This document shows positions 1 through 64,000 of a DNA stretch of 64,000 nucleotides, one piece after another; within the stretch, counting starts at the first letter, position 1; each line of letters begins with the position of its first letter. Position numbers and translations under genes: made by a program. Where the stretch lies: NCBI GenBank assembly GCA_900320515.1, contig ONSJ01000005.1, positions 1-64,000 on the forward strand. Reading direction: 5' to 3'. Source of the DNA: an uncultured Methanobrevibacter sp. Its GTDB lineage: Archaea; Methanobacteriota; Methanobacteria; Methanobacteriales; Methanobacteriaceae. The notes beneath the pieces are model-generated. The model ran no database searches and was not told the DNA's origin. It saw only the letters and a program-made list of their open reading frames with translations.

Positions 1-2
1 AC

Positions 3-65
3 GCAGCAATTAATATTCTAAACCGCTGGTTCAACGGGGATAGCCTGAAAAAATACTTAAATTAA
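3..65 (+). CDS. C-terminal tail of an IS200/IS605-family TnpB protein (truncated by window start)
   Basis: The open frame entering the window reads AAINILNRWFNGDSLKKYLN and stops. Asn-Ala-Ala-x-Asn-Ile-Leu just after the last RuvC aspartate is the classic end of TnpB (IS605 OrfB), an RNA-guided nuclease of transposons. Only about 20 residues are inside the window, so the catalytic residues cannot be checked. A perfect hairpin typical of the element's right end follows 30 bases after the stop, which supports the call. Confidence 0.55.
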   Translation, partial: AAINILNRWFNGDSLKKYLN

Positions 66-90
66 CCATTATTAAGTGAAAAAAATTCAG

Positions 91-122
91 GAATCCCCAC
101 CCTCTTTTAGGGTGGGGTGGTT
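91..122. mobile_element. Right-end hairpin of an IS605-like element
   Basis: CCCCACCC at 95-102 and GGGTGGGG at 110-117 form a perfect 8-bp stem with a 7-base loop, just downstream of the TnpB stop. In this family such a subterminal hairpin is the right-end transposase recognition structure, and the 3' end of tnpB plus this end normally gives the guide (omega) RNA, with the guide taken from the flank that begins near 122-126. The exact cleavage point is inferred. Confidence 0.5.
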
Positions 123-125
123 CAA

Positions 126-230
126 GCCTATAATGACGACAACGTTTCTATTGACAAGATCTATGACGCATTAGAAGAGTTCAACAAGTTAAACAACCTA
201 ACACCAATCGACCCATCAACACTCGAATAA
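126..230 (+). pseudogene. 3' remnant of a gene apparently interrupted by the IS605-like element
   Basis: An open frame starting directly at the presumed IS border encodes about 34 residues (beginning AYNDDNVSIDKIYDALEEF) and ends at TAA 228-230. It has no start codon or ribosome site of its own, and an in-frame stop (108-110) lies inside the IS end. It therefore reads as the C-terminal tail of a gene whose 5' part lies beyond the element, outside the window. The family is not recognised. Confidence 0.3.
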
Positions 231-324
231 TGTGAAAATCATCATTCTTTTTTTATTTTTTAAATCCTTAAAAAACAACTTTTTTAATTCCAATTAAAAC
301 ATTGCTTTTAACAGGAACACTTAA

Positions 325-487
325 AAAAATAACAGCAATACCTAAAATAATATATTGAATAGTTAATCGCGAATTCTATTAATATTCGTGAATATGTAGC
401 TGACAATCAGGATAAGAACTGTAATCAAGATGTAAATTGTTATTTCGAAATTATTGGAATTGATTGCTAAATGATATACTCCATTAA
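325..487. repeat. Copy A of a transporter-tail duplication
   Basis: Positions 366-487 match 2005-2126 with only three mismatches in 122 bases. Weaker similarity continues to about 325. On the minus strand this copy still reads in frame as the last ~40 residues of the NSS transporter at 1993-2940, ending with its own stop. The two direct copies bracket the adhesin gene 528-1829. Confidence 0.9.
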
Positions 488-511
488 AGGAACAATAATA
501 AAAAAAAGTTA

Positions 512-530
512 TAGATGCGAAAAGCATCTA
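512..530 (-). terminator. Hairpin plus T-tract terminator of the adhesin gene
   Basis: TAGATGC (512-518) pairs with GCATCTA (524-530). Read on the minus strand the hairpin includes the adhesin stop codon and is followed by a run of eight T after ATAAC. Confidence 0.6.
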
Positions 531-1829
531 TTTTTTCACTTTGGCTGTTTTTTTAACGGTTTTTTTACCGTAACTTGCCTGGTATTTAACTTTCTTTCCA
601 ACCTTAAGCTTTTTCAAGACGGCCTTTTTAACGGTTACTTTAGCAACACCCTTTTTATTAGTTTTTGCAACATACTTTTTGCCTTTGAATTTGAATGTTA
701 CCTTTTTACTTTTGGCGGCTTTCTTATCGATTTTAAGGGTTGCCTTCAAAACCAACTTTTTAGCGGATTTCTTGACGGTTGCCTTGGCAAGCTTTAGGGA
801 TATGGTCTGTTTTACAACATTGACAGTGAAAGTTTTTGAAAAGAACTTGTTGTGATAAGAATACAAGACTTTAACCTGATGCTTACCCACTTTCAAACCA
901 GAAATGACATCCTTCATGACATTGCCGGTAAAAGGCAATTCCTTTACCTTTTTTCCATCAACATAAATGCTTCCAGTAGTATCAGAAGTTGCAGGTCCCT
1001 TAAGGGTAACTGTTACGCTTTTGCCAACAGTGATTTTTGCTGCACTGATTCCTGCTGAAAATCCGGGAGTGTTGTCCTTTACATTAATTTCCTCATCCAT
1101 ATTATATGTCACGCCATTTATAATCATTTTAAAATCAAGGGTATGTGCGCCTTTTGAGAGTCCGGAAATCGGAATTTTTGCCATGCCCCCTGAAAAGGAG
1201 GTTGTAGCAAGAACACTGGTTACTCCGTTAACTCTCTCAGATACTGTTACGGTACCACTACTTTTAGGCAGGTGCTGAACCACAAAATATGCGGTTTCGC
1301 CTACAGAAACGTCAGGGGCGATTATATTCGGCAAATATTTGAAAGTCGCTAACTTATTTGCAGATTTTGGATTTGAAGCCCCGTTTTTTAAATAGTTTAG
1401 CACCACATTATGGGTGCCTGTCTGAAGACTGGCAGGCAAATTCACGCTATCTGAATAAATATTCAATTGAGTAGTCTTTTCACTTGCGCTTACGGATTTT
1501 GAATAGTATGTTACGGCATCTATCAACAGGGAGACCTTACCGTCTATATACTGGGTGTCCTTAACATAGCCGATGCTTCCCCTATTGGAATTAATAGTGG
1601 AGTCCAAATAAACTGTGGCGGAGTCGTAAGGCTCTGAAAGTACCTCTCCATCATTATCAGATGTCAATGAAGTATCTTCATCCATAACACGAGATTCTTT
1701 AACGGAATTATCCTCCTCATTATCAACCGTCAGTGTATCTTCAGAGGCAACATCTTCAGAAGCACTAACTGCACCAATTGTTAAAATAGCCAATAGACAG
1801 GCTACAAGCATTATCGTTTTTAATTTCAT
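528..1829 (-). CDS. Secreted adhesin-like protein with Ig-like repeats and a lysine-rich tail
   Basis: A surface protein of about 433 residues. The N-terminus MKLKTIMLVACLLAILTIG is a signal peptide, followed by an acidic Ser/Glu/Asp stretch (residues ~20-75), two to three Ig-like beta-sandwich segments, and a very basic tail (roughly the last 90 residues, rich in KKV/KAT motifs). The same tail style ends the giant adhesin at 35271-40517. Lysine-rich tails are common in Methanobrevibacter adhesin-like proteins and probably bind the cell wall. The start is placed at 1829 because GGAGGG lies 6 bases upstream; the ATG at 1844 contains that ribosome site. The gene lies between two copies of a transporter tail, so it may have arrived by recombination. 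Confidence 0.8.
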   Translation of the reverse strand: MKLKTIMLVACLLAILTIGAVSASEDVASEDTLTVDNEEDNSVKESRVMDEDTSLTSDNDGEVLSEPYDSATVYLDSTINSNRGSIGYVKDTQYIDGKVSLLIDAVTYYSKSVSASEKTTQLNIYSDSVNLPASLQTGTHNVVLNYLKNGASNPKSANKLATFKYLPNIIAPDVSVGETAYFVVQHLPKSSGTVTVSERVNGVTSVLATTSFSGGMAKIPISGLSKGAHTLDFKMIINGVTYNMDEEINVKDNTPGFSAGISAAKITVGKSVTVTLKGPATSDTTGSIYVDGKKVKELPFTGNVMKDVISGLKVGKHQVKVLYSYHNKFFSKTFTVNVVKQTISLKLAKATVKKSAKKLVLKATLKIDKKAAKSKKVTFKFKGKKYVAKTNKKGVAKVTVKKAVLKKLKVGKKVKYQASYGKKTVKKTAKVKK

Positions 1830-1992
1830 TTTAATTCCCTCCATTAAACATTAACCTCAAATTCAGTTTTTAATCAAAAGATATATGAATATATATTGGA
1901 GGTTCTATTTAAATTAAACATATTTGGCAGTTTTGAATATTTAATTAGATAAAATCCGTTTCAAACTTAAATAACAACAATGCCCAAATAAT

Positions 1993-2940
1993 CTATTGAT
2001 ATTTATCGTGAATTTTATTAATATTCGTGAATATGTAGCTGACAATCAGGATAAGAACTGTAATCAAGATGTAAATTGTTATTTCGAAATTATTGGAATT
2101 GATTGCTAAATTATATACTCCATTAATCCAGAGGAATGATAAAAATACCGGCAATATGTATTTGAGTATACATACCCATGTTTTTCCAACTTTCAACCTG
2201 TTGTTCTCATTCAGTATAGGAATTACATTTTCAATATCATAGAACCATGTAAATATTATGCACTGAAGTATGATTAATAGGATAATCCAAAATTCGGTTA
2301 GAAATCCGTCTACAACATTGATTAGATAACTGCTGATGGCTGTTGTGAACAATAAGGATAGCAGGCATCCGAATATTGATATTAGGGTTACTATTTTTTT
2401 ACGTGACCAACCTATTTTGTGGTATAGTGAATTAATCAAAGTTTCAAGCTCAGCCATTGAAGAAGTTATTCCTGCAAATAGTATTGATATGAACAGCATT
2501 GGCGCAAGTACATGTCCAATTGGACCCATGGCTTCGAAAATCCTTGGAAGCACTACAAATACCAGTCCTGTTCCTTCGCTGACGAGTGGGGTCAATGGTG
2601 TTCCTGAAGTATAGGTCATGTATCCTAGAATGGAAAAAATTCCAAATGCGATAACCAGTTCAAATGCACAATTTGCAAAAACAACAATGAGAACGTTATC
2701 GGCCAATTTGGATCCTTCAGGCAGGTAACTTGCATATGTCAGTGAAATTGACTCTCCCATACTCAGCGTGAAAACAATCTGTGAAAATGCTGCAAGCCAA
2801 ATGTTTACATCAAAAAGCAGGTCCCATTCAGGTGTCAGCAGTGCATTTATTCCAATGTATGCCCCCGGAAGTGTCAGCGCATAGATGATGATAAATGCCA
2901 TTAAAATTAAGAATATATAAATATTTTTGAAATATAACAT
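1993..2940 (-). CDS. Truncated sodium:neurotransmitter symporter (NSS/SNF) family protein
   Basis: A 315-residue membrane protein with about eight hydrophobic helices. The segment IWLAAFSQIVFTLSMG followed by YASYLP, then DNVLIVVFANCAFELVIAFG, matches the middle of NSS (LeuT-fold) transporters, which carry amino acids with sodium. Family members have about 450-500 residues and 11-12 helices. The first helices, including TM1 with substrate and sodium ligands, are missing, and no coding continuation is visible upstream; IS-end remnant sequence (3013-3142) lies there instead. It is probably a 5'-truncated pseudogene, although an open frame remains. Its last 122 bases are duplicated at 366-487. 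Confidence 0.7.
   Translation of the reverse strand: MLYFKNIYIFLILMAFIIIYALTLPGAYIGINALLTPEWDLLFDVNIWLAAFSQIVFTLSMGESISLTYASYLPEGSKLADNVLIVVFANCAFELVIAFGIFSILGYMTYTSGTPLTPLVSEGTGLVFVVLPRIFEAMGPIGHVLAPMLFISILFAGITSSMAELETLINSLYHKIGWSRKKIVTLISIFGCLLSLLFTTAISSYLINVVDGFLTEFWIILLIILQCIIFTWFYDIENVIPILNENNRLKVGKTWVCILKYILPVFLSFLWINGVYNLAINSNNFEITIYILITVLILIVSYIFTNINKIHDKYQ
2005..2126. repeat. Copy B of the transporter-tail duplication
   Basis: This is the genuine 3' end of the NSS gene, matching 366-487 at 119 of 122 positions in the same orientation, 1639 bases apart. Confidence 0.9.
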
Positions 2941-3012
2941 CTGAATTTAACGTTTTTCCCAGTTGTTTCATTACTATTTTTTATCAAATATAATGACTTG
3001 AATCTTTCGAAA

Positions 3013-3142
3013 TCCATAATGCTGAAGCACTTCTTCAATATTTTTCTGGTTTGTCCTGACTGCAGTCAAGACTTGCTGTCATTACATGAGTTAACTTACA
3101 TTTTGCAATGTTTAAATTGTTTCATTTTCTTGACAGTTAACT
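3013..3142. mobile_element. IS-end remnant, copy 1
   Basis: About 130 bases from TCCATAATGCTGAAGC to GACAGTTAACT are closely similar to 4295-4424 in the same orientation. Both contain two AGTTAACT-type motifs near the outer end and, on the minus strand, the start of the same protein (QDK..KNIEEVLQHYG), here with a frameshift. It is probably the left end plus transposase N-terminus of a decayed insertion sequence. The family is not identified. Confidence 0.55.
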
Positions 3143-3355
3143 ATAAATATTATATTTCAGTGAAAGCAATTTTACAATGTTATAACAATTTAACAGAGTC
3201 ACTACAATTTAATTAAGTTTAAATAAGATGAATACAATAAGAATTAATAATTATTAATGAATTATAGTTATTATAATTTAAAATAGACTCTGGAGAATAA
3301 TTCATATGTTAGTATTCACTTTATATTTGCATAATCTAAAATAAAATTATAAATA

Positions 3356-3366
3356 CTTTATATAAC
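3356..3366 (+). promoter_or_regulatory. TATA box of the vapBC pair
   Basis: CTTTATATAAC lies about 40 bases before the vapB start, giving a short leader that contains AAAGGTGAT as ribosome site. Confidence 0.4.
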
Positions 3367-3400
3367 ATATTTTATTTTATATAATTAAAGGTGATTTATA

Positions 3401-3637
3401 ATGTATGCAATTACAAAAGTTAGTTCTAGCAATCAAGTTGTTGTGCCCGCAGATTTTAGAAAATATTATGACATATCTGCAGGTGATGAAATCTCCTGGA
3501 CAAATACTGAGGAGGGAATACTCTTGAAAATTGAAAAAAAAGTTACTGAAGAAGATATAATTGGGATGATAAAAAAAGAATTGCCGTATAATAGTGTTGA
3601 AATAAAAAAGAGAGGATCAAAAGGCTTAAAATGGTGA
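3401..3637 (+). CDS. AbrB/MazE-type antitoxin (VapB-like)
   Basis: 78 residues. The N-terminal half (AITKVSSSNQVVVPADFRKYYDIS.GDEI) is the swapped-hairpin AbrB/MazE fold that binds DNA. The charged C-terminal half is the usual toxin-wrapping segment. It should neutralise the PIN nuclease encoded 4 bases downstream and repress the shared promoter. AAAGGTGAT is placed correctly before the ATG. The pair is flanked on both sides by remnants of the same IS end. Confidence 0.8.
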   Translation: MYAITKVSSSNQVVVPADFRKYYDISAGDEISWTNTEEGILLKIEKKVTEEDIIGMIKKELPYNSVEIKKRGSKGLKW

Positions 3638-3641
3638 TATT

Positions 3642-4028
3642 TTGATTTTTGTAGACGCATCATATATCATTGCATTAATTATCGAAAAAGACCAATGGCA
3701 TGAAGATGCAATTAAATTGCTGGGAAGGTTAAAATCAGAAGAGAAGATAATAACGGAAGCAATGATAATTGAATCAATAAATCTTATTGGAAGCTGTCAT
3801 GGTGGAAAGGTCGGTTATATGACTTTTAAATACATCAAAGACAATTTCACAATTTTTAAATCCGAAACATTGCTGGAAGAATCATTACGATATTACCTTA
3901 AATTTGATGGAACCTTGTCCCTAGCAGATTGTACTGCAATTCATGCAATGAAAGAAAATCAGATTTATGAGATACTCTCATTTGATGATGATTTTGATAA
4001 GGTTGATGGAATTTTAAGATTGCATTAA
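3642..4028 (+). CDS. PIN-domain ribonuclease toxin (VapC-like)
   Basis: 128 residues, the usual VapC length. The acidic PIN residues are visible: D5 in FVDASY, E44 in IIES, D96 in LADCTA, and D115/D117 in SFDDDF, which bind the metal ions for RNA cleavage. The start is TTG at 3642. The vapB stop and a GGTGAT ribosome site overlap just before it, implying translational coupling. It is expected to be a sequence-specific RNase held inactive by the upstream antitoxin. Confidence 0.85.
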   Translation: MIFVDASYIIALIIEKDQWHEDAIKLLGRLKSEEKIITEAMIIESINLIGSCHGGKVGYMTFKYIKDNFTIFKSETLLEESLRYYLKFDGTLSLADCTAIHAMKENQIYEILSFDDDFDKVDGILRLH

Positions 4029-4165
4029 ATTTCCTCATCCTAAAAGTATATTTCTTTTTTTAAGTGTTGTTTTGAAATTTCTCATCTTTTTCATGTATGG
4101 CCCTATTTTAGTTAATGTGGATTGATTTACTCTATTCGTTAGCACTACTTCATTTATTTTCAGAC

Positions 4166-4351
4166 TTAAATACTTTTTTGAAAAAACAACCATGACAGAT
4201 TGGAACTATCAGAAAATTGGCTGTTTTCGGTCAATGTTTCATGTTCACTATTTTCCAAATCTTTGGCAGATAATGAATGTTGAAGTTTGACGAGTCCATA
4301 ATGCTGAAGCACTTCTTCAATATTTTTAATTTGTTTGTCTTGAACTTGCAC
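4166..4351 (-). pseudogene. N-terminal fragment of an IS-encoded protein
   Basis: An open frame of 61 residues begins MQVQDKQIKNIEEVLQHYG. The same N-terminus occurs, frameshifted, at 3013-3100, so both belong to a repeated mobile sequence. The latter half is polar and not recognised. It is too short for a transposase, so it is read as a broken copy. Confidence 0.4.
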
Positions 4352-4424
4352 TCAAGACTTACTATACATGAGTTAACTTACATTTTGCAATTTTTAAATT
4401 GTTTCATTTATTTGACAGTTAACT
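4295..4424. mobile_element. IS-end remnant, copy 2
   Basis: Same sequence and orientation as 3013-3142. Its outer end (GACAGTTAACT) abuts a short coding remnant at 4422-4481, as if the element had inserted in a gene. Confidence 0.55.
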
Positions 4425-4481
4425 TATGAAGTATTGATTGAAACTCTTGATGGTGAAAGATATGCTCCAATTATATTTTAG
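4422..4481 (+). pseudogene. Short 3' coding remnant next to the IS end
   Basis: Directly after the IS-like end, a frame without start codon reads LTYEVLIETLDGERYAPIIF and stops at 4479-4481. It looks like the tail of an interrupted gene of unknown family. The rest of 4482-4711 is AT-rich with no convincing gene. Confidence 0.3.
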
Positions 4482-4711
4482 TGTAGTGCGGCCATTTGTT
4501 TAGTTTCAAAATTTGAAAAATTTAAGATTAAAAATAGTAGTCTTTATAAATAACTAGTATGATTGAAGGGATTAGTCTTTTAGAACTATTAAATGTTGGT
4601 TAATAGATTGGAGGTTGACAATTCATCCTCACCCCAAATAGGAGAAGGTATCCTTGCCAAATTAAAGATAAATTGTATTTAAATAATTCTAAGGAATTTG
4701 AGAATTTGAAT

Positions 4712-5389
4712 TCACTTTTTATCCTGGTTTTCGTAATAGATGTGTCCTGACCTCTCAAGGTCCAGGAGGTTAAATTTTGTATTGTTCTCTGGCTTAGGAT
4801 CGTCAAATTGAATAAATTCTATCACAAAATCAGGATCGATTTCCATAATCTTTTCGGACAGTAATTCTTTTAATTGCATTAGATTCTCTTGGCTGCGACA
4901 GAGCAGATAAATACCTTCAGGCTTATTATTAAGGTTTTCATAGTGTTGACCTTCCATGAGGCGGAAATTAGGCTTATATCCTCTGCAGATTCCAAATTCT
5001 GATTTCAAATTTTTCAATTCGTCAATCTTTTCATAAGTGCCCTCTTTTATAAAATTCATATTGTCGAATTTTATGCTGAGTTCACCTACGAATTTGAGAT
5101 ATACAAGCAGTTCCCCAGTGTTCTCGTCTCTTATTGCATAGTTGCTGATTAACTGGTCTATTTCATTGACCAATTCTTTAAATTTTTCATCTAAACTGGA
5201 TTCATCTTCAGCTTCCAGTTTGAAAAAGGTCATATCCTCAATAACTTCATTTTTAACTGGTTCCATATCAAAATAGATATGTGATGAAGATCTAAAGGAC
5301 ACTGTTGCATATTTACGTATGATATTGTTAATATCCGGAATTTTTTCTGTTTCCAGATTTGTAATTGCATAATTTTTTTTGACTGCCAT
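4712..5389 (-). CDS. Hypothetical cytoplasmic protein
   Basis: 225 residues, acidic, no signal peptide, membrane segment or cysteine cluster. The pattern of alternating beta strands and helices (for example YATVSFRSSSHIYFDMEP, YLKFVGELSIKFDNMNF, PEGIYLLCRSQENLMQLKEL) suggests a compact alpha/beta fold, perhaps with two related halves. I do not recognise the family. It stands alone between the IS remnants and the integrase, so it may be part of the accessory region. Confidence 0.6.
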   Translation of the reverse strand: MAVKKNYAITNLETEKIPDINNIIRKYATVSFRSSSHIYFDMEPVKNEVIEDMTFFKLEAEDESSLDEKFKELVNEIDQLISNYAIRDENTGELLVYLKFVGELSIKFDNMNFIKEGTYEKIDELKNLKSEFGICRGYKPNFRLMEGQHYENLNNKPEGIYLLCRSQENLMQLKELLSEKIMEIDPDFVIEFIQFDDPKPENNTKFNLLDLERSGHIYYENQDKK

Positions 5390-5661
5390 GATTTAATATA
5401 TTATACTTGTGTTATAATAAATATTTTCTACATGAAGTGAATCCCAGTTTTGAATATTTCAATGCAAAATTCATTTCATCAAAAATAAAATTTTCAATTA
5501 AAAGTTTCAACTGCAATTCTTATTACTTTTTACAACATTATTATTATGAATCCTAAAATTGAAGAAAATACCATTTTGAAACCACTTGATGTATATGTGT
5601 TACCTTACTTTCAACATTTCTCCTGAAACTCCCAAATTGTCCTAATTTAATATATAAAGAA

Positions 5662-5690
5662 AACGTATATTTTATGTAATAATATACGTT
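5662..5690. promoter_or_regulatory. 10-bp perfect inverted repeat upstream of the integrase
   Basis: AACGTATATT (5662-5671) and AATATACGTT (5681-5690) are exact reverse complements separated by 9 bases. It lies about 90 bases before the integrase start and upstream of its TATA box. It could be a recombinase core site or an operator. Confidence 0.6.
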
Positions 5691-5710
5691 AATAATGAAA
5701 AGATACGAAG

Positions 5711-5722
5711 TCTTTATATACT
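5711..5722 (+). promoter_or_regulatory. TATA box of the integrase gene
   Basis: TCTTTATATACT lies about 60 bases before the start. The ribosome site AGGGGG sits just before ATG 5781 in a small GGGGGC/GCC hairpin. Confidence 0.4.
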
Positions 5723-5780
5723 AAAAAAATCAATAGTATAACCAGGGTTTGAGTAAATATATTTAGGGGGCAAAAAGCCT

Positions 5781-6860
5781 ATGATCGAAGTCAATGAGCT
5801 AAACGACTACCTAGATGAATACTTGGAAGAAAAGCAAGAGGTAAAAAACTTAACAAAAGAAACTATCGAAAAGCAAACATTCAACATATCCAAATTCATA
5901 GAATATTTGGAATCAAACGGAATAGATGAATTGAATGACAAAAATGTCAAAAAGCAATTGAGACATTACCGTAGACACTGCCTGAAGCAGAGAGGAAACA
6001 AAAGGACCACTGTTAAAACATATATGATGAACATTCTGGAATTCATAAACTCAGAAGACGTTCAGGAAGAAATCCAGCATGAAACCATCAAAATGAAGGA
6101 TATCATTGAAGTAAAGGCAGAAGATCCTGAAACCGCCAAAAAAAGAATTGAAAAAATCTCTCTAACATGGCAGCAATCCAATTTCTTTTTAGATACCATC
6201 AAACAGAGCGGCAACGTTAGAGATTATGCGATTTGCAGGACATTCATTGATTCCGGGATGAGGCTGAAGGAACTGGTCCTACTGAACAAAACCGATATTC
6301 AGGTTCCTTTGAATGATGACGGACTTTACGTGATGCCTGAAGACACCAACGAATTCATTGATGTTTATCTGCGTGCAGAAACCACCAAAGGTGAGCTGAA
6401 GGACCGTACCACCTTCATTACCTATGACACACTTGAAAGTTTAAACGACATGATGAGGGAAAGGACCACAAAACTCAGAAAAAACACTAATGGAGTGTAT
6501 AGGCCAATAATTCAGCGAAAAAAGGCTGATGAAGAAAGGGTGCGCGAGGAGCTTTTCACTAACATCAAGGGAAAACGCATTGGAAAGCGTGCAGTTCAGG
6601 ATATTGTCAAAAAGCATGCCCGTGAATGTGATGAGCGAATAAGCACACAGGGATTCGATTGTCCGATAAACTACACCAAAAATGTCAGTGTGCATATTCT
6701 AAGACACACCGCATTGTCCCATTATGCCGAAATACTTACTGTTGCAGAGGTACAGTCAATTGCAGGGCATTCCAACTCGCAAACAACAGACAAGTACATA
6801 CACATTGACCGTGAGCAAATGAAACATAAACTGAAGGCAAATTCCAATAAATTTTTATAA
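5781..6860 (+). CDS. Tyrosine recombinase / integrase
   Basis: 359 residues. Residues 1-110 form a SAM-like core-binding domain (LDEYLEEKQEVKNLTKETI). The catalytic domain follows, with Arg in DSGMRLKEL, the HILRH box, GHS, and the nucleophile Tyr in TTDKYIHID, so the R-H-R-H-Y set is essentially complete. It performs site-specific strand exchange, either for an integrated element or as a Xer-like enzyme. No phage structural genes are nearby. The inverted repeat at 5662-5690 is a candidate site. Confidence 0.88.
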   Translation: MIEVNELNDYLDEYLEEKQEVKNLTKETIEKQTFNISKFIEYLESNGIDELNDKNVKKQLRHYRRHCLKQRGNKRTTVKTYMMNILEFINSEDVQEEIQHETIKMKDIIEVKAEDPETAKKRIEKISLTWQQSNFFLDTIKQSGNVRDYAICRTFIDSGMRLKELVLLNKTDIQVPLNDDGLYVMPEDTNEFIDVYLRAETTKGELKDRTTFITYDTLESLNDMMRERTTKLRKNTNGVYRPIIQRKKADEERVREELFTNIKGKRIGKRAVQDIVKKHARECDERISTQGFDCPINYTKNVSVHILRHTALSHYAEILTVAEVQSIAGHSNSQTTDKYIHIDREQMKHKLKANSNKFL

Positions 6861-6940
6861 ATTTTTCATACAATCAATACAAAAATTAATCTAATTTAAA
6901 TACTACATTAATCAAATATAATATTAAAACAATTTTAATA

Positions 6941-7936
6941 ATGATATGTATGAATTTAAAGAAAAAAATTTTTGTATTGGGTATTTTCATAATTTTTATT
7001 TCAATATGTGGGATTTATGCTATGAGCAATCCCCATAATAGCGATGCATTGCCCCTACTTTTGAATGAAACCGATGAATCAGGCTGTTGTTCAGTTGTAT
7101 TACAACTTGAAGGAAATGACACAATCATGTCCTACAGGCGTGATGCCAATCTGACCGCCGATATTCACATTGAACAAGTTGATTGGCATGGCCATCCTGC
7201 AATCAAACAGTATAAAACTGATCACGGCTATTTTAACCACATTATCGTAACCAATGATGGTTGGGTAATCGGATTAGGAGGCGTTGATGACGGTGAAGAT
7301 AATCAAAGATGTGAAAATATTACCTCTAAAATGATTTCAAACGATTATAGCATATCAGAATCTAAATTAAAAGAAATTCAAGAAATTAAAAAGGACTACA
7401 AAAAAGGACATGTCATTATCAAGGCACCTAATGGAAATTATGGTTTTGCCACCGATGAAAAGTTTAAAATAGATAAGCTCGAACCTGGAGAATACATTTC
7501 CCTGCCAAACAAGTATGAATATTCCAGATCAGGCAAAATTCCTTTAAATACTACTGATAAAGTTAAATCAATGGTTGAATTAGCCCAATCTGATTTGTTT
7601 GGTCTTAATAGACGTGATGTATTTGTTTATGATTTCCATACTAATGAAACTGGAAATACAACTGATATTTACCTTTCAAATGATGACGGATCATTAGCAG
7701 AGGCAGATACAAAAGACTGCAATGACGATGTTTTCTTCAATAATACCAAATATGAGGGTTCAAAGCTTCCTTTAGGTCCAAAATATGAAAAGATTGGTTC
7801 AATCACTTTTGACAATCCAAATTCAAGTTTTAATAATCTAAATATATTATTGATTATCGTTGGATTCGTATTTTTCGTTGCATTATTATTCTTCCTTGTA
7901 TTGAAAGTAGTGAAATCCATTCGACACAGAAAATGA
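6941..7936 (+). CDS. Secreted, C-terminally anchored protein with a conserved-looking Cys-Cys motif
   Basis: 331 residues. Hydrophobic signal/anchor at residues 9-28 (IFVLGIFIIFISICGIYAM), a large extracellular domain with several N-x-S/T sites, then a C-terminal membrane helix (~303-323) and a basic end. The extracellular part begins with ESGCCSVVLQ and contains SYRRDANLTA, GYFNHIIVTNDGW and IGLGG. A cysteine at the start of a beta strand plus Arg-Asp and Asn-Asp-Gly motifs recalls Ntn hydrolases, but this is speculation. ATG 6950 is an alternative start; neither has a clear ribosome site. Confidence 0.65.
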   Translation: MICMNLKKKIFVLGIFIIFISICGIYAMSNPHNSDALPLLLNETDESGCCSVVLQLEGNDTIMSYRRDANLTADIHIEQVDWHGHPAIKQYKTDHGYFNHIIVTNDGWVIGLGGVDDGEDNQRCENITSKMISNDYSISESKLKEIQEIKKDYKKGHVIIKAPNGNYGFATDEKFKIDKLEPGEYISLPNKYEYSRSGKIPLNTTDKVKSMVELAQSDLFGLNRRDVFVYDFHTNETGNTTDIYLSNDDGSLAEADTKDCNDDVFFNNTKYEGSKLPLGPKYEKIGSITFDNPNSSFNNLNILLIIVGFVFFVALLFFLVLKVVKSIRHRK

Positions 7937-8059
7937 CACTGAAATTTATTAAAATTCATGAAATTTATTAAAAAACAGAAAAATTTAACGAAAATAGTCT
8001 ATTTCACCAACTTGATATATATGGAGCTATTGATTTAAAGCATTTTCTCAATATTACTT

Positions 8060-8330
8060 GAGTAGTAGTGGTAAAATATGTATAAATACCACTTTCTGTA
8101 AATAAGGATAATACATATATACCTACTTTCTGTATATATGGAAATACAGAAATATGGAGAATACATATTGTACTACTTTATGTATTATAGGTAATTATAT
8201 ATTACTACTACATATGGATAATATAGGTAAATACCCATTATAACTACTTTTATATATTTACCTACCAGTATATATTTAAGTATTTTATACGGAAATACTT
8301 TTCCGACTATGGTAATATTATACTAACAGG
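8060..8330. repeat. AT-rich tract of degenerate repeats
   Basis: This tract between the 331-residue gene and the RlaP operon has no open frame of note. The motif ACTTTCTGTA recurs at 8091, 8125 and (with one change) 8175, with a shorter form at 8246. A second motif, GGA(T/G)AATA(C/T)A, recurs near 8107, 8157 and 8216. TACTAC trinucleotide runs are scattered between them. Spacing is 34-71 bases, so it is not a simple tandem array. The rest of 7937-8649 is AT-rich with nothing else recognisable. Confidence 0.5.
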
Positions 8331-8649
8331 AATTTCAGTAAAAATAATGCATAATATCTATTTATTTTAAATATAGCAGACATACATTAATTTATTAAAT
8401 GATTTAAATAATATGAAACATAATTATCAAACATAACAAATCATAATTATGAATCAGGATATATGAACTTCTCTAATACCTTTTTGATAATGAAATTTAT
8501 TAAATTTTATAAAATTTATAAAATTTTTTAATTTCTGAGTTTTCACACAAACGTCAACATATTACAAAACATCCAAATAGTGATGGCACCATCTATATGT
8601 CTTGGTTAATATTTGGTAGTTTCATTAAAAAAATAAATTTTAATAAAAT

Positions 8650-8784
8650 TTATGCATCATAAAAACTGCTAATGAATATCCCAAACGTGAATTCATCAAC
8701 CAAAATGTTGTTGATGACAAGCGTTTCGCCAAACTCAGATACAAGAACCGCAATCTCATATATCTCCTGAAAATTAACCATCAT
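8650..8784 (-). CDS. 44-residue protein at the end of the HNH-RlaP operon
   Basis: ATG at 8784 follows the RlaP stop by 4 bases, with AGGTGA overlapping that stop as a well placed ribosome site. The product begins MMVNFQEIYEIAVLVSEFGE and ends at TAA 8650-8652. It is acidic with alternating hydrophobic residues, which fits a small folded partner protein rather than a membrane peptide. No family is recognised. Confidence 0.5.
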   Translation of the reverse strand: MMVNFQEIYEIAVLVSEFGETLVINNILVDEFTFGIFISSFYDA

Positions 8785-8788
8785 GATT

Positions 8789-9544
8789 TCACCTGCAGAC
8801 AAGCAACAGTTCCCTAAACCTTTCATCATAATCTTCAGCTGTTTTAAATGATTTTGTTTCAGTTGTTTTCATGGATGCAAGTGAATCAAGGATGAAATTA
8901 TTCAATATGAACACTGTCCTTTCGCTCAAATCACCTTTTCCCTTGTGAAAATCAATCAGATTTATGACCGCATCCCTAATATCCTCGGTGAGATTAATGA
9001 AATCATGATCCAAAAGCTCGTTTATATTTATCGGAGGGTAAATGTCCCTATTGAGAAGTCTCCAGCAAAGTATTGACCTGATAACATAGAGATATTTTTT
9101 CCTCTTCTTCCTGTTAAACTCCAAAGGGCAGTATTTTTTCCAATGACTGTGGGCGGTTGATGCATAATGATTTTTTAAAACGCCAATTTCAAATCCGCCA
9201 AGGCCAGAAAATATGAATTCGATGCCCTTGTCCATATAGACCTCCCTTGATATGATCCATTCCCTCAGATTAGGATTGTTTTTATAGTGAAGTTTCAGCG
9301 CCTTTTTGATGTCCCATCCCACAATATCAATATCCTCTCCTATGCATTCTATCACCTCGCTCTGCTCATTCAGTGCGAGGTAATCCTTTACATTAAGCTT
9401 TTTGTAAATGAATCTGATATCATAATCTGATTCATCGTTTGCAAAGCCCAACACTCTGCTTCCTGCCTCACAGGCATATAGAATCTCAATGTCTTCAGCC
9501 TTTTCAATCCTATGCAAAATCTCAATAATCTCTTCTCTTCTCAT
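8789..9544 (-). CDS. RlaP-type nucleotidyltransferase (RNA repair-associated, PF10127-like)
   Basis: 251 residues. The N-terminal motif CEAGSRVLGFANDESDYDIRFIY carries the Gly-Ser and Asp-x-Asp signature of polymerase-beta-type nucleotidyltransferases in the form typical of RlaP, a family linked to RNA ligase and repair operons in bacteria. The C-terminal part is helical and basic (HWKKYCPLEFNRKKRKKYLY). Here no RNA ligase is present; the upstream neighbour is an HNH nuclease, with stop and start overlapping (ATGA, 9541-9544), and a 44-residue gene follows. A nucleotide-adding or end-modifying role coupled to the nuclease is inferred. Confidence 0.75.
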   Translation of the reverse strand: MRREEIIEILHRIEKAEDIEILYACEAGSRVLGFANDESDYDIRFIYKKLNVKDYLALNEQSEVIECIGEDIDIVGWDIKKALKLHYKNNPNLREWIISREVYMDKGIEFIFSGLGGFEIGVLKNHYASTAHSHWKKYCPLEFNRKKRKKYLYVIRSILCWRLLNRDIYPPININELLDHDFINLTEDIRDAVINLIDFHKGKGDLSERTVFILNNFILDSLASMKTTETKSFKTAEDYDERFRELLLVCR

Positions 9545-10083
9545 AAATAATCACCCAATACATCTTTTTCAAGTTCAACTTTTTGCAGATATTCCCAATC
9601 GTCGCTTCCCCAATCTTTTGTGAGAAATATTGGATTGAATCTTTTTCTTCTTTTCGATCTTTTCCGTTTCCTTTTATTCTTCTTTGCCTTAGGTTTTGGT
9701 TTTGTAAAATCATTGATCCTTATTTTTGAGTATAACGGACTTGACTCGTACTTCTTTCTTTTATATCTTTTCTTATTTTTTATTTTGTTTTTTGGACGAT
9801 GCTTTTTTTGGCAAAATTCCCTGAATGTCTCATCATTTATGGGAAAGCATGTCTGATGATATCTGTCATGGCAGGACTGGCACAATACTGCACCGTTTTC
9901 AACGTCAAAATAGAGTTTATCATATACATGGCAGGGGATGATATGATGAGGCTGAAGATTATTTTTAGTGCCGCATGCCTGGCAGCGGTTGTTTTTACTT
10001 AAAATCTTTTCAAACCATTTTTCCTCTTTTCTGTTCAGGTGAATTGTTCCAGGATAGATTCTAGAAATTTGACGCCTGCTCAT
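9541..10083 (-). CDS. HNH endonuclease-like protein with a very basic tail
   Basis: 180 residues from the ATG at 10083, chosen because AAAGGGAT lies just upstream; a TTG at 10122 is the longest alternative. The HNH finger is complete: CQACG, LQPHHIIPCHVY, then ENGAVLCQSCHDRYHQ, giving two CxxC pairs and the catalytic His. The tail (about residues 95-165) is extremely rich in Lys and Arg (KKNKRKRKRSKRRKRF) and should bind nucleic acid. It forms an operon with RlaP. It may be a homing or defence nuclease, or an RNA/DNA-damaging effector. Confidence 0.75.
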   Translation of the reverse strand: MSRRQISRIYPGTIHLNRKEEKWFEKILSKNNRCQACGTKNNLQPHHIIPCHVYDKLYFDVENGAVLCQSCHDRYHQTCFPINDETFREFCQKKHRPKNKIKNKKRYKRKKYESSPLYSKIRINDFTKPKPKAKKNKRKRKRSKRRKRFNPIFLTKDWGSDDWEYLQKVELEKDVLGDYL

Positions 10084-10222
10084 ATTATCCCTTTTTAAAT
10101 GTCTAATAATCCCAATTGCCAATTAAGATGATTGCGAATTGGACAGTTATCAAAAACTATATAAACTATAAAAATATAATTATTATTAATTTTATAAAAC
10201 TGTTAGTGTTTTATAAAATGGA

Positions 10223-10294
10223 GATGAATCTAGAATGGGAAAAAACAGACGGCGAGAGTAAACTCTCTAAAAGCCCATTCATCATTGATTCATC
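10223..10294. ncRNA. Candidate structured RNA or nested hairpin
   Basis: GATGAATC (10223-10230) pairs with GATTCATC (10287-10294), AATGGG pairs with CCCATT inside it, and GAGAGT/ACTCTC forms an inner hairpin. Three nested helices in 72 bases of otherwise AT-rich intergenic DNA suggest a transcribed structure. On the minus strand a T6 run lies inside. No known RNA family is recognised. Confidence 0.4.
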
Positions 10295-10450
10295 TTATTT
10301 CCTTGTTTTTAACTCGACAATCAAATACAAAGATATTAAAAATATTAATATTAAATCAATATTTAAGTTGAGCATTACTGTTTTTGACAGTATAGTCTCA
10401 CCCCCTTGCAGATGAATTGCAGAGGTGCAAACAAGCAAATACCGCGAACC

Positions 10451-10540
10451 GTCGGTCAGTCTGTTTTTAAAAATGAAAAATTGAGAAGGAAATCAATCCC
10501 TCCTCAATTTTAGGACCGACTATGGTGTTTGTAAACACCA
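10451..10540 (-). ncRNA. Candidate minus-strand structured RNA downstream of mntP
   Basis: On the minus strand, downstream of a promoter-like repeat (10591-10663), come a TGGTGTTT/AAACACCA hairpin (10523-10540), then GTCGGTC (10514-10520) pairing with GACCGAC (10451-10457) around a TTGAG/CTCAA hairpin (10481-10507). There is no open frame. The layout resembles the mntP leader at 11399-11468. Confidence 0.4.
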
Positions 10541-10590
10541 ATCAGAAAAATGACAATAAGCCATTTTTCATATAAATTATTAGTTTTATT

Positions 10591-10663
10591 TCATATTTAA
10601 AATAGGCAGTTTTAAATGCTTACAATTTTATAAGGTCAAAGCAATATTGCGAACTCAGACAAT
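10591..10663 (-). promoter_or_regulatory. Duplicated promoter region, copy 1 (ORF-less side)
   Basis: 73 bases matching 11489-11561 at 66 positions with no gap. Read on the minus strand it holds upstream TTGCTTTGAC and the archaeal TATA box TTTAAATA (10594-10601). It faces an ORF-less structured stretch. Confidence 0.6.
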
Positions 10664-10788
10664 CCATAATTAAGGACCAATAAATTAAAAAACAAATGAG
10701 ATATTATAGATTTTTCTTTTAAAAAAAGGTTAATTGTGGAATTGGATGCTGCATGTTGACCGGCATTATTTTGAAAAATAAGCTCAAA

Positions 10789-11343
10789 TCAAAATCCCAA
10801 GAGTATCTTTATTCCAATCAAAATCAGGATGACACCGCCCAGTATCTGGAACTTGTCCCCGACATAGTCTCCCAGTTTCTTTCCGATGAATATCCCTGCA
10901 ATGCTGAAGGCGAATGCCACAACACCTATAATCAGTGATGATATCAGTATGGGGTCTTTTAAAAGGGCTATTGTAATTCCCACTGCAAATGCATCAATGC
11001 TTGTTGCTATTGCAAGAAGGGTGACCTCCCTGAATGAGAAATGATCAGTTATTTCCTCATCATCTCCAGTGATGCTTTCTCGAATCATATTCAATCCGAT
11101 GGCAAGAAGAAGTATGAATCCTATTATCGGCGCCAGGGATTCAACGATGCCTGCAATCACATTTCCGCAGAAGTATCCCAATATGGGCATCAATGCCTGA
11201 AATCCGCCAAAAAACAGTCCATAGTACAATATCTGTGAAGTTGTCAATTGCTTTTGCGTAAATCCCTTGGTCATGGATACACTGAAAGCATCCATTGCAA
11301 GGGCAACGGCAACCAGAAATGTTGAAATCAGATTGAAAGACAT
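10789..11343 (-). CDS. mntP: Manganese efflux pump MntP
   Basis: 184 residues with six membrane helices in two repeats, the standard MntP length. Each repeat carries the key acidic motif: ALAMDAFSVSMTKG (D18) and ATSIDAFAVGI (D117). It exports Mn(II). The gene is preceded on its strand by a TTTAAATA promoter within a 73-base element that is duplicated downstream of the gene, and by a leader of about 120 bases with two strong hairpins. That suggests metal-dependent control at the promoter, the leader, or both. In bacteria mntP is often under a Mn riboswitch, but the known yybP-ykoY core is not visible here. Confidence 0.9.
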   Translation of the reverse strand: MSFNLISTFLVAVALAMDAFSVSMTKGFTQKQLTTSQILYYGLFFGGFQALMPILGYFCGNVIAGIVESLAPIIGFILLLAIGLNMIRESITGDDEEITDHFSFREVTLLAIATSIDAFAVGITIALLKDPILISSLIIGVVAFAFSIAGIFIGKKLGDYVGDKFQILGGVILILIGIKILLGF

Positions 11344-11398
11344 TGACTAAATGTATGTATATTATTTTATTTATAATTAATTTCTAATGGAGGAGAAA

Positions 11399-11468
11399 AG
11401 GCAGGATTGAATCCTGCCTATTCTTTCGCACGGTCGGTTGTGGGAAATATCAGTTAAGTTATTTCCCA
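11399..11468 (-). promoter_or_regulatory. Structured 5' leader of mntP
   Basis: Two hairpins: TGGGAAAT (11441-11448) with ATTTCCCA (11461-11468), and AGGCAGGAT (11399-11407) with ATCCTGCCT (11411-11419), joined by a linker containing ACCGACCG on the minus strand. They lie between the predicted start of transcription (about 11465) and the mntP ATG. They could be a metal-sensing leader or an attenuator. Confidence 0.45.
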
Positions 11469-11488
11469 ATTAAAGTATTGTGCATACC

Positions 11489-11561
11489 TCATATTTAAAA
11501 TAAGCAGTTTTAAATCCCTGCAATTTTACAAAGTCAAAGCAATATTACGAACTCAGACAAT
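11489..11561 (-). promoter_or_regulatory. Duplicated promoter region, copy 2 (mntP promoter)
   Basis: Contains TTTAAATA (11492-11499) on the minus strand and a palindrome ATTTAAAA/TTTTAAAT around it. It is 66/73 identical to 10591-10663. The conserved upstream half (GTCTGAGTTCG, TTGCTTTGAC) is a likely regulator site. Confidence 0.6.
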
Positions 11562-11748
11562 AGCTTTGAATGCATCAAATTTGAAGATGTTATCTGACTT
11601 TAACCAAAACAGACGGTTATGGGAATACACACTCTTAAAATCACAAACACAAATCGAAACGTTTTGAAATCCACATCCAATGCCAAATAATTTTTCATGG
11701 TTTTGCCTTTTGTTAATTATTTATATAATTTAAATTAAAACAATAAAC

Positions 11749-12771
11749 ATGAAAGACTTATTCGATGTATGCAAATTCGGGGATTTGACACTCAACAGCA
11801 GAATTGTCAGAACAGGACTTTGGGAATCCCAAAGGGAAAAATCAGGAAACATGACTCCTGAAATATATAACAGATATGAAAACATTGCCGCAAGCGGCGT
11901 GGGATTGATTATAAGTGAACTCTACTCCCTTTATCCGAGGGACGTATTTTCAAAGTATTCAAATACCGTCAATTACTCCCGCTTTGTGCGGGAGGCCCGT
12001 GACCTTACAGACCTTGTACATATCTATGACGTTCCTATCTTTGCCCAGCTGGGTATGGTTCAGTTCAACAAGAAAACAGAACAGAACATCAAGATTGAAG
12101 ACGTAAGCATCGATGATATGCGAAAGATCCAGGCCGACATGATTATGGCCGCCCAAAAGTTCGACTACGGAGGATTTGACGGAATTCAGCTGGGACTTGG
12201 AAACTACTACTTCCTGGCAAGATTCATCAACCCAACCTTCAACAGCCGTGAAGACAAGTACGGCGGAAGCACCCTGAACCGCCTTAGAATAGTTCTAGAG
12301 ATTATCAAAGTCATAAAGAAAACAACAAAGCTTCATATAAACTGCCGTCTGAACGCATTTGACGGCACCACCAACGGAATGACCCTGGAGGAAACCATCA
12401 ATATATGCCAACTGCTTGAAAAGCATGGTGCAGACAGCCTCCAGATTACCCGTCCACGTTCCCCTCAATTCTTCACCCGTGAAAACAGGAATAAAAACCC
12501 GCTGATTGACGCAACACAGGAAATAATCAAAAGGGTTGACATTCCGGTAATCCTTGGGGGAGGGGCAACCAGCCAGAACCAGATAAACAATATCCTAAAC
12601 GCTACAGACATCGATTTCATATCCATGCAGAGGCCATTTGTCCATGATCCGAGTTTCCTTGTGGACTGGCAGATTGAAGGAAACGGCGAAAGCTTCTGCA
12701 AGACCTGCAACAACTGCTACTGGAAAAAGACAAGCACATGCCACATCAGGCCGTGCAAAATCAGACCCTAA
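11749..12771 (+). CDS. Old Yellow Enzyme-family flavin oxidoreductase
   Basis: 340 residues, the size of the TIM-barrel-only members. The N-terminus FDVCKFGDLTLNSRIVRTGLWE and the motifs GFDGIQLGLGNYYFLARFINP, NSREDKYGGSTLNRLR and PVILGGGATS are typical of the NADH:flavin oxidoreductase family that binds FMN. The C-terminus has a cysteine cluster (CKTCNNCYWKKTSTCHIRPC) which may hold an Fe-S cluster as in the 2,4-dienoyl-CoA reductase branch. The substrate is unknown. A TATA-like ATTATTTATATAATTT lies about 30 bases upstream, implying a short or leaderless transcript. Confidence 0.85.
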   Translation: MKDLFDVCKFGDLTLNSRIVRTGLWESQREKSGNMTPEIYNRYENIAASGVGLIISELYSLYPRDVFSKYSNTVNYSRFVREARDLTDLVHIYDVPIFAQLGMVQFNKKTEQNIKIEDVSIDDMRKIQADMIMAAQKFDYGGFDGIQLGLGNYYFLARFINPTFNSREDKYGGSTLNRLRIVLEIIKVIKKTTKLHINCRLNAFDGTTNGMTLEETINICQLLEKHGADSLQITRPRSPQFFTRENRNKNPLIDATQEIIKRVDIPVILGGGATSQNQINNILNATDIDFISMQRPFVHDPSFLVDWQIEGNGESFCKTCNNCYWKKTSTCHIRPCKIRP

Positions 12772-13208
12772 TCCTTCCTGTATGTCCGAAACATCTCAAG
12801 AAAGTGATTGAGCTCATCGCCTATCTGGTAAAGGGAAACGATCGGCCTGTGATTGAGAAGCGTTGAAAGAGCAATAAGCATGGGAACTGCCTCCCCGACA
12901 TTGACATCTTCAAACTCCAAATCCTGATAGGTGATTTTGAAAGTCTCGTTTAGGCGAACATCGATTCTAAGTCCCGGGGGAATGAAATTTATCTCCTCTT
13001 TTTCTATGAGTTCCTCAAGGTCCTTTGTGCCTTCTAGGATATCGTCAAAATCAATCCTGTCCATGCTTAAAATCGAATCCAAAAAATCGAAGTGAATGTC
13101 ATAGTCATATTTGGCATATGTCCTGAAATATTCGTTGACCATCAGATAATTGATGTATAGCTCATGGTTGAGGATGGCGTATTTCTTGTTGTTGACTATG
13201 AATTCCAT
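12768..13208 (-). CDS. Hypothetical acidic protein
   Basis: 146 residues, acidic, no membrane segment. The sequence (VNEYFRTYAKYDYDIHFDFLDSILSMD, NVGEAVPMLIALSTLL) suggests an alpha/beta fold. It overlaps the end of the flavoenzyme by 4 bases in convergent orientation. No family recognised, and no clue to function from neighbours. Confidence 0.6.
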   Translation of the reverse strand: MEFIVNNKKYAILNHELYINYLMVNEYFRTYAKYDYDIHFDFLDSILSMDRIDFDDILEGTKDLEELIEKEEINFIPPGLRIDVRLNETFKITYQDLEFEDVNVGEAVPMLIALSTLLNHRPIVSLYQIGDELNHFLEMFRTYRKD

Positions 13209-13233
13209 GTTTGGATATTTGTTAAAAAAAGTA

Positions 13234-13260
13234 TAAAAAACTAGTTATGGAATAACTAGT
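13234..13260 (-). terminator. Terminator of the flavodoxin-MarR-MATE operon
   Basis: ACTAGTTAT (13240-13248) and ATAACTAGT (13252-13260) form a 9-bp stem with a 3-base loop, followed on the minus strand by a T6 run. The MATE stop codon is part of the stem. Confidence 0.65.
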
Positions 13261-14647
13261 CTTCCTTTGGTGCATATTTCTTGATTGCAATTTTCTTGAA
13301 TTCCCTGATGAAGAGCTTTGCCCAAATGTATCCGACTGTTCCTCCTACAAAACAGCCCATAATCACACCTGCATATATTCCAACAACTCCCCATCCGAAG
13401 ATGAAGCAAAAGATATATGCAAATACGCTCTCAAGAATCAGGGATCTCAGAAGCGTAATCAATAGGGAATATACCCCTTTTCCGACACCCTGAAACATCA
13501 TGGATGACATTATACCGTGAGGAATCGCAAGAACAAAGAGTGTCAGCACTGATATTGCCCTGGCGATTTCAGGAGCAAGGGTTGAGCTTGCTGAGGTGTA
13601 TGCAAACATCGATGCGATTTGAGGTGAGAATATGTATATCACAATTCCCAGAGCAATTGATACGGCAAAACCCAATTTTATGGAGTATGAATGTGCAGTC
13701 TGCAGGTTTTTGTAGTTGTGTGCACCATATGCAACACCTGCAACTGTCAGGACTGCTGTTCCGATACCGATCAAAGGAATCATGGCCAGTTGGACGATTC
13801 TCATGGATGCAGTATATACCGCCACCGCAGTTGTTCCGTCAGCCATTACAAGCATTGAGTTTATGATGATTGCAAGTGCTGAAAATACGATGTTTTCGAG
13901 TGTTGACGGGATTGCAACCTGCAGGGTATCAAGCATGATGTAGGACTGATAGTTAAAGTTCTTCCATGACAGGTCAAGGTAGAGGTCTCTTTTTCCCCAA
14001 ATCCAATAGCTCATCACCAAACAGGACATTGTCGCTGATATCACGGTTGCCCATGCGGCACCCGCTATTCCGAAGTTGAGGACGTAGATGAAAACCGGAT
14101 CCAGGACGATGTTCAATATTGCTGTTACCGCAATAGCTATTGTTGCCCTTCTCATGTCCCCTTCAGACCTGAATATCGCTGAAGCGACACCTGAATATAC
14201 GAATATGAACAAAAATCCGAAGATGATGTAGCTGTAGTCAAGCGCATACTGGATTGTGTTTCCGGCACCCATGAACTGAAGAATAGGCACCATGAGCACT
14301 TCAATGAGCACTGTAAATATCACGGACACTATTATGGACAATACAATTCCGTGCAGTGCCGCATTGTTTGCCTGCTTGTAGTTGTTTGCACCGATGTATC
14401 TTGCAATCAGTGAGTTTGCACCTGCACCGATACCGTTTCCCAGTCCCACCAGCACCATAAAAAGCGGTGTGATGAATCCTATTGCCGCCAGCGCATCCGC
14501 ACCGAGTCCGGCCACCCATATGCTGTCTGCTATATTGTAAAGCATGATAAGCAGCATGGAAAGCATCATCGGCAACGCCAATTTAACGATAGCCTTTTTA
14601 GGGTCTCCCGTAATCATTTCAATATTCTTGCTTTTATCCTTTGCCAT
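13256..14647 (-). CDS. MATE-family multidrug/cation antiporter
   Basis: 463 residues, twelve hydrophobic helices, standard MATE size. The start region (DPKKAIVKLALPMMLSMLLIMLYNIADSIWVAGLG) and the repeat at GLGNGIGAGANSLIARYIGA are typical. It exports drugs or metabolites in exchange for Na+ or H+. The gene begins 1 base after a MarR regulator, so the regulator probably controls it. Terminator hairpin at the stop. Confidence 0.9.
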   Translation of the reverse strand: MAKDKSKNIEMITGDPKKAIVKLALPMMLSMLLIMLYNIADSIWVAGLGADALAAIGFITPLFMVLVGLGNGIGAGANSLIARYIGANNYKQANNAALHGIVLSIIVSVIFTVLIEVLMVPILQFMGAGNTIQYALDYSYIIFGFLFIFVYSGVASAIFRSEGDMRRATIAIAVTAILNIVLDPVFIYVLNFGIAGAAWATVISATMSCLVMSYWIWGKRDLYLDLSWKNFNYQSYIMLDTLQVAIPSTLENIVFSALAIIINSMLVMADGTTAVAVYTASMRIVQLAMIPLIGIGTAVLTVAGVAYGAHNYKNLQTAHSYSIKLGFAVSIALGIVIYIFSPQIASMFAYTSASSTLAPEIARAISVLTLFVLAIPHGIMSSMMFQGVGKGVYSLLITLLRSLILESVFAYIFCFIFGWGVVGIYAGVIMGCFVGGTVGYIWAKLFIREFKKIAIKKYAPKED

Positions 14648-14648
14648 T

Positions 14649-15116
14649 TTAATCCTCTTTTTCGTTTAACTCCATAGTCTTGACGGCTATTTCCTTTAAA
14701 ACAAACTGCAACAGTTCCCTGTCAACATAGCCTTTTTCCTTTATAATTTCATTTTCCCAATTCTTAAGAATCTTGATTGCCTCTGATAAGGTTTTTCTGC
14801 CTTTAATCGTTAGTGAAACCTTATTCTGCCTGCGGTTGTTTTCATCAATTGTCCTTACGACAAATCCGTTGTCCTCCAATTTTTTGATGGACCTTGCAAC
14901 CGCCCCCTTGTTTATGTTGCATCTTGATGCAATCCTCTCCTGGTTGAGATTTTCATTATGGGATATTTCAAAGAGGAGATGCAGCTGGGTTTCATTGATG
15001 CCCAAATCCCCTAACCTGTGGTTAAGATAGATTGATTGGCCCCTTGCAATCATTGCAATCAGATTGCTGATTGGAATTGATGAGCAGTCGATTTCCTTAA
15101 ATTCCTCAAGAGTCAT
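14649..15116 (-). CDS. MarR-family transcriptional regulator
   Basis: 155 residues. Winged helix with LHLLFEISHNENLNQERIASRCNINKGAVARSIKKLEDNGFVVRTIDENNRRQNKVSLT, the recognition helix and wing of MarR proteins, between dimerisation helices. It sits 5 bases after a flavodoxin and 1 base before a MATE pump. The likely job is a ligand- or redox-responsive repressor of this three-gene operon. Confidence 0.9.
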   Translation of the reverse strand: MTLEEFKEIDCSSIPISNLIAMIARGQSIYLNHRLGDLGINETQLHLLFEISHNENLNQERIASRCNINKGAVARSIKKLEDNGFVVRTIDENNRRQNKVSLTIKGRKTLSEAIKILKNWENEIIKEKGYVDRELLQFVLKEIAVKTMELNEKED

Positions 15117-15121
15117 CCTAT

Positions 15122-15571
15122 CTACTCTAAAAATGAATCCAAACTGAAGTCATTCCTTTTGACCTGCTTTGTGGTCAGGCCCAGAGTCTTGACCGGCTTA
15201 ACAGAGTACTTTTCAGCCTGTGCAAATGATTTATTAAAGTCATCGGACATTGCAGTCATGAATAACTTTACATTACCAAGCTTTTCTGCATTCTGCTTGA
15301 TATATGAAAGGGCAGGTGTTGCTATCTTTCCGGCCCATACCGGCGCTCCGATATAAACGACATCATAGTCTGCAGGATCGAATTTCAAATCTTCAAGGTC
15401 AATGATCTTTTCGGATATTCCATGCTTTCCTCCGCGTGCATATCCCAGCTTGCCCTGATAGTTTACTTTCGGAACGATTTCTTCAATGTCTGCATTAACG
15501 TTATTTGCGATAGCTTCTGCAAGTTTTTTTGTTGTATTTGTTCTTGAATAATATGCTACTAATGATTTCAT
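15122..15571 (-). CDS. Flavodoxin
   Basis: 149 residues. The FMN phosphate loop is YYSRTNTTKKLA at residues ~8-19, followed by the alternating alpha/beta pattern with YIGAPVWAGKIATPALSYI. Flavodoxins carry electrons with bound FMN. As first gene of the flavodoxin-MarR-MATE operon it might also work in quinone or drug reduction. A run of A/T-rich promoter DNA precedes it. Confidence 0.88.
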   Translation of the reverse strand: MKSLVAYYSRTNTTKKLAEAIANNVNADIEEIVPKVNYQGKLGYARGGKHGISEKIIDLEDLKFDPADYDVVYIGAPVWAGKIATPALSYIKQNAEKLGNVKLFMTAMSDDFNKSFAQAEKYSVKPVKTLGLTTKQVKRNDFSLDSFLE

Positions 15572-15659
15572 AACATATTATTAATATCTTCTAGTATATA
15601 AACTGTTGCATTGACAACTATTGACATTGCAACAATTAAAAATATGAAAAAAAATTAAA

Positions 15660-16238
15660 TTATTTTCTGAATTTAAGCCCAACCTTAAAGGCATCACCAA
15701 TTTTTTCACCCATGCTGAAATATGAGTGTGTAATGTCATCATAGGCAATTGGATTGACCTTTTCAAAGATTATTCTGCCATTATCATCCACAATGTCAGC
15801 TTCAGCCTGGACATTGACGATTTCACCGGTAATCTGAGTGTGGGAGCCGACCTTTGCAATGTGCATCACCTTACATTCAAGGGACAGTCTGAACTCATTG
15901 ATGATTGGAGCATTGACCTTCTGGCCCTTCTGGTGTGTGAAACCTATCTTTGAGAGCTTGTCCTCGCTGTAGCCTGACTCGATTCCCAGATAATCCACCT
16001 CACAAACCTGCTCAACGCTTCCGAATGCCAGGCAGAACTCCCCTGAATGCAGGATGCTTTTGAGGGTTTTCCTTTTAAGAGTGGAGTTGATTGCAATCAT
16101 GACTGCAGGCGGATGGTGAGAACACATTGTGGCAAATGCAAGAGTGCATGCATCGGCATTACCGTTCTCATCATATGCACTTGCAACAACCGCCGGAGCC
16201 GGATACATCATCGTATGATTTTTAACATTGACTTTCAT
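15660..16238 (-). CDS. Flavin reductase-like FMN-binding protein
   Basis: 192 residues from ATG 16238. The upstream in-frame ATG at 16259 overlaps the divergent promoter and is less likely. Motifs AVVASAYDENGNADACTLAFATMCSHHPPAVMIAIN and GEFCLAFG mark the split-barrel flavin reductase family. It likely binds FMN; archaeal members reduce flavins or iron chelates. The start lies about 30 bases from AT-rich TATA-like DNA, so the mRNA may be leaderless. It diverges from the PAP2-like gene with only 32 bases between starts, so the promoters must overlap. Confidence 0.8.
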   Translation of the reverse strand: MKVNVKNHTMMYPAPAVVASAYDENGNADACTLAFATMCSHHPPAVMIAINSTLKRKTLKSILHSGEFCLAFGSVEQVCEVDYLGIESGYSEDKLSKIGFTHQKGQKVNAPIINEFRLSLECKVMHIAKVGSHTQITGEIVNVQAEADIVDDNGRIIFEKVNPIAYDDITHSYFSMGEKIGDAFKVGLKFRK

Positions 16239-16270
16239 GATTATATATAATAAAATCATATAATATAAAT

Positions 16271-17164
16271 ATGAATAAAGTTAAAACAGCCAAGACAATT
16301 TCAACACTAACAAATCCGCCAATTATCTGCATACCTTTATTTATCATAATCTGTGCAGCATTATCATTTACGCCGAACGGATTTGATTTCGGCAAGTTCA
16401 TTGTTCTGGAAGCCATCTCTCTGGTGTTCGCATCCATATTGCCTATGGCAATCATACTGTTCTGGGTAAAAAGGCTCAACACCGACAGCGACATCTCCAA
16501 CAGGTCCGACAGGTACATGCCGCTTATTGTTGGAATAATATCATATTTCATTGGCTTTTTAATATGCTACTTCTTTAAACTTGACAACTTCCTGACATGC
16601 CTGCTTCTGTGCTATTCAATAAACACAGGTGTCGTATTGCTTTTTACAACAAAATGGAAAATTAGCGTCCATACGACTGCACTGTCAGGTCCTGTTGCAG
16701 CCCTGATATTGCTTTTGGGTCCCTTCGGTGCAATTTTCGGTCTGATATATCCGGTTTTGATCTGGTCAAGGGTTCTTTTAAAAAAGCATACACTGGCCCA
16801 GGCCATCAGCGGAGGCGTTCAGGGATTCTTCCTCACCGTTCTTGAGATGTATCTTTTTATGGTCATTCTTGCCTTGCCGGTTTCAAACCTCACAGGCCTA
16901 TATGAATCAATACTATACATACTGGCCATTATCCTGACTCCGGTATTGCTTGGTTTTTTAAGCTATATAAAAACAGGCCATCCTCAAAAAATATTTATAA
17001 TCGGCGAGGCCATATTGTTGGCAGCGTTCCTTTTCCTGACACCGTCAGGCACATTTATTATATTTGCCCTGACCACCCTTGCATCAGTACTCATAAGCCT
17101 CTATGCCGGTGATGATTTCATATGGAATAAGATCATATCAGGTCAGTCATTCAACACCCTGTAA
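16271..17164 (+). CDS. PAP2-like integral membrane phosphatase-family protein
   Basis: 297 residues with about eight hydrophobic helices. DISNRSDRYMP, SVHTTALSGPVAA and WSRVLLKKHTLAQAISGG correspond to the three PAP2 phosphatase motifs (the last with His at the expected place but Gln in place of Asp). Such proteins remove phosphate from lipid or isoprenoid diphosphates at the membrane. The last 22 bases overlap the convergent ribD-like gene. Confidence 0.65.
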   Translation: MNKVKTAKTISTLTNPPIICIPLFIIICAALSFTPNGFDFGKFIVLEAISLVFASILPMAIILFWVKRLNTDSDISNRSDRYMPLIVGIISYFIGFLICYFFKLDNFLTCLLLCYSINTGVVLLFTTKWKISVHTTALSGPVAALILLLGPFGAIFGLIYPVLIWSRVLLKKHTLAQAISGGVQGFFLTVLEMYLFMVILALPVSNLTGLYESILYILAIILTPVLLGFLSYIKTGHPQKIFIIGEAILLAAFLFLTPSGTFIIFALTTLASVLISLYAGDDFIWNKIISGQSFNTL

Positions 17165-17814
17165 TTTAAAATGAAGTCCTTATCTAATGGATAGTAATCG
17201 ATCAACTCCAACTTTACTGATTCATCCATTGTATTAAATCCATCGCCATCGAAAAATGTCTTTGCATCAGCACCGCCAACTACCATTGGCGCAACACAAA
17301 TGCTGATTTCGTCAATCAATCCCAACCTTATCATGGAAAAGTTCAGTGTCGCCCCGCCTTCAAGCATGAGTTTGTCAATGCCCTCCTCATGAAGATAGTT
17401 CATAAGCGCCTTCAAATCAACACGCCTGTCGCCTGAAAAGAAGAACTTTACCCCTCGCTTTTTCAATGTCTTGAAGGTTTCGCTCTTCATGAACTCCTCC
17501 TTATATTCATTTGCCCCTGCAATTATGGTTTTGGCATCAGCGTTTGTAATCCTTGCATCGGCGGGAGTCCTGCATCTGCTGTCTACAACCACCCGTACCG
17601 GATTGTCCTCAGGCCTTGCATCAATCTTGTGCACTGTGAGCCTGGGGTCATCGGCCATGACAGTTCCGATTCCAACCATTATTGCGTCACATTCCTTTCT
17701 GATTTCATGCACCCTTTCAAGGTCCTTTTTTCCGGAAATGTTTGAGCTTCCTGTGGCGGTTGCGATTTTACCGTCCAAGGTCATTGCGGCATTCAATATT
17801 ACATAAGGTCTCAT
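17143..17814 (-). CDS. 2,5-diamino-6-(ribosylamino)pyrimidinone 5'-phosphate reductase
   Basis: 223 residues, the archaeal stand-alone RibD C-terminal (DHFR-like) form. Motifs MTLDGKIATATG, VGIGTVMADDPRLTV and LEGGATLNFSMI bind NADPH and substrate. It reduces the ribosyl group to ribityl in riboflavin and F420/FO precursor synthesis, which connects to cofH in the same window. It follows the MraY-like gene by 8 bases at the end of the metG operon. Confidence 0.9.
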   Translation of the reverse strand: MRPYVILNAAMTLDGKIATATGSSNISGKKDLERVHEIRKECDAIMVGIGTVMADDPRLTVHKIDARPEDNPVRVVVDSRCRTPADARITNADAKTIIAGANEYKEEFMKSETFKTLKKRGVKFFFSGDRRVDLKALMNYLHEEGIDKLMLEGGATLNFSMIRLGLIDEISICVAPMVVGGADAKTFFDGDGFNTMDESVKLELIDYYPLDKDFILNYRVLND

Positions 17815-17822
17815 GATTTCAC

Positions 17823-18836
17823 CTAAATATGATAGAACATCTCTTTTATATGCAAAAAGTTCATCAGTGTCTGATTTTCAATCACGCCAGGCATTGTCAG
17901 GGCAACTGCAATACCCAACAATCCGAACACCAGACCTATGGCCCAAATTATCTTAACCGCATTCTTTTCTGAAATCGGCCTTCTCAAAACAAGTCTTATA
18001 AGGGACTTGAAGCCCTGTTCGGGACGTACAAGTTTTCCCTCATCATTGAGCTGTGTCGGATTCTGCTGCTGTCTGTTCATTACGCCTGCTGAATAGAATT
18101 TCAGGGCGGCGTCAATGATGTTCGGCATCATGATGATAAATGCAATCAGCTTTACACGGCCTATGAATGCAATGCAGACAATTGCCGCTCCGATGATTAA
18201 TGTTCCGGTATCTCCCGGAAAGATCTTGGCCGGATATCTGTTGAAGTAGAGAAACGCAATCAATGCTCCAAGCATGCTCATTGAAATGATGGTCACGTCA
18301 TACTTGCCCAGTATTATACATGCAACAGTGAGAGAAGCCATTGAAATGACCCCCAAACCTGATTCGATACCGTTCAAGCCCGCAAGCATGTTTGTCAAAT
18401 TGGCACCTATTGACAATGCTATAGGGATGGTGATGAGATAGAGCAATCCCACATTAGGCGGTGCGGCCCAAATCAGCGGAAGGCCTGCCAAAAACAGAAG
18501 GAAGAACTTTTCCTTTGATGATAATGCAAGCAGGTCATCGGCAATACCGATGATTCCCACAAGAAGAATGACAACCAGAACGATTACCAGCGGAAATGTC
18601 AAAAGGTCATGCATATATATTCCGGAAAACATTCCGATTATGAATCCGAAAAGTATTCCGAACCCGCCCATTTCAGCAACAACGGGTCTCCATGACTTGT
18701 GTATGTCTTTTCCGACAATGTCCGCCGCTTCGAGTTTGGCAATAATCCTCGGCATGGTCAGTCTTGTCACCGCAAATGACAGCAATCCGCAGATTATCGC
18801 TATTGCATATAATGGTAGTTGAGGTAAAATCATCAT
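17823..18836 (-). CDS. MraY/WecA-like phospho-sugar-1-phosphate transferase
   Basis: 337 residues with ten to eleven membrane helices. Conserved loops seen: VAEMGGFGILFG (~50), GIADDLLALSSKEK (~100, the Asp-Asp pair), NMLAGLNGIESG (~150), FNRYPAKIFPGDTG (~200). It transfers a UDP-linked amino sugar phosphate to a polyprenyl phosphate carrier. In Methanobacteriales likely roles are pseudomurein precursor assembly or the first step of N-glycosylation; the sequence alone does not decide. Located 45 bases after the HTH gene in the metG operon. Confidence 0.85.
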   Translation of the reverse strand: MMILPQLPLYAIAIICGLLSFAVTRLTMPRIIAKLEAADIVGKDIHKSWRPVVAEMGGFGILFGFIIGMFSGIYMHDLLTFPLVIVLVVILLVGIIGIADDLLALSSKEKFFLLFLAGLPLIWAAPPNVGLLYLITIPIALSIGANLTNMLAGLNGIESGLGVISMASLTVACIILGKYDVTIISMSMLGALIAFLYFNRYPAKIFPGDTGTLIIGAAIVCIAFIGRVKLIAFIIMMPNIIDAALKFYSAGVMNRQQQNPTQLNDEGKLVRPEQGFKSLIRLVLRRPISEKNAVKIIWAIGLVFGLLGIAVALTMPGVIENQTLMNFLHIKEMFYHI

Positions 18837-18881
18837 AAGATTATATATCTTATTACTGATTAAAATAATTAATCATACGAA

Positions 18882-19346
18882 TTATTTTTTATTGAGGATA
18901 TAATAGACACTTCTCAGGGGCATATCCAACTTATCCGCAATTTCCTTAAAAGACCATCCTTCGCTTTTCAATCGTTTTATCTCTGAATGGTCATGTTTTC
19001 TTTTGCGATTGTCAAAATTAGCTTTGCCCTTTCTTAGCAGATAATAGACACGGTTGAGTGAAATGTCAAGCTTCTGTGAAATCTGTTTTGCGGTCATTCC
19101 TTCATTTGACAGCTTCACCACATAAAACTCTATCCCGTTGCTTTTGGATTCGGCACCCCAATTGTACTTTTTTTTAACATCAATACCCACTTCCTTTAGG
19201 GCATCAATATAGGTTTGTGATGTTCTCTTGTATACGCTGGGAGCGCAGGTTATCTCTTCAAGGTCGGGATACTCATCAATCAAATCTATAATCATAGAAG
19301 ATGACAGCGCCTTTGTAATATGAATAGATGTGACTTTCTTATCCAT
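18882..19346 (-). CDS. DNA-binding protein with two C-terminal helix-turn-helix repeats
   Basis: 154 residues. The N-terminal half (IDLIDEYPDLEEITCAPSVYKRTSQTYIDAL) recalls small archaeal DUF1699-like domains. Two HTH units follow: MTAKQISQKLDISLNRVYYLL and FKEIADKLDMPLRSVYYIL, which resemble each other and probably arose by duplication. It sits 4 bases after the DUF530 gene in an operon with metG. A regulatory role is inferred; the target is unknown. Confidence 0.7.
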   Translation of the reverse strand: MDKKVTSIHITKALSSSMIIDLIDEYPDLEEITCAPSVYKRTSQTYIDALKEVGIDVKKKYNWGAESKSNGIEFYVVKLSNEGMTAKQISQKLDISLNRVYYLLRKGKANFDNRKRKHDHSEIKRLKSEGWSFKEIADKLDMPLRSVYYILNKK

Positions 19347-19350
19347 ATTA

Positions 19351-20928
19351 TCACTTCTTGATTAATTCCAGGAACTTTTTGGACCTGTCGGTTTTCGGAT
19401 TTTTAATCTGGTCTATATTCTTGATTTCCTTTTTGATTCTTGACTCGTTGATGTTGAATGCATAGCTGATGGTTTCAAGGTCTATGTCTGAGTTCTGATT
19501 GATTAATGCTGCACCCAATGCAACATGGTTGAATTTTATATTGGAATTGCGCATTTCCTTTTCAAACTTGAATTTCTCATATAAAAGCAGATCCATTTTG
19601 GCAATATTTATGATTCTGATGTCGGTGAATTCCTTGAGGATTTCAATGACCTCCTCATAGGTTGTCTGGAATACCCTTCTCTGTTCACGGTCCAGCTCAA
19701 CGCGTATGTATGGAAACGGTCCCAGGTTTTTTTTACGTGCATTGCTTGAGGTGGTGAAGTAATATCTGAACATGTCCCAGATGATTAATGTGTATGCGAT
19801 GTTCTTGAATATGTTCCTGTAGATGTTTTCCCTGATCTTGATGTCCCTTTTAAGAGACCTTGCCATGTTGCCGTAGCGGTCCAGATAGTTAAGGCTTCTG
19901 AATCTTTTATCTATTTCGGACTTTCTCCATGCCTCAATTGCATCCTTGTCATATTCATCAATGAAATCCGGTTTTTTATTTTCAAATTCCTCAAGGATTT
20001 CATCGTACTTATTAATCCTTTTAAAATCTGTCAGATTGCGCTTCAATATGTCATCCTTAATCTCAGAGATTATCTCATTGGCATAGCCAACATAAGCCAG
20101 TGCCAGTGCTTTTCTGGCATGCTGGTCGTCTATGATTGCAGGTTTTGTCTTGTTAAACCTCAGGCGCTCTATGCGCACATTGGCGCCATAGCGTTTTCTG
20201 ACTTCCTCTTCATAGTTGTCGATATATTCGGAGTCCAAAGTGATGGTTTTGCGAATCAGCCGGTTGTTTTCATCCTTGAATTTGATTGTAGGGGATATTG
20301 TCTTGACGACACCTCTCCTTTCCTGTTTCAGGATATTTAAAACCTGATTCAATGATTCATTTGAATATCGTGACAGTTCACTCCTAAGCACCATATAGTT
20401 TCCGGACAGCGGCAGGTATGGTATTATCTCAAGGCGATGTGTCAGTTCCCTGCTTACCTTGAATGAAAAGGATGTGCTTTTGCAGGTGCACTGGCCGTCC
20501 ATGCCCTTGAATTCATTCATGGCATATTTCTTATAGCATGAGTTGCACTTCACATATCCGAACTGCTCAAGGTTTCCCATGGCAATCTTGTGTGAGTCGA
20601 TGGCTGACTTTACACGGTCAAGAATGTTCTTTTTGGCATTTGCCGACATTCTGAATATCTGGTTATGGCGACTGGTTTCCCTTATCTCATCTGCAGCCAC
20701 CTCTGATACTGTTTTTGTTCCATATTTAGTGATGGATGTAAAGGGAGTGGTGTATCCCTGCAAATCCATGTCATCTTTAAGTTTCTGCAGATGGTTTAGT
20801 CTGCTGTCTAGCTTGAAGTAAAGGTCCTTGAAAACTTCAAAATCCTCAATGTCCTCAAGGCTGATAGGATCATTTGAAATTTCCTCCAGGAAGGTCTCGG
20901 CCTTGTTTACTAGAGCAGACTCTGACAT
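19351..20928 (-). CDS. DUF530-like archaeal protein with a zinc finger
   Basis: 525 residues, soluble, highly charged and mainly helical. A four-cysteine site (CNSCYKKYAMNEF...CTC) at about residues 133-155 probably binds zinc. Length and position between metG and an HTH gene fit the uncharacterised DUF530 family of methanogens; this assignment is from memory of family features. The C-terminal part (IDLETISYAFNINESRIKKEI) looks like an HTH. An RNA- or DNA-related role is possible. Confidence 0.6.
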   Translation of the reverse strand: MSESALVNKAETFLEEISNDPISLEDIEDFEVFKDLYFKLDSRLNHLQKLKDDMDLQGYTTPFTSITKYGTKTVSEVAADEIRETSRHNQIFRMSANAKKNILDRVKSAIDSHKIAMGNLEQFGYVKCNSCYKKYAMNEFKGMDGQCTCKSTSFSFKVSRELTHRLEIIPYLPLSGNYMVLRSELSRYSNESLNQVLNILKQERRGVVKTISPTIKFKDENNRLIRKTITLDSEYIDNYEEEVRKRYGANVRIERLRFNKTKPAIIDDQHARKALALAYVGYANEIISEIKDDILKRNLTDFKRINKYDEILEEFENKKPDFIDEYDKDAIEAWRKSEIDKRFRSLNYLDRYGNMARSLKRDIKIRENIYRNIFKNIAYTLIIWDMFRYYFTTSSNARKKNLGPFPYIRVELDREQRRVFQTTYEEVIEILKEFTDIRIINIAKMDLLLYEKFKFEKEMRNSNIKFNHVALGAALINQNSDIDLETISYAFNINESRIKKEIKNIDQIKNPKTDRSKKFLELIKK

Positions 20929-20938
20929 TTTAATCTAT

Positions 20939-22927
20939 CTATTGAATTCTTTCACCGATTTGGGCATTGACGTCCGGTGCAAGCAAAGCGCCGGATTCAC
21001 CGGTAGCCAATATCATTCCTTCAGATAATGTTCCGAAGAGCTTTGCAGGCTGGAGGTTTGCAACTACGCATACTTTCCTGTCGACGAGCTCTTCCGGAGA
21101 GTAGAATTTTGCAAGGCCTGCAACAATCTGTCTTGGCTTTTCCTCTCCGATGTCAACCTGAAGCTTCAATAACTTGTCTGATTTTTCGATTTTTTCAGCT
21201 TCTTTTACTTGTCCTATTTTGATTACTACTTCGTCAAATTGATCAATTGTTATAAGGTCACTCATGTTATCATCCTCTTTTTCGGTTAGGTTCTCTTTCA
21301 GTTTTGCCTTTTGGGCTTCAATTTCTTCATCTTCAATCTTTTTGAATAACGGTTTTGCCTTGTTTATTTCATGTCCCGCAGGCAATGGGACCTTTGCATC
21401 TTCCCAATGGTCAAGTGAATCTATGTTCATGATTTCAGCTATTCTGTCAGCTTTGGTGGGAAGGAACGGCTTTAATGTGTATGCCAATGTTTTTGCCAAC
21501 TGGTTGGAAAGGTACAGGCAGTTTGCAGCCTTTTGTGTGTCTTCTTTTACTGCTTTCCATGGTTCGGCATCATTGAAATATTTGTTTCCCATTTTGGCCA
21601 CTCTGAATATTTCAACCAATGCTTCCCTGAATTCATAATTGGCTATATGGGCTCCTGCAATATCGGGAAGATTTTCGATTGCTTTTCTGAACTCCTCATC
21701 CTCTTCTGTAGGGTTTTCATATTCAGGGATCTTGCTGTCAAATGACTTTTTGGTGAATACGAATGTACGGTGCAGGAAGTTTCCAATCACATCTGCAAGC
21801 TCATCGTTGTTTCTTCTCTGGAAATCATCCCATGAAAAGTCTGAATCCTTATTCAAAGGAGCGTTCATTGTCAGGTAATATCTTAAAAGGTCAGGATCAT
21901 AATCCTTTACAAAATCGGCAATCCATATTACCCAATTCTTGCTTGTAGACATCTTTTCCCCTTCAAGTGAGAGGAACTCGCCTGCATAAATCATGTCAGG
22001 CAGCTTGCAGCCGTATGCCTTCAAAAGCCCCGGCCAGAATATTGAATGGTGGTATATGATGTCCTTTCCGATGAAATGAACCACATAGTCGTTCCAGTAC
22101 TCCTCCCATTTCCTGCCGGAGACCTTTGACCATTGTGACGCTGATGAGATATAACCCAGGAATGCTTCAATCCATACGTACAATACCTTGCCTTTGGCTT
22201 CTTCAAGCGGTACAGGTATTCCCCAATCCATATCACGGGTCAAAATCCAGTCGTTCAATCCTTCCTCAAGCCAGTTTGTCGCATAGTTTTTGACGTTTGC
22301 AGGAAGGTTGTCGTTGTTGGCAATATAATCCTTCAAGTCATCCTCGAACTCTGAAAGCTTAAAAGCGTACTGGAATGTGTCCTTGATTACAGGAGTTGTT
22401 CCACAGGTAATGCAGTGCGGCTCGTCAAGCTCGGTCGGGTCAAGTGCCTTTCCGCATTTCTCGCAGTGGTCACCTCTCGCTTCGGAACCGCAGACAGGAC
22501 ATAACCCTTCAACATAACGGTCCGGAAGGAACTTGTTGCAGTTCGGACAATACAACTGCTGGATATCTTCCCTGTAAATCAAATCCTTGTCATATAATGA
22601 TTTGAAGAAGTGTTTGGCAATATCATAGTGAGCCTCATCAGTGGTTCTTGTGAAATTGTCCAGTGATATGTTCATTGACTCCACGTCTTTTACAATCATA
22701 TCATGATATCTTTTTGAAATATCTATCGGTTTTTTGTTTTCCTTATCGGCCTTTACGGCAATTGGAGTTCCATGTTCATCGGTTGCACATACCATCAGGA
22801 CATCATTGCCGATCATCCTGTTGTATCTTGCATAGATATCCGCCGGCAGGTATGTTGAGCGGATATGGCCCAAATGACATGGTCCGTTTGCATAAGGAAG
22901 TGCGCATGAAATAAAAATCTTTGACAT
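20939..22927 (-). CDS. metG: Methionyl-tRNA synthetase
   Basis: 662 residues. Class I signature [14 protein letters not shown] (HIGH-like) near the N-terminus and GEKMSTSKN (KMSKS) around residue 325. A two-knuckle zinc domain (CPNCNKF...[20 protein letters not shown]...CITCG) lies at ~125-180. From about residue 560 a fused OB-fold tRNA-binding domain ([23 protein letters not shown]) aids dimerisation and tRNA binding. It charges tRNA-Met. It is first of a run of closely spaced minus-strand genes (DUF530, HTH, MraY-like, RibD2). Confidence 0.97.
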
Positions 22928-23118
22928 TTATCTAATCCCCTTATCTATTTTAAACATGATATAATTATGTTGCTCATATATTATAATAGTTATTTTTTAA
23001 CACTGTTATTCAATATGAAAATATGATTTAAACTTAAAAATATAATGAATCAGTATCAGAAAATAGAAAAAAATAATAATTTTATTGGAAAATAATTCCC
23101 AACAAAACCATTTATAGA

Positions 23119-23325
23119 TTAAAGTTTTTGAACTTCCTGAATAGGCAAGCCAGTGCGTTTGGCGATTTCAACATCGGGAAGGATATCTTTCAAGTTTTTT
23201 GCAATTTTTCTAGTTACATTATCAGTGACTGTTTTAGTGACTTGCTCAGTAACTTGCTCAGTAACTCTCTTAGTATTCTTATCAATCAAATCCTTTTCAT
23301 ATCTGGCTAAAAAATCATTAATCAT
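23119..23325 (-). CDS. Stand-alone copy of the Rpn-type nuclease C-terminal tail (possible antitoxin)
   Basis: 68 residues starting MINDFLARYEKDLIDKNTK and nearly identical to the last ~75 residues of the upstream 23352-24239 protein, with fewer VTxx repeat units. It has its own ribosome site, AAAGGAG, 8 bases before ATG 23325, and lies 26 bases after that gene's stop. Coiled-coil-like VTEQVTKTV repeats occupy the middle, followed by LPDVEIAKRTGLPIQEVQKL, an HTH-like end. In E. coli Rpn systems a short protein made from inside the gene inhibits the full-length nuclease; here the short form may be a separate gene. Confidence 0.65.
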   Translation of the reverse strand: MINDFLARYEKDLIDKNTKRVTEQVTEQVTKTVTDNVTRKIAKNLKDILPDVEIAKRTGLPIQEVQKL

Positions 23326-23351
23326 CTGATTAACTCCTTTAACATTAAAAC

Positions 23352-24239
23352 TTATAGTTTTTGAACTTCCTTGATAGGTAATCCTGTGCGTTTGGCGATT
23401 TCCACATCTGGAAGAATATCTTTCAAGTTTTTTGCAATTTTTCTAGTTACATTATCAGTGACTGTTTTAGTTACTGTTTTAGTGACTTGCTCAGTGACTG
23501 TTTTAGTGACATGCTCAGTAACTCTCTTAGTATTCTTATCAATCAAATCCTTTTCATATCTGGCTAAAAAATCATTGTTCATATGTATAATCTCCCAAAA
23601 CTCATTTAACAATTCATCATCATCTTCGGCAATAATCTGTGCTACAATATATTGACATTTTTTAATTTCCTCTTGTTGGTCTTCAGTGAATAGCATTTTA
23701 TTATTGGCTATTTTAAAGACTTCAAATGCGACTTTAACCGTATCAACATTTCCCATCAATGGAATGAACACCAAATTATACCTGTCCATCAATGTCAGTT
23801 TCTCATGATTATCAATTTTGTTTTTAACATTTATTAATCTTTCGGATCCGTCCAATTCTGAATAGAAAAATAATTTTGGCCTAAAGCGGAAAAATCTTGA
23901 GATGAATGCAATTGTTTTAGATTTAACTCTCAATCCAGTTGAAAATATGTTTGTTTCAACACATTTGCCACTAATGACCCTCAAATTAATCGCATATTGG
24001 GCACATCTCAATAGAAATTTCTCCGTTAGATTTCCACTTTGGAACTCTATATTCAATAATGTCCCATCATCAAGCTCCAATACACCATCCATGAAACGTT
24101 TTCTGAATGTCGGAATTATCAATTCGGTCGGATAGAACCCAACAACCTGCCTTGTATCGCCCATCACAGCCAATATCGCCTGTGCAAAAGCGATGAGAGA
24201 CAGCTTTTGCAACGTATCTTTCTCAAAAGGCACATACAT
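23352..24239 (-). CDS. Rpn/PD-(D/E)XK family nuclease (transposase-like)
   Basis: 295 residues from ATG 24239, chosen because GGTGAT lies 5 bases upstream. The nuclease domain shows the PD-(D/E)XK pattern around FMDGVLELDDGTLLNIEFQSGN (Asp, then Glu-x-Gln). After it comes a helical region and a repetitive heptad-like section (VTKTVTEQVTKTVTKTVTDNV) encoded by ~12-base repeats, then a C-terminal HTH-like end. Members act in recombination or anti-phage defence. An internal methionine (MNNDFLARYEKDL) matches the start of the downstream tail-only gene. Confidence 0.7.
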   Translation of the reverse strand: MYVPFEKDTLQKLSLIAFAQAILAVMGDTRQVVGFYPTELIIPTFRKRFMDGVLELDDGTLLNIEFQSGNLTEKFLLRCAQYAINLRVISGKCVETNIFSTGLRVKSKTIAFISRFFRFRPKLFFYSELDGSERLINVKNKIDNHEKLTLMDRYNLVFIPLMGNVDTVKVAFEVFKIANNKMLFTEDQQEEIKKCQYIVAQIIAEDDDELLNEFWEIIHMNNDFLARYEKDLIDKNTKRVTEHVTKTVTEQVTKTVTKTVTDNVTRKIAKNLKDILPDVEIAKRTGLPIKEVQKL

Positions 24240-24505
24240 TTTTATCACCATGTTTATTTAATCATGGCATGTCGACATACACAAGAGTATATTAGATTTA
24301 AACAATATATAAATCAAGCAGTTATAAATTAAAGCAATTTAACGAAGTTAATTAAATATTAAAGCATTTTAACAATTTTCACTATGAGACATTTTTTGAA
24401 ATCTTCAATGATTTTCAAGACAAAACAAAAAAAATTCAAGGTTAAATCAACATTGATTTTTCATATGAGTTAGCTATTTAAAACATAAAATAAAGAGTTA
24501 AAAGC

Positions 24506-25840
24506 ATGGCAGAAGTTTCATTCATAAATCCACTATCCGATGAAGGAAGACTGATTATCCGGGAATACGGGGACTTGAGTCAGATATTTGATGAAGACGA
24601 ATCACTGATGGACATATGCATCCGCACAACCAACCAGAAGTTTTCAGACGACTCCCTGATTCCAAAATCACTCTATGATTTATGCATGAAACGAATTCTA
24701 TGGGCAATCGAGAAAAAGAACAACACCAACTTCACCCAGGCCGAATTCGAATACCTCACCAATCAGGACCTCTACGCCCAGGATGTGGTGACATTCCATA
24801 TACTGTGCCAGGCCATAGCCATACAGTTCAACCTCGGCTCACGTGAAACAAGACTCTTCATCGAATCCCAGGGAGCACTTATTTTAGAGCGTCTTGCAAA
24901 GATACCTCCAATGTCAAGGGCCGAAATCATCGACGAGGTGCTTGATGAGGTAAAGGTCGACGGGGCAATCGGCTGGAAGTCCCTAAGCGAAGTGATCGCC
25001 ACTAAAAAACTGAAGCTTACCGACCTGTTGATCGATGATGGGGACATCGTGCTTCAGCAGGATGACTTCCTGTACCGTTTCGGTGACAAGTTTACAGACA
25101 GAAGCCCTGAGAGAATGTATAATATACTTATAGGAGACAGCGTCAAGGAACAGATTCTTTCAAGACTGATGATGCAGAAAACCGAGGAATACATTGCGCG
25201 CATCAAGGAAATGTCCGCCAGAGTGGAGATGCATCCCGCTATCGTGAAGATTGGGGAAGATCTGAAGGATTTCATACCTGCTGAAATCAGCAAATACAAC
25301 CAGTACTATGCCGGAAGCGGAGGAATCTATGGTTCCGTCGAGGCCGGAAAGCTTAACCCTGATGCCTTTCCGCCATGCATCAAGGCAACCGTCGAAGGAG
25401 TATCATCAGGAGGACGTAACGATGCTATCGTATTGTTATTAACATCATTTGCATCATATGCAAGGCTCTATCCGAGGATTTTCGCATCCGATGAGACAGT
25501 TAAGGTTTCAGACATGGATCCTGATTTGTCAATCACCGAAAATGAGATATTGCCTCTGATTTTTGACGCTGCGGACAACTGTACGCCTCCTCTTTTTGAT
25601 GACCAGCCTCAGGAAAAGATAAACATCATATCAAAACTGGGCTTCGGAATGCATGAAAGGGTCGACATCAACCATGAGGGGGAAACCAAGTGGTACACTC
25701 CGATGAGCTGTGAAAAAATAAAGATACACCTTCCTAACCTTTGCCATCCCGACAAGTCATGCAAGGGAATAAACAACCCGCTGTCATGCTACGGACGAAA
25801 GAAATTCCAATTGGACAAGGAAGCTCCCAAGGAAGAATAA
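24506..25840 (+). CDS. priL: DNA primase large subunit
   Basis: 444 residues. N-terminal helical domain, then a C-terminal Fe-S domain with four expected cysteines in FPPCIKA, PMSCEKI, NLCHPDKSC (the first and last may both participate) and SCYGRKK. It holds the 4Fe-4S cluster that supports primer initiation with PriS. The small subunit gene lies 1.3 kb downstream on the same strand, separated by two opposite-strand genes. Codon use is slightly GC-richer than the flanks, typical of a well expressed core gene. Confidence 0.93.
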   Translation: MAEVSFINPLSDEGRLIIREYGDLSQIFDEDESLMDICIRTTNQKFSDDSLIPKSLYDLCMKRILWAIEKKNNTNFTQAEFEYLTNQDLYAQDVVTFHILCQAIAIQFNLGSRETRLFIESQGALILERLAKIPPMSRAEIIDEVLDEVKVDGAIGWKSLSEVIATKKLKLTDLLIDDGDIVLQQDDFLYRFGDKFTDRSPERMYNILIGDSVKEQILSRLMMQKTEEYIARIKEMSARVEMHPAIVKIGEDLKDFIPAEISKYNQYYAGSGGIYGSVEAGKLNPDAFPPCIKATVEGVSSGGRNDAIVLLLTSFASYARLYPRIFASDETVKVSDMDPDLSITENEILPLIFDAADNCTPPLFDDQPQEKINIISKLGFGMHERVDINHEGETKWYTPMSCEKIKIHLPNLCHPDKSCKGINNPLSCYGRKKFQLDKEAPKEE

Positions 25841-25841
25841 C

Positions 25842-26525
25842 TTAAGCCCCAAAGATTCCGAGCATCGCCATTATTAAAACAAATGCATCAGTCATCAGAT
25901 GTGACAGGTATGATGCAAAGAGATTTTTGCTTTTAAGATATACATACAAATGGAATATTGAACCCAATCCCTGAATCAGAAGCACTGACAGTAAAGAAAC
26001 GCCAGGTTCCAAATGAATCAAAGCAAAAAAGACTAGTGTAACTGCAGACGACAGCATAATTGATAATCTGCGGTTGGAAGTGTATTTAAAGAAAACCCTC
26101 AACAGAAACATTAGGGGAATGAACTTCATCAACTCTTCAGCCATCATTGAAAATACCAATGAGATGATAGAAATAATGTTCTCTTCACCGCTTGCGATGC
26201 TTGCAAGACCGCTTGCATCCAAAAGATTGGACATTATAAATGAGTAGATGAAAAATGCCAAAAACATCACGACGGCAAGTATGAGTTCGTCCTTTGTTGG
26301 CTTTCTAAAAAACAGCGAATAGTCCCAATCGGAAAAATAAAGCAGGGGAATAAGCATTATCAAAAGGAAAAATATGCTTGCCACAAACTCATTTGTATAA
26401 AAATCGACATAACGAAATGAAAATAAAGCAACAGGCACGCTGACGAGCAATACGAGCCATCCTATTTTTGACATCCTCGGATTTTCATCGTAAAAGGGAA
26501 AATCCCTCTTTTCAAAGCTCAACAT
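25842..26525 (-). CDS. CPBP-family intramembrane protease-like protein
   Basis: 227 residues, about seven helices. Motifs MMAEELMKF (paired Glu), FFALIHLEP and SHLMTDAF correspond to the EExxxR, FxxxH and HxxxN/D motifs of CPBP (Abi) glutamic-type membrane proteases, with Lys in place of Arg in the first. Role unknown; family members process prenylated or small membrane peptides and immunity proteins. It ends 1 base from the end of priL and follows the 171-residue gene by 8 bases. Confidence 0.75.
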   Translation of the reverse strand: MLSFEKRDFPFYDENPRMSKIGWLVLLVSVPVALFSFRYVDFYTNEFVASIFFLLIMLIPLLYFSDWDYSLFFRKPTKDELILAVVMFLAFFIYSFIMSNLLDASGLASIASGEENIISIISLVFSMMAEELMKFIPLMFLLRVFFKYTSNRRLSIMLSSAVTLVFFALIHLEPGVSLLSVLLIQGLGSIFHLYVYLKSKNLFASYLSHLMTDAFVLIMAMLGIFGA

Positions 26526-26533
26526 GATATGAC

Positions 26534-27049
26534 CTACAGGCTTGACTGGGAAAACTCGAAAGGATTGTGGTTTTCATAAATTGCATCATAATATTTGTTT
26601 AGAATCCTTGATTCCCACATGTTATAGTTTGACTGCTCTTTTTTCTCGAAGTTATAGGCAAGAATGCCGATGGTTCTTTCATACTCATCGATTCCCTTCA
26701 TTTCACAGAAATCGGTTATGATATCCGGAATGTATTCGCATGGATCGACACTGCTGAACTCCAGAAACTCCTCATATTCATGTTTTGAAAAGAAGTCCTC
26801 CTCGCTGACTGGAGTTTCATGGGACTCAATGGTAAAGAGCTCTATATATATTTCATCCGCCAATGGAAGCTGATTAAAATCAATGCCCAATCCATAGACA
26901 TTACCTGTTTCAAGGTTCAGTACTGTATGGCCGGTTTTAACTCCGCCCATCCAGTTGTCATATGCGGGCTTTACGATTTCCTCAGGCGTCAGGCCTGAAA
27001 GCACAGTCTTTAAGTGCTCAACTCCAATGACTTCAACAAATTCTTCCAT
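26534..27049 (-). CDS. Hypothetical acidic protein
   Basis: 171 residues, strongly acidic, no membrane segment. Contains GGVKTGHTVLNLETGNVYGLG and PLADEIYIELFTIE, a beta-rich start, then a helical end. No family recognised. Probably cotranscribed with the CPBP protein (8-base gap) and divergent from priS with about 100 bases between starts. Confidence 0.6.
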   Translation of the reverse strand: MEEFVEVIGVEHLKTVLSGLTPEEIVKPAYDNWMGGVKTGHTVLNLETGNVYGLGIDFNQLPLADEIYIELFTIESHETPVSEEDFFSKHEYEEFLEFSSVDPCEYIPDIITDFCEMKGIDEYERTIGILAYNFEKKEQSNYNMWESRILNKYYDAIYENHNPFEFSQSSL

Positions 27050-27146
27050 GAAGATATTTTATCCGTCCTGATTAATATAATGTGTGCAAAATCACAAAAG
27101 CTCACTTGGCGAATAAATAAATACTTTATGGAATATAACTATTATC

Positions 27147-28124
27147 ATGTTTTCCAAAGCTACAATAAAGGAGCGAAGGCAATACTACCGTGAGGAATGG
27201 GACCCCAAGGACCTGCCCGGCTTCATATCAAAGGACATCAAGAAAAGGGAGTTCGGATTTGACCACAACGGACGCGGACCAAACGACAGGTACAAGGTCT
27301 TCGGAGGAACAGAGTCCCTTAGAAAATTCCTCAGATACAAGGCACCCTTTGCGGCATACATTTCAGTTGCATTCTACAACAACCCCCGAAGAAGGGAGGA
27401 CTGGCTTAAGGCGGAATACATTTTCGATGTTGACGCCAAGGACATTCCAATCAGGTCCTGCCACTGCGACGGGGTATGTGAAATATGTCTTGGCGAGGCT
27501 TTGGAAATAGTCAACAACCTGATTGATACTCTAGAAGGCGATCTGGGACTTAAAAACATCCATCTGATATACTCCGGAAGGGGATATCACATAAGGATAA
27601 TGGATGATGAGATGATGACTGCGGGAAGCGAGCTTCGCTCTGAAGTGCTGAAATACGCCGCAGGAGCAGAGGTTCCAAAGTCACAGTTCATGAATTCAGA
27701 GGTTTCAAGCCAGAGCTTCAACTTCGAGCATTTCACAATACCTGTGGGATACCAGAAGATATTCACAGACAGGGTGAAGTTCAACATCCAGCATATGGTG
27801 GGAAACGAAAAGCTTGACGGAATCAATGCGAAGCTCATGAAGGACATAATCGCCTCAAGACACCATCTGGACAATGACAACTGGGGACTTTTCAAAAAGG
27901 ACATCGGCCCCAGAAGATACAAGAACCTTGTGGAGGCAATGGCAAGGGTCAACCTCGCAACAATCGACGCCAAGGTGTCAATCGATTTGAAAAGGATTTT
28001 GAGACTGCCTTCATCACTTCACTCAAAGGTGAGCATGAAGTGCATGGAAGTCAAAAACAGAGAAAGCTTTGATCCCTTCGACAAGGCGGTTCCGAAATTC
28101 GTTTATGAAAGAAAAGGTGTATAA
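27147..28124 (+). CDS. priS: DNA primase small (catalytic) subunit
   Basis: 325 residues. The catalytic Asp pair is in AEYIFDVDAKDIP (about D94 and D96). A zinc knuckle follows (CHCDGVCEICLGEAL), then YSGRGYHIRIMDD, the nucleotide-binding strand of archaeo-eukaryotic primases. PriS makes primers together with PriL. Its stop is 1 base before the next gene. Confidence 0.95.
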   Translation: MFSKATIKERRQYYREEWDPKDLPGFISKDIKKREFGFDHNGRGPNDRYKVFGGTESLRKFLRYKAPFAAYISVAFYNNPRRREDWLKAEYIFDVDAKDIPIRSCHCDGVCEICLGEALEIVNNLIDTLEGDLGLKNIHLIYSGRGYHIRIMDDEMMTAGSELRSEVLKYAAGAEVPKSQFMNSEVSSQSFNFEHFTIPVGYQKIFTDRVKFNIQHMVGNEKLDGINAKLMKDIIASRHHLDNDNWGLFKKDIGPRRYKNLVEAMARVNLATIDAKVSIDLKRILRLPSSLHSKVSMKCMEVKNRESFDPFDKAVPKFVYERKGV

Positions 28125-28125
28125 A

Positions 28126-28383
28126 ATGGATAAAGTTTTAAGAGAGATTTTAAGAAAAAACCCATACTTTGAAGAGATAAATGAAAACAGATTCGTTCCC
28201 GAATATCTGGGACTTATCGTAAACGGCGTTGTAGTCTATCACGTGAACTGGATTGACCTTGTGGGCAATGAGATAATATTCATGCACAAGGACATTCAGA
28301 CCCATCCGATCGTTTCACTTGTTCTTGAAAACCTGAATTCACTAATGATCATCACATCAGACGGAATAAAAGAAGTGTTGTAA
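28126..28383 (+). CDS. Small conserved-looking protein translated with priS
   Basis: 85 residues from ATG 28126, with AAAGGTGTA inside the priS end as ribosome site. An upstream in-frame ATG at 28069 lies within priS and is rejected. Sequence MDKVLREILRKNPYFEEINENRFVPEYLGLIV then beta-rich VVYHVNWIDLVGNEIIFM. Function unknown; tight coupling to priS suggests replication or simply shared expression. Confidence 0.7.
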   Translation: MDKVLREILRKNPYFEEINENRFVPEYLGLIVNGVVVYHVNWIDLVGNEIIFMHKDIQTHPIVSLVLENLNSLMIITSDGIKEVL

Positions 28384-28384
28384 G

Positions 28385-28957
28385 CTAGTCGGTGCTGAAG
28401 CACTTGTCAACTATTTTTTCTGAAATCACATCGGGAGAGTCATCTGCGGAAACCACATTCCAGTTGTATGTGAACTTTTGGGACTTTTCACGGTTTTCCC
28501 GTAATGATTCGATATTTTCAAACATTTCGGTTTCCTCATCACGGGCCCCGATTCTTCTGAGGGACTCCTCAGGAGTTATGTCCAAAAAGAACATGCAGTC
28601 GGATGTGGGAAGGACGAACGCCACAATCTTGTATACGATCGTATTTACGACATTCGGAAGATACATCACCGCCAGGATATATCTTGAAAAAATCAGCACA
28701 TCCACATCATCATTTCTGCAGTACATATGAACGGACCTTATCGCATCAAGGCCGAAATAGACTGTCGCCTTAATCTTATTGTATTTGCCGGTTTTCAACA
28801 ATGCCTGCTTTGACTTTCGGCCGAACTTATTGTCGCTGCACGGATGGGATCTCACGGTGACCTTGCGGCCCCTGTTTTCATAGGCCTTGGCCAAGAGGTT
28901 TACCTGCGTGTCCTTTCCCGAACCGTCCAATCCGTCGATGACAATAAATTTCCTCAT
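28385..28957 (-). CDS. tmk: Thymidylate kinase-like protein
   Basis: 190 residues. P-loop FIVIDGLDGSGKDTQVNLLA at the N-terminus, RSHPCSD base-binding loop, FSRYILAVMYLP with the DR-type motif as SRY, and LDITPEESLRRIGARDE as the lid/Asp segment. It phosphorylates dTMP to dTDP if canonical; the DRY-like motif is altered, so another deoxynucleotide is possible. It follows cofH by 10 bases. Confidence 0.8.
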   Translation of the reverse strand: MRKFIVIDGLDGSGKDTQVNLLAKAYENRGRKVTVRSHPCSDNKFGRKSKQALLKTGKYNKIKATVYFGLDAIRSVHMYCRNDDVDVLIFSRYILAVMYLPNVVNTIVYKIVAFVLPTSDCMFFLDITPEESLRRIGARDEETEMFENIESLRENREKSQKFTYNWNVVSADDSPDVISEKIVDKCFSTD

Positions 28958-28967
28958 AAAGTGCCCT

Positions 28968-30086
28968 CTATTCTATTTCGTAAAACTCCGTATAAGTTGA
29001 ATTCCTCTCTATCGGATGTCTGCCCAAATCCCTGACCATGCGGGCAAATGTATTGATTGACGCATCGACTCCATCAGGCGCACCTGAAGCTTCAGAAAGC
29101 TCATCACCGCCCAATGTGCCTCCAAGGTCATTAGTGCCTGCAATAAGTGAAACCTGTGCGAACCTGAATCCCATCTTAACCCATGAAACCTGAATGTTTG
29201 GAATAATGTCCCTAAGCATCAGCCTTGAGACGGCATAGAGCTTCAGGTCCTGTGTTCCGGTGGCTCCCAGATTTGTCTGGCCCTCCATGAATATAGGTGA
29301 ATACTCATGCATGAATGTCATTGGAATGAACTCGGTAAACCCGTGTGTGTCCTGTTGGATTTGTCTAATTATATCAATATGCTCTACCCTTTCCTCTAAT
29401 GTCTCCACATGCCCATACATTATTGTCGCTGAGCCCTTGATTCCGACCTCCTGAGCTGTCTTGACCGCATCAACCCATTCGGCCACGCTTACCTTTTCAG
29501 GGCATATTATTTCCCTTGACCTGTCGGTGAGTATTTCAGCTGCAGTTCCCGGAAGAGTGTCAAGACCCGCATCCTTGAGTACTTCAAAGCCTTCCGCCAT
29601 GTCCATTCCTGAAGCCAGACATGCGTCCCTAACCATTGTCGGTGAAAAACCATGAATTGTGACGTCAGGATAATTGTCCTTTAGAAGCGTGAGCAGATGC
29701 AGGTAATAGTCGATGTCGGCATCCGGATGAACTCCGCCCATCAGAGTGAATTCCCGTGCACCGTTTAAAACAGCGCCTTCGGCCTTTTCAAGTATCTGCT
29801 CGTCATTCAGGATATATGCATCAGGGTCGTCGGCATCCTTACCGAATGCACAAAAGCCGCATCTGACCGTACAGACATTTGTAAAGTTGATGTTACAGTT
29901 GTTAATGAATGTTACGTTGTCTCCAACGATTTGGTGTCTTAAAAAATCAGCAGTTGCAAGTAAAGGGTACAGGTCGTGCCCTTTTATATTCATCAAGTGG
30001 TTTGCCTCTTCAACGGAAATCTCCTCATCAAGGGATTTTGTCAGAATCTTTTCTGTTTTAGAGGAAACGGGTAGTTTATCAAACAT
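28968..30086 (-). CDS. cofH: FO synthase subunit 2 (CofH), radical SAM
   Basis: 372 residues. The radical SAM cluster motif is CTVRCGFCAFG, preceded by CNINFTN. The C-terminal region GATGTQDLKLYAVSRLML and SWVKMGFRFAQVSLIAGTNDLGGTLGGDELSEASG is typical of CofH rather than CofG. It joins tyrosine to 5-amino-6-(ribitylamino)uracil in making the deazaflavin of coenzyme F420. The pyrimidine precursor comes from the pathway of the reductase at 17143-17814. Confidence 0.95.
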   Translation of the reverse strand: MFDKLPVSSKTEKILTKSLDEEISVEEANHLMNIKGHDLYPLLATADFLRHQIVGDNVTFINNCNINFTNVCTVRCGFCAFGKDADDPDAYILNDEQILEKAEGAVLNGAREFTLMGGVHPDADIDYYLHLLTLLKDNYPDVTIHGFSPTMVRDACLASGMDMAEGFEVLKDAGLDTLPGTAAEILTDRSREIICPEKVSVAEWVDAVKTAQEVGIKGSATIMYGHVETLEERVEHIDIIRQIQQDTHGFTEFIPMTFMHEYSPIFMEGQTNLGATGTQDLKLYAVSRLMLRDIIPNIQVSWVKMGFRFAQVSLIAGTNDLGGTLGGDELSEASGAPDGVDASINTFARMVRDLGRHPIERNSTYTEFYEIE

Positions 30087-30188
30087 GATTTTATATTGGA
30101 TTTGAATAAATAAAAAGGTTACTATTACTTTTGACTGTCAATAAGATTAAAATTAATGTTTTAGTTAACAAAATTAAATTTTACTGAA

Positions 30189-30857
30189 TTAAGATGCATT
30201 AAAGTCATATTTTCCCTTGATTGAATTAAAACATAATAATTCAACATTCTTTGCACCGATATAACATTCATCATCAAAACTTACAAAATCTATTGGGCTT
30301 TTACAATTGCATGCGAAATCATGGCCATCCAAAGTAATGCTTCTATCGGCATCTTTGACTCCCTGACTTTTTAGCATTAAGTCAATATCAGGATAATCAT
30401 CTGTTCTTTGTGGTGTTGTCTGCATGATGCTTTCCAAAAATGATTTATTTCTATTTGAATCGATTGACAAATCTTTTAAACAAAGGGAAATTGCATTTTT
30501 CATAGCGTCAAACAAAATTTGTGATTCAAATCCCACATATCTATTCCAAAACGGTTCAACAGAACTTTTTGCATCATCCTTTTTTCTATCGGTGTAATTT
30601 TTAAGGGCAAAATTGATCAAATCGTGAGGCCTGTAAAATTCCTGATTTGGACTTTCCAAATATCTTTCCAAATCATTGAAAAAACTTCTTACATTTTTTT
30701 GTTTTTTATAAAAACGCCTATCAAATTCTTCAACAACATTACTTGACCAAAAATATTCAGAATAATGATTAAAAGCACTTTCAGATTTTAGATGAAGTGA
30801 ATTAATAGAGAATACATAAGCAATAAGAAGGCAAGTGTCAAAAAATGCTTTATCCAT
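30189..30857 (-). CDS. PIN-like nuclease of a two-gene module
   Basis: 222 residues from ATG 30857; AGGTGAT precedes it and the ATG falls 1 base after the upstream stop. PIN-like acidic positions: AFFDTCLLIAY near the N-terminus, SSNVVEEFDRRF, DADRSITLDGHDFA, and FVSFDDECYIG near the end. Longer than VapC (about 130) because of a helical insert in the middle. Probably a metal-dependent RNase coupled to the 161-residue upstream partner. Confidence 0.6.
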   Translation of the reverse strand: MDKAFFDTCLLIAYVFSINSLHLKSESAFNHYSEYFWSSNVVEEFDRRFYKKQKNVRSFFNDLERYLESPNQEFYRPHDLINFALKNYTDRKKDDAKSSVEPFWNRYVGFESQILFDAMKNAISLCLKDLSIDSNRNKSFLESIMQTTPQRTDDYPDIDLMLKSQGVKDADRSITLDGHDFACNCKSPIDFVSFDDECYIGAKNVELLCFNSIKGKYDFNAS

Positions 30858-30858
30858 C

Positions 30859-31344
30859 TTAATCACCTAACAAGTGATTTGTAATTTCATTCAAAACATC
30901 CCTATCATAATATTCACTGGGAATGGCTATATGTGTATAATAATATTGCTGCATCTTTCCACAGTACAACAAAAATTCATCATATTTTGAATCATATTCT
31001 TTCAGATTATTAATTTTTGCAGATAACAGTTCATCAAAAGCCTTGAAAAGATCATTGAAGAATCCTTCATGATTTATCAATTCAGCAGGCCTGTCCATCA
31101 AATCATAATACATCGCACATATGGCCATATAATCATATGATTCATTTTTAAATCCTTCCTCATCTAATTTACGAGCAAAATCCATATAGGAGTCATAGAA
31201 TTCCTCTTTAATATTTTTTTCTTTTTTGTTTCTTTTTAAAAGAGAAAATATTTTCTGGATTAAAGCTTTAAACTTACTATAAGCAATTTGTGTAGTTTCA
31301 CTTAATATATATGGAATATCTGGTTTAATAACTTCATTTATCAT
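30859..31344 (-). CDS. Helical partner of the PIN-like nuclease
   Basis: 161 residues, all-helical, charged (LLKRNKKEKNIKEEFYDSYMDFARKLDEEGF), no membrane segment. Encoded directly before the PIN-like gene with a 1-base gap, so the two are almost surely made together. By position it may be an antitoxin or a regulatory subunit, but it does not resemble VapB, MazE or CopG proteins. Confidence 0.6.
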   Translation of the reverse strand: MINEVIKPDIPYILSETTQIAYSKFKALIQKIFSLLKRNKKEKNIKEEFYDSYMDFARKLDEEGFKNESYDYMAICAMYYDLMDRPAELINHEGFFNDLFKAFDELLSAKINNLKEYDSKYDEFLLYCGKMQQYYYTHIAIPSEYYDRDVLNEITNHLLGD

Positions 31345-31718
31345 TTTTTCACCTTCTTTTTTCTGAAAAATAAAGCATAGTGGTATTACTATTTTAATAA
31401 TAAGTAATATTTAAATGTTATGTTTAATTTTCAAACTCTACATTGAATTCTTTAAACAAGAAATAGACGATGATAAATTAAATTAACATGAAAACCTGAT
31501 TGTGAATCTGTATAATAGTTTAAAAAAAATCATATATAAATGTTTGTTTTAATTTAAAAGTGAATATATTTAATAATAGGATTTAAACTCATGTAATGTA
31601 ATATTATGCAATATTGGATGGGAACTGCAATTAAATTAAAATATGAAAAAATATCCGTAAAAATACATTTTTATGTAATTAGATATAAAATTATTATCAA
31701 TAGAAATGAAGTGATAAA
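31345..31718. other. Divergent intergenic region before comDE
   Basis: 374 AT-rich bases without a convincing gene. A TATA-like AGATATAAAATT lies at 31681-31692, about 30 bases before comD, with GTGATA as ribosome site. Near the left end sits the promoter side of the PIN-module genes. Confidence 0.4.
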
Positions 31719-32210
31719 ATGGATAGTACGCAAGCTATTTATGACGGGCTCAAGGATGCGGAAATTGACTTCATCGTCAGCGTTCCATGCGTCAACCTGT
31801 CAAAACTACTGAACATGATTGATGAAGACCCGGAAATTACACACATTCCGGTTACCCGTGAAGAGGAAGGAATCGGAATATGCGCCGGAGCATATCTCGG
31901 CGGAAAAAGGACAGCAATTCTCATGCAGAATTCAGGTCTTGGAAACTCAATAAATGCACTCAAGTCACTGATGGAACTGTATGAGTTTCCTCTTTTAATG
32001 ATTATGAGCCACAGGGGAACAGAAGGAGAAAACATCTGCGGCCAGGTGCCGATGGGCGAGTCCACCCCAGGGATTCTTGAAGGAATGGACTTCAGCTTCT
32101 TCACTCCGGCCACATCCGAAGAGGCCTATGACAACGTAAGGCTTTCATGGGAGATGTCAGAGGATGAGGGAAAGCCGGTGAGCATTCTCTTGGAGATCAA
32201 ATACTGGTGA
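31719..32210 (+). CDS. comD: Sulfopyruvate decarboxylase subunit alpha
   Basis: 163 residues, the pyrimidine-binding half of a split ThDP enzyme. Contains [33 protein letters not shown] (catalytic Glu) and [15 protein letters not shown]. With ComE it decarboxylates sulfopyruvate to sulfoacetaldehyde in coenzyme M synthesis. comE begins 4 bases after its stop. comA lies about 14 kb away in this window. Confidence 0.93.
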
Positions 32211-32214
32211 TAAC

Positions 32215-32751
32215 ATGGCAAGATATGAAGCGATACAGGAAATAATGGAAAGCATTGAAGAGGAACTGGTAATCTGCAACATCGGATTTCCATCAAGGGA
32301 GCTTTATGAGATAGACGACAGGCCAAAAAACTTCTACATGATAGGGTCAATGGGCCTTGCATCCTCAATCGGATTCGGGCTTGCAATGGCAAAGCCGCAT
32401 AAGGATGTTGTCGTCATCGACGGGGACGGTTCCCTTCTTATGAATATGGGTTCACTGGTTACAATATTTGCAAACAACCCTTCAAACCTGACATGGATTG
32501 TCATTGACAACGGCGCCTACGGCTCAACCGGAAACCAGGACACATATGCGCAAAAAACAGATCTTGTGGATATTGCAAAGGCAGTGGGATTCAAGAACAG
32601 CTTCGAGTTTGCAGACATCAATCTCAAGGATGTCATAAGAAGCGATGATGCGAGTTTCATCGTATATAAAACAGAACCGGGCAATTCAGATGCCCCAATA
32701 ATCGATTTGGATCCTATCACCATCAAGGAAAGGTTCATGAGCTCCATTTAA
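32215..32751 (+). CDS. comE: Sulfopyruvate decarboxylase subunit beta
   Basis: 178 residues, the pyrophosphate-binding half. The ThDP motif GDGSLLMNMGSL...IVIDNGAYG is complete. Starts 4 bases after comD with GGTGATAAC as ribosome site. Works as a complex with ComD. The stop codon lies in a perfect 26-base palindrome that serves as terminator. Confidence 0.93.
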   Translation: MARYEAIQEIMESIEEELVICNIGFPSRELYEIDDRPKNFYMIGSMGLASSIGFGLAMAKPHKDVVVIDGDGSLLMNMGSLVTIFANNPSNLTWIVIDNGAYGSTGNQDTYAQKTDLVDIAKAVGFKNSFEFADINLKDVIRSDDASFIVYKTEPGNSDAPIIDLDPITIKERFMSSI

Positions 32752-32772
32752 TTAGAAAATTTTCTAATTAAA
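32747..32772. terminator. Bidirectional palindromic terminator between comE and the small membrane gene
   Basis: TTTAATTAGAAAA and TTTTCTAATTAAA form a perfect 13-bp palindrome. The stop codons of both convergent genes lie inside it, and the small gene's last codons (Lys-Phe-Ser-Asn) are read from it. Confidence 0.65.
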
Positions 32773-33002
32773 TACCCTACACCTCTGCATATAGAGTAAT
32801 AGATAACAATCTCTAAAAAGCAGATGAATACGGTAATGAAAAAGGGCAGAACGCCACCTCTAAGGGAAGTTGGAACAAGAAAAATCAGATTTGCTACAAA
32901 AATCACCACGCCAACCAATACGCCAATCAGCTTGGCTTTTGAAATCCTTCCGTCGACATACAGTATGTCTAAAATCATTTCCTCATATGATGCTTCGCCC
33001 AT
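32748..33002 (-). CDS. Small two-helix membrane protein
   Basis: 84 residues with two hydrophobic helices (LIGVLVGVVIFVANLIFL and FFITVFICFLEIVIYYSI) and a short basic tail. Convergent with comE and overlapping it by 4 bases. No family recognised. It diverges from the winged-helix gene at 33141. Confidence 0.6.
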   Translation of the reverse strand: MGEASYEEMILDILYVDGRISKAKLIGVLVGVVIFVANLIFLVPTSLRGGVLPFFITVFICFLEIVIYYSICRGVGYLIRKFSN

Positions 33003-33140
33003 AATGTCACCACATGTAACTATTTGATTTTAGTTATATTAAATTTTTGTTTAAGGTGTGTTTAAAATAATGTTAAACAGACATAAATCCAATCAAACTC
33101 GTATATAAACATTTGTTTATCAATTTAAACAATTATTAAC

Positions 33141-33401
33141 ATGAATGAAAAAGAGCTATATTCAATATTGGGTTTTGTTAAAGTTTCAAAATACAGGACA
33201 GATACCTTAAAGACAATAGGACATACCTATAAGATGCCCACTGAAATCGCACGTGAAACCGAATTCAAGACAAGCCAGGTTTCCACTGCCCTGATTGATT
33301 TGAAAAAGAAAAATCTGGTGGTATGTCTTAATGAGGATGCAAAAAAGGGCCGGCTGTATAGGTGCACCGAGCTTGGCCATGAAATCCTAGAGCATCTCTA
33401 A
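33141..33401 (+). CDS. Small winged-helix transcription regulator
   Basis: 86 residues. A compact wHTH: MPTEIARETEFKTSQVSTALIDLKKKNLVVCLN, then a wing (KKGRLYRCTELG). It is clearly paralogous to the 99-residue protein at 57683-57982 (shared MPTEI, QVS.AL.D.KKK..V.C.NE.A.KGR.Y.CTELG). Short, single-domain, no ligand domain. TATA-like AAACATTTGTTTATCAA lies upstream. Confidence 0.85.
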   Translation: MNEKELYSILGFVKVSKYRTDTLKTIGHTYKMPTEIARETEFKTSQVSTALIDLKKKNLVVCLNEDAKKGRLYRCTELGHEILEHL

Positions 33402-33585
33402 CTTCTTATCTTTTTAATTAATTTTACGATTGATAATTTAGCGCTTATTTTTCTAAGGTATCGAATAATTGCTTGGATATGCAATATCATTAAAGCATGT
33501 ATTGGAAATTTAACTTTTACAATCACAAGTATATACTTGACAAATTTTATTAACAATTTTTTACAAATTATATATGAGGATAAAA

Positions 33586-34875
33586 ATGTTAAGTAAACTA
33601 AAAAAAATAAGCCTAGGAAATTGGATACTTATTGGAATGCTACTGGGTTTGATAGTGGGTTTGCTGTTGAATTTCTATGTGACCGACCCATTCATCAAGG
33701 ACATTGTCCTTATGAACAACGTATTCTATTTGGGAGGCAACTTATTCATCAAGCTAATGAAGATGCTTGTTGTGCCGCTCGTTTTCTTTTCAATCGTTGT
33801 TGGCGTTGCATCAATATCCGATATACGAACAATCGGTTCAATCGGCGGAACTACAATTCTGATTTATCTGATAACAACTGCACTGGCAGTTACAATTGCA
33901 CTGATAATCGGCATGTACATTCAGCCGGGTGCAGGCCTGCACATGTCAGACATTGGCGGAGCATCAAATTTAACCATGAATCAGACAATGACAGACACCA
34001 TCCTGAATTTGGTTCCCGACAACCCCTTCAGTTCACTTGCAACCGGGGACATGCTGCCTGTTATCATATTCGGACTGCTCATCGGTATCATATTGGCCAA
34101 GCTAAGGGAAGAGACAGAAACCTTCAACAAGATTTTCACCGAAGGAAACAAAATCATGATGGAGATGACATCAATCGTCATGAAATTCGCACCTATCGGC
34201 GTATTCTGTCTTATGGCAAAAACGTTCGGAGGACTTGGATTTGATGGAATACTGCCTCTTGGAAAATATTTTGTCTGCGTGCTCATCGGTCTTGCGATAC
34301 AGGGATTTGTTGTCTATCCGTCATTGCTTGTCCTATTCACACGTCTGAACCCTATAAAATTCTTCAAAAGGTTTTTCTCAGTCATGTTTTTCGCATTCTC
34401 ATCTTCAACTTCAAATGCGACAATACCTCTGAACATGGAAAAACTTCATGAAATGGGCGTTTCACGTGATGTCAGTTCATTCACCATTCCATTGGGTGCC
34501 ACAATCAACATGGACGGAACAGCAATCATGCAGGGTGTGGCGGTAATGTTTGCGGCCCAGGCATACGGTATCGATTTGGGTACCTCAGCGCTTTTGACTG
34601 TAATATTCACTGCAGTAATGGCATCCGTCGGTACAGCAGGAGTCCCTTCCGTTGGACTTGTGACTTTGACTATGGTATTCAATTCAGTGGGACTGCCGGT
34701 ACAAGCAATAGGCGTTATCTTTGGAATAGACCATATCCTTGACATGTTCAGAACAGCGATTAACGTTACAGGCGATGCGATCTGTACAATAATCGTTTCA
34801 TTCAGAAACAAGGCAATCGATTTGGACATATACAAAGGTGATAAGCCGCCTGAAGAAGAAAAACATATTATGTAA
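33586..34875 (+). CDS. Dicarboxylate/amino acid:cation symporter (DAACS family)
   Basis: 429 residues from ATG 33586; GAGGAT is placed properly for it, whereas the ATG at 33574 contains that ribosome site. Motifs of the glutamate-transporter fold are present: MKMLVVPLVFFSIVVGVASI, FAFSSSTSNATIPLNMEK (first reentrant loop, serine-rich), INMDGTAIMQGVAVMFAAQ and VPSVGLVTL (second hairpin). It takes up glutamate, aspartate or C4-dicarboxylates with Na+ or H+. Confidence 0.93.
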   Translation: MLSKLKKISLGNWILIGMLLGLIVGLLLNFYVTDPFIKDIVLMNNVFYLGGNLFIKLMKMLVVPLVFFSIVVGVASISDIRTIGSIGGTTILIYLITTALAVTIALIIGMYIQPGAGLHMSDIGGASNLTMNQTMTDTILNLVPDNPFSSLATGDMLPVIIFGLLIGIILAKLREETETFNKIFTEGNKIMMEMTSIVMKFAPIGVFCLMAKTFGGLGFDGILPLGKYFVCVLIGLAIQGFVVYPSLLVLFTRLNPIKFFKRFFSVMFFAFSSSTSNATIPLNMEKLHEMGVSRDVSSFTIPLGATINMDGTAIMQGVAVMFAAQAYGIDLGTSALLTVIFTAVMASVGTAGVPSVGLVTLTMVFNSVGLPVQAIGVIFGIDHILDMFRTAINVTGDAICTIIVSFRNKAIDLDIYKGDKPPEEEKHIM

Positions 34876-34891
34876 CATTTTCGTTACATAA
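34868..34891. terminator. Bidirectional terminator between the symporter and the HEAT gene
   Basis: TTATGTAAC (34868-34876) pairs with GTTACATAA (34883-34891) around ATTTTC. Both stop codons fall in the stem. Confidence 0.6.
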
Positions 34892-35267
34892 TTTCCTTTA
34901 TTTTTTTAAAAGCTATTTTTTTAACTGTCCTGTTTGAATCGTTTTCTGCAATCTCCTGCAGTGCTTTAATGTCATTCAGTTTTTTGATTGCTGCAATCCT
35001 CACATGGCAGCTTGAATGCTTCCTGGCTATTCCTATTAGATAATTCTGATCGGTGATGTTATTGACTGCGGCAATCTTGACATTCCTGTTTGAATCATTA
35101 AGGACAATTTCATTTAAAAAGTCGCTGTCATGAATTTCCCCGACAGCCTCAAGGCGAACCCTATAGTCAGGGTCATTTTTGGCAATCTCCTTTAGTGACT
35201 TCACATCATCAGCTGCATGCTTATCTCTGGAACTGCAACCGCCCCTAAACAAATCCGAAATCCTCAT
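34884..35267 (-). CDS. HEAT-repeat protein
   Basis: 127 residues made of four short repeats of the form LKEIAKNDPDYRVRLEAVGEIHD, LNEIVLNDSNRNVKIAAVNNITD, LIGIARKHSSCHVRIAAIKKLND and LQEIAENDSNRTVKKIAFKKI. Such repeats stack into a curved helical scaffold for protein binding. It begins 3 bases after the stop of the giant papain-domain adhesin, so it is likely cotranscribed; it may help its handling or be a chance neighbour. Confidence 0.8.
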   Translation of the reverse strand: MRISDLFRGGCSSRDKHAADDVKSLKEIAKNDPDYRVRLEAVGEIHDSDFLNEIVLNDSNRNVKIAAVNNITDQNYLIGIARKHSSCHVRIAAIKKLNDIKALQEIAENDSNRTVKKIAFKKIKEIM

Positions 35268-35270
35268 GAA

Positions 35271-38200
35271 CTATTTGACCTTGATTTTTACGGTTTTGGT
35301 GACCCTGTTGAGGTTTGCATCACCTGCGAACTTAATGGTTGCCTTGAATGTTCCCTTTTTCTTAAGCTTATTGATCTTGAATGTGGCCTGACCTCTTGAA
35401 TTGGTGGTTGCCTTATAGGTTTTGCCCTTGACCTTCAATGTAAGTTTATAACCGCTTAAATAGCGTTTAGGCAAGTTGAAAGTCACCTTGTACTTTTTGG
35501 TTTTGACCTTAAGCTTGAATGTCTTTTTGGATGCCTTCAGGACAGGTGTGCTTTTCTTGACGACAGCACTGATTGTCTTATATCCGTAATTGTTGCTTCT
35601 AAACTGAATGGTGTATGTTCCGGCATTCAGGTTTATCACATAATTTGCCTGACCATATGAATTGGTTGTAAGGGATGTGCTTGCCCCGTTGACTGTGACA
35701 GTAATTGGAGAGTTTGCCTTTGCATTTCCGCCGGCATCCCTTAATGTGATTGTGACGAAGTTGTTCTGGCCGTATCCTGCAACGACATTGTTTGCAGTTA
35801 TGGTGTCTGCCTTGTTTTTGAGATATTCTGTAAATGAATAGGATGTTGCATTCAGGTTGGCATCTCCTGTGAACCTTACGCCAATATTATAGTTGCCTGC
35901 ATGGTCCGTATGAATTATTAAATCTGAAAATCCTTTCTTATATCTCACTGTATACTCCTTACCTTCAAAGGTGTAAACAAGACTGCCTCCGACTGCAGCT
36001 TGTGACAGTGTTGCCCTGAGTGAATATGAATCGGAATTCTCAATTGCTTCAAGTTCGATTTTAGGCGCTATCTTATTGACGTTGACTATTGTCTTGAATT
36101 CGTCTCCGTTTACAGGATTGATGATGAAAGCCTCATATGATCCCACATCCAACGGAATTTCCATGCTCATGTATCCGTTTCCGTCAGTGGTTGCATTGTA
36201 CAGGTCACTGCCGATGAGTACGTGCACATCATGGTTTCTTAAATGATTTCCCTCCACATCCAGGAATGTTGCAGAGATGCTTGAGTTGGTATATTCACAG
36301 TCAAATGTATCATTTGAAAGGATTGTCGATTTGACGGTAATTATGCGTGTTACATTCACTCCACCGTATCCTATGACAACCGCATATGTTCCTGGCCTGT
36401 CACCTACATTTATGTATGAGTAACCGTTGGTACATGGAGCGATATATGACCATCCGTCTATTGTAAAGCTAATGTCCCTTTCAACAGGCATTCCGTTATT
36501 CTTGACGTTGACAGTGTATTTGTTATCGTGACTGCCATAGTAGAATGAGGAATCCTCGGCGGTAATGACAATGTTTGTCTCATCGACCGTAAAATTGTTC
36601 TCGTATCTTGCACTCTTATAGTTGTCGTCCCCCTCATAATATGCGGTCAGAATATGGTTTCCGACATCAAGGTTATTGATTTGAAGCTTCGTATAACCCT
36701 TATTGTCCACATACTCCCGATTCATGTCAATAGGGGCGAATGTGTTTTTGTCCTCACATGCCAGGGTGACATAACCTGTCGCATCCAGAGGAATGTCTGC
36801 ATAAATGGATACAATATATCCGTCCTGATAGACTGAAATCTGGAAGAATCCGGGACTTGACTTGTCTATAAAGAGCTTTTTCTCAACCTGCTCGCCGGTG
36901 CTTGGATTTATGATATGTAATGTGTAGTTTCCGGCATTCAGATTGATGATTGCTGATGCGAAACCATTGACGATGCTTCCTAAAAATTCCTTACCGTTTA
37001 CCTTGAAAATTGCCTTTCCGCCCTGAACAAGGTTACCGTTTGAATCGAGGAATGTTGCATTGACGACTGTGTTTGAAAATTCCCCTCTTGAATCAACAGC
37101 ACCGATTGTTGATTTGACTGTGAATTTAGATGAAAATATTTTTGATTCATAAAAAGAGCGTATGGTATAAACGCCAGGATTCAAATTCAAATCCAGACTG
37201 AATTCTCCACTTGAATCAGTTGTTGCAGTGTAGCTTTGACCTTCAACTCCAACGGTAACGCCTTTTCCGGCAAGTGGAATTCCATTATCCAGAAGCACCG
37301 CTGTGAATCTCTCAGCACCGCCGTAATATTTGGTGACATCAGCAGCTGAAATGGATATTATATGCTGAATTTCAGATTTCACTGACAAGATAAATGAGAT
37401 GTCATTTGATTGCACCAGACTGGACTTGTAGTGTACTGATACATTATATGTGCCAGGATTGTCAAATGCAATGTTTAAAGTGGCCTTTCCATTGCTGGCA
37501 GGAACATAATAATTTTCTCCGTTGATTGTAAATGTGACAAGTCCCTCCACGTCAGCAGGAAGGTTGACTGTGAACGGAACTTCAGTGTTGATTTCAACCT
37601 CGGTGTAATTATATCTAAAGCTGACTTCAATTTCCTCAAGGCTTGCAGGCCTTGTGAATGCTTTGATACATGCCACACGAGGATTGTCCTTGTCATATAA
37701 ATCAATCCAGTCCTGTCCATATCTGCTCCAAAATGACAAACCTGAATTAAAAGTTTCCTTATTGTTATAATTTGCTTTGCAGAGTGGAATTCCTGAATCT
37801 GAAGTAAATTCAACTTCAAACACGTCACCTTCAGATAATTGAATTTCCTCATCTAAAGGAATAACATTATATCCTGATAGGGCATTTCCGTTTTGAGTCA
37901 TGACCCTTCCATTATGATAAACCTTGACAGTGTAACTAGTTGATTTATCAAAATATGTTGAGACTGCAGTTAAGATATCCCCATTTTTAGATGTGAATTT
38001 ATTCTTATAAAAATAATTAGACACAGGCAGATAATTGTCCAGTCCACCGTAGTCATACTGATAGATTCCTGAATATTCATACTCCCTTGGTGCGAAAATG
38101 AATGTGTATAGGTCATAAATCACCCTGTTGAATGAAATGTAGAGATAACCGTTATATTCCCAGTTAGGGCCGTAGCTGTTCTTGACTATCCATGCCTTAT

Positions 38201-40517
38201 TTGCATAGTTTCCAAAGTGATCATAGCCGTTGAAGTTGTCGTCCCATCCGACAAGGCTCATACAGTGATTCTCCCCAGTGGCCCATGCAGTAGTCATAGT
38301 AACTGCCCCATAGTCCATAATTGCCCTTTTTACCAAATTTATATCATCATCATCGCTGCCATTTATGTTTGGAAGAGTACGGATATTCTGAATATGCATG
38401 GCAGGATTGTAAAGCACGGACAATACTGAATATTCATCATACGGATCATATCCGTCATTTACAGGACCGAACCAGCTTGCAAGATAAGCCCAGACCAGCT
38501 GGTCATTTCCTCCACTATTAGGAGCCCAGCCGAACAAGGAAAATTCGGCCATCAGGTTTTTGACGTTTTCCTCTGAAAAGTCAAATGTGATTCCGGTTGC
38601 CTTTTTAAGACAGGCTTCCAATGTCGCCAATCCTCCGAATGCCCAGCAGTTGCCTCCTGAAGCCTGGTTTTTAACAGGAGTGATATATCCATAATCCCTT
38701 GAATCATATGAAGCAGGAAGGGAACCTGATGATGTTGACAATGTGTAGTTTAGTACAGGCACAGCAGTAATTGGACGGTTTGAATACATGTTGTCATATT
38801 CCAGATTCAAAAGATAGTCTCCGAATGTGACATTCATGAGATTTGCATTTGAATAGCCGACATTATCCAGAAGATATTCCCCAAGGGAAACGTTGTTTCC
38901 GACCTCGTCAATAAGGCGGATTTCGAGGTTTTCGTTAATAAGGTTTGAATCCTTTTTCACAATGTTGAATATGATCATATTTTTCTGATTTAAAGGAGTG
39001 TTGATTACGGCTGAAGCGCCTGAAGCGATATTGAAATCAAGATAATGGCTTTGCGGACGGTATCCATCGCCCTGAGCCGGAAGATAACTACCGTCGGTTG
39101 AAATTGAGAAAGTCAAAATGTTGCTTGCAACCCTGACCTTTCCTCCGTTGAGGGACCCTTCATAAATCGCCTGAAGCTTATACACCTCTTTCAAATCATT
39201 ATTGCTGTAACTGACAGGCTCCTCATCCCCGTCAACGAATATTACAGGACCTTCAGGAGCAAATGTTTTGATGAATGTGTTTGAATTGAATGTGAATGAG
39301 TCTGCATATCTGGTAATGATTGCTCCTCCACGGCTGGATGCCCTTGAGTTATAGAAATCATTTCCTGTAAGGGTGACGGTACTGTACATGTTATAGATGC
39401 TTCCCCCGTAATATTGGGCATAGTTGTTGGTGAAACTGCATGATATGACCTCCAAATCTGAATGAAGGTTACAGATTGCACCGCCGAAATAGGCTGAACC
39501 GTCGATGAATGATGAATCTGACACATGCGCATCACTGTCAACTGAATATATAGCCCCTCCACCGTCTGCGGATGATTGATAATTTGTAAAGTTACATGCG
39601 CCAACAATCAGCTTTGTGTAATCGCAGGCAATTGCCCCTCCGAAACTTTCTGATTTGCAGTGACTGAATATGGAATCCGTTACGGTAAGGTTTGAATTGT
39701 AGGCATATACCGCTCCGCCGTGCTGTGACTCGCCAAAACCGAATCTTGAATTTTGAATGTTTAAGACTGAATTTCTAACCTCAACAGCACCTCCGAAGAT
39801 GCTTGAGCGGGTGTTATTGAAGATAGTGTTTATGATATCGACATGCCCGTTGTAGACAGTGACGGAACCTCCCAAATCGCTTGCGAAATTATCCATGAAA
39901 GCACAGTTTGTCAACTTTAAAGTTGGATTAACGGTGTTACTGACTGAATAGATGGAACTGAATCGGTTATTGTTGTTTTTAAAGACAACATCTGTGGCAT
40001 CAAGATTTCCGTTATTGTTTATGCGCACACTGTCAAATGTGATGCCGTTTACTGCAAAATTGGCATTGTCCCTTATCTTGAATCCGAGAAGGGAATTTGA
40101 GGATTTGAAAATGGTGTTCTGGCTGCCGGCACCTATGAATGTTGTCTTATAGTTCAGTGAGGAACTGATGGACAATGTGCTGTCAACCTCATATACTCCT
40201 GCTGCAAAATGAGCTGTTGAACCGAAAGATATCTTGTCGGTGTCATAATACTTATACGGCTTGGATTGTGACCCATCACCATCAAATAAGGCAGATGCAT
40301 CAAAATAAATTACAGACTCTCCCAATACATCATCATTTTCTTGTACAGCCAAAGATCCATCTGCTGATGTGTCCTCCTTGAGGATAACCTGATTTCCACC
40401 ATCACTTAATGTCTGATTCATATCGCTTTCAATATCATTTGCCGCCGAAACACTTGACAATAGGAAAAAAACGCAAATCAATATTGAAATTGCAATTATT
40501 CCTTTCTTATAATTCAT
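35271..40517 (-). CDS. Giant adhesin-like protein with a papain-type cysteine protease domain
   Basis: 1748 residues, secreted (signal peptide KGIIAISILICVFFLLSSVSA). Residues ~60-460 form a right-handed beta-helix with repeated VxxSxFxxxxAxxxGGAI-type turns. Residues ~600-830 are a C1A protease: PVKNQASGGNCWAFGG with catalytic Cys near 623, ENHCMSLVGWDD with His near 750, and IVKNSYGPNW with Asn near 780, so the triad is complete. Several Ig-like domains (~960-1640) and a lysine-rich end follow, matching the adhesin at 528-1829. Surface protease acting on peptides, host or bacterial proteins, or pseudomurein crosslinks are all possible. Confidence 0.9.
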   Translation of the reverse strand: MNYKKGIIAISILICVFFLLSSVSAANDIESDMNQTLSDGGNQVILKEDTSADGSLAVQENDDVLGESVIYFDASALFDGDGSQSKPYKYYDTDKISFGSTAHFAAGVYEVDSTLSISSSLNYKTTFIGAGSQNTIFKSSNSLLGFKIRDNANFAVNGITFDSVRINNNGNLDATDVVFKNNNNRFSSIYSVSNTVNPTLKLTNCAFMDNFASDLGGSVTVYNGHVDIINTIFNNTRSSIFGGAVEVRNSVLNIQNSRFGFGESQHGGAVYAYNSNLTVTDSIFSHCKSESFGGAIACDYTKLIVGACNFTNYQSSADGGGAIYSVDSDAHVSDSSFIDGSAYFGGAICNLHSDLEVISCSFTNNYAQYYGGSIYNMYSTVTLTGNDFYNSRASSRGGAIITRYADSFTFNSNTFIKTFAPEGPVIFVDGDEEPVSYSNNDLKEVYKLQAIYEGSLNGGKVRVASNILTFSISTDGSYLPAQGDGYRPQSHYLDFNIASGASAVINTPLNQKNMIIFNIVKKDSNLINENLEIRLIDEVGNNVSLGEYLLDNVGYSNANLMNVTFGDYLLNLEYDNMYSNRPITAVPVLNYTLSTSSGSLPASYDSRDYGYITPVKNQASGGNCWAFGGLATLEACLKKATGITFDFSEENVKNLMAEFSLFGWAPNSGGNDQLVWAYLASWFGPVNDGYDPYDEYSVLSVLYNPAMHIQNIRTLPNINGSDDDDINLVKRAIMDYGAVTMTTAWATGENHCMSLVGWDDNFNGYDHFGNYANKAWIVKNSYGPNWEYNGYLYISFNRVIYDLYTFIFAPREYEYSGIYQYDYGGLDNYLPVSNYFYKNKFTSKNGDILTAVSTYFDKSTSYTVKVYHNGRVMTQNGNALSGYNVIPLDEEIQLSEGDVFEVEFTSDSGIPLCKANYNNKETFNSGLSFWSRYGQDWIDLYDKDNPRVACIKAFTRPASLEEIEVSFRYNYTEVEINTEVPFTVNLPADVEGLVTFTINGENYYVPASNGKATLNIAFDNPGTYNVSVHYKSSLVQSNDISFILSVKSEIQHIISISAADVTKYYGGAERFTAVLLDNGIPLAGKGVTVGVEGQSYTATTDSSGEFSLDLNLNPGVYTIRSFYESKIFSSKFTVKSTIGAVDSRGEFSNTVVNATFLDSNGNLVQGGKAIFKVNGKEFLGSIVNGFASAIINLNAGNYTLHIINPSTGEQVEKKLFIDKSSPGFFQISVYQDGYIVSIYADIPLDATGYVTLACEDKNTFAPIDMNREYVDNKGYTKLQINNLDVGNHILTAYYEGDDNYKSARYENNFTVDETNIVITAEDSSFYYGSHDNKYTVNVKNNGMPVERDISFTIDGWSYIAPCTNGYSYINVGDRPGTYAVVIGYGGVNVTRIITVKSTILSNDTFDCEYTNSSISATFLDVEGNHLRNHDVHVLIGSDLYNATTDGNGYMSMEIPLDVGSYEAFIINPVNGDEFKTIVNVNKIAPKIELEAIENSDSYSLRATLSQAAVGGSLVYTFEGKEYTVRYKKGFSDLIIHTDHAGNYNIGVRFTGDANLNATSYSFTEYLKNKADTITANNVVAGYGQNNFVTITLRDAGGNAKANSPITVTVNGASTSLTTNSYGQANYVINLNAGTYTIQFRSNNYGYKTISAVVKKSTPVLKASKKTFKLKVKTKKYKVTFNLPKRYLSGYKLTLKVKGKTYKATTNSRGQATFKINKLKKKGTFKATIKFAGDANLNRVTKTVKIKVK

Positions 40518-40858
40518 GAATTATACATCCAACTATATTATATGATTTATATTTTTGCCATTACTAACTAATTAAATTAACTACAATATCTAAAAAGGAG
40601 ACCGTAAAATTAGGCCCATTTGGGAAACCTCAACAACCAATTTTGTGAATTCATTGGATAATGAATTATGAATTATTAATTTTCATCTAAAATTATAAAT
40701 CATGTATTTCCCGGGCATTAAAAGGTTTAACAGCATACCGACTTGCTGCAAGAAATAGTATTTTAAAAATCGGAGTGAAAATTAGTTAAAATCAAATAAA
40801 CAGATAAAATCTTATAGATTCAAAAAAAGAAGAAAATTTGAGGAGCGATGTCCCCAAA
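40518..40858. other. Intergenic region between the giant adhesin and hdrA
   Basis: 340 AT-rich bases with no open frame that stands up. Holds the promoter side of the adhesin (TTATATGATTTATATTTTTG on its strand contains TATA-like DNA) and the 3' end of the hdr operon. A CCCGGG at about 40709 is the only GC-rich spot. Confidence 0.4.
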
Positions 40859-43162
40859 CTATTTGCCGTCGAGCTGTGAAATCTCAGCATCGAATTCTGT
40901 GAACTTGCGGGCAAGCCCTGAGAAGTATGGGATATACACCTTTGAGAATGTGATTCTGTCGGGGTTCTGTCCCATTTCAACAATCCTGTCCTTGACCCTT
41001 TGGATTTTGCGCTCGACCTCATCATACATCAAATCGCCTGGGAATTCACCGATGAATACCCCATCGGCACCGTTATCCAGGGCATAGTGGATATGCTTTG
41101 GAGTCACACGGTTTACAGAGATGACCTTGATGATATGAATTGACTCGGGATACGACAGCCTGTTGACTCCTATATTGTCGGCGGCAGTATAACCGATGTT
41201 GTCTAAAAATACGAGTATCATGCGCTGGCCCGGACGCTTTTTGGACAGCACTCCCTTGATTGTTGAGAGAATCTTTTCATCGATGTTTCCGTTTACTGTG
41301 ATTGCCCTCTGCTTGCATCCGACCAGACATTTTCCGCATCCTGTACAGCTCATAGGATCAATGTATATCTGGTCATTCTGTATGCTCATTGACTTGTATT
41401 TGCACCTGTTGATGCAGTCTCCGCAGACAATGCACTTTTCGGTGTCGATTTCCGCTATGAACGGCTCTATTTCAACGCCGCCGTAGTTGTATTCGTTCAC
41501 CTTGGCCGCAGCGGCCGTTGCCTGCATGATTGAGTCCGTAATATCTTTCGGCTCATGGGCTGTTCCGCAGACGAATATTCCCTGAACATCGGTTGCAACC
41601 GGCTTGATTTTAGGATGTGATTCCTTGATGAATCCATCTTCGGTAATTCCCACATTCAGGATTTCAGCAATCTCTTTTGTACCTTCTGAAGGCTCCATTG
41701 CAGTGGACAGCACTACCATGTCAGCCTCTATTTCAACAAACTCACCCTTCAGAGTATCCTCTGTTCTTACTATGAAGTTGTCTCCTTTCCTAACGACCTC
41801 ACCTGGCCTTCCCCTTAAGAACCTCACCTCATTTTCCTGGGTGTGCTTGTAGTACTTCTCAAACATTCCGGGAGTCCTGACATCGGTATAGCATATCAGA
41901 ACGTCGGTGTCCGGATACTTGTGCTTTATGATGTTTGCATTCTTAAGCGCAACGGTGCAGCATATCTTTGAGCAGTACCTGTGCCCGTCGGGCTTCTCGT
42001 CCCTTGAGCCTACGCACTGTATCATGACGACACGCTTTGGAACCTCACCATTGGATTTCAACAGCTTGCCCTTTGTAGGTCCGTTTACGCCTGTGATACG
42101 GCCAAGCTCGGACTGTGTTATCACGTCATCATATCTGGTGTATCCGTATTCCGGACGCTTTTCCATGTCAAAAAGCTTGTGTCCTGTTGCAACAACGACC
42201 GAACCGACCTGAAGAGGTATCCTTTCAGCTCTTCCCCTTAACTTAATGGCTTTCATGGTACATGCCTTGACACAGTTGCTGCATTTTGTGCAGTTGTCCA
42301 TGTCAATCACATAGGCTTCGGGATATGACTGTCCGAATGGCCTGTAGATTGCCTTTCGCATTGACAGGTTGTCGTTCCAGTCATTTGGAACCTCAACCTC
42401 ACATGCCTCGGCACATTTTCCGCAGGCAATGCACCTTTCGGTGTCGACATACCTTGGGGATTTCTCAAGTATCAGGTTATATGTTCCGGCGCGCCTTTCG
42501 GCCTCTATCACCTTAGTGTTTGTGAGAACCTCAATGTTTTCATTCCACACAAGCTCGTTCAGTATAGGATTCAAAAGGCACATTCCGCATTCCTCTGCAA
42601 TCTTTACGGGGGAGAAAACCTTACCGATCTTTGCCATGTGTCCGCCGATTGAGGGTGACTGCTCGATGAGGGTCACCTTTGTTCCCTGCTTTGCAAGTGA
42701 CAATGCGGCGTTCATTCCGGCTATTCCCCCTCCGATGACTGCAACCTCCTCGGGAGTCTGGCAGTATATCGGATCTACAGCATCCGACTGCTTTACCTTT
42801 TCGATTGAAGCGTTAATCAGAGTCAGCGCCTTTTGGGTTGCCAGGTCATGGTCGTCATGAACCCATGAGCACTGCTCACGTATGTTTGCCATGTCCATAA
42901 GATATGGGTTTAAGGGCTTGACGTAGTCCTGGAATGTCTTTTCATGAGATATCGGTGAGCATGCGGCTACAACAACACGGTCAAGGTCATGGTCAAATAT
43001 CGCATCACGAATGATCTTACGGCCATTTAGAGAACATAAATTCTCAAACTGTCCTATGAAATCCACATCCAACTCTTCGCGAACCTTATCCAGGTCTATA
43101 ATGTCCGATATATTTCCTCCGCACTCACATAAAAACACGCCAACTTTCAAATCATCTCTCAT
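40859..43162 (-). CDS. hdrA: HdrA-type flavin subunit fused to a cysteine-free MvhD-like domain
   Basis: 767 residues. N-terminal HdrA domain (VGVFLCECGGNIS), FAD-binding Rossmann EEVAVIGGGIAGMNAAL (~140), two ferredoxin sites CIACGKCAEAC and CTKCSNCVKAC (~245-295), thioredoxin-reductase-like middle, and two more C-terminal ferredoxin sites CIVCGDCINRC and CTGCGKCLVGC (~575-615). Then, at ~640-760, an MvhD-like domain in which the usual 2Fe-2S cysteines are replaced (FLDNIGYTAADN, ISVNRVT, GEFPGDLMY). HdrA normally bifurcates electrons at FAD. Start overlaps the hdrB stop. It differs from the main methanogenesis HdrA by this fusion. Confidence 0.9.
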   Translation of the reverse strand: MRDDLKVGVFLCECGGNISDIIDLDKVREELDVDFIGQFENLCSLNGRKIIRDAIFDHDLDRVVVAACSPISHEKTFQDYVKPLNPYLMDMANIREQCSWVHDDHDLATQKALTLINASIEKVKQSDAVDPIYCQTPEEVAVIGGGIAGMNAALSLAKQGTKVTLIEQSPSIGGHMAKIGKVFSPVKIAEECGMCLLNPILNELVWNENIEVLTNTKVIEAERRAGTYNLILEKSPRYVDTERCIACGKCAEACEVEVPNDWNDNLSMRKAIYRPFGQSYPEAYVIDMDNCTKCSNCVKACTMKAIKLRGRAERIPLQVGSVVVATGHKLFDMEKRPEYGYTRYDDVITQSELGRITGVNGPTKGKLLKSNGEVPKRVVMIQCVGSRDEKPDGHRYCSKICCTVALKNANIIKHKYPDTDVLICYTDVRTPGMFEKYYKHTQENEVRFLRGRPGEVVRKGDNFIVRTEDTLKGEFVEIEADMVVLSTAMEPSEGTKEIAEILNVGITEDGFIKESHPKIKPVATDVQGIFVCGTAHEPKDITDSIMQATAAAAKVNEYNYGGVEIEPFIAEIDTEKCIVCGDCINRCKYKSMSIQNDQIYIDPMSCTGCGKCLVGCKQRAITVNGNIDEKILSTIKGVLSKKRPGQRMILVFLDNIGYTAADNIGVNRLSYPESIHIIKVISVNRVTPKHIHYALDNGADGVFIGEFPGDLMYDEVERKIQRVKDRIVEMGQNPDRITFSKVYIPYFSGLARKFTEFDAEISQLDGK

Positions 43163-44100
43163 TTGCCAACCTCCTTTAAATCCTTGATTACTGAATCTAT
43201 TGGTACCGTATGGGCCTTAACGCCTATCACCTTATCAAAATCTCCTCCCATTGCCAATGCAATGAACTGGGCAATGTTCAAATGTATTGCCCTGAACTTT
43301 CTTCCTTCCCTTTCCGCTATCAGATGCTGATACCTGTCAAACTGTATATGGCAGTTCGGACACAGATGGACAAGTATGTCAACGTCCTCATCATCGATGG
43401 CATTCATCTTGTCGGCAGTTGCTGTGAACGACAGGTCGGGATTTGAATACCTCTGCCTGAATCCCGTTCCGCATGTTGCCCTCTTGTGGTCATACCATCC
43501 GATGGTTCTGCATCCGCATTCCTCTATTATCTCATCCATGATGTTCGGGTCCCTCACGCCTCCGATGGTGTCCTCATAGTGGACCTTGCAGTAGTGGCAT
43601 CCGTGGTGGGTTGCAATCTTATAGTCGCTCAGGTCATATTTGATATGCTTTTTGATTTCATCCTTTTTGGCATAGAGTATGTCCACCACATGGAATATGT
43701 TTTCTGTCGGCTTCAAGTCATCCTTTTCATATTTCAGATGAGAAAGACCGTTTTCATCGAATAACTGATTAATGTGATTTCTCAAATCGTCCTTTTTGTT
43801 TAAAAGCTTGACCGATTTCTTGTTTATCGCATAGCATGTTGCACACATCATCACCAGATTCGGCCTTCCCTCATCCTTTGCAATCCTAAAGTTCCTTGCT
43901 CCGATTGCTGATGTGTCAATCTGGTCGAATACATCGGAATAATGTCCCAGCCCTGTGCAGCAGGTCTGTTTTGGTGATATCTCATAATCCACTCCAAGCC
44001 TGTCGAAGACATATTTTGTTGATGCCTCGACGCCCGGATACTCCACGCTTACAAGACAGCTTCTAAACAGAAGGATGTCCTTAGTCGGTACGTTCTTCAT
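43159..44100 (-). CDS. hdrB: HdrB-type heterodisulfide reductase subunit
   Basis: 313 residues from ATG 44100 (GAGGAGG six bases upstream; ATG 44106 has no spacing to it). The first cysteine-rich motif is complete: FRSCLVSVEYPG, QTCCTGLGHYSD and MMCATCYAINKK. The second is changed: HHGCHYC, then ECGCRTIGWYDHKRATCGTGF, where the usual CCG reads TCG, and HLCPNCHIQFD. HdrB carries the non-cubane clusters that reduce the CoM-S-S-CoB disulfide; the change may alter the proximal cluster or substrate. Confidence 0.88.
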   Translation of the reverse strand: MKNVPTKDILLFRSCLVSVEYPGVEASTKYVFDRLGVDYEISPKQTCCTGLGHYSDVFDQIDTSAIGARNFRIAKDEGRPNLVMMCATCYAINKKSVKLLNKKDDLRNHINQLFDENGLSHLKYEKDDLKPTENIFHVVDILYAKKDEIKKHIKYDLSDYKIATHHGCHYCKVHYEDTIGGVRDPNIMDEIIEECGCRTIGWYDHKRATCGTGFRQRYSNPDLSFTATADKMNAIDDEDVDILVHLCPNCHIQFDRYQHLIAEREGRKFRAIHLNIAQFIALAMGGDFDKVIGVKAHTVPIDSVIKDLKEVGK

Positions 44101-44695
44101 TCTCATCCTCCTCGCTTTGCCTTATTCTTTCAATCTTATCCTTGAATCCTGTAATCGTCAATATTGTGCTTACCTCATCGATGACTTCCCTTGAGGGCAT
44201 CAGCGGCGGGTCCAAATCCAATTCCTTTCTGATCTCGTCAAGGTTCTGCCTGAAGTCCCACCATCCGGGCACGTCACGGTCAATGTCTGCAAAAAACCTT
44301 TCAGGTATTGCTCCGATTGCGGCGGTGAAGTATGAGTCCGCAAAGCCCATATATTCATAGAGCTTGTCATATCCGATGCCGCTTTCAATTGCAATCTGCT
44401 TTAGAATCTGGTTGACTTCACATACGCTGTTTCCCACAGGACACACGCTGTGGCATGTGTAGCAGTAGAAGCAGTTCCATATGCAGTCATCTTCAATGAT
44501 GGTCTCATCACCTTCAAGAACCCTTTCTATGATGTCACGGGGATTGTAGTCGGAGTGCCTTGCTGCGGGACATGTTGATGTGCACATTCCGCACTGCACG
44601 CACTTCAAAACCCCATCTTCCTTTGAGTTCTTGACGTCCCTTATGATTTTTTCCGCAAAATCTATTGGAGAATCGCTAATCTTTTGGGTGGTCAT
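44081..44695 (-). CDS. hdrC: HdrC-type ferredoxin subunit
   Basis: 204 residues with two 4Fe-4S sites: CVQCGMCTSTCPAA and CFYCYTCHSVCPVG, passing electrons between HdrA and HdrB. The C-terminal helical tail overlaps the hdrB start by 20 bases. Its own start overlaps the stop of the marker 16 gene by 4 bases (ATGA), so the operon is translationally coupled. Confidence 0.92.
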   Translation of the reverse strand: MTTQKISDSPIDFAEKIIRDVKNSKEDGVLKCVQCGMCTSTCPAARHSDYNPRDIIERVLEGDETIIEDDCIWNCFYCYTCHSVCPVGNSVCEVNQILKQIAIESGIGYDKLYEYMGFADSYFTAAIGAIPERFFADIDRDVPGWWDFRQNLDEIRKELDLDPPLMPSREVIDEVSTILTITGFKDKIERIRQSEEDENEERTD

Positions 44696-45912
44696 AATAT
44701 AAACTCTCTTTTTTCAATCATCTGCTTCAATTTCAATGACAGCTTGTTTGCCCTAAGCCTGTCTGACTGCCTCAATATGATTGGGACTGTCACATCCTCA
44801 TCGTTGATGTGCAAATCAACGCTTCCTGCATTCATGTCGAATGCATCGTTTCTGCAGTAGTGTGAACACATTGCACAGCCGAAACAGTATGCGAGATTGA
44901 TTTTCTTATCTGAGAATGCATTTGTCGGACAGATTCTTTCCACAGTACAGTCATCACATCCTGAGCACAATTCCCTTTTATACCTTGGCCTCAGGTCATG
45001 GCCGGCCCACATCCTGGCGTAATTGGTATTGTCAAGCGGCAGGTGGCGTCCCCTGATGTCTGCAACCGGCAGGTCAATCATGTCATCGGTGACAAGGAGG
45101 TTGTTGTAGATTTCCTCTGTCAGCACAGGTATAGGTATCGCCACGGTATCGTATACCTCCCCTCCCTGTGATGTCTTGAATCCGCCGAGATAGTATGGAT
45201 CCATTTGAGTCAGGTCAGCTGAAAGCATCAGATTAGGCTTTTCAGCACTTGAACGTGTTCCATCTCCCAATACATATCCAACTGCACCGTTCAAAAGAAC
45301 CTTGCTTCCCTGCCTTATGACATTGTGTGGTATGTCGTTTTGAAGGGGATTGAGGTCTCCGCATCCTGAAAATGTCAGGCCTGAGAGGTTTCCCTCAAGG
45401 GGAATTGCGGCAAATATGGATTTCACCTCATCGCTTCCGGGATTTGTGAAAGCTGTGTAGTTCTTGAATGCCATACGCGCACCGATTATCTGAGCCCTTG
45501 TGATATCGTCTTTTGTAATGGTGTTTTCTATGGTTTTTCCCTCTGCGCTTTCGACCCTGACGTCAATAGGATTGCCTTCAAGTATTTCCTTAAGCAGGAA
45601 TCCTCCTCCGTATGACTCGTCATATATTGAGTGTGCCGTTCCGTGAAGTATCACGTCAACCGATCCCAGCCATACTCCGTTGAGGTATACCTCATTTGCC
45701 CTTATGAACACTCCAGGCTCCGATACTATGAAGTTGAGTATCGCTGCGGTTCCGCTCATCACTCCGCATGTTCCGCAGGTGACCACGTCAACCTCATCAA
45801 AGCCCGGTGCATCACCGTCCTTTATGAGCTTTTTAAATTCTTCTGCCGTGTATATATTGGCTTCGCCGTCCTCAATCCTATGATTGATTTGGCTGATTGT
45901 TCTAGTTGTCAA
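44692..45912 (-). CDS. Methanogenesis marker 16-type DUF39 protein with ferredoxin domain
   Basis: 406 residues. A DUF39 (COG1900) domain occupies ~1-310, with the conserved cysteines in VVTCGTCGVMSGTAA and FSGCGDLNPLQ and the glycine-rich VGYVLGDGTRSS. A two-cluster ferredoxin domain follows (CSGCDDCTVERICPTNAF, CFGCAMCSHYCRNDAF). DUF39 proteins make homocysteine from aspartate semialdehyde and sulfide via a persulfide in other methanogens; marker 16 is a separate branch. Next to comA, thiol formation of coenzyme M from sulfoacetaldehyde is a natural hypothesis. It lies 48 bases after comA. Confidence 0.85.
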   Translation of the reverse strand: MTTRTISQINHRIEDGEANIYTAEEFKKLIKDGDAPGFDEVDVVTCGTCGVMSGTAAILNFIVSEPGVFIRANEVYLNGVWLGSVDVILHGTAHSIYDESYGGGFLLKEILEGNPIDVRVESAEGKTIENTITKDDITRAQIIGARMAFKNYTAFTNPGSDEVKSIFAAIPLEGNLSGLTFSGCGDLNPLQNDIPHNVIRQGSKVLLNGAVGYVLGDGTRSSAEKPNLMLSADLTQMDPYYLGGFKTSQGGEVYDTVAIPIPVLTEEIYNNLLVTDDMIDLPVADIRGRHLPLDNTNYARMWAGHDLRPRYKRELCSGCDDCTVERICPTNAFSDKKINLAYCFGCAMCSHYCRNDAFDMNAGSVDLHINDEDVTVPIILRQSDRLRANKLSLKLKQMIEKREFIL

Positions 45913-45960
45913 TTTTTTACTCTCCTAATTGTTTAACTGCCTAGCCCGAGTTAATACAAT

Positions 45961-46731
45961 TTATAGTTTGCCAACTGTGTCTCCCCTCAATCCCTGCCTG
46001 AGGGTTTCAAGGGAGGTTATGTCATCACTGGAAACATTGCCCAGATTGACAGTGTTTCCAAGCTTGAGTATGAAAAAGACCTGCTGGTCCTTGTTTGGAG
46101 CTTCCCATAATATCTTTTTTGGATTGATTCTGTCCAAAATCACATCTATCTCATCTTCCTTTGCGTTTCCCGCCTCATCAAAGATGCCGATGTTCTTTCC
46201 GCCTTCCCTTGCCTCGACTATGACAAGTGAAGAGCCTGCATCAAGCTCATCCTGCATATATCCTATTCTCTCCTCAAGGGCAAGCTCCTTGTCCAGTTCG
46301 GGATTCTTCTTGCCGACTTCGGACAATACCTCAAATCCTTCGCGTTTTGCTCTCTTTATGCAGTCAAGCTTATCATCATGACTGATGTTGGTTGATCCGT
46401 CTGATATTTCAATGGCCGGAAATCCCAGATTATGGGCTTCTTTGAAGAATTCATCAAGCTTATCGTTCATGTATGCAAGCTCGAAGAGTGTGCCTCCGGT
46501 GTATGGGGTTATGTCATGGTCAAGATACATTCTGACCTTGGCCTTTATGATGTCCTGCTCATGGACGATGGATGTTCCCCATCCGAACTTGAGATAGTCG
46601 ACGTATTCTCCGGATATGTTCATGAGGCTTTCGGCGGTTTCAAGCCCCAGTCCCTTGTCCAGAACCATTGTTATTCCACATTCTCTTGGCTTTTCTTCTC
46701 TTTTTTTGGATAAAAATTCAAAGGATTTCAA
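45961..46731 (-). CDS. comA: Phosphosulfolactate synthase
   Basis: 256 residues, TIM barrel. MVLDKGLGLETAESL, YVDYLKFGWGTS, TPYTGGTLFELA, AIEISDGSTNI and LVIVEAREGG are typical of ComA, which adds sulfite to phosphoenolpyruvate in the first step of coenzyme M synthesis. It is the first gene of the comA - marker 16 - hdrCBA operon. A TATA-like TATAATATTT region lies just upstream on its strand. Confidence 0.95.
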   Translation of the reverse strand: MKSFEFLSKKREEKPRECGITMVLDKGLGLETAESLMNISGEYVDYLKFGWGTSIVHEQDIIKAKVRMYLDHDITPYTGGTLFELAYMNDKLDEFFKEAHNLGFPAIEISDGSTNISHDDKLDCIKRAKREGFEVLSEVGKKNPELDKELALEERIGYMQDELDAGSSLVIVEAREGGKNIGIFDEAGNAKEDEIDVILDRINPKKILWEAPNKDQQVFFILKLGNTVNLGNVSSDDITSLETLRQGLRGDTVGKL

Positions 46732-46828
46732 GATATCACACGTGTTATTTAATTACTTTAAAATGTTGTTAGTTATATTGTCATATATAATATTTACACT
46801 TTGCTAAAATAGAAAAAAAGAAAAAGGA

Positions 46829-47116
46829 TTATTCCGCATGAAGTTCCGCTTCGGATCTTTTCACCAGGTCTGAAAGTGAATTGCGGACATTTTCAGGGAT
46901 AGGGTTGTCTTCCCTTTCGGCGATGATTTGGGAAATAATCTTGCACAGCACAAAGATTGCATGCTTGTGCTCGGCTTTTGTCTTATGAATATGATGAGGG
47001 CTTATTTTCAGGGTGATATATTCACTACAGTCGTTTTTGATTTGGTCGTCTTCTGCTAAATATTTTAAAACATATACTAAAAATTGGTGCATTTGTATCA
47101 TTTCGTCTTTATACAT
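46829..47116 (-). CDS. UPF0058-family protein
   Basis: 95 residues beginning MYKDEMIQMHQFLVYVLKYL, the hallmark of the archaeal UPF0058 family, with HHIHKTKAEHKHAIFVL, a histidine-rich central helix. Function unknown; helical, perhaps metal-binding. Lies about 100 bases upstream of comA on the same strand. Confidence 0.85.
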   Translation of the reverse strand: MYKDEMIQMHQFLVYVLKYLAEDDQIKNDCSEYITLKISPHHIHKTKAEHKHAIFVLCKIISQIIAEREDNPIPENVRNSLSDLVKRSEAELHAE

Positions 47117-47254
47117 AGATATCTAACCCTTATTTAACTAATTTCAGTTAGTTAAAAATTAACTCCTTAATTATATACAATAATATTATATGATTATCAT
47201 ATTTAAATATTGCATTCAAAATAGTATTACCATATTTAAATAGTCAAACAGCCT

Positions 47255-47965
47255 TTAAATTTTGTTAACTTCAAACTTATCGGTTTCGACTATTTTGGGC
47301 AGCCTTCCGACTGTGGCGACATTGTCAGCGCAGATTATCAGTGCTCCGTCAAAAAGTTCCCTGAACTCCTCGGCGGTTTCAGCGGCGTTTACTACATTAT
47401 CCTCGCTGTCAGCTCCCTTGACGTCATTGGCAATCCGTGTTGCAAGGCCGTCTGCAAGCGATGCGGATTCAGAAATTACGGTAACGCTGTCTGCGGCACC
47501 TAAGCTTATGGAATGGCCGATTTTTCCCGAAGATGTGCATATGCCGAGTGAGGACTTTCTTTTGGGGATTTTAAAGGCGATGTCATTGCCCAAAATCTCG
47601 TTTCCGGAATATATTCCGCAAAGCACAGTGCGGTCATTTACAAGTGCGATGTCCCCGCCATTTTCTACAATAGATTTTTTTGAGCCCAAAGCCATCAGAT
47701 AATCAAGTGCCATTTCGGAAATCGTTCCAGCAACGCATGCCATTGGCCCGACATCACACAGATTTGATGACTCATACATTTTTGAGACTATCGGCGTTAA
47801 ATTCTCATCATCAGATTCCAGAGGAGTGAAGCTGTGAAGAAAATCGGGGTTTGAGGCAATGTATCTTTTTAAATCGGCCCTGATTGAGCGTATGTATGAT
47901 TCCAAATCATGATTCATTATGTCGGTCTGCAGCCTGATGTGGGTTTCTGCAATGTTTATCTCCAT
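47255..47965 (-). CDS. UPF0280-family protein (ApbE-like fold)
   Basis: 236 residues. The motifs CDVGPMACVAGTISEMAL, IVENGGDIAL, GICTSSGKIGHSISLGAAD and ASLADGLATRIAN correspond to the ApbE/FAD:protein FMN transferase-like fold used by UPF0280. In methanogens the family is often near genes of redox enzymes, so flavin attachment or metal handling is possible but unproven. Starts 43 bases from the divergent cpgS. Confidence 0.85.
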   Translation of the reverse strand: MEINIAETHIRLQTDIMNHDLESYIRSIRADLKRYIASNPDFLHSFTPLESDDENLTPIVSKMYESSNLCDVGPMACVAGTISEMALDYLMALGSKKSIVENGGDIALVNDRTVLCGIYSGNEILGNDIAFKIPKRKSSLGICTSSGKIGHSISLGAADSVTVISESASLADGLATRIANDVKGADSEDNVVNAAETAEEFRELFDGALIICADNVATVGRLPKIVETDKFEVNKI

Positions 47966-48007
47966 AATTATAATTAAACTTTTATTTATTAAAACTATAC
48001 TATTATT

Positions 48008-49387
48008 ATGAAATCATTAACTAAAATGCTCTGTTTGGTTGACGGTGAACACTATCTGCCAGTCACACAGGAAGCAATAGATACCCTTAACAATTTGGAA
48101 CACATTGATATCAAAGGAGCAGTATTCATCGGAGGAACAGAAAAGCTCAGGGACGATTCAGCCGAATCATACTCACAAAAGCTCGGCATACCTGTCCAAT
48201 TTGCAAAGGACAAGGACATTCCCTATGACATCATTGTGGAAATGATTAGAGAACATGACATCGACACCGTCTTTGACTTGAGCGACGAGCCGATACTTGA
48301 CTATTCAAAAAGGTTCAAGATCGCCTGCAAAGTCCTGGGCGAGGGAATAACATATGAGGGAACCGACTTCAAGTTCAATCCTACAACACAGTACGACATA
48401 ATGGAAAAGCCTTCCATCACAATTCTCGGAACAGGAAAAAGGATCGGAAAAACAGCAGTGTCAGGTTTCGTTGCAAGACTGATTGACAAGAACGGATATG
48501 AACCCTGCGTAATCGCCATGGGAAGGGGAGGACCTGAAGAGCCTGAAATCGTCCACGGCGAAAATCTTGAAATCAATGCCGAATTTTTGCTTGAGCAGTC
48601 AGAAAAAGGGGTTCACGCTGCAAGCGACCACTGGGAAGATGCGCTTATGAGCAGGATTTTAACCATCGGATGCAGACGCTGCGGCGGCGGAATGGCAGGC
48701 GAAGTGTTCATGACAAACATGAAAAAGGGAGCAATGCTTGCAAATGAGGTAGACTCCAAATTCGCAATATTCGAGGGAAGCGGTGCCGCAATACCCCCTA
48801 TCAGGACAAACAAAAGGATTGCACTTATAGGTGCAAACCAGCCAATTGAAAACCTCACCACCTACTTCGGACCATACAGGATAGGGCTTGGAGACCTCAT
48901 CATCCTTACAATGTGCGAGGAGCCGATGTGCTCTGCCGAAAAGATTAAAGAAATCGAGGAGTTTGTTTTTGAAGTCAATCCCGACGCAACAGTCATATCA
49001 ACCGTGTTCAGGCCGAAGGCCCTTGACGACATAACAGGAAAGAAGGTTCTCTTTGCAACAACAGCTCCTGAAGCGGTGAAGGATAAACTAGTGGAATATC
49101 TGGAGGAGAACTTCGGCTGCGAGGTTGTCGGAACCACATCACACCTTTCAAACAGGCCCCTTCTTCGAGAAGACATGCAGAAATACATGGACAAGGCTGA
49201 CGTGATGCTGACCGAACTTAAGGCGGCTGCTGTTGACGTTGCAACAAAGGATGCCATTGCCCACGGCCTTGAAGTCGTCTACTGCGACAACATACCGGTG
49301 CCGATCAGTGACTCATACCCTGATTTGGCAGAATCGGTAATAAAATTAGTTGACTCAGCCATTGATGATTTTAACAAATCATCATAA
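48008..49387 (+). CDS. cpgS: Cyclic 2,3-diphosphoglycerate synthetase
   Basis: 459 residues. P-loop-like [21 protein letters not shown] (~140-160), [13 protein letters not shown], and [15 protein letters not shown] with [20 protein letters not shown]. Makes cyclic 2,3-diphosphoglycerate, a compatible solute and phosphate store of Methanobacteriales, from 2,3-diphosphoglycerate and ATP. The assignment helps identify the lineage. Confidence 0.93.
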
Positions 49388-49396
49388 TCTCTTTTT

Positions 49397-49723
49397 TTAG
49401 CGAAACACTGATATAACTGACAGGGTCCACACCACCACTGTAACTATCAGCACAAATTTTCCGTGCTTCTTGGCCCTTGATGAATCCCTTGTGAGAAGGT
49501 AGATTCCTATAATCAAACCGATTAGAGGAATAAGAATCGCCATTACATATCCCACAACTATCGCTATGGTATAGTTCTTATCGCTGAGCTCGATATACTG
49601 TCGCCTGTTTTCCTGATATGTGTTTGTGGTTTTTTGAGGATTATCAATCTCGGCCCCGCAGTTTTTGCAGAATTTGGCCGCATCTATCAGTTCCTCACCG
49701 CATGCCGGACAATATTTGGTCAT
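49397..49723 (-). CDS. Small zinc-ribbon membrane protein
   Basis: 108 residues. An N-terminal zinc ribbon (YCPACGEELIDAAKFCKNCGAE), a polar linker, and two membrane helices (IVVGYVMAILIPLIGLIIGIYLL and FVLIVTVVVWTLSVISVF). Zinc-ribbon/membrane proteins of this type recur in this part of the window (54083-55150). Function unknown. Convergent with cpgS. Confidence 0.75.
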   Translation of the reverse strand: MTKYCPACGEELIDAAKFCKNCGAEIDNPQKTTNTYQENRRQYIELSDKNYTIAIVVGYVMAILIPLIGLIIGIYLLTRDSSRAKKHGKFVLIVTVVVWTLSVISVFR

Positions 49724-49984
49724 GTTCTAAAATATGAACATGATGGATTAAATAGTTTTTGAGACAATTTTTTGAAATGAAAGCAATATTGTTAAATAAG
49801 AGTTATTTTACAAATTAAAGTAAATATTGCTTTTAAAATTTAATTAAAACTTATTATAATTGTTTAATTTTAAAAATATTTATATATAATTAAAATATAA
49901 GATTATAATAGGTTTAAATTTGAGTTTAGACTTATGAAAAATTAAAAATAATCTCATCAAGCTCAATAGAAAATCAATTAAAAA

Positions 49985-50344
49985 ATGAAAAAACATGAAT
50001 TTAAGAGAATTATGACAAACTACAGCTTTCGTGAAGGAGATAAAGTTCTCCAAAAATTAATTCAATCCAAAAACAAAGAAAAAAAATATGTTCGAACTAA
50101 ACATATTGAAAATCAAGCTAAAAAAAGAAAGATTAATATAGATTATCTTGAAAAAATGTTATTAACAAAAGAACCATTGGGCGTTCTATCCAGCAGAAAA
50201 AATCGCTTTAAAATATTTTTTCCAAGCGAAACCAATGGCGACAAAAATGATTTGATAATTATAATCGCAATTGAATCAGATGAAACAATTATTGGCGTAA
50301 CTGCCTATGAAGATTCAAAAACCAAAAGAGAGGGGATTAAATGA
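49985..50344 (+). CDS. DUF4258-like toxin of a two-gene module
   Basis: 119 residues. YVRTKHIENQAKKRKINIDYLEKMLLTKEPLGV then beta strands with FKIFFPS and DLIIIIAIESDETIIGVTAY is the pattern of DUF4258 (RelE/BrnT-like fold), often a toxin with a DUF2283 partner. Ends in an ATGA overlap with such a partner. The N-terminal 35 basic residues are extra. Target not predictable. Confidence 0.6.
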   Translation: MKKHEFKRIMTNYSFREGDKVLQKLIQSKNKEKKYVRTKHIENQAKKRKINIDYLEKMLLTKEPLGVLSSRKNRFKIFFPSETNGDKNDLIIIIAIESDETIIGVTAYEDSKTKREGIK

Positions 50345-50706
50345 TTTCAAAAACTTTCAAGGCAAAAACTGAATTTGATTATGATTTAAACATCTACACA
50401 ATCACATCATGTGAGAATTTTGAATTTGGGAAATCACTGGAAATAGAGGAAGGAATAATAATGGATTTCGACACAAATGACATGCCCATTTCAATTGAAA
50501 TATTGGATATTTCAGAAAGGCTTAATTTGAGCAAAGATGAAATTAAAAATTCAAATGCCCATATGAATATCAAAAGTACAAAAGATATTTTAGAAATCTG
50601 CGTGACATTTTTCATTAAGATTCATGATAGCGAGTTTAGGCAAACAATCGACTCAAAAATTGCAAATAATTTTAATATTCCCGAAATGGAATTTGCAATA
50701 GTGTAG
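50341..50706 (+). CDS. DUF2283-like antitoxin of the same module
   Basis: 121 residues. EFDYDLNIYTITSC, then LEIEEGIIMDFDTNDMPISIEILDISERLNLS is the DUF2283 pattern (beta hairpin ending in IEILDAS). A C-terminal extension is not typical. Overlaps the upstream DUF4258-like gene by 4 bases. Together they are read as a toxin-antitoxin pair, antitoxin second. Confidence 0.65.
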   Translation: MISKTFKAKTEFDYDLNIYTITSCENFEFGKSLEIEEGIIMDFDTNDMPISIEILDISERLNLSKDEIKNSNAHMNIKSTKDILEICVTFFIKIHDSEFRQTIDSKIANNFNIPEMEFAIV

Positions 50707-50708
50707 GG

Positions 50709-50731
50709 ATAATTAGCATACTGCTAATTAT
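50709..50731. terminator. Bidirectional terminator
   Basis: ATAATTAGCA (50709-50718) pairs with TGCTAATTAT (50722-50731) around TAC, between the convergent DUF2283-like gene and the next minus-strand gene, whose stop lies in the stem. Confidence 0.65.
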
Positions 50732-51294
50732 TCACCAAACAATTTTTCAATCAAATCTTCTTCATTTTTATAAAAGTTAAGCTTCAGTACTCTCTGCAGG
50801 GTATCGGGTGCTCCCAGAAGTTCCATTGCCTGATCCCATGGAATGAACACCTTTTTGGCATCCTGATTGTAGCAAAGCTCCAAAGTTTGGGGCAACTTTC
50901 CCTTACTTGAGTCAGTCAGTATTACTGTAGCGTCATCAATATTTTGATTCCTGTTGACGGATTCATCAGATACGATTTCCGCTATATTAAAATTAGTAGT
51001 TTCATCATCACCCATCAGATTATCAATCACTTTTTCATTATTTTCGATGGATAATTTGAAGATGTCACCGTCTATGAAATATACCTCGCCGACATCGCAT
51101 GTCACGTCAAGAAGTGAGCTGAATTCGTCGGCTTCGGGATAGATCTCTTCGGGTTCCTCGAATTCCGGAATCACATAGCCTGACCTGTCAACAAAGTCGG
51201 CCTCTCCGGCGATGATTTTCAAAAGGCGAATGATTTCCCTGTTCTGGTTTTCGATATTCTTATTGATTCTTATTAGCTCCTCTAGTTCAGACAT
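50728..51294 (-). CDS. Acidic protein with an N-terminal coiled coil
   Basis: 188 residues. A short coiled coil (MSELEELIRINKNIENQNREIIRLLKII), then an acidic linker and a mixed domain ending TLQRVLKLNFYKNEEDLIEKLFGE. The region TVILTDSSKGKLPQTLELCYNQDAKKVFIPWDQAMELLG may be a small beta barrel. Not recognised. Located between the toxin module and the SseB/helicase operon. Confidence 0.55.
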   Translation of the reverse strand: MSELEELIRINKNIENQNREIIRLLKIIAGEADFVDRSGYVIPEFEEPEEIYPEADEFSSLLDVTCDVGEVYFIDGDIFKLSIENNEKVIDNLMGDDETTNFNIAEIVSDESVNRNQNIDDATVILTDSSKGKLPQTLELCYNQDAKKVFIPWDQAMELLGAPDTLQRVLKLNFYKNEEDLIEKLFGE

Positions 51295-51333
51295 GATATT
51301 CTATTTAAAGAAGGTGATTATTAAAATTTTTCG

Positions 51334-51451
51334 AAAGGGCCTCACCGGCATAAATCAAACCCTTGAAAAAAAAACAGTACACTACAAAACTGCCGATGAG
51401 GTTCCCTTCAACCATCACCAAATAGATAGGGATTGTCACTCAACAATCCCA
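51334..51451 (+). ncRNA. Candidate structured RNA with a long stem and a second hairpin
   Basis: The stem is AAAGGG-CCTCACCGGCA (51334-51350) paired with TGCCGATGAGG-TTCCCTT (51391-51408), with one bulge and a short internal gap, around an A-rich loop. It is followed by a perfect hairpin GGGATTGT (51430-51437) / ACAATCCC (51444-51451). TATTTAAA at about 51302 lies about 28 bases upstream as a plausible promoter. No long open frame exists here. No known RNA family recognised. Confidence 0.45.
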
Positions 51452-51551
51452 TATAATGATATGAACCTCATAGCATATATATTTTGCCATATAAAGCCAG
51501 TGCAATATTGCAATTTGAATATAAATTTACCAAATGAAGTCAATTTTGAAA

Positions 51552-52457
51552 TCAGGATATCAAAAACATGTAATAGATTGTATCGCACAGCTTCTCGTCA
51601 TGGGCAAACTTCTCAAATCCTATGGAATATTTAAGAAGGGTGACCCTTGGAATGAGGACATTGTCGCTTTGCGGATTCAGGATTATCCCTTCCATGTCCT
51701 CTGAAAGCACAAAATTTACAAGCATGGCAAGGTTTACCACCTGAGAATACCTGAATTTGGTCGTCTCGACTTTCTTGATTTTATCCTCGCCTGAAAATAT
51801 TGTCGCATAGGTTCCTCCGACATTGTCGGTATACATCTGAGCCAGCGGCCCTGAGTCCATCATCGAGATGACTCCGTCCTTTGCCTTTGGGGAGAGATCG
51901 ACATCGCTCACCATCATCGTAAGAAGCCTTGATTTTGACATCACTTCAAAGAGCGCCTCGTAATCGCCGATGTTTTGAGGGTTTTCGATGAACCTTTCAA
52001 GCTCCTCGTTTCGGGTGTCCTTGAGTTTCTTGAGCTCGTCAACGGTATAGGCATTTGTCGAGTAGAAATTAGTCTTTGGAATGTTTTTTATTTCAAGAAT
52101 GAACTCCTTGGTGAACACATACTTTTCGGTTGCGGGATTGAGGACATATCCTTCAATGTCGCTGGTTTTCAATACATTCTGATAGAGCTCGAAGGAGTTC
52201 TGCATCAGCTCAAGGTCATCCTCATCTTTGAAAAACTTTCTGAACTCATCAGCATCCGTGAAAAGAGGAGTCAGCTTCAGACCGCTGTCATCCTCATAGA
52301 TTATGAAATTAAGACCGAATTCATCCCTTTTTGCCGGAATATACAGGTTTGAGTATCTAAACTCATGAATGAGCCTCAGGGTCAAATCCTTTGTAAGCCT
52401 ATTGTCGTTTGAATATATGTCTTCTATTACTGTCCTTAGGTGTTTGTGGTTAGTCAT
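51552..52457 (-). CDS. SseB-like protein, copy 1
   Basis: 301 residues from ATG 52457, which overlaps the helicase stop (ATGACTAA); the longer upstream start lies within the helicase gene. Two SseB-like halves: LKLTPLFTDADEFRKFFKDED with IEGYVLNPATEKYVF, and YATIFSGEDK with MEGIILNPQSDNVLIPR. The signature GhhhNPxxxxhhh(P/S)R recurs in four more proteins in this window. SseB-type domains occur in secretion and immunity loci; the function here is unknown. Last gene of the AAA/helicase operon. Confidence 0.75.
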   Translation of the reverse strand: MTNHKHLRTVIEDIYSNDNRLTKDLTLRLIHEFRYSNLYIPAKRDEFGLNFIIYEDDSGLKLTPLFTDADEFRKFFKDEDDLELMQNSFELYQNVLKTSDIEGYVLNPATEKYVFTKEFILEIKNIPKTNFYSTNAYTVDELKKLKDTRNEELERFIENPQNIGDYEALFEVMSKSRLLTMMVSDVDLSPKAKDGVISMMDSGPLAQMYTDNVGGTYATIFSGEDKIKKVETTKFRYSQVVNLAMLVNFVLSEDMEGIILNPQSDNVLIPRVTLLKYSIGFEKFAHDEKLCDTIYYMFLIS

Positions 52458-54027
52458 CAAAGTTATTTTGTCTGAAAAGATATTTAAATGAATCCGGCAG
52501 GAACCTGTCATTTTTCACGAACTCGGAAATTCTGGAATCTATGAAATAGGTGACGCAGTAGTCGTCCTCAAACCTCATTCCCCTTCCGTAGGTCTGAACC
52601 AGGGCAAGGGAGGTCTTGTAGTCATACCAGTCCCCGTCGGCGTTTGCCCTCATCATTATCTGCTTGTCTCCCAAATCGGGATATGGCAATTTATAGATTA
52701 TCTGAAATCTGCACAAATCTCCCGGCAGGTCAACGCCCTCATTCATCGAAGGCGAAACAAGGACGAGAGGTTCTGTTGAGCCTTTGAATTTCTCAAGCTG
52801 CTCGGCACGGTTTTGGGTGTTGTGCTCCATCAGCCTTGAGTCATTGAGGTTGTCTATCAGGTAGTCCTTGCAGGATTTGCTTACGGTGTGTATGATTCCC
52901 TTTTCGTTTTTATGCCTTTCCAAAATGGACCTTATGGCGTCAAGGGTTTTTGGGGCATTGTCGTTTATGCATTTGCGGGACATGTCATACTCTCCAAGGG
53001 ATTTGACGGGATTTCTACTGAGGTCAAATGGCGATTTTCGCCTTATCGGATAGATTTCATCCTCGCTTATCCCCAGGCATTTTGAAAAGAATTTCCAGTC
53101 AAGGACGGATGCGCTCATGAATATGCAGACCTCACCGTACTCAAGAAGGGTGTTTTTGGCATACCTGTCAACCTTCAGGGGCTTGAACTCGAGAATCTCA
53201 TAGTCACTGTTGTAGTCAAAAACCCAGCTGTAGGGGTCATAGGCGATGTTTTCTATGAACCGGTTGCAGTCGCTTATCTCCCTTTTAATGAATGCGATCT
53301 TTTCCGCCAAATGGGGCTTTTTGACATCCTTGATTCTTTCAAGCTCCTTGAGATATTTCTCCCGCACCTCCTGAATGAACATGAGCCAGACGTCATAGTC
53401 CCCGTTTTCAAGCTCATAAAGCATTGCGTCCGTAATGTCCAATTTCAGATAATTTGAAAGGTCACTTAATGAAAACTCAAGCTTCAGCTGGCTCATTATG
53501 ACATTTTCAAGGTTGTGGGCCTCATCGCAAATCAGGAGTTGCCTCTTTTTAAAATCTCCGACATAGTTGAGTTCCAGAAACATGTAATGGTAGTTTGAGA
53601 TGACGGTTTTCGAATTGAGTGCCCTGTGCTTTTGGATGTAGTAGTCGCAGTCTGTTTTCGGGTTTTCGCAGGCCTCCTCTCCTGCTATGCATCTTCCCTC
53701 GTCGCATGTAAGCTCCATGTCCTTTCGGCACTGGAAGTTTCCCCTTCCCTTCACAAGGCAGATATTGCTGAAATCCTCGATGTACTGGTCCTGCAGCTGC
53801 TTTGTGACGGTCAGTATATATGAATTCTCATATATTGATGAGAGCGTGGCGGCGATGGCGGATTTTCCGGTTCCCGTTCCCGCCTCTAGGACTATATATC
53901 GATAGCCCCGGCTGACTGCATCGACTATCTCAGAAATGGTTTCAAGCTGGTCCGGCCTCGGGCTTTTGAAGGGGAAATGCCTTTCGGCCTCCGGCCTGAT
54001 TTTCGAATATTCGCTGTACTGCCACAT
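52450..54027 (-). CDS. DinG/XPD-family Fe-S helicase
   Basis: 525 residues. SPRPDQLETISEIV Q-motif-like start, Walker A EAGTGTGKSAI (~49-55), four cysteines of an Fe-S domain between ~100 and 135 (FQCRKDMELTCDEGRCIAGEEACENPKTDC), DEAH box ICDEAHN (~167), and C-terminal motifs VLVSPSMNEGVDLPGD and QTYGRGMRFEDD. A 5'-to-3' DNA helicase of superfamily 2. In this operon it may process nucleic acid in defence or repair. It shares translation coupling with an SseB-like gene. Confidence 0.9.
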   Translation of the reverse strand: MWQYSEYSKIRPEAERHFPFKSPRPDQLETISEIVDAVSRGYRYIVLEAGTGTGKSAIAATLSSIYENSYILTVTKQLQDQYIEDFSNICLVKGRGNFQCRKDMELTCDEGRCIAGEEACENPKTDCDYYIQKHRALNSKTVISNYHYMFLELNYVGDFKKRQLLICDEAHNLENVIMSQLKLEFSLSDLSNYLKLDITDAMLYELENGDYDVWLMFIQEVREKYLKELERIKDVKKPHLAEKIAFIKREISDCNRFIENIAYDPYSWVFDYNSDYEILEFKPLKVDRYAKNTLLEYGEVCIFMSASVLDWKFFSKCLGISEDEIYPIRRKSPFDLSRNPVKSLGEYDMSRKCINDNAPKTLDAIRSILERHKNEKGIIHTVSKSCKDYLIDNLNDSRLMEHNTQNRAEQLEKFKGSTEPLVLVSPSMNEGVDLPGDLCRFQIIYKLPYPDLGDKQIMMRANADGDWYDYKTSLALVQTYGRGMRFEDDYCVTYFIDSRISEFVKNDRFLPDSFKYLFRQNNFDD

Positions 54028-54082
54028 TGGTTAAATCTTGTCAGCGGATAGTATTTAAATATTGCCAGAGAGCATTTGAAAA

Positions 54083-55150
54083 CTAATCATAGTCCCTGAC
54101 GGAATCGATGAGATTATCCATCTCGCCTATAAGGTCGTCGACATCCTCTTGTGTGGTTATGTTGTCGCTTACGATAAGCTCGCTTGAAAGGCGGTCCATC
54201 TTGTCTATGATTTCATTGAGAATCTTTATTTTCACTTCGATTTCAGAGGCGATTCTCTCGGAGTATTCATCGGCAAGGCTTATCATGGTATATGCGGAAT
54301 CCCTGTGCTTTTCAAAGAGCTTTGCTGACTTGTCAACGCCTGATATGAATCTGGTGTATGTCAATTGCGGCGGCTCGAAGCGCTTGGCTATGAGGTCACG
54401 CGCTGACTTCTGCTTTGACTGGAAGCGCTTGTTCAGGTCATCCAGCTGGAGCTGGTAGTCAAGGTATTCTGGAATGATGTTGGGCCTTTGCGCAACGCTT
54501 TCGACCTTTGGAGTTTCCTTTATTTCCTTTTTCGGCTTTTTTTTAGGAAGCTCAGGCTTGACGTCTGAGTCTCTGCCAATAAGCTTGTGGAGTGCAAAGC
54601 CTATCGCAAGGGTCGGAATCTCAAGGATAAGACCCAGAATTATTGCGGTGAAAAGGACCATTGTATTGTATGTCACAAGTCCCACTGCCAGTCCGAAAAG
54701 GAATACGATAAATGAGATTATCTTTGTCTTGGAAAGGACATAACCTCCGTTTCGGGTCTGCCAGAAAAACATCAGATGCTTCAGGTCCACAAGAAGTCCG
54801 TAATCGTTGTATCTGATCTTGTTGATTGGCGGGTCTCCCTTGAATCTGTGGAGTATGAATCCAAGAAGGAAGGTTATGAGTCCGGATACTGTCCCCAAAA
54901 GCAATGCCACCGGATGGGGTGATGCGGCAAAGGAGAAGAGTGTGATGAAGAGAAACAATGCAATTCCTGAAAGCTTTGACTTTGAAAGCATGCTTCCCTG
55001 AGGATAGTTCCAGTAGAAAAGCTTATGAATCGCATCATCCTTGGGGGCTGCAAGCTCTGTGGCCCTTGTGAAAGTGCTGCATTTGCATGACGGGCAGAAG
55101 TTTGCCCCGTCGTCAACCTCATTTCCGCAGTTGTTACATATCTTTGACAT
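54083..55150 (-). CDS. Zinc-ribbon, four-helix membrane protein with a coiled-coil tail
   Basis: 355 residues. Zinc ribbon with C5, C8, C19 and C22, then two pairs of membrane helices (~58-100 and ~140-190), each preceded by a similar sequence (SKSKLSGIALFLFITLFSFA; SKTKIISFIVFLFGLAVGL), i.e. an internal repeat. A Lys/Pro linker and a helical C-terminus (~220-355) follow, of the XpaC/coiled-coil sort. It starts 2 bases after the AAA gene stop. It could anchor the AAA complex to the membrane. Confidence 0.7.
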   Translation of the reverse strand: MSKICNNCGNEVDDGANFCPSCKCSTFTRATELAAPKDDAIHKLFYWNYPQGSMLSKSKLSGIALFLFITLFSFAASPHPVALLLGTVSGLITFLLGFILHRFKGDPPINKIRYNDYGLLVDLKHLMFFWQTRNGGYVLSKTKIISFIVFLFGLAVGLVTYNTMVLFTAIILGLILEIPTLAIGFALHKLIGRDSDVKPELPKKKPKKEIKETPKVESVAQRPNIIPEYLDYQLQLDDLNKRFQSKQKSARDLIAKRFEPPQLTYTRFISGVDKSAKLFEKHRDSAYTMISLADEYSERIASEIEVKIKILNEIIDKMDRLSSELIVSDNITTQEDVDDLIGEMDNLIDSVRDYD

Positions 55151-55152
55151 AT

Positions 55153-56607
55153 CTATTCCTCAACTAAAAAATCCTCATATGTTAGCGTGTTCAGTTCCTC
55201 GTCGGTTATGTCTGTCTGTGGAGCGAGCCTGTTTGCCTGGGCGGTTATCACCTCTTCAAAGAAGTTCCTCACTGCCCTTCCGTTTGCGAAGTTGTCCGAT
55301 TTGTGCTCGCACATCCTTTCAAAGTACTGCCTCAGGTATTCCTTGGCTGCATCGTCGGGGGTTAGGTTGGCCTCGTCGCACATCAGCATGAAAATGTCGT
55401 AGAGCTCCTCTGCGGTGTAGTCCTCGAAGTAGATGAACTTGTTGAACCTTGACTCGAGACCGGGATTTGAGTGCAGGAAGCGCTCCATCAGCGCAGGATA
55501 TCCTGCAACGATGACGATCAAATCGTCACGGTTATCCTCCATGGCCTTAAGCAGAGTGTCGATGGCTTCCTTTCCGTAGTCGTTTTCGGATGTTGACGCA
55601 AGGGAATATGCCTCGTCGATAAAGAGTATTCCTCCCATTGCCTCATCGATTACTCCTTTTGTCTTTATTGCGGTCTGGCCGACGTATCCTCCAACAAGGC
55701 CTGACCTGTCGGTTTCGATGAGATGGCCCTTTGACAGCAATCCAATCTCATGATAGATTTTTGATAAAAGCCTTGCAACGGTTGTCTTTCCGGTTCCGGG
55801 GTTTCCGCTGAATACCAGATGAAGGCTCATTGCAGGCTGCTTTATGCCCCTTTCCTCCCTCAGCTTTCTTATCTGAACAAGGTTTATCAGTGAGTTGACA
55901 TCCTTTTTCACCTTTTCAAGGCCTATGAGCCTGTTGAGCTCATCGAGATATTCCTCAAGGGTGTGTGACTCTTCCTCACTGGGAGCGTCAAGGCCCTTCG
56001 GTATCCTGCATTCGGCACCGTCATCCTCAATGAGGTAGTCGCCGAGGCGATTTTCGAGCCTCTCGATATAATCGCAGTACTTTTCATAGACTTCGGGATT
56101 GAGCTCGCCGTCAACGGTCAAAAAGAAGTTTCCAAGAAACCTGTATGAGTCGAAAAGCTCGTTGCATGAGCGAACCCCTGTCATGTCGAACTGCCTTGCA
56201 AAAAGGTCAAGCTCATGAAGGCACTCGAATGATGCCGGCATCTCGTCGATTTCGGCATCTGCAAGCTTCATGATGTCCTCCTTTGTATAATAGGAAATCA
56301 GAAGCTCGTTTATGAAGTTGAGCTCGTTGTCTGTAATGACGCCGTCTCCAAGGCCAAGGAAGCTGAAGTACCTGAAAAGGTCATCGAGAACGACGACCTC
56401 AAGGGGCGCGTTCTGCTGGCTGATTTTCGGACAGTGCTCTTTCAGCAAATCTATATCCAATGTCCTGATTAAAAACAGCACACCTGAAAGATGGCTTTTG
56501 AGATAGTCAACCCCAAGCTTTTCGGTTTTTGAATTGCAGTTTGGACAGGTCATCTTTGAGTTGTCCAAAACCTTACCGCATTTTGTGCAAATAGTCCACT
56601 CCAACAT
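55153..56607 (-). CDS. CbxX/SpoVK-type AAA+ ATPase with zinc ribbon and TerB-like region
   Basis: 484 residues. Zinc ribbon (C7, C10, C21, C24), a middle helical region with FLGLGDGVITDNELNFINELL that resembles a TerB-like calcium/metal-binding fold, then the AAA domain with Walker A FSGNPGTGKTTVARLL (~266), GGYVGQTAIKTKGVIDEA, Walker B GGILFIDEAYSL (~326) and ESRFNKFIYF. Relatives act in type VII secretion (EccA), Rubisco activation and sporulation as protein-remodelling motors. Second gene of the SseB-AAA-membrane-helicase-SseB operon. Confidence 0.88.
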   Translation of the reverse strand: MLEWTICTKCGKVLDNSKMTCPNCNSKTEKLGVDYLKSHLSGVLFLIRTLDIDLLKEHCPKISQQNAPLEVVVLDDLFRYFSFLGLGDGVITDNELNFINELLISYYTKEDIMKLADAEIDEMPASFECLHELDLFARQFDMTGVRSCNELFDSYRFLGNFFLTVDGELNPEVYEKYCDYIERLENRLGDYLIEDDGAECRIPKGLDAPSEEESHTLEEYLDELNRLIGLEKVKKDVNSLINLVQIRKLREERGIKQPAMSLHLVFSGNPGTGKTTVARLLSKIYHEIGLLSKGHLIETDRSGLVGGYVGQTAIKTKGVIDEAMGGILFIDEAYSLASTSENDYGKEAIDTLLKAMEDNRDDLIVIVAGYPALMERFLHSNPGLESRFNKFIYFEDYTAEELYDIFMLMCDEANLTPDDAAKEYLRQYFERMCEHKSDNFANGRAVRNFFEEVITAQANRLAPQTDITDEELNTLTYEDFLVEE

Positions 56608-56655
56608 AATATACCTAAAAATAGTTATTGACCTGAAGGATTATATAAGTTGTGA

Positions 56656-57558
56656 TTATTCTATCGGAAATGCATATCTGGTGGCTTCGGCAAAATCGGT
56701 GTTGACCAGATCATCGTTTAGAAGTCGCAGTATGACCTGTCTTGGAACGTAATAGTCGTCGGTTCCGGGATTTATGATTATTCCGTCAAGGTCGTTTGAA
56801 AGTAGGAAGTGGAATACTGAATACTTGTTTGTCACCTGCACATAGTAGAAGAACTCCAGGTCCTCATGAAAGCTCACTATCGCATCGGTGTCCGTGTAGA
56901 CGGTTCCGTAGTGGTCCCTTCCGCTGTTTTTGGTGAATAATGTGAACGTGTCCGCCTCGTTTCTGTCGATGACACCGTCATGTGAAAACTCGCTCAGGTC
57001 CTTCTCGCTTACAACGACGTTTAGAAGGACTGAGTCAAGAAGAATCTTGGAGAGCTTATCGAACTTGTTGAAGTTGGAATCCTTGGAGATGAATCTTTTC
57101 AATTTTTCGTTTTTCTCGCTTAGGGCAATGTCTCTAAGTTTAATTCCGTCAAAGGCATTGTCGCTTTCAACCTTGCGGGTCAGCGGAATCTTGTTTAGAA
57201 CAACATTGTCTATGCAGAACTCATCGCTTCCAACGTCAATGAGAATTCCGTCAAAGCCGAAATCGTTGACCATCTTGATGTAGTATGCAATCTCATTTGG
57301 AAATGATTCGAATTCATCGGAATACTTCTTCAGCTCATCATTGCTTGTAAACAAGGGAATCAGACTTGTTCCGTCATCAACCTCTATATTGGGAAAGCTC
57401 AACTTCTCCCCGTCAAAAACAACCGGAATCAGCAACTCACAAACCTTAAGCTCCATCAAAAGGTTGAGGTACATGTCCTCGGGAGGCTTTGTGTTGTTTT
57501 TGTAAAAATTGCTAATCTCTGAAATCGATGATTTGAGATACTTGTTTGTAACAGTCAT
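56656..57558 (-). CDS. SseB-like protein, copy 2
   Basis: 300 residues, two SseB-like halves: TSLIPLFTSNDELKKYSDEF with FDGILIDVGSDEFCI, and YGTVYTDTD with LDGIIINPGTDDYYVPRQVI. Central region LRDIALSEKNEKLKRFI matches the same segment in copies 1 and 4 (LKDTRNEELERFI, LRDSMDNAELEDFL). First gene of the operon; the AAA ATPase follows after 48 bases. Divergent from the winged-helix gene at 57683, which could regulate it. Confidence 0.75.
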   Translation of the reverse strand: MTVTNKYLKSSISEISNFYKNNTKPPEDMYLNLLMELKVCELLIPVVFDGEKLSFPNIEVDDGTSLIPLFTSNDELKKYSDEFESFPNEIAYYIKMVNDFGFDGILIDVGSDEFCIDNVVLNKIPLTRKVESDNAFDGIKLRDIALSEKNEKLKRFISKDSNFNKFDKLSKILLDSVLLNVVVSEKDLSEFSHDGVIDRNEADTFTLFTKNSGRDHYGTVYTDTDAIVSFHEDLEFFYYVQVTNKYSVFHFLLSNDLDGIIINPGTDDYYVPRQVILRLLNDDLVNTDFAEATRYAFPIE

Positions 57559-57682
57559 TATACTTATTATATCGCTTTAAGTATTTAAAAATATTTTTGT
57601 TAATAAACGCAATAAAGTGAAAAGAAACTCGAAAGAACGTCGAAAAAATCCAAGTCTTAAATAGCAAATAAAAAGAAATAAC

Positions 57683-57982
57683 ATGAAAATCAAGCCCACA
57701 GAAGACGAGATATGGGGAAATATCGGATACATCAAGATTTCGCAGTCACGCTACAAGACCCTCAAATGCCTCAGCAGAGAAAACCTCATGCCGACAGAAA
57801 TTTCCAAAAGGACAAGGCTGACTTCCGCCCAAGTTTCAGTGGCCCTCAAGGACATGAAAAAGAAAAGGATTGTCAGATGCATGAACGAAGAGGCCGCAAA
57901 GGGCAGGATTTACCAGTGCACCGAATTGGGTTTAATGATTATTGAAACACTTGAGAAAACCAGCTTCAATCCCGAAGACTAG
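57683..57982 (+). CDS. Small winged-helix regulator, paralog of 33141-33401
   Basis: 99 residues: MPTEISKRTRLTSAQVSVALKDMKKKRIVRCMNEEAAKGRIYQCTELG, a compact wHTH with a basic wing. Starts about 125 bases from, and divergent to, the SseB/AAA operon. The 3' end overlaps the next gene by 4 bases, convergent. A local regulator of the operon is the simplest reading. Confidence 0.85.
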   Translation: MKIKPTEDEIWGNIGYIKISQSRYKTLKCLSRENLMPTEISKRTRLTSAQVSVALKDMKKKRIVRCMNEEAAKGRIYQCTELGLMIIETLEKTSFNPED

Positions 57983-58686
57983 TCAAGAACCTCACGTCCG
58001 CAGTCCGGACAGAAAACGGAATCAGGATCTATTTTTGCTCCGCAGTTTGTGCAGTAGACGTCATCGCTGTATATGACTGCCTTTCTTGCCTCAAGCTCCT
58101 CGGCTGAAATTTCACCCTGCTCAAAGAGATTCTGCAGTTCCAGAAGGGCGTCAATCTCATCATAGTCCTGGTTTTCGATGTTGTCCTCAAGGATTTCCTT
58201 AAGGGGCACCGCATTGTTCTCGTTTATTTCAAAGATGATTTCATCATCATCTGCGGTGGTGATTTTGAATGTTTTTTTGGACCAGCTTCCCTCATCTATT
58301 TCTATTTCAATCATCTCGGAGTAGGGAATTTCCAAATCTGTCTTATCTATTGTGATTCGGTCATGGTGAAGTATGAGGTCGGTGCCGATGGTCTTGTCAT
58401 CCTCCCTGATGTTGATCCATACCTTGCGCTCGGTGAATATGATTTCCTTTTGCCTTCTGATTGATGCAAGCCTGTGGTTTATGGAGTCAACGGAACCTTC
58501 AAACTCTTCAATGAGCTCTTCAGTGATTTCATCCTCATTGATGTCTATGTTTTTTGCCTTCAAAAACTTTAAGAATACCTTGTTTGGAGAACCCATGATG
58601 TTGAGAAGGTCATGCTCCTCCAGAAGCTCCTTGTTCCTGTCAAGGGTGTCGAATGAGGAATTCTTGAAAATGTTTTTAAGCTCCAT
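57979..58686 (-). CDS. PH-like/SHOCT/zinc-ribbon protein
   Basis: 235 residues. N-terminal helices, then a beta-rich part (TDLILHHDRITIDKTDLEIPYSEMIEIEI) that looks like a bacterial PH-type domain. A SHOCT-like segment follows (LLELQNLFEQGEISAEELEARKAVIYS), then a C-terminal zinc ribbon (YCTNCGAKIDPDSVFCPDCGREV). SHOCT and PH domains link to membrane and oligomer assembly in stress proteins. No catalytic motif seen. Confidence 0.75.
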   Translation of the reverse strand: MELKNIFKNSSFDTLDRNKELLEEHDLLNIMGSPNKVFLKFLKAKNIDINEDEITEELIEEFEGSVDSINHRLASIRRQKEIIFTERKVWINIREDDKTIGTDLILHHDRITIDKTDLEIPYSEMIEIEIDEGSWSKKTFKITTADDDEIIFEINENNAVPLKEILEDNIENQDYDEIDALLELQNLFEQGEISAEELEARKAVIYSDDVYCTNCGAKIDPDSVFCPDCGREVLD

Positions 58687-58723
58687 GATAATAGTATGTA
58701 AGGCGAGATTAATAAATTTTATT

Positions 58724-59608
58724 TCATGAAATCACTTCGGCAATGAGATAATCCTGCATGAAGACAAAGAGTATCCTAGCCCTTGTCCTTTCCCCAAACG
58801 TGCCCCAGATTTCACTTGCTGATTTTGCCTCATCAATCATGGTGTATGTGCTGTTTGCAACGTATCCCACGGTTTTTGCGTTGAACTCGACCCGTATGGC
58901 ATTGCTGTCATGCTCATTATCGGGCTCCTTTACCAAATCAACTATTGCTCCCTTTTCAGTCGGTGCCAAGTAGCCGTAGTGGTTGCGCCCGGCAATGCAC
59001 ACAAGAGGGTTTCTTGTCTCATCAATGATTTTAGACTGGCTTTCAAACTCATCCACCTTATCGTACTGCCGGTTTGCAAGCATGTTGCAGATGTAGGTTT
59101 CGCGCTTTTTTCCCATCAGCGCAAGGATGCGGGCCTTTGTTCTGAAGAATTCACATCTGTCATCCTCATCCCCGGTCAGCTTCAGAGCCTGGTTTAGCTT
59201 ATCCAGGGCTGATTGATAGTCCTGTGAATACTTGTCCTGCCAGGCCATCCTTTCAAGAAGCCTTGCCTTGTTGTCTTTTATATACTGGGCGTCCGTATTG
59301 CCAAGGGCCAAATCATAATACCTGAGGGCCTCATCATACCTGCCCATATCCTCAAGGATGATTGCCTTGACGTTGAGGACTTTCCAGTGCTTAGAGTATT
59401 CAAGGGCCCTGTTTATCACATTAAGGGCATCCTGATACTGGCCGTTTTCTCGAAGAGCCCATGCCTCCGCCCTCAATTGATGGGCTTTTGAAACCCTGTT
59501 GGGCTTTTGCTCTTCCTCCTCATCCTGAAGGTATCCCATGTACGGAATGTCCGGGACACCTACATGGTCTCCCCAGTCGGCGGGGTCTCCCACATGCCAT
59601 TCATCCAT
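58724..59608 (-). CDS. TPR protein with a C-terminal HIRAN domain
   Basis: 294 residues from ATG 59608 (AGGTGA is placed for it; the GTG at 59617 overlaps that site). Tetratricopeptide repeats at ~40-180 (AWALRENGQYQDALNVINRALEYS, AIILEDMGRYDEALRYYDLALGN). The HIRAN domain follows at ~205-270: CIAGRNHYGYLAPTEKGAIVDLVKEPDNEHDSNAIRV. HIRAN domains bind 3' ends of single-stranded DNA in helicases such as HLTF. Here it is joined to a scaffold rather than a helicase. Begins 14 bases after a VapB-like gene. Confidence 0.85.
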   Translation of the reverse strand: MDEWHVGDPADWGDHVGVPDIPYMGYLQDEEEEQKPNRVSKAHQLRAEAWALRENGQYQDALNVINRALEYSKHWKVLNVKAIILEDMGRYDEALRYYDLALGNTDAQYIKDNKARLLERMAWQDKYSQDYQSALDKLNQALKLTGDEDDRCEFFRTKARILALMGKKRETYICNMLANRQYDKVDEFESQSKIIDETRNPLVCIAGRNHYGYLAPTEKGAIVDLVKEPDNEHDSNAIRVEFNAKTVGYVANSTYTMIDEAKSASEIWGTFGERTRARILFVFMQDYLIAEVIS

Positions 59609-59622
59609 TATTCTCACCTGAA

Positions 59623-59829
59623 TTAATCAAGACCCAATGCCTCATTCACTTCCTTTAAATACTCTTCAGAATGATATCTTCTGAATTTTTCCTCATCAAC
59701 ATTATCTCCCATCAATCCACGATTAATATAATTCCACATTAACCTGTTTAATGAGATATGCAATTCCTGGGCCTTCTTTTCAAGCATTTTTTTAAGTTTT
59801 TCATTTTTAATTTCATAATCAACAAGCAT
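59623..59829 (-). CDS. Second small antitoxin-like protein, downstream of VapC
   Basis: 68 residues with a ribbon-helix-helix-like stretch (LKKMLEKKAQELHISLNRLMWNYINRG). GGTGGGAT before the ATG is a good ribosome site. It lies 12 bases after VapC and before the HIRAN gene. It may be an extra antitoxin or an orphan that lost its toxin. VapBC modules normally have the antitoxin first. Confidence 0.6.
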   Translation of the reverse strand: MLVDYEIKNEKLKKMLEKKAQELHISLNRLMWNYINRGLMGDNVDEEKFRRYHSEEYLKEVNEALGLD

Positions 59830-59841
59830 ATTATCCCACCC

Positions 59842-60237
59842 CTAAATTGCTGAAATAACATCATATTTTCCAATTTTTTTAAAACCGCCATCAAATGAAA
59901 CAATCCTATTGATACCCATACTCATCATTGTCTGAATAATAGTGCAATCACTGTAATTAATGGAATTATTGAACCAACCATTAATCTCCAAAGATTTCAA
60001 ATAATCTTCATCAGATAATTGGATGACTATATTGTTTACATGTAAATCATCCCAAAGTTGTTTTACATCATCCTTTTTTCCAACAGACCGATTTAATGTT
60101 TCAACAAGAACGGTCGTATTTACCACAGTCGATTCATCAGCATAATTGAGATAATTCTCAATTTCTATAGCATCTTCATGATTATCATCTTTTTTATCCA
60201 TCAAACCGATGAAATAACCACTATCCAAAAAAATCAT
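59842..60237 (-). CDS. PIN-domain ribonuclease toxin (VapC-like), second
   Basis: 131 residues from ATG 60237, with GGGAGG upstream. PIN residues: MIFLDSGYFIG (Asp5), VVNTTVLVETLN (Glu), SINYSDCTII (Asp) and SFDGGF (Asp). Follows the 91-residue antitoxin by 15 bases. Family and length as VapC, a probable tRNA or mRNA cleaving toxin. Confidence 0.85.
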   Translation of the reverse strand: MIFLDSGYFIGLMDKKDDNHEDAIEIENYLNYADESTVVNTTVLVETLNRSVGKKDDVKQLWDDLHVNNIVIQLSDEDYLKSLEINGWFNNSINYSDCTIIQTMMSMGINRIVSFDGGFKKIGKYDVISAI

Positions 60238-60252
60238 GAATAAACCTCCCAA

Positions 60253-60528
60253 CTATTCATCAGAATCACTCCACCTATCTATAAAAACACTGAAATCATG
60301 TTTTTTAATTGGAATTCCATTTTTCCTATCCTTTTCTAAAGCTTTTCTACTCATTTCAAGCAATTCTTCTTTGGTGTATTCAGGAGGTTCGAAATAATTA
60401 TCAGTGAACAGTTCCCTTCTAAGATACCTATCAATCAGCTCTTCAACAGAGATGTTTAATATATCAGATTTTTCTTTTAATTGTGCCTCTATCATTTCAT
60501 CACCAATAACAGTTTTTTTATCAGACAT
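60253..60528 (-). CDS. Antitoxin-like protein before VapC
   Basis: 91 residues; N-terminal IEAQLKEKSDILNISVEELIDRYLRREL is a ribbon-helix-helix-type dimerisation segment, followed by an acidic, likely flexible C-terminus that would wrap the PIN toxin. First gene of the antitoxin-toxin-antitoxin run. Confidence 0.7.
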   Translation of the reverse strand: MSDKKTVIGDEMIEAQLKEKSDILNISVEELIDRYLRRELFTDNYFEPPEYTKEELLEMSRKALEKDRKNGIPIKKHDFSVFIDRWSDSDE

Positions 60529-60881
60529 CTTAACACCTCATAATCATTAATTAATTTAATCTATGGAGGTTATTAAACTTATTGAATTACCAATCATGAG
60601 ATTTGAAGTTCATTTACAATTGAAATGAAACCTAAATATCCAATAATTACTCAAATAATATTATGAAATTAATAGTATATAAAATTTTCCAATCCTTAAA
60701 AATATAAAAAAAGAATATATGAGTTTAAATCAACCAATATAGGTTAAAACTATTTGTTTTTTAAAAATAAAAGATAAAAAGTTAAATTTCAAATGTAAAA
60801 TTTATTTAAAAAAAAGTTGGTTCAGATGAAGCGGAAATTCCAATCCCAAATTTGGACATTCCAACAGCACCGACCTCAACT
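60529..60881. other. AT-rich spacer
   Basis: 353 bases with no convincing gene. AT-rich repeats of TTAAT/AATATA type, probably holding the promoter of the toxin module (TTAATTTAATC near 60550 on the minus strand) and the terminator of the zinc-ribbon operon. Nothing else recognised. Confidence 0.4.
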
Positions 60882-60986
60882 TCATTCTTCCCATTCGTCA
60901 AAGTCAAAGTCCGGGTCGAATCCGCAGTTTTCGCAGTACGGTTCGAAATCGGACAGTACAGATCCGCATCTTGGACATGTCTTCAT
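60882..60986 (-). CDS. 34-residue zinc-ribbon microprotein
   Basis: ATG 60986 to TGA 60882-60884: MKTCPRCGSVLSDFEPYCEN, then CG and an acidic end (FDPDFDFDEWEE). Two CxxC pairs for one zinc ion. GGTGATGAT precedes the start and overlaps the previous gene's stop by design (8-base gap). Last gene of the operon. Confidence 0.6.
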   Translation of the reverse strand: MKTCPRCGSVLSDFEPYCENCGFDPDFDFDEWEE

Positions 60987-60994
60987 ATCATCAC

Positions 60995-61108
60995 CTATCC
61001 GTAGTTTTCGCCTACCCATCCGTAGTTGACATCCGGTGAGCAGCCGCAGTATTCGCATTCTTCACAATAATCGTCGTTTAACTCTCCGCAGTTAGGGCAT
61101 TCCCACAT
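60995..61108 (-). CDS. 37-residue cysteine-rich zinc-ribbon microprotein
   Basis: ATG 61108 (AGGTGA upstream) to TAG 60995-60997: MWECPNCGELNDDYCEECEY, then CGCS and a Gly/Tyr end. Seven cysteines in 24 residues suggest tight zinc binding. Starts 9 bases after the 61-residue gene. Confidence 0.6.
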   Translation of the reverse strand: MWECPNCGELNDDYCEECEYCGCSPDVNYGWVGENYG

Positions 61109-61117
61109 GTTTTCACC

Positions 61118-61303
61118 TCACTCATAGAAGTCCGGGTCGACATAGCCCAGCTCTTCGGCTTCGTCGAAGTTGAGGTTGTCCTCGTCAAACTCATCGTCGT
61201 CATATATTCCCCAGTCCGGGCTGTCTGAGAGGTCTGAACCGCATTCCTCGCATGTCACCCTTGTGGGACTGTTCAAGTGTCCGCAAACGTCGCATGTTAT
61301 CAT
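61118..61303 (-). CDS. 61-residue zinc-ribbon protein with an acidic tail
   Basis: Starts MITCDVCGHLNSPTRVTCEE, then CG, one zinc ribbon, followed by a strongly acidic tail (DDDEFDEDNLNFDEAEELG). Similar in design to the two smaller proteins that follow, and so probably a duplicated family of adaptor microproteins. Confidence 0.7.
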   Translation of the reverse strand: MITCDVCGHLNSPTRVTCEECGSDLSDSPDWGIYDDDEFDEDNLNFDEAEELGYVDPDFYE

Positions 61304-61315
61304 TTTATCACCTTT

Positions 61316-61927
61316 TTACACATCATATTCGTGATAATCCGGCTTCAAAGCCATGTTTTCAAGGTCAAGATGGTAGAACCTTTCACGGTTGTCTGAAACC
61401 CTGAAATAGACTATCACGTCAATCTCGTCAATCAGCCTATATTCGGGAGGCCATGTCCGGTACTCCGTCTTGTGTCCGTATCTGCATTCTATGAACTCAA
61501 GTCCGGTTTTTCTTACAAGCTCCTGAAACTCGGGGCTTTTCAAAAGACCGTCATGGTTGTAGTAGCTGGAGCTGTCGCAGAATACCCTTTCGATGTTTTT
61601 ATCTTTCGGGCTGAAGCAGAACTCATCCACCGTCCTCACGTATTCGTTTTCACGTGTGACGGCGAAAACGTACTCGTCAAGTGCAGACCTTGCCTCCATC
61701 CTTGTGCAGTCCCTGGCCTTGAGAAAGCCTTCAAGCTTTGCCCTGAGAGCCTGCCTTTGGACGGGGGTTATGAACATTGACTCCAGTATGTCGTCCAGCT
61801 CATCATTGCTGTAATTGCGATTGCCTGAATCCTCCTCAAGCCCTTCCCATGAAAGATGGGCTCCGCAGTGGCTACAGTATGGGTCTCCTTCCATAATCAT
61901 CGATCCGCAGTCGGGACATGTATGCAT
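61316..61927 (-). CDS. Zinc-ribbon protein with an uncharacterised domain
   Basis: 203 residues. Ribbon TCPDCGSMIMEGDPYCSHCGAHL at the start, then a helical part (YSNDELDDILESMFITPVQRQALRAKLEGFL) and a beta-rich end (FIECRYGHKTEYRTWPPEY, DEIDVIVYFRVSD). Cys at ~120 lies alone. Unrecognised; common ribbon architecture with the neighbours suggests a shared partner. Confidence 0.65.
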   Translation of the reverse strand: MHTCPDCGSMIMEGDPYCSHCGAHLSWEGLEEDSGNRNYSNDELDDILESMFITPVQRQALRAKLEGFLKARDCTRMEARSALDEYVFAVTRENEYVRTVDEFCFSPKDKNIERVFCDSSSYYNHDGLLKSPEFQELVRKTGLEFIECRYGHKTEYRTWPPEYRLIDEIDVIVYFRVSDNRERFYHLDLENMALKPDYHEYDV

Positions 61928-61971
61928 ATCATCACCTGATTAGAACTTTGTTATTAAACTATTAATAAATG

Positions 61972-62436
61972 TTATTCATCATCCAGAAAATACTGCCTTA
62001 GAAATTCCATCTCAAGAAAGCACACCTCGCCCATGGGATTTATGACAAATCCGTCGGCGCCGCCCTCAAGGAGGGTGAGCTGCTGCTTCCATGAGTTGGT
62101 AAGGGGCGTGAGCTCATCAAAGCATTTCCTGAACTCATCCATATCTGTGCACAGGGCAATGTACTGCCTGTTGTTCGGTCCCGGAAGCTGGACGAATCCC
62201 ATGTTGTCCTCATCCATGCTTGCCGGAAGAATCAGCGATGAGTTTTCAAGCTCGCAGGCCATGAGGGACGCCTCAAGGTCGATGCATCTGCATTCGCATT
62301 CAAGCTCATCGATTTTTTTAAACAGTCTTCTCATCTCCTCATGGGAAATGCCCTCAAGCATTTCCCTATAGCCGATTCCGCATTCCGGACAGTCCTCGTC
62401 AAGATGAATCAGACCGCCGCATTTTGCACATCTCAT
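61972..62436 (-). CDS. Zinc-knuckle/SseB-like hybrid, copy 3
   Basis: 154 residues. N-terminal zinc knuckle (CAKCGGLIHLDEDCPECG), a helical segment (CEC pattern), then one SseB-like half: YIALCTDMDEFRKCFDEL and GADGFVINPMGEVCFLEMEFL. This joins the zinc-ribbon microproteins and the SseB family in one polypeptide. 2 bases from the 96-residue gene. Confidence 0.7.
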   Translation of the reverse strand: MRCAKCGGLIHLDEDCPECGIGYREMLEGISHEEMRRLFKKIDELECECRCIDLEASLMACELENSSLILPASMDEDNMGFVQLPGPNNRQYIALCTDMDEFRKCFDELTPLTNSWKQQLTLLEGGADGFVINPMGEVCFLEMEFLRQYFLDDE

Positions 62437-62438
62437 GC

Positions 62439-62729
62439 TTACACCAGCTGAAAAAAGATTTCCTTGAAGTTCCTGTAGAGCTCGCCGTAGAGAATCAGGG
62501 CCTTGTCAAAGGTCGGAGTCTCCTCTTTGAGGTAATCCTCAGGAACATGCTTTTGGTAGTCTGGAAGATACTTCTCCATCAGCCCAAGCATTTCATCATG
62601 GAACTCATCGATTTCTTTCTCGTCGGCCTTTTCAAAGTCGAAATGAACGTCTAGGCGCTCGTGGTGCCTTATCATCCTTTCAAAGTCGCAGACTATTTCC
62701 TGTATTGTAAGTTTGATTTTTTTAGTCAT
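62439..62729 (-). CDS. 96-residue helical protein coupled to SseB-like genes
   Basis: Helical, acidic (TIQEIVCDFERMIRHHERLDVHFDFEKADEKEIDEFHDEML). Start overlaps the upstream SseB-like stop by 1 base (TAATG) and it ends 2 bases before the next start, so it is translationally coupled. No known family. Confidence 0.6.
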   Translation of the reverse strand: MTKKIKLTIQEIVCDFERMIRHHERLDVHFDFEKADEKEIDEFHDEMLGLMEKYLPDYQKHVPEDYLKEETPTFDKALILYGELYRNFKEIFFQLV

Positions 62730-63646
62730 TATGCTTCCTCCTTAATCAAGAACATGTGCTTTATTGCAGTGTTCAGTTTCTGGTCGTTGCAGAACTCTTC
62801 AAGAACCGGCCAGTACTCCAAAAGCACGTCACGGGAAATCATGACGTTTTCCGCATTGGGATTGATTATTATCCCGTCAAGCCCGTCGTTTAGGGCATAG
62901 TTTGTAAGCTGTGAGAAGTTTACAATCTGTGAGTACTTGTTGAGGTCGGTTGTGACATTTGAGATTTTGCCTTCCGATGTGTATACTGTGGCGTACTTTC
63001 CTCCGATATCGTCAAGGTAGAGAAATCCCATCGGCTCATCCTCCATGTTAATGATGCCGTCCTCGGCAAATTCGGATAGATCCTGCCTTGAAACCATGAG
63101 GGTGAGAAGGGTTGAGTCGGAAATCCTGGCAAAGAGCTCCTCATACCTGCCGATGTTTGAGGAGTCATTAAGGAAATCCTCAAGCTCTGCGTTGTCCATG
63201 GAATCCCTTAAACCCTTAAGCTCAAATGAAGTGTATGCACCCTCTGAAGGATAGTCATGCTGCGGAAGATGCCTGATTGACTCGAAAATCTCCCTTATGA
63301 TGATGAAGCCCTCGCTTTGGGGGTTTATGACGAATCCGTCTAGGTCCCCTGACTCCACCATTGTCTTGTAGACCTCAAAATCGCATGCCTCAGACGGGCA
63401 TTCACCCGTGCGGTCGAATTTCCTGAACTCGTCCATGTCGGTGAAAAGCAATCCCATCCTTCGCCCGTCATGGTCAAACACCACCATCTGATGGAGGGTT
63501 GAAACGTTGCCCGCAATTATAAGGCAGGAATGCTGGAGCTCGCCCATAAGCATGGTGAGGGTTTCGTCCGAAACGTCCTCCCCCATTGACTCGAATTCCT
63601 GCAAGTGCCTTCTCAAGTTATCGTGATTTACAAAATATTTCCTCAT
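62729..63646 (-). CDS. SseB-like protein, copy 4
   Basis: 305 residues, two SseB-like halves: MGLLFTDMDEFRKFDRT with LDGFVINPQSEGFIIIR, and YATVYTSEGK with LDGIIINPNAENVMISRDVL. The central segment (FARISDSTLLTLMVSRQDLSEF) aligns with copies 1 and 2 and with the partial copy at 63657. Overlaps the following gene by 1 base. Confidence 0.75.
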   Translation of the reverse strand: MRKYFVNHDNLRRHLQEFESMGEDVSDETLTMLMGELQHSCLIIAGNVSTLHQMVVFDHDGRRMGLLFTDMDEFRKFDRTGECPSEACDFEVYKTMVESGDLDGFVINPQSEGFIIIREIFESIRHLPQHDYPSEGAYTSFELKGLRDSMDNAELEDFLNDSSNIGRYEELFARISDSTLLTLMVSRQDLSEFAEDGIINMEDEPMGFLYLDDIGGKYATVYTSEGKISNVTTDLNKYSQIVNFSQLTNYALNDGLDGIIINPNAENVMISRDVLLEYWPVLEEFCNDQKLNTAIKHMFLIKEEA

Positions 63647-63656
63647 TTTTACACCT

Positions 63657-64000
63657 CTAAAGTTTGAATATTGATTCGTGTGAAGTCCTTAATCTTTCAT
63701 CATCGCAGTGAGCCTCGATGAGCTCATACTTGTCCACCAAAAGGGCTCTTGACATGTATGCCTCGCCCCCTGATGTATTTATAGTAAGTCCCATAAGTCC
63801 GAACTTGAGGACATGGTCGACTGCATCCTTGAAGTTGACGACTGCTGCATACTGGCCGCCTTCATGGTCCTTTGCGGTTGATAGGGTTATCTCCTTGCCG
63901 TATCCGTAGGGGCTTAGCCTGAAGAGATTGAATACCTCGTCAAACACGTCAAATTCTTCGGTTTCAGTTACGTCAATCGAATAGAGCATTGTTGACTTTC
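63657..64000 (-). CDS. SseB-like protein, copy 5 (C-terminal part, cut by window end)
   Basis: The open frame continues past ATG 63989 to the window end (Lys-Ser-Thr before that Met), and KSTMLYSIDV aligns with DSTLLTLMVS in copy 4. So it is the C-terminal half of a longer protein. Ends with GLMGLTINTSGGEAYMSR, a degenerate form of the GhhINPxxxxxhxxR motif. First seen gene of the operon. Confidence 0.6.
   Translation of the reverse strand, partial: KSTMLYSIDVTETEEFDVFDEVFNLFRLSPYGYGKEITLSTAKDHEGGQYAAVVNFKDAVDHVLKFGLMGLTINTSGGEAYMSRALLVDKYELIEAHCDDERLRTSHESIFKL

Follow-up and report, generated by a model that had tools for sequence, protein, structure and literature searches.

A 64,000-nucleotide stretch from an uncultured Methanobrevibacter sp. 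(hereafter the window; contig C37 of a 2.1-Mb genome that is 84.6% complete) carries two minus-strand genes that we read, with about even confidence, as an archaeal Rpn-type module in which a matched intragenic antitoxin would be joined by a second tail partner of another length specificity. The first gene, L (23352..24251), encodes an Rpn-type PD-(D/E)XK nuclease-like protein, and the second, S (23119..23325), follows after 26 nt and encodes a tail-only, RpnS-like protein of 68 residues. Both genes, both ribosome sites, the purifying selection, and the recurrence in related genomes are read from sequence, and the fold of S is taken from a structure model.

The open reading frame of L comprises 299 residues from 24251. 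The start is probably the ATG at 24239 (Met5), giving 295 residues, because most close relatives begin there. A putative catalytic stretch, D55...E69 with F-Q after E69, is encoded at 24045..24089 (minus strand); D55 and E69 are invariant in two alignments (16/16 and 9/9 aligned proteins), and these columns together with the model match described later suggest a catalytic role. The C-terminal tail of L from an internal ATG (Met224; 23352..23582, minus strand) corresponds to a predicted intragenic S of 76 residues, which contains seven VTxx units encoded by 12-nt repeats (VTEH VTKT VTEQ VTKT VTKT VTDN VTRK; 23439..23522, minus strand).

S aligns with residues 224–299 of L, and its ATG coincides with the internal ATG at 23582, as expected from the original prediction, which described S as a repeat of the L tail starting at an internal Met. 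The same prediction gave S a ribosome site of its own and fewer VTxx units, and both are present: AAAGGAG (23334..23340, minus strand; dG -6.6) sits in the 26-nt gap past the L stop, 8 nt 5' of the S ATG, and the VTxx arrays, which begin at residue 21, have seven units in the L tail versus five in S (VTEQ VTEQ VTKT VTDN VTRK; 23206..23265, minus strand). A search of the window's own genome matched the S region to L with E = 7.6e-31, the S–L tail similarity lies at z = 44 relative to shuffles, and identity over the last 36 residues is 97%. The synonymous change between the two is 0.30 and the amino-acid change 0.03 (dN/dS 0.08), with nine synonymous versus two amino-acid-changing differences in the 61 codons outside the repeats; pooled over 22 pairs from loci among the matches listed, dN/dS is 0.33. 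Judged by these codon changes, the L–S pair is under purifying selection, and S appears to be a genuine gene maintained by selection. The z of 44 and the dN/dS of 0.08 exclude the idea that S is a random open reading frame.

Because the gap between them is only 26 nt, L and S are probably carried on one transcript. Upstream of L, TTTATATA (24306..24313, minus strand) was read by eye as a putative TATA-box-like element, from its likeness to the archaeal consensus. A T-rich run 3' of S (23056..23075, minus strand), also read by eye, is a possible transcript end; archaeal transcription terminates at oligo-T. A perfect 10-nt palindrome, ATGTCGACAT, at 24269-24278, past the TATA-like box and ahead of the start of L, could be an operator, and its occurrence is within chance expectation over 64 kb.

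The neighbors of the L–S unit, which by their protein sequences are probably metG and the gene for the primase large subunit, are 1578 nt apart in the window with the unit in between, and 158 to 1112 nt apart in 27/29 relatives; in the other two, metG was absent from the fetched flank. None of the loci of 13 named relatives (0/13) has metG and the primase gene beside L. Because the metG–primase spacing is short in relatives and L lies elsewhere in the named ones, L–S is an insertion of the window's lineage, in agreement with reports that rpn genes move horizontally (PMC10327210). Comparison with the nearest relative, G039, did not reveal a clean insertion boundary.

L is Rpn-like in that the fold and the architecture are present, and it falls short of the curated TIGR01784 model. 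L had no Rpn match in Pfam or NCBIfam up to E = 1, and no PADLOC model identifies it as an Rpn protein, which rules out naming L after a curated family of these collections. Half of the aligned relatives (8/16) matched TIGR01784 at E <= 0.01, the best among the matches listed scoring 40.2 bits against an NCBIfam cut-off of 52.1. Matches in PHROGs were weak, confined to the tail, and labeled 'plasmid stability'. With hhalign, the L profile matched E. coli RpnE/RpnC with a probability of 90 and E = 1.6e-6, only the tail being aligned, and against PDB sequences it matched only RpnA-S (7th0; E = 0.31). A CAP-repeat protein, the best row of the tail profile (1.6e-8), was rejected since no stretch of it passes alone, and the match was taken to reflect repeat composition.

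AlphaFold models of L and S had mean pLDDT values of 74.5 and 86.3, respectively. Foldseek gave no match at E <= 0.001 for either model, and the structural reading relies on VIA re-examination, which was confined to Foldseek's rows. The L model aligned with EndoMS/NucS over 101 residues (Z 8.2, rmsd 3.1), and Card1, MspJI, and R.BspD6I scored lower; ATP synthase gamma chains, the top Foldseek rows for L, were discarded with an rmsd above 15. Hence, L has a modeled PD-(D/E)XK nuclease domain with a middling Z, and nuclease activity is predicted. In the S model, a helix of 44 residues precedes two short ones. RpnA-S (7th0) was the top of 477 chains compared with it (Z 5.8, rmsd 1.7, 45/46 residues) and had the highest probability among the matches listed by Foldseek, yet with E = 1.0. 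An RpnS-type three-helix C-terminal tail is thus modeled for S, and variable four-residue repeats near its start are a further Rpn feature. The PD-(D/E)XK model match, the RpnA-S-like fold of S, and the tail alignment to RpnE/RpnC all support the assignment to the Rpn type from which the original prediction had started.

A separate Shine-Dalgarno-like site, GGGAG (23592..23596, minus strand; dG -7.0), precedes the internal ATG of L, which looks like a live start; neither point was part of the original prediction. Pairing with the anti-Shine-Dalgarno sequence was scored 5' of every internal ATG of the L genes, a site being defined as dG <= -5. ATGs located 55–85 residues from the C-terminus (tail ATGs) had such a site in 66/91 cases versus 50/289 for those at under 40 or at 110 residues and more (Fisher 4.6e-22; loci among the matches listed), and in 52/57 genes the tail ATG had the stronger site. 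The anti-Shine-Dalgarno sequence itself was seen at the 16S 3' end in 5/66 genomes of the genus. Upon synonymous recoding, the mean dG changed from -6.67 to -4.57 at tail ATGs and from -2.66 to -2.29 elsewhere, and only 26% of the tail-ATG sites individually reached P 0.05 against recoding. Since recoding leaves part of the tail-ATG signal, part of it is carried by the amino acids. The residues that encode the site vary by clade (EVV, LGD, EEI, GGL), a pattern that favors selection for the ribosome site itself. The internal start for S that belongs to the Rpn design is thus present in L as a sequence signal.

According to the original prediction, a tandem duplication had turned this inner start into an independent gene. 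The independence of S stands, but the handing over does not, since the inner start is kept in the window and, with a site of dG <= -5, in 19/21 pairs; the S start has such a site in only 13/21. The best S start and the best internal start share an alignment column in 17/21 pairs. Internal-site strength did not differ significantly between L genes with and without a separate S (p = 0.19), and general replacement of the internal start by S is ruled out by this value and by the 19 pairs that keep the site. Because L keeps an internal start with its site, the separate gene adds to the intragenic start instead of replacing it. The pair that looks most like a hand-over from an internal start to a separate gene is one in the window's own genome (L080; G000:C35:83142-85470), where the tail Met of L is gone and the S site is strong (dG -10.5).

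Rpn-like L genes are present in 61/66 genomes of the genus at E <= 1e-10, and the named relatives that carry L are all Methanobrevibacter assemblies (13/13), the window's genome being Methanobrevibacter-like. We examined 81 loci, namely the window and 80 taken in E-value order among the matches listed; the 80 were picked by eye, and cases with internal stops, short frames, or contig ends in the gene were excluded. Downstream sequence was usable at 73/81 loci and unusable at 8/81. Relatives were to be compared for the duplication under the original prediction, and a tail-like open reading frame was indeed found downstream of L at 27/73 loci (among the matches listed), compared with 0/73 for the antisense strand at the same threshold. 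These 27 loci refute the idea that S is unique to the window's species.

The 27 tail-like open reading frames gave 21 pairs for the length count after exclusion of six: L082 for its weakness, L093 because it lies far downstream and is more than a tail, L115 as a longer copy, L127 and L153 as partial, and L143 as remote. In the pool for dN/dS, five of these six were omitted and L143 was kept, giving the 22 pairs. In 18/21 pairs, including that of the window, the best match of S was its own L, although pairs of one clade are not independent; this bears out the predicted duplication of the 3' end. In two different species (loci L081 and L083), the S genes are 0.97 alike versus 0.72 and 0.75 to their own L, and being nearer to each other than to L, these S genes are older than the species split.

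Several loci deserve mention in their own right. In the window's genome, a second Rpn-like L (L004/L015; G000 contig C53, 12997-14200) is broken close to its tail, by an in-frame TAG plus a frameshift, and has an intact tail-only S behind it. At L034 (G013:C55), one L is followed by two successive tail-only open reading frames (+91 and +353), each with a shorter variable stretch, and at L008 (G000:C31) the tail pair is built of seven-residue units (EKDTILA), not four, the downstream copy having two units more. At L085, L103, L107, L110, L128, L134, and others, L is cut off by the end of the contig within or close to its tail; duplicated tails are expected to break short-read assemblies, and if so, S genes are undercounted.

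The patchy distribution raises the idea that tandem duplication and recombination at an unstable repeat have left S as a transient by-product of little functional consequence. S is absent downstream of L at 46/73 loci (among the matches listed), and among the four closest relatives with a downstream stretch it is absent in G054, G059, and G035 and present in G056. E. coli strains 146 and CDC#03-98 also lack S, and their L ends in a C-terminus of the S type, which would fit a fusion of the two genes. Moreover, the rpnE downstream gene is flagged by RefSeq as incomplete or a pseudogene in all fetched strains with S (10/10; L184-L193); since this gene has an ATG and AAGGAG, the flag is likely an annotation artefact. 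We consider a by-product quite unlikely, given dN/dS values of 0.08 at a synonymous divergence of 0.30 in the window and of 0.33 in the pool, a ribosome site of S's own, an old S common to two species, and an intact S behind a broken L in the window's genome.

The same repeats could make S mainly a DNA donor, whose recombination with the L tail would change the unit number of L and let it escape inhibitors, from phage or otherwise, that sense how long the tail is. Unit numbers vary widely, and of the 61 codons compared in the window pair, one differs among the first 20 and ten among the last 41 (including two end units), as if stretches had been exchanged; the apparent L/S fusions in E. coli would fit as well. 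A donor would need neither a ribosome site nor an intact reading frame, we know of no phage factor of this kind, and we regard this explanation as highly improbable.

Tail length is where the separate gene and its neighbor part. Among the 21 archaeal pairs (from the matches listed), the S tail is shorter in 14, longer in four, and equal in three, and the difference is a multiple of four residues in 17/18 unequal pairs. E. coli tails were unequal in 11/11 rpnE and 8/8 rpnC pairs. The rpnE sample comprised 12 of 60 listed rows (10 with S, two without), with MG1655 as the eleventh pair, and the rpnC sample eight of 60; rows were chosen non-randomly, for differing match lengths or extra features, and several share a haplotype. 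By a hand estimate for E. coli, tails paired at random would also seldom be equal in a set of 11, so the mismatch need not be selected. These data speak against equal length being required to keep the separate gene.

The mismatch bears on the simplest role for S, that of a plain second antitoxin of the window's L, as the original prediction implied; S would then bind the L tail although it is two units shorter, and would raise the dose of inhibitor over nuclease. S lies on the same strand 26 nt behind L, shares the modeled RpnA-S fold, is 97% identical to the L tail over the last 36 residues, and belongs to a pair that appears to be under purifying selection; the accessible text of PMC10327210 also reports that the downstream rpnES product is made in E. 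coli. According to the same source, RpnC inhibition is abolished by a single extra repeat, whichever way the two lengths differ (PMC10327210). The RpnC rule asks for equal repeat numbers, and with five versus seven units in the window pair, S does not qualify under it as a matched antitoxin for the window's L. Unequal lengths in 18/21, 11/11, and 8/8 pairs would not be allowed if a matched antitoxin were required, and since separate tails seldom match their neighbor, the idea of a neighbor's antitoxin becomes doubtful under the RpnC rule. That rule rests on one bacterial protein and may not apply to VTxx helices, and we consider a plain antitoxin possible, if somewhat unlikely.

Given the mismatch, S most likely serves as a second partner, one specific for another tail length. 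In the module that we favor, L would be a PD-(D/E)XK nuclease, and its tail a helical dimerization and regulation domain. The conserved start within L would yield a matched 76-residue product to hold L in an inactive state, the role of RpnS in E. coli, and this intragenic product would be the true antitoxin. Duplication of the 3' end would have put a second tail-only gene behind L on the same message, to be translated from its own ribosome site and retained by selection. With a long helix two units shorter than that of L, S would pair poorly with the window's L by the RpnC rule and would instead be an RpnS-type partner for its own dimers or for tails of its own length. We infer the toxicity of L, translation, the shared message, and the binding target of S, the toxicity and its inhibition by the short product by analogy with E. 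coli.

More generally, separate tail genes of bacteria and archaea may be kept purposely length-mismatched, as regulators of another length class (for example, as decoys that sequester the intragenic antitoxin or tails of foreign origin, or as immunity factors against other alleles) and not as the neighbor's antidotes, on top of a conserved internal-start antitoxin that operates in archaea too; we offer this only tentatively and think it rather unlikely in its full breadth. The gene-within-gene antitoxin design would extend to archaeal methanogens, in which the internal start stands out statistically. Separate tail genes seldom equal the repeat number of their neighbor, and either the one-unit rule of RpnC lacks generality or these small genes, widespread as they are, serve a purpose other than neutralizing the adjacent nuclease.

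The arrangement with a separate tail gene is itself known from E. coli rpnE and rpnC. The accessible text of Zhong et al. describes RpnS proteins made from internal starts in E. coli that inhibit RpnL directly, Rpn tails whose four-residue repeats vary in number, the separate copies rpnCS and rpnES, which lie downstream, arose independently, and are lost via deletion or fusion, and rpn genes in two archaeal phyla (PMC10327210). In that accessible text, we found no remark on native separate copies differing from their neighbors in repeat number, and searches on RpnS/RpnL, the archaeal Rpn family, and Methanobrevibacter recombination-promoting nuclease found nothing nearer.

Compared with known structures, the L core resembles EndoMS/NucS and other PD-(D/E)XK endonucleases (2vld, 5gkj, 5gke, Card1, MspJI) over about 100 residues (Z 8.2 to 5); these endonucleases lack the Rpn tail, and their identity to L is low (9–12%) with a middling Z. 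RpnA-S (7th0) shares the tail fold of S, but has only 22% identity, 46 residues, and no VTxx array. The closest parallels are E. coli rpnE-rpnES (ypaA) and rpnC-rpnCS, which likewise combine an L nuclease, variable four-residue tail repeats, an internal start, a downstream tail gene, and unequal tails. The rpnE tail gene lies 12 nt behind with AAGGAG before it, and that of rpnC about 70 nt behind; as in rpnE-rpnES, the window's tail gene is directly downstream and derived from its own L (identity 0.97 in the last 36 residues). The E. coli genes differ in being bacterial and in having repeats of the EGxx, RQEV, or FQKG types instead of VTxx, and the nuclease parts of RpnE and RpnC are too distant to be matched by sequence to the archaeal alignment. 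The module in the window would thus be an archaeal example of a published arrangement, with a testable conflict over the length rule.

What the first reader, a model, noticed from the sequence alone, without database searches (positions are those of the whole stretch)
51552..57558. Five-gene operon: SseB-like, CbxX-type AAA, zinc-ribbon membrane protein, DinG/XPD helicase, SseB-like
The genes are spaced by 48, 2, 55 bases and one overlap, and lie between toxin-antitoxin-like loci. An EccA/CbxX-type remodeller, a membrane zinc-ribbon protein and an Fe-S helicase framed by two SseB-like proteins is a combination I do not know. A divergent winged-helix gene could control it. Possible roles: anti-viral defence, stress response, or secretion/membrane remodelling coupled to DNA repair.
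Basis: partly seen in the sequence, partly recalled or inferred. Interest (0 to 1): 0.7.

Follow-up and report, generated by a model that had tools for sequence, protein, structure and literature searches.

The report
Gut-methanogen chaperone-helicase membrane stress operon
A conserved, fast-evolving gene cluster of gut methane-making archaea pairs a CbbX-type molecular chaperone with a membrane protein and, often, a DNA helicase; it is probably a stress or self-defence device of a type not described in what I read, but its function is untested.

Summary
The five genes are real and lie where stated. The cluster is not a chance row. In the 67 genomes of this genus-level group (Methanobrevibacter in record titles) the AAA gene occurs in 41, SseB_B in 40, full-length zinc-ribbon membrane protein (ZnTM) in 37 and operon-type helicase in 29, strongly co-occurring. 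AAA and ZnTM abut (-35 to +6 bases) in 33 of 42 loci; the exact five-gene order holds in 9 of 42. The proteins diverge 3-6 times more than the household XPD of the same genomes yet track each other.

New clue: the C-terminal helical bundle of ZnTM also occurs in proteins encoded beside TelA (22 of 30 non-operon loci), the bacterial XpaC-TelA arrangement; in the operon the AAA gene takes TelA's place.

Best reading (confidence 0.4): a modular stress-response machine in which a dedicated CbbX-clade chaperone docks on a membrane protein and remodels a client, probably the Fe-S helicase or the SseB-like proteins. Anti-viral defence remains possible. No function is shown. Known part families, apparently undescribed combination, genus-restricted: new variant of a known kind.

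The parts
56656..57558 (-). SseB_A: SseB-like protein with two SseB_N stretches (300 aa)
   Evidence: Pfam PF07179 1.9e-13, 2 stretches; next to AAA in 12 of 42 loci, next to SseB_B in 10 of 42
55153..56607 (-). AAA: N-terminal zinc ribbon, helical N-domain (about residues 30-190) without known family, C-terminal CbbX/SpoVK-type AAA+ with lid
   Evidence: CbbX chain 3syl Z 18.2 over 171 residues; full-length relatives in 41 of 67 genus genomes plus G029
54083..55150 (-). ZnTM: N-terminal zinc ribbon, four predicted membrane helices in two hairpin+2-helix units, linker, C-terminal four-helix bundle shared with TelA-neighbouring proteins
   Evidence: alignment A1; model pLDDT 78; TelA-neighbour analysis
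52450..54027 (-). DinG/XPD-type SF2 helicase with Walker A, DEAH, motif VI and five invariant cysteines (Fe-S type)
   Evidence: operon-type copy in 29 of 67 genus genomes
51552..52457 (-). SseB_B: SseB-like protein; likely start 52457 (8-base overlap with the helicase gene) rather than 52511
   Evidence: Pfam PF07179 2.2e-13; starts of relatives; in 40 of 67 genus genomes
50728..51294 (-). g50728: conserved protein following SseB_B; C-terminal half weakly like the BrxL C-terminus
   Evidence: follows SseB_B in 29 of 42 loci; PADLOC BrxL 2.4e-6 over residues 90-186 only
49397..49723 (-). small zinc-ribbon membrane protein, likely last gene of the extended operon
   Evidence: follows g50728 in 28 of 42 loci
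49985..50706 (+). toxin-antitoxin-like pair (second gene DUF2283) lying between two genes that abut in relatives
   Evidence: PF10049 1.6e-5
57683..57982 (+). divergent winged-helix protein, candidate regulator
   Evidence: diverges from SseB_A by 108-280 bases in 20 of 42 loci
57559..57682 (.). 124-base region between the divergent genes; TATA-like TTTTTAAATA upstream of SseB_A by eye
   Evidence: no repeats found
57979..58686 (-). SHOCT + C-terminal zinc-ribbon protein
   Evidence: family in 12 of 57 loci
58724..59617 (-). TPR + HIRAN domain protein; in four relatives a member directly follows the AAA gene
   Evidence: HIRAN 8.8e-7; AAA>TPR_HIRAN in 4 of 42 loci

Best explanation
A modular, genus-restricted stress-response operon. 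SHOWN by sequence: AAA and ZnTM form the tightest gene pair, SseB_B and usually the helicase accompany them, and the genes diverge together and faster than a household gene. INFERRED: (1) ZnTM sits in the membrane by its four helices; its C-terminal four-helix bundle, in other proteins of these archaea the neighbour of TelA, is the docking site. (2) The AAA ring, a CbbX/SpoVK-clade chaperone, docks there by its helical N-domain, taking the place TelA has elsewhere. (3) On envelope, oxidative or DNA-damage stress it remodels a dedicated client instead of degrading it; the best candidates are the Fe-S helicase (to activate it or strip it from DNA) and the SseB-like proteins as adaptors. (4) The helicase, or in other genomes a TPR-HIRAN protein, is the interchangeable DNA-acting output. 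(5) The divergent winged-helix protein may regulate the operon.
For: AAA-ZnTM adjacency in 33 of 42 loci with gaps -35 to +6, suggesting coupled translation. Co-occurrence in 67 genus genomes: AAA/ZnTM 37 both, 4 AAA only, 0 ZnTM only; AAA/SseB_B 39, 2, 1; DinG/AAA 28 both, 1 DinG only. Co-divergence: DinG/SseB_B r 0.92, ZnTM/DinG 0.87, AAA/SseB_B 0.87, AAA/ZnTM 0.78, against 0.57-0.74 with household XPD; mean distances 0.31-0.55 against 0.09 (18-20 genomes per pair). ZnTM bundle in TelA-neighbouring proteins: TelA same strand within 700 bases in 22 of 30 non-operon loci (29 of the 30 showed the domain), 0 of 25 operon loci; AAA within -34 to +7 bases in 22 of 25 operon loci; TelA identity checked in three loci, e.g. 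3.6e-67. Own genome has such a TelA locus (L145, G000:C33). XpaC/TelA are linked to cell-envelope stress in Firmicutes (passages of PMC10269926, PMC12791056, PMC3139573). Characterised CbbX/SpoVK/EccA-clade proteins are dedicated chaperones with variable N-termini (passages of PMC10659427). In genomes with another AAA type (about 570 aa, related N-domain) that gene lies 55-70 bases upstream of rubrerythrin in 7 of 15 inspected loci and near it in 2 more (one copy checked by Pfam). ZnTM and SseB_B were not found in plasmid or phage records or by viral-contig scans.
Against: No expression, interaction or phenotype data. XpaC (PF10112) and TerB (PF05099) models do not match these proteins; the XpaC link rests on gene position, topology and a very weak similarity to a Vibrio TelA neighbour (0.013 among four sequences). 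13 of 41 AAA genomes lack the operon-type helicase and 4 lack ZnTM, so neither is indispensable. In six relatives the helicase lies upstream of AAA, so the layout is loose. Gene clustering can reflect shared regulation only. Rapid divergence fits immunity as well as stress.
Confidence: 0.4

Rival explanations
1. Anti-viral or anti-mobile-element defence operon: the AAA and membrane protein sense infection (perhaps at the envelope) and license the helicase, or a TPR-HIRAN protein, to process invading DNA or abort the cell.
For: 3-6 times faster divergence than household XPD; presence in 41 of 67 genomes; interchangeable outputs; some loci hold UvrD-PDDEXK proteins (7 loci; two checked) or restriction-type genes; PIN and DUF2283 genes nearby; Ter/TelA systems are predicted to act against phages and xenobiotics (passage of PMC7824862).
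Against: No PADLOC hit that names a system for the core genes; the typeIV_DinG hit is non-specific; no constant nuclease; ZnTM and SseB_B not found in plasmid/phage records or by viral scans; recurring chromosomal neighbours (cDPGS in 10 loci, a 386-aa gene in 19); distances also correlate with household XPD (0.57-0.74). No enrichment statistic against control loci was made.
Confidence: 0.25
2. DNA-repair helicase operon: the Fe-S helicase is the working enzyme and AAA, ZnTM and the SseB proteins serve its maturation, localisation or removal from DNA.
For: Helicase motifs and five cysteines invariant in 16 of 16 aligned; DinG is the best co-diverging partner of SseB_B (r 0.92); HIRAN proteins nearby; only 1 of 29 operon-type helicase genomes lacks the AAA.
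Against: 13 of 41 AAA genomes lack it; in 4 layouts AAA is followed by TPR-HIRAN instead; a second XPD is present in all 138 family genomes, so basic repair does not need it.
Confidence: 0.2
3. Loose neighbourhood: SseB-like, zinc-ribbon and TPR genes multiply in these genomes and gather in one tolerant chromosomal region without joint function.
For: Many zinc-ribbon and SseB paralogues around the loci; order varies widely; in G093, G085 and G095 the pieces lie on separate contigs.
Against: AAA-ZnTM adjacency in 33 of 42, co-occurrence, and co-divergence beyond that with a household gene.
Confidence: 0.15

Closest known systems
CbbX / SpoVK / EccA clade of AAA+ dedicated chaperones
   Same: AAA module and lid; best structural match CbbX (Z 18.2); GY motif invariant; variable N-terminal domain, as described for the clade (passages of PMC10659427)
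   Different: Scores below the SpoVK, CbbX and EccA cut-offs (306/423, 255/459, 250/467 bits); N-terminal zinc ribbon plus a helical domain with no credible Pfam or PDB sequence match; client unknown
XpaC-TelA envelope-stress gene pair (and Ter-type stress systems)
   Same: Membrane protein with C-terminal helical bundle encoded next to a cytosolic partner; the same bundle neighbours TelA elsewhere in these archaea
   Different: No TelA in the operon; PF10112 does not match; the partner gene is a AAA+ ATPase; a DNA helicase is attached
XPD/DinG Fe-S SF2 helicases
   Same: Helicase motifs, five invariant cysteines, XPD-type PDB matches; 45% identical to the genome's household XPD
   Different: Second, faster-diverging copy found in operon context; many relatives carry a TPR-like C-terminal extension that the window's clade lacks
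Type IV-A CRISPR DinG (Csf4)
   Same: Full-length PADLOC model match 1e-73
   Different: The household XPD matches better (5.7e-87), so the match is not specific; Csf genes were not searched for

Membership tests
CbbX/SpoVK/EccA clade (AAA+) | AAA core plus AAA_lid_6, closest to CbbX/SpoVK | tested here: met
CbbX/SpoVK/EccA clade (AAA+) | GY signature in sensor 1 (per PMC10659427) | tested here: met
   G369 and Y370 invariant in the 17 aligned
CbbX/SpoVK/EccA clade (AAA+) | Asn four residues before the first arginine finger; second arginine finger | tested here: inconclusive
   N381 and R387 invariant, but Glu stands four after N381; other CbxX-type sequences vary there too. R444 and R447 invariant, assignment as sensor 2 is from recall
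SpoVK, CbbX or EccA proper | NCBIfam curated cut-off | tested here: not met
   306.4/422.95, 255.2/459.25, 250/466.65 bits
XPD/DinG Fe-S helicases | SF2 motifs and Fe-S cysteines | tested here: met
XPD/DinG Fe-S helicases | 5'-3' helicase activity and bound Fe-S cluster | not testable with these tools
   needs purified protein
Type IV-A CRISPR DinG | Specific match and Csf neighbours | tested here: inconclusive
   match not specific; no search for Csf genes was made
XpaC (PF10112) | Pfam model match | tested here: not met
   no match in own genome at these genes, nor listed for the window ZnTM or its paralogues
XpaC-TelA pair | TelA gene alongside | tested here: not met
   0 of 25 operon loci; 22 of 30 non-operon loci
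Ter systems | TerB domain | tested here: inconclusive
   PF05099 no match in own genome; N-domain has TerB-like 'DGxITDNE' motifs by eye; its fold was not searched alone
Known anti-phage defence systems | System-specific PADLOC models for the core genes | tested here: not met
   only generic hits, e.g. IetA 4e-10 on the AAA; none for ZnTM and both SseB proteins

The most novel reading that the evidence does not exclude
In gut methanogens a CbbX-clade AAA+ ring has replaced TelA as the partner of an XpaC-like membrane bundle, making a membrane-tethered, ATP-driven chaperone that controls an Fe-S DNA helicase through SseB-type adaptors: a new class of stress or immune machine linking the archaeal envelope to DNA processing.
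Probability: 0.25. Interest if true: 0.75.

Novelty: new variant of a known kind. Interest (0 to 1): 0.52.

Why it matters
Few CbbX/SpoVK/EccA-clade chaperones have a known client, and TelA/XpaC have no known biochemical mechanism (my recall, apart from the passages cited). An operon with a AAA gene fixed beside a TelA-partner membrane protein and a helicase gives a concrete bipartite complex to test, in methanogens that matter for ruminant methane. SseB-like proteins would gain a first functional context.

Tried and rejected
Type IV CRISPR reading of the helicase: rejected as non-specific. XpaC and TerB membership by Pfam: no match; kept as a resemblance only. Fold search of the ZnTM model in PDB: no match below E 0.001 (the helical matches listed, all above E 0.8, are meaningless). 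Fold search of the AAA model covers mainly the AAA part, so the N-domain fold is untested. PDB sequence search with the N-domain: nothing credible. Bacterial TelA neighbours: those of Sphaerotilus, Variovorax and Vibrio gave no significant match to the ZnTM bundle. Viral scans: no ZnTM or SseB_B relatives, generic AAA and XPD relatives only (helicase at most 36% identical there against 45% to the household XPD). Inverted repeats in the divergent promoter: none. Literature searches listed no paper that by title or abstract start describes this operon; Anantharaman et al. 2012 is not held and is known to me only by recall and as cited in PMC7824862 and PMC11090510.

Counting choices: I entered the gene sets by hand. 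AAA counted if zinc ribbon and N-domain were present or the locus was a contig-edge or split fragment (G066, G077, G074, G097); the 550-600 aa and 929 aa AAA types were left out, as was G029 (other genus). ZnTM includes partial G074; relatives without the zinc ribbon (G039, G040, G051, G052) and a partial N-terminal match (G058) were left out. DinG includes partial G079. In one search G074 gives two loci (41 genomes, 42 loci). Genomes are mostly drafts, so absences are uncertain; species relatedness was not corrected for in the Fisher tests. One search used 20 fetched household XPD copies plus the window genome's. Phylum-level searches reached 151 genomes.
Full report
WHAT IS THERE. The window is contig C37 of an unnamed 2.1 Mb draft genome; the nearest named records carrying the same genes are rumen and gut Methanobrevibacter (titles). 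The five ORFs lie on the - strand as reported. Pfam confirms SseB domains in both end genes, an AAA+ with AAA_lid_6, an N-terminal zinc ribbon on the membrane protein, and an XPD/DinG-type helicase. Relatives of the last gene begin at its residue 19, so its likely start is 52457 and it overlaps the helicase gene by 8 bases, not 62.

CONSERVATION. Full-length AAA relatives were found in 41 of 67 genomes of the genus-level group and in one other genome of the family (G029). SseB_B is in 40, full-length ZnTM in 37 and the operon-type helicase in 29 of the 67. Fisher tests give 5e-15 for AAA/SseB_B, 1e-14 for AAA/ZnTM and 1e-7 for DinG/AAA, without correction for relatedness. In 42 loci AAA is followed by ZnTM at -35 to +6 bases in 33; ZnTM by DinG in 15; DinG by AAA in 6; DinG by SseB_B in 12; SseB_A by AAA in 12; SseB_A by SseB_B in 10; AAA directly by TPR-HIRAN in 4. 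The intersection of these lists gives the exact five-gene order in 9 loci including the window. Downstream, SseB_B-g50728 (29 of 42) and g50728-zinc-ribbon gene (28 of 42) are also conserved. The system is therefore a module with a fixed AAA-ZnTM heart and exchangeable companions.

EVOLUTION. Against the nearest relative (G074) dN/dS is 0.08 to 0.18 for AAA, SseB_A, the winged-helix gene, SHOCT gene, helicase, g50728 and small zinc-ribbon gene, so these proteins are under purifying selection; synonymous sites are near saturation in the further comparison with G084. Mean protein distances over 18-20 genomes are AAA 0.31, SseB_B 0.32, DinG 0.37, g50728 0.45, ZnTM 0.55, against 0.09 for the household XPD; their mutual correlations (0.78 to 0.92) exceed those with the household XPD (0.57 to 0.74). 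They behave as a co-evolving, fast-diverging set.

THE MEMBRANE PROTEIN. The zinc-ribbon cysteines C5, C8, C19 and C22 are invariant in 21 aligned sequences. The model (pLDDT 78, pTM 0.47) shows the zinc ribbon, two units of hairpin plus two long helices, a disordered linker and a four-helix bundle. The bundle recurs in other proteins of the family: relatives of ZnTM, most of them bundle-only, occur in 105 of 151 phylum genomes and 9 of 20 genera. Where the bundle is not in this operon it lies on the same strand within 700 bases of TelA in 22 of 30 loci; of 25 operon loci 22 have AAA there and none has TelA. TelA identity was confirmed by Pfam in the three copies scanned, one being the window genome's own (L145). 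In bacteria the TelA partner is XpaC; PF10112 itself does not match.

THE AAA PROTEIN. It matches SpoVK, CbbX and EccA models below their cut-offs and CbbX structurally (Z 18.2, rmsd 2.6, 171 residues). Walker A, Walker B and the GY motif are invariant. The helical N-domain has no credible Pfam or PDB sequence relative. It is confined to two genera among 151 genomes (50 of 151), where it also heads a second AAA type and stands alone in two genomes (L037:1252-1815, L038:2285-2848). The second AAA type, in genomes without the operon AAA, is placed 55-70 bases upstream of rubrerythrin in L073, L074, L075, L077, L080, L081 and L082, and near it in L078 and L079 (9 of 15 loci inspected; Pfam-checked in L082); a vWA-type gene follows within about 2.5 kb in L074, L075, L077, L081 and L082 (one copy checked, VWA 2e-4). 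[quoted passage not shown]

THE HELICASE. Motifs and five cysteines are invariant in 16 sequences. It is a second copy beside the household XPD present in all 138 family genomes and is 45% identical to it. Many relatives carry a C-terminal TPR-like extension. The PADLOC type IV label is not informative.

MECHANISM. The reading committed to is a membrane-docked dedicated chaperone with a DNA helicase, or a TPR-HIRAN protein, as exchangeable output. Shown: gene content, adjacency, co-occurrence, co-divergence, the TelA relation of the ZnTM bundle. Inferred: docking, client, trigger, regulation. XpaC/TelA genes respond to or protect against envelope stress in Firmicutes (passages of PMC10269926, PMC12791056, PMC3139573), which together with the rubrerythrin neighbour of the sister AAA makes stress response somewhat more likely than defence. 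For defence speak the fast divergence, patchy presence, exchangeable parts and occasional restriction-type or UvrD-nuclease neighbours; against it speak the recurring chromosomal neighbours, lack of a constant nuclease and absence of ZnTM and SseB_B from the plasmid, phage and viral collections as searched.

LIMITS. The genomes are public assemblies, mostly drafts, of one family plus a few others; contig ends cut several loci. Names of small domains read by eye (TerB-like, TATA box) are leads. No paper describing this operon appeared in the searches, which cover only the open library held here and of which I read listings and the passages cited.

Noticed in passing
L044:4460-7090 (+) with L044:3944-4360 (-): An 876-aa protein with no Pfam (E<0.1) or PADLOC match, divergent from a DUF1232 gene; the family recurs in 7 loci around this operon.
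   Followed up: partly
L073, L074, L075, L077, L080, L081, L082: A sister AAA gene (about 570 aa) lies 55-70 bases upstream of rubrerythrin, with a vWA gene nearby in several: a possible oxidative-stress chaperone.
   Followed up: partly
49985-50706: A DUF2283 gene pair of toxin-antitoxin type stands, on the opposite strand, between two genes that abut in 28 of 42 loci; it looks like an insertion.
   Followed up: partly
L145:4443-7087 (own genome C33), L161, L163: Archaeal TelA loci in which the upstream gene carries the ZnTM-type helical bundle: apparently an archaeal counterpart of XpaC-TelA not matched by the XpaC model.
   Followed up: yes
L067:15899-19009, L054:12188-15358: UvrD-like helicases fused to a PD-(D/E)XK nuclease domain near the operon; family in 7 loci.
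   Followed up: partly
L147:8571-14597, L146:1811-5443: Giant proteins (2008 and 1210 aa) ending in the ZnTM-type bundle in other genera of the family.
   Followed up: no
L069 (G097): The AAA gene is split into two adjacent frames, a possible pseudogene or assembly error.
   Followed up: no

Follow-up and report, generated by a model that had tools for sequence, protein, structure and literature searches.

Eight closely packed genes on the minus strand, from position 60882 to beyond 64000, belong to a larger island that occupies approximately 49.4-69.4 kb of the contig, and they make up its variable end. The window (the whole stretch of DNA that was analysed) comprised 64,000 nucleotides from an uncultured Methanobrevibacter sp. 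The island is accessory and lineage-restricted, in Methanobrevibacter-like methanogens. Our preferred reading, with a probability of roughly 0.4, is that it may be a protein-remodelling (dedicated-chaperone) island, the eight genes forming its adaptor-rich end. No description of the island locus was found in the literature. The analysis resolves what had been a loose set of SseB-like and zinc-ribbon open reading frames into a defined, testable system that occurs in most species of one gut methanogen group; its core genes can be named, and both its microproteins of 34-61 residues and certain peptide motifs are conserved.

Core and periphery were found again in approximately 20 related loci. The core is retained at recurring borders with 60-80% identity; the periphery is very variable, with a set of zinc-ribbon microproteins, additional SseB proteins and TPR proteins that changes from island to island. 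A full-length AAA+ gene was present in approximately 41 of 67 congeneric genomes, yet in 2 of the 17 genera of the family. The core, its border genes and one recurring peripheral gene were assigned as follows.

49397-49723, minus strand: border gene, 108-residue zinc-ribbon membrane protein (Pfam); beside the core in most islands
50728-51294, minus strand: border gene, 188 residues, no convincing family; beside the core in most islands
51552..52457, minus strand: core, tandem-SseB protein, 301 residues (PF07179 1.7e-13); 60-83% identity in relatives
52450..54027, minus strand: core, XPD/DinG-type helicase, 525 residues (Helicase_C_2 1.5e-18, DEAD_2 5.8e-7)
54083..55150, minus strand: core, predicted zinc-ribbon membrane protein, 355 residues (Zn_Ribbon_1 4.9e-6; hydrophobic segments from sequence); conserved
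55153..56607, minus strand: core, AAA+ ATPase with N-terminal zinc ribbon, 484 residues (AAA 4e-18, AAA_lid_6 4.2e-20)
56656..57558, minus strand: core, tandem-SseB protein, 300 residues (PF07179 1.9e-13)
57683..57982, plus strand: core, wHTH regulator-like protein, 99 residues (weak Pfam MarR/ArsR-type HTH); position conserved
57979..58686, minus strand: core, SHOCT/zinc-ribbon protein, 235 residues (Zn_Ribbon_1 3.6e-8, above cut-off; SHOCT 2e-5, below cut-off); orthologues at 58-67% in several islands
58724..59617, minus strand: periphery, TPR-HIRAN protein (Pfam TPR and HIRAN); recurs in the islands of relatives

On its sequence features, the AAA+ ATPase is a member of the SpoVK/CbbX/EccA clade. 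It has AAA and AAA_lid_6 domains, an aromatic pore loop, a sensor-1 GY and a sensor-2 arginine, and Walker A and B, the YVGQTAIKT pore loop, the GY of sensor-1 and NPGLESRF are invariant in 22 orthologues. The nearest solved relatives are CbbX (3.1e-64) and EccA1. Best NCBIfam scores were below the equivalog cut-offs for SpoVK (306 against 423 bits), CbbX (255 against 459) and EccA (250 against 467) proper. Those members of the clade that have been characterised serve narrow sets of targets as dedicated chaperones, and their N-terminal recruiting domains vary (PMC10659427). The island protein has in common with them the ATPase domain, the lid, the pore loop, the GY of sensor-1, the arginine finger region and a variable N-terminal domain. 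It differs in having a zinc ribbon at the N-terminus and a distinct N-terminal region, and in its gene neighbourhood, which encodes SseB proteins and a helicase in place of spore, Rubisco or ESX genes. It may remodel a single client or complex in the manner of a dedicated chaperone, and the presence of a helicase in the core suggests that this client would be a nucleic-acid-bound complex. A role in nucleic-acid conflict would accommodate the helicase and the TPR-cold-shock protein at least equally well.

The main rival, and a quite possible one, is a role of the island in antiviral defence or in conflict with mobile elements. The helicase, HIRAN-TPR, TPR-cold-shock and zinc-ribbon proteins would then sense or process foreign nucleic acid, the AAA+ and SseB proteins would regulate the response, and the fast-changing periphery would be the product of an arms race. 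This is consistent with the accessory distribution, the very variable periphery, the adjacent HsdS-like and HsdR-like genes and a nearby PIN-domain gene. Searches with PADLOC also gave a full-length model match for the TPR-cold-shock protein (2.8e-71) and the CAS-IV-A-associated DinG model as the best match of the helicase (1e-73), which had no PDB sequence match at 1e-8. That DinG match is shared with type IV-A CRISPR; unlike in type IV-A CRISPR, no Cas protein besides DinG was present among the 19 island and flank proteins scanned. PADLOC returned nothing for the SseB, SHOCT and zinc-ribbon membrane proteins, weak or generic matches for the AAA+ protein, and no known anti-phage core set: core and operon gave DinG, TPR and weak generic AAA+ matches only. 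The core contains no recognisable nuclease effector, and its conservation at recurring borders argues against patchy transfer. Viral contigs scanned with the core tandem-SseB protein and Zn61 contained no relative of either. A viral origin was rejected on these two empty scans and on PHROGs, where weak zinc-ribbon matches only were obtained. An 869-residue neighbour has a conserved RN[KR]IHD/RKKIHD motif hinting at HEPN, and no Pfam support for this was obtained even at E=10.

It is unlikely that the island serves the cell surface, with envelope or exported proteins handled via the zinc-ribbon membrane proteins by analogy with SpoVK-MurG or with EccA in type VII secretion. Zinc-ribbon membrane proteins do occur in both core and border, a SHOCT/zinc-ribbon protein lies in the core, and the clade offers precedents in SpoVK, which activates MurG, and in EccA (PMC10659427). 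However, no secretion channel or cell-wall enzyme was recognised among the island proteins scanned, and the core helicase fits such a role poorly.

The genes of the operon were assigned by open reading frame and Pfam analysis.

60882..60986, minus strand: Zn34, 34-residue zinc-ribbon microprotein MKTCPRCGSVLSDFEPYCENCGFDPDFDFDEWEE (homology, pN/pS, Shine-Dalgarno sequence)
60995..61108, minus strand: Zn37, 37-residue zinc-ribbon microprotein with C-terminal tag DVNYGWVGENYG (orthologues, pN/pS)
61118..61303, minus strand: Zn61, 61-residue zinc-ribbon microprotein (homology, pN/pS, alignment)
61316..61927, minus strand: Zn203, 203 residues, zinc ribbon plus C-terminal domain of approximately 160 residues with no recognised family (weak Pfam Zn_ribbon)
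61972..62436, minus strand: zinc knuckle/SseB fusion, 154 residues, one SseB domain (PF07179 2.2e-6)
62439..62729, minus strand: Hel96, 96 residues, partner of SseB-type genes (neighbour conservation)
62729..63646, minus strand: tandem-SseB protein, 305 residues (PF07179 twice, 6.9e-13)
63657..64562, minus strand (63657..64000 within the window): divergent tandem-SseB protein, 301 residues, GTG start (profile and hhalign)

All of the predicted minus-strand open reading frames were confirmed, as were the four zinc-ribbon proteins of 34, 37, 61 and 203 residues and the packed spacing from 44 bases to an overlap; the gaps across the eight genes are 8, 9, 12, 44, 2, -1 and 10 bases. Small open reading frames have a GGTGA-type Shine-Dalgarno sequence close to the ATG (GGTGATGAT for Zn34). 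Zinc-ribbon motifs are clustered here, with 5 of the 19 CxxC...CxxC open reading frames of 84 kb falling within 1.6 kb. The operon had been predicted to run off the window. Extension of the contig showed that the frame at the window end is the C-terminal half of the 301-residue gene at 63657-64562, and that the operon starts further upstream, at a position of at least 65700. Conservation of the arrangement in relatives, the absence of which the original prediction had named beforehand as counting against it, was found in the Zn61-Zn37 order, the Zn61/Zn203/Zn-SseB trio and the Hel96-SseB pairing. Zn37 directly follows Zn61 in 10 genomes, the trio is intact in one other genome (L051), and Hel96, a putatively helical protein found in 7 of 67 genomes, adjoins an SseB-type gene in all 7. 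Full-length relatives of Zn203 were found in G039, G064 and G010, with a paralogue on its own contig C63.

Three SseB-like genes had been predicted, and three are present. PF07179 was above its curated cut-off (21 bits) at 62729-63646, 61972-62436, 51552-52457 and 56656-57558, which covers the 305- and 154-residue operon proteins. The latter had been described as a zinc knuckle fused to an SseB half, and its knuckle cysteines (C3, C6, C16 and C19) are all invariant in 6 genomes; its predicted model is of moderate confidence (pLDDT 69). The 301-residue protein at 63657-64562 had no Pfam match, and the third call is correct because this protein matches the profile of tandem-SseB relatives (4.8e-9 and 1.5e-8; hhalign probability 98.6%). 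Among 38 aligned tandem-SseB relatives, 38 matched PF07179 at E<=0.01. In E. coli SseB, the N-terminal Pfam domain is followed by a separate C-terminal one. No such separate domain was found in the tandem-SseB proteins, in which the second half matches the N-terminal PF07179 model again.

The 305-residue protein was modelled by AlphaFold with a pLDDT of 91.9. Foldseek placed Tic22 and TTHA0547 foremost among the PDB matches of the model; no match reached E<=0.001. Tic22 ranked first and ninth with weak scores (E 0.011-0.16, TM 0.17-0.24), and the single-domain match to TTHA0547 had a probability of 1.00 and a TM of 0.65 by target. The tandem-SseB profile gave chance-level matches only against the sequences of solved structures. 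Island proteins resemble the SseB family in exceeding the PF07179 cut-off, with Tic22 and TTHA0547 ranked highest by fold, and differ from typical SseB in that most have two SseB domains in tandem, each locus encodes several such proteins, and some are fused to a zinc knuckle or to PRiA4_ORF3. The top matches of the predicted model are in line with the proposal of SseB as a Tic22-like peptide chaperone (PMC9503650). In a dedicated-chaperone island, the putatively Tic22-like SseB proteins would bind extended peptides and pass them on. SseB domains beside an AAA+ motor of a client-specific chaperone clade thereby provide a concrete hypothesis for SseB function. A search of genome contigs with the 305-residue protein gave one further locus, L015, from an uncultured Methanobrevibacter.

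The pN/pS ratios in the true frame were 0.16 for Zn61, 0.26 for Zn37 and 0.18 for Zn34, and those of other frames were 1.1-2.4, except in one stop-containing reverse frame. Together with their homologues, these ratios show the three microproteins to be real, conserved and under strong protein-level selection. Zn61 had a match at E<=1e-3 in 50 of 67 congeneric genomes, with the conserved pattern MITCxVCGxLN...CxxCGSDLSDSxDW, and for Zn37 a strong orthologue (E<=1e-8) was found in each of 11 genomes, every one of them with the AAA+ core. Co-occurrence with the AAA+ gene gave Fisher p values of 7e-4 (Zn61) and 5e-3 (Zn37), from genome counts tallied by hand and by a test that ignores genome relatedness.

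Acidic tails had been described on the microproteins, with adaptors or DNA mimics offered as roles. Zn61 has such a tail, which is 45% Asp/Glu and exceeds every 38-residue stretch of 43 control proteins; Zn37 has no acidic tract, its C-terminus being a conserved motif of aromatic and glycine residues, GWVGENYG, which also serves as a tag shared with other zinc-ribbon proteins. That the microproteins are DNA mimics blocking restriction or other DNA-binding enzymes is very improbable at the sequence level, despite a pI of approximately 4.05 in all three and restriction-like genes nearby. The Zn61 tail varies from approximately 9 to 32 residues across relatives and is nearly missing in one (L046), whereas little or no variation is seen in the alignment at the cysteines and GSDLSDSxDW; Zn37 keeps its aromatic tag; and low isoelectric points are common in this genome, with a pI <5 for 40% of the control genes taken from the window and acidity throughout the operon. 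The chance that the small frames are accidental or decaying is negligible, short as they are, given purifying selection in the correct frame only, wide conservation and good ribosome-binding sites.

An adaptor role is a fair, if tentative, reading. Zinc ribbons may be docking modules, and Zn61, Zn37 and Zn34 minimal adaptors or tags, recognised through the short motifs GSDLSDSPDW and GWVGENYG. A more specific and rather doubtful version is an undescribed archaeal AAA+ system in which interchangeable zinc-ribbon adaptors of 34-61 residues, showing short peptide tags to SseB/Tic22-fold readers, would guide both a SpoVK/CbbX-type motor and an Fe-S-type helicase, such that an adaptor swap would retarget the motor.

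All three microproteins have fewer than 70 residues and two CxxC(G) motifs, as do the archaeal C(P)XCG zinc-finger micro-proteins of Haloferax volcanii, which have roles in stress, swarming and biofilm formation (PMC6562870, PMC10716476, PMC11241148). Unlike that class, the methanogen proteins carry conserved family-specific tails and are encoded in an operon with SseB proteins, beside an AAA+/helicase core; their zinc binding is predicted, and 5 of 14 haloarchaeal C(P)XCG examples were zinc-free (PMC11241148). The microproteins are not strictly bound to the core, because Zn61-like genes occur in approximately 9 genomes without a full AAA+ gene and relatives of Zn34 are mostly encoded at other genomic sites. 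Island maps had led to the suspicion that Zn34 has no orthologues, which was overturned by whole-genome search: matches at E<=1e-5 were found in 25 of 67 congeneric genomes, approximately 20 of them 66-85% identical and near full length.

All eight minus-strand ORFs of the original prediction were present as described. The operon of SseB-like and zinc-ribbon proteins was confirmed, and was found to belong to a larger island (approximately 49.4-69.4 kb of the contig). The contig (C37 of the source genome, G000) is 120.5 kb long, and the window covers its first 64 kb. The ORF cut at the window's end encodes the C-terminal portion of a longer protein (301 aa), with whose gene the run ends at 64562. 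The operon and its immediate surroundings comprised the following.

60882-60986, minus strand: Zn34, zinc-ribbon protein
60995-61108, minus strand: Zn37, zinc-ribbon protein
61118-61303, minus strand: Zn61, zinc-ribbon protein
61316-61927, minus strand: Zn203, zinc-ribbon protein
61972-62436, minus strand: Zn-SseB, zinc knuckle/SseB fusion
62439-62729, minus strand: Hel96, 96-aa protein
62729-63646, minus strand: 305-aa tandem-SseB protein
to 64562, minus strand: 301-aa tandem-SseB protein
64543-65700, upstream of the eight ORFs: TPR/cold-shock protein
upstream of the eight ORFs: 294-aa protein, SseB-like N-terminal half (hhalign 92.7%) and PRiA4_ORF3 domain (6.6e-26)
G000:C37:66782-69391 (locus L006:10783-13392), upstream of the eight ORFs, in the island: 869-aa protein
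59842-60528, downstream of the eight ORFs: PIN-domain gene with its small partner

The 869-aa protein matched no Pfam family; close to its N-terminus is a conserved motif of the RN[KR]IHD type, and it also has a zinc ribbon and a repeat unit, HTH-like in appearance, of about 50 residues. A 350-bp AT-rich gap (GC 0.23) lies directly downstream of the operon. The PIN-domain gene and its partner are probably a toxin-antitoxin pair, and the low GC of the PIN gene (0.30) is as if it had recently been inserted between the operon and TPR-HIRAN. Past this pair the order was TPR-HIRAN, SHOCT/zinc-ribbon, wHTH, tandem-SseB, AAA+ ATPase, zinc-ribbon membrane protein, XPD/DinG-type helicase and tandem-SseB. 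All SseB-domain matches above cut-off in the whole genome lay on this contig, from 51.6 to 63.6 kb.

The source genome was compared with the 66 others placed in its genus. Zn61, Zn37 and Zn34 were matched in 50, 35 and 25 (E<=1e-5) of these 67 genomes respectively. pN/pS was calculated from pooled pairwise comparisons of 7, 5 and 8 sequences, giving 0.16, 0.26 and 0.18 in the annotated frame. Other frames gave 1.1-2.4, except the reverse frame with common third positions, which gave 0.27-0.42 and is interrupted by stops; only the annotated frame was both free of internal stops and under purifying selection. Each gene starts behind a GGTGA-type ribosome-binding site. All three are real genes. 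The start region is similar among five zinc-ribbon genes (repeat family D2), as expected from gene duplication.

Conservation of the arrangement was checked in maps of about 20 related islands and others, which had the same core and a changing periphery. Zn61 was followed directly by Zn37 in 10 genomes (G000, G020, G021, G024, G050, G055, G059, G060, G063 and G064). One locus (L051) kept Zn61, Zn203 and Zn-SseB in the window's order; another (L050) held Zn-SseB, Hel96, Zn61, Zn203, TPR-HIRAN and AAA+ close together in one row. Hel96 occurred in 7 genomes only, adjoining an SseB-type gene every time. Zn34 was the exception, being mostly encoded elsewhere and adjoining Zn37 only in G000 and G033 among the loci examined.

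Because some weak Zn61 and Zn37 matches are merely zinc ribbons, strong matches, tallied by hand, were used for co-occurrence. Zn61 (E<=1e-9) was present in 32/41 genomes with full-length AAA+ versus 9/26 without, and Zn37 (E<=1e-8) in 11/41 versus 0/26 (Fisher p 7e-4 and 5e-3, both inflated by shared ancestry of the genomes). More weight falls on the adjacency that recurs in rearranged islands. Zn61 lay within 20 kb of an AAA+ or tandem-SseB gene in about 23 of the 32 genomes.

Within the genus, about 41/67 genomes encoded full-length AAA+, as did a single genome from a second genus (2/17 genera at E<=1e-60, a tally that includes paralogues); a tandem-SseB profile search found members in 2/20 genera of the phylum. 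The system is therefore accessory and lineage-restricted. Several genomes without full-length AAA+ encode a zinc-ribbon AAA+ paralogue that has no SseB genes beside it. These paralogues (L094-L098, L101, L102) are about 520-585 aa, with an N-terminal zinc ribbon in most copies and a conserved 184-186-aa zinc-motif neighbour.

The models nearest to the AAA+ ATPase were SpoVK (306 bits), CbbX (255) and EccA (250), each under its equivalog cut-off; the nearest structures were CbbX and EccA1. Its catalytic and pore motifs were invariant among 22 orthologues. A published analysis regards the members of this clade as dedicated chaperones, narrow in their targets and differing in the N-domains that recruit them (PMC10659427). 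The helicase is DinG-like (DEAD_2 and Helicase_C_2 domains), and its Cys-rich stretch, as read from the sequence, suggests an Fe-S cluster.

The 305-aa tandem-SseB model was confident (pLDDT 91.9). In the Foldseek ranking, Tic22 from Plasmodium came first and that from Anabaena ninth; single-domain TTHA0547 had probability 1.00, and no match reached E 0.001. Zn-SseB gave a weaker model (pLDDT 69), again with TTHA0547 as top structural match. Chain 8xqw_Q of the Ycf2-FtsHi AAA motor complex was a low-probability match to both. The Salmonella translocon SseB is not the same protein as E. coli SseB, the namesake of PF07179. A comparative study, which cites the Salmonella protein, proposed SseB as a peptide chaperone resembling Tic22 (PMC9503650).

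On the most economical reading, the AAA+ ATPase would act as a motor, the SseB proteins as its peptide-holding partners, and the zinc ribbons and TPRs as exchangeable docking pieces. The stable core and varying adaptors are what would be expected if client or trigger differs among species. The parts are known families; searches of the literature did not turn up their combination. Nearly as likely is a conflict or defence system, for which the helicase, HIRAN and TPR-cold-shock proteins, the adjoining restriction-like genes and the variable periphery all speak, against a stable core and the absence of a recognised effector. Of the two roles originally proposed for the microproteins, that of adaptor is plausible; DNA mimicry was not supported, as the acidic tail of Zn61 is not conserved in length and the proteome is generally acidic.

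The best candidate binding sites are two short motifs that are conserved although they lie outside the zinc ribbons: GSDLSDSPDW (Zn61) and GWVGENYG (Zn37). Many of these genomes encode, at another site, a zinc-ribbon protein of about 84 aa that has a hydrophobic N-terminus and closes with the Zn37 motif; the two proteins may therefore share a reader of this tag. The 84-aa protein is widely conserved (L068:773-1027, L069, L070, L072, L075, L076), its tag reading GW[LIV]GE(N/E)Y, as in Zn37.

After the island, HsdS-like (717 aa) and HsdR-like (1166 aa) proteins are encoded at G000:C37:72560-78219 (L004:8560-14219). Besides a zinc ribbon, the latter bears an HExxH-like motif (HELSHF), and the two appear to form a restriction-related pair of an unusual kind. 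Elsewhere in this genome, a second cluster (L005, contig G000:C63) encodes a paralogue of Zn203 together with a small wHTH-like protein, a TPR protein, zinc-ribbon proteins and one that is SHOCT-like.
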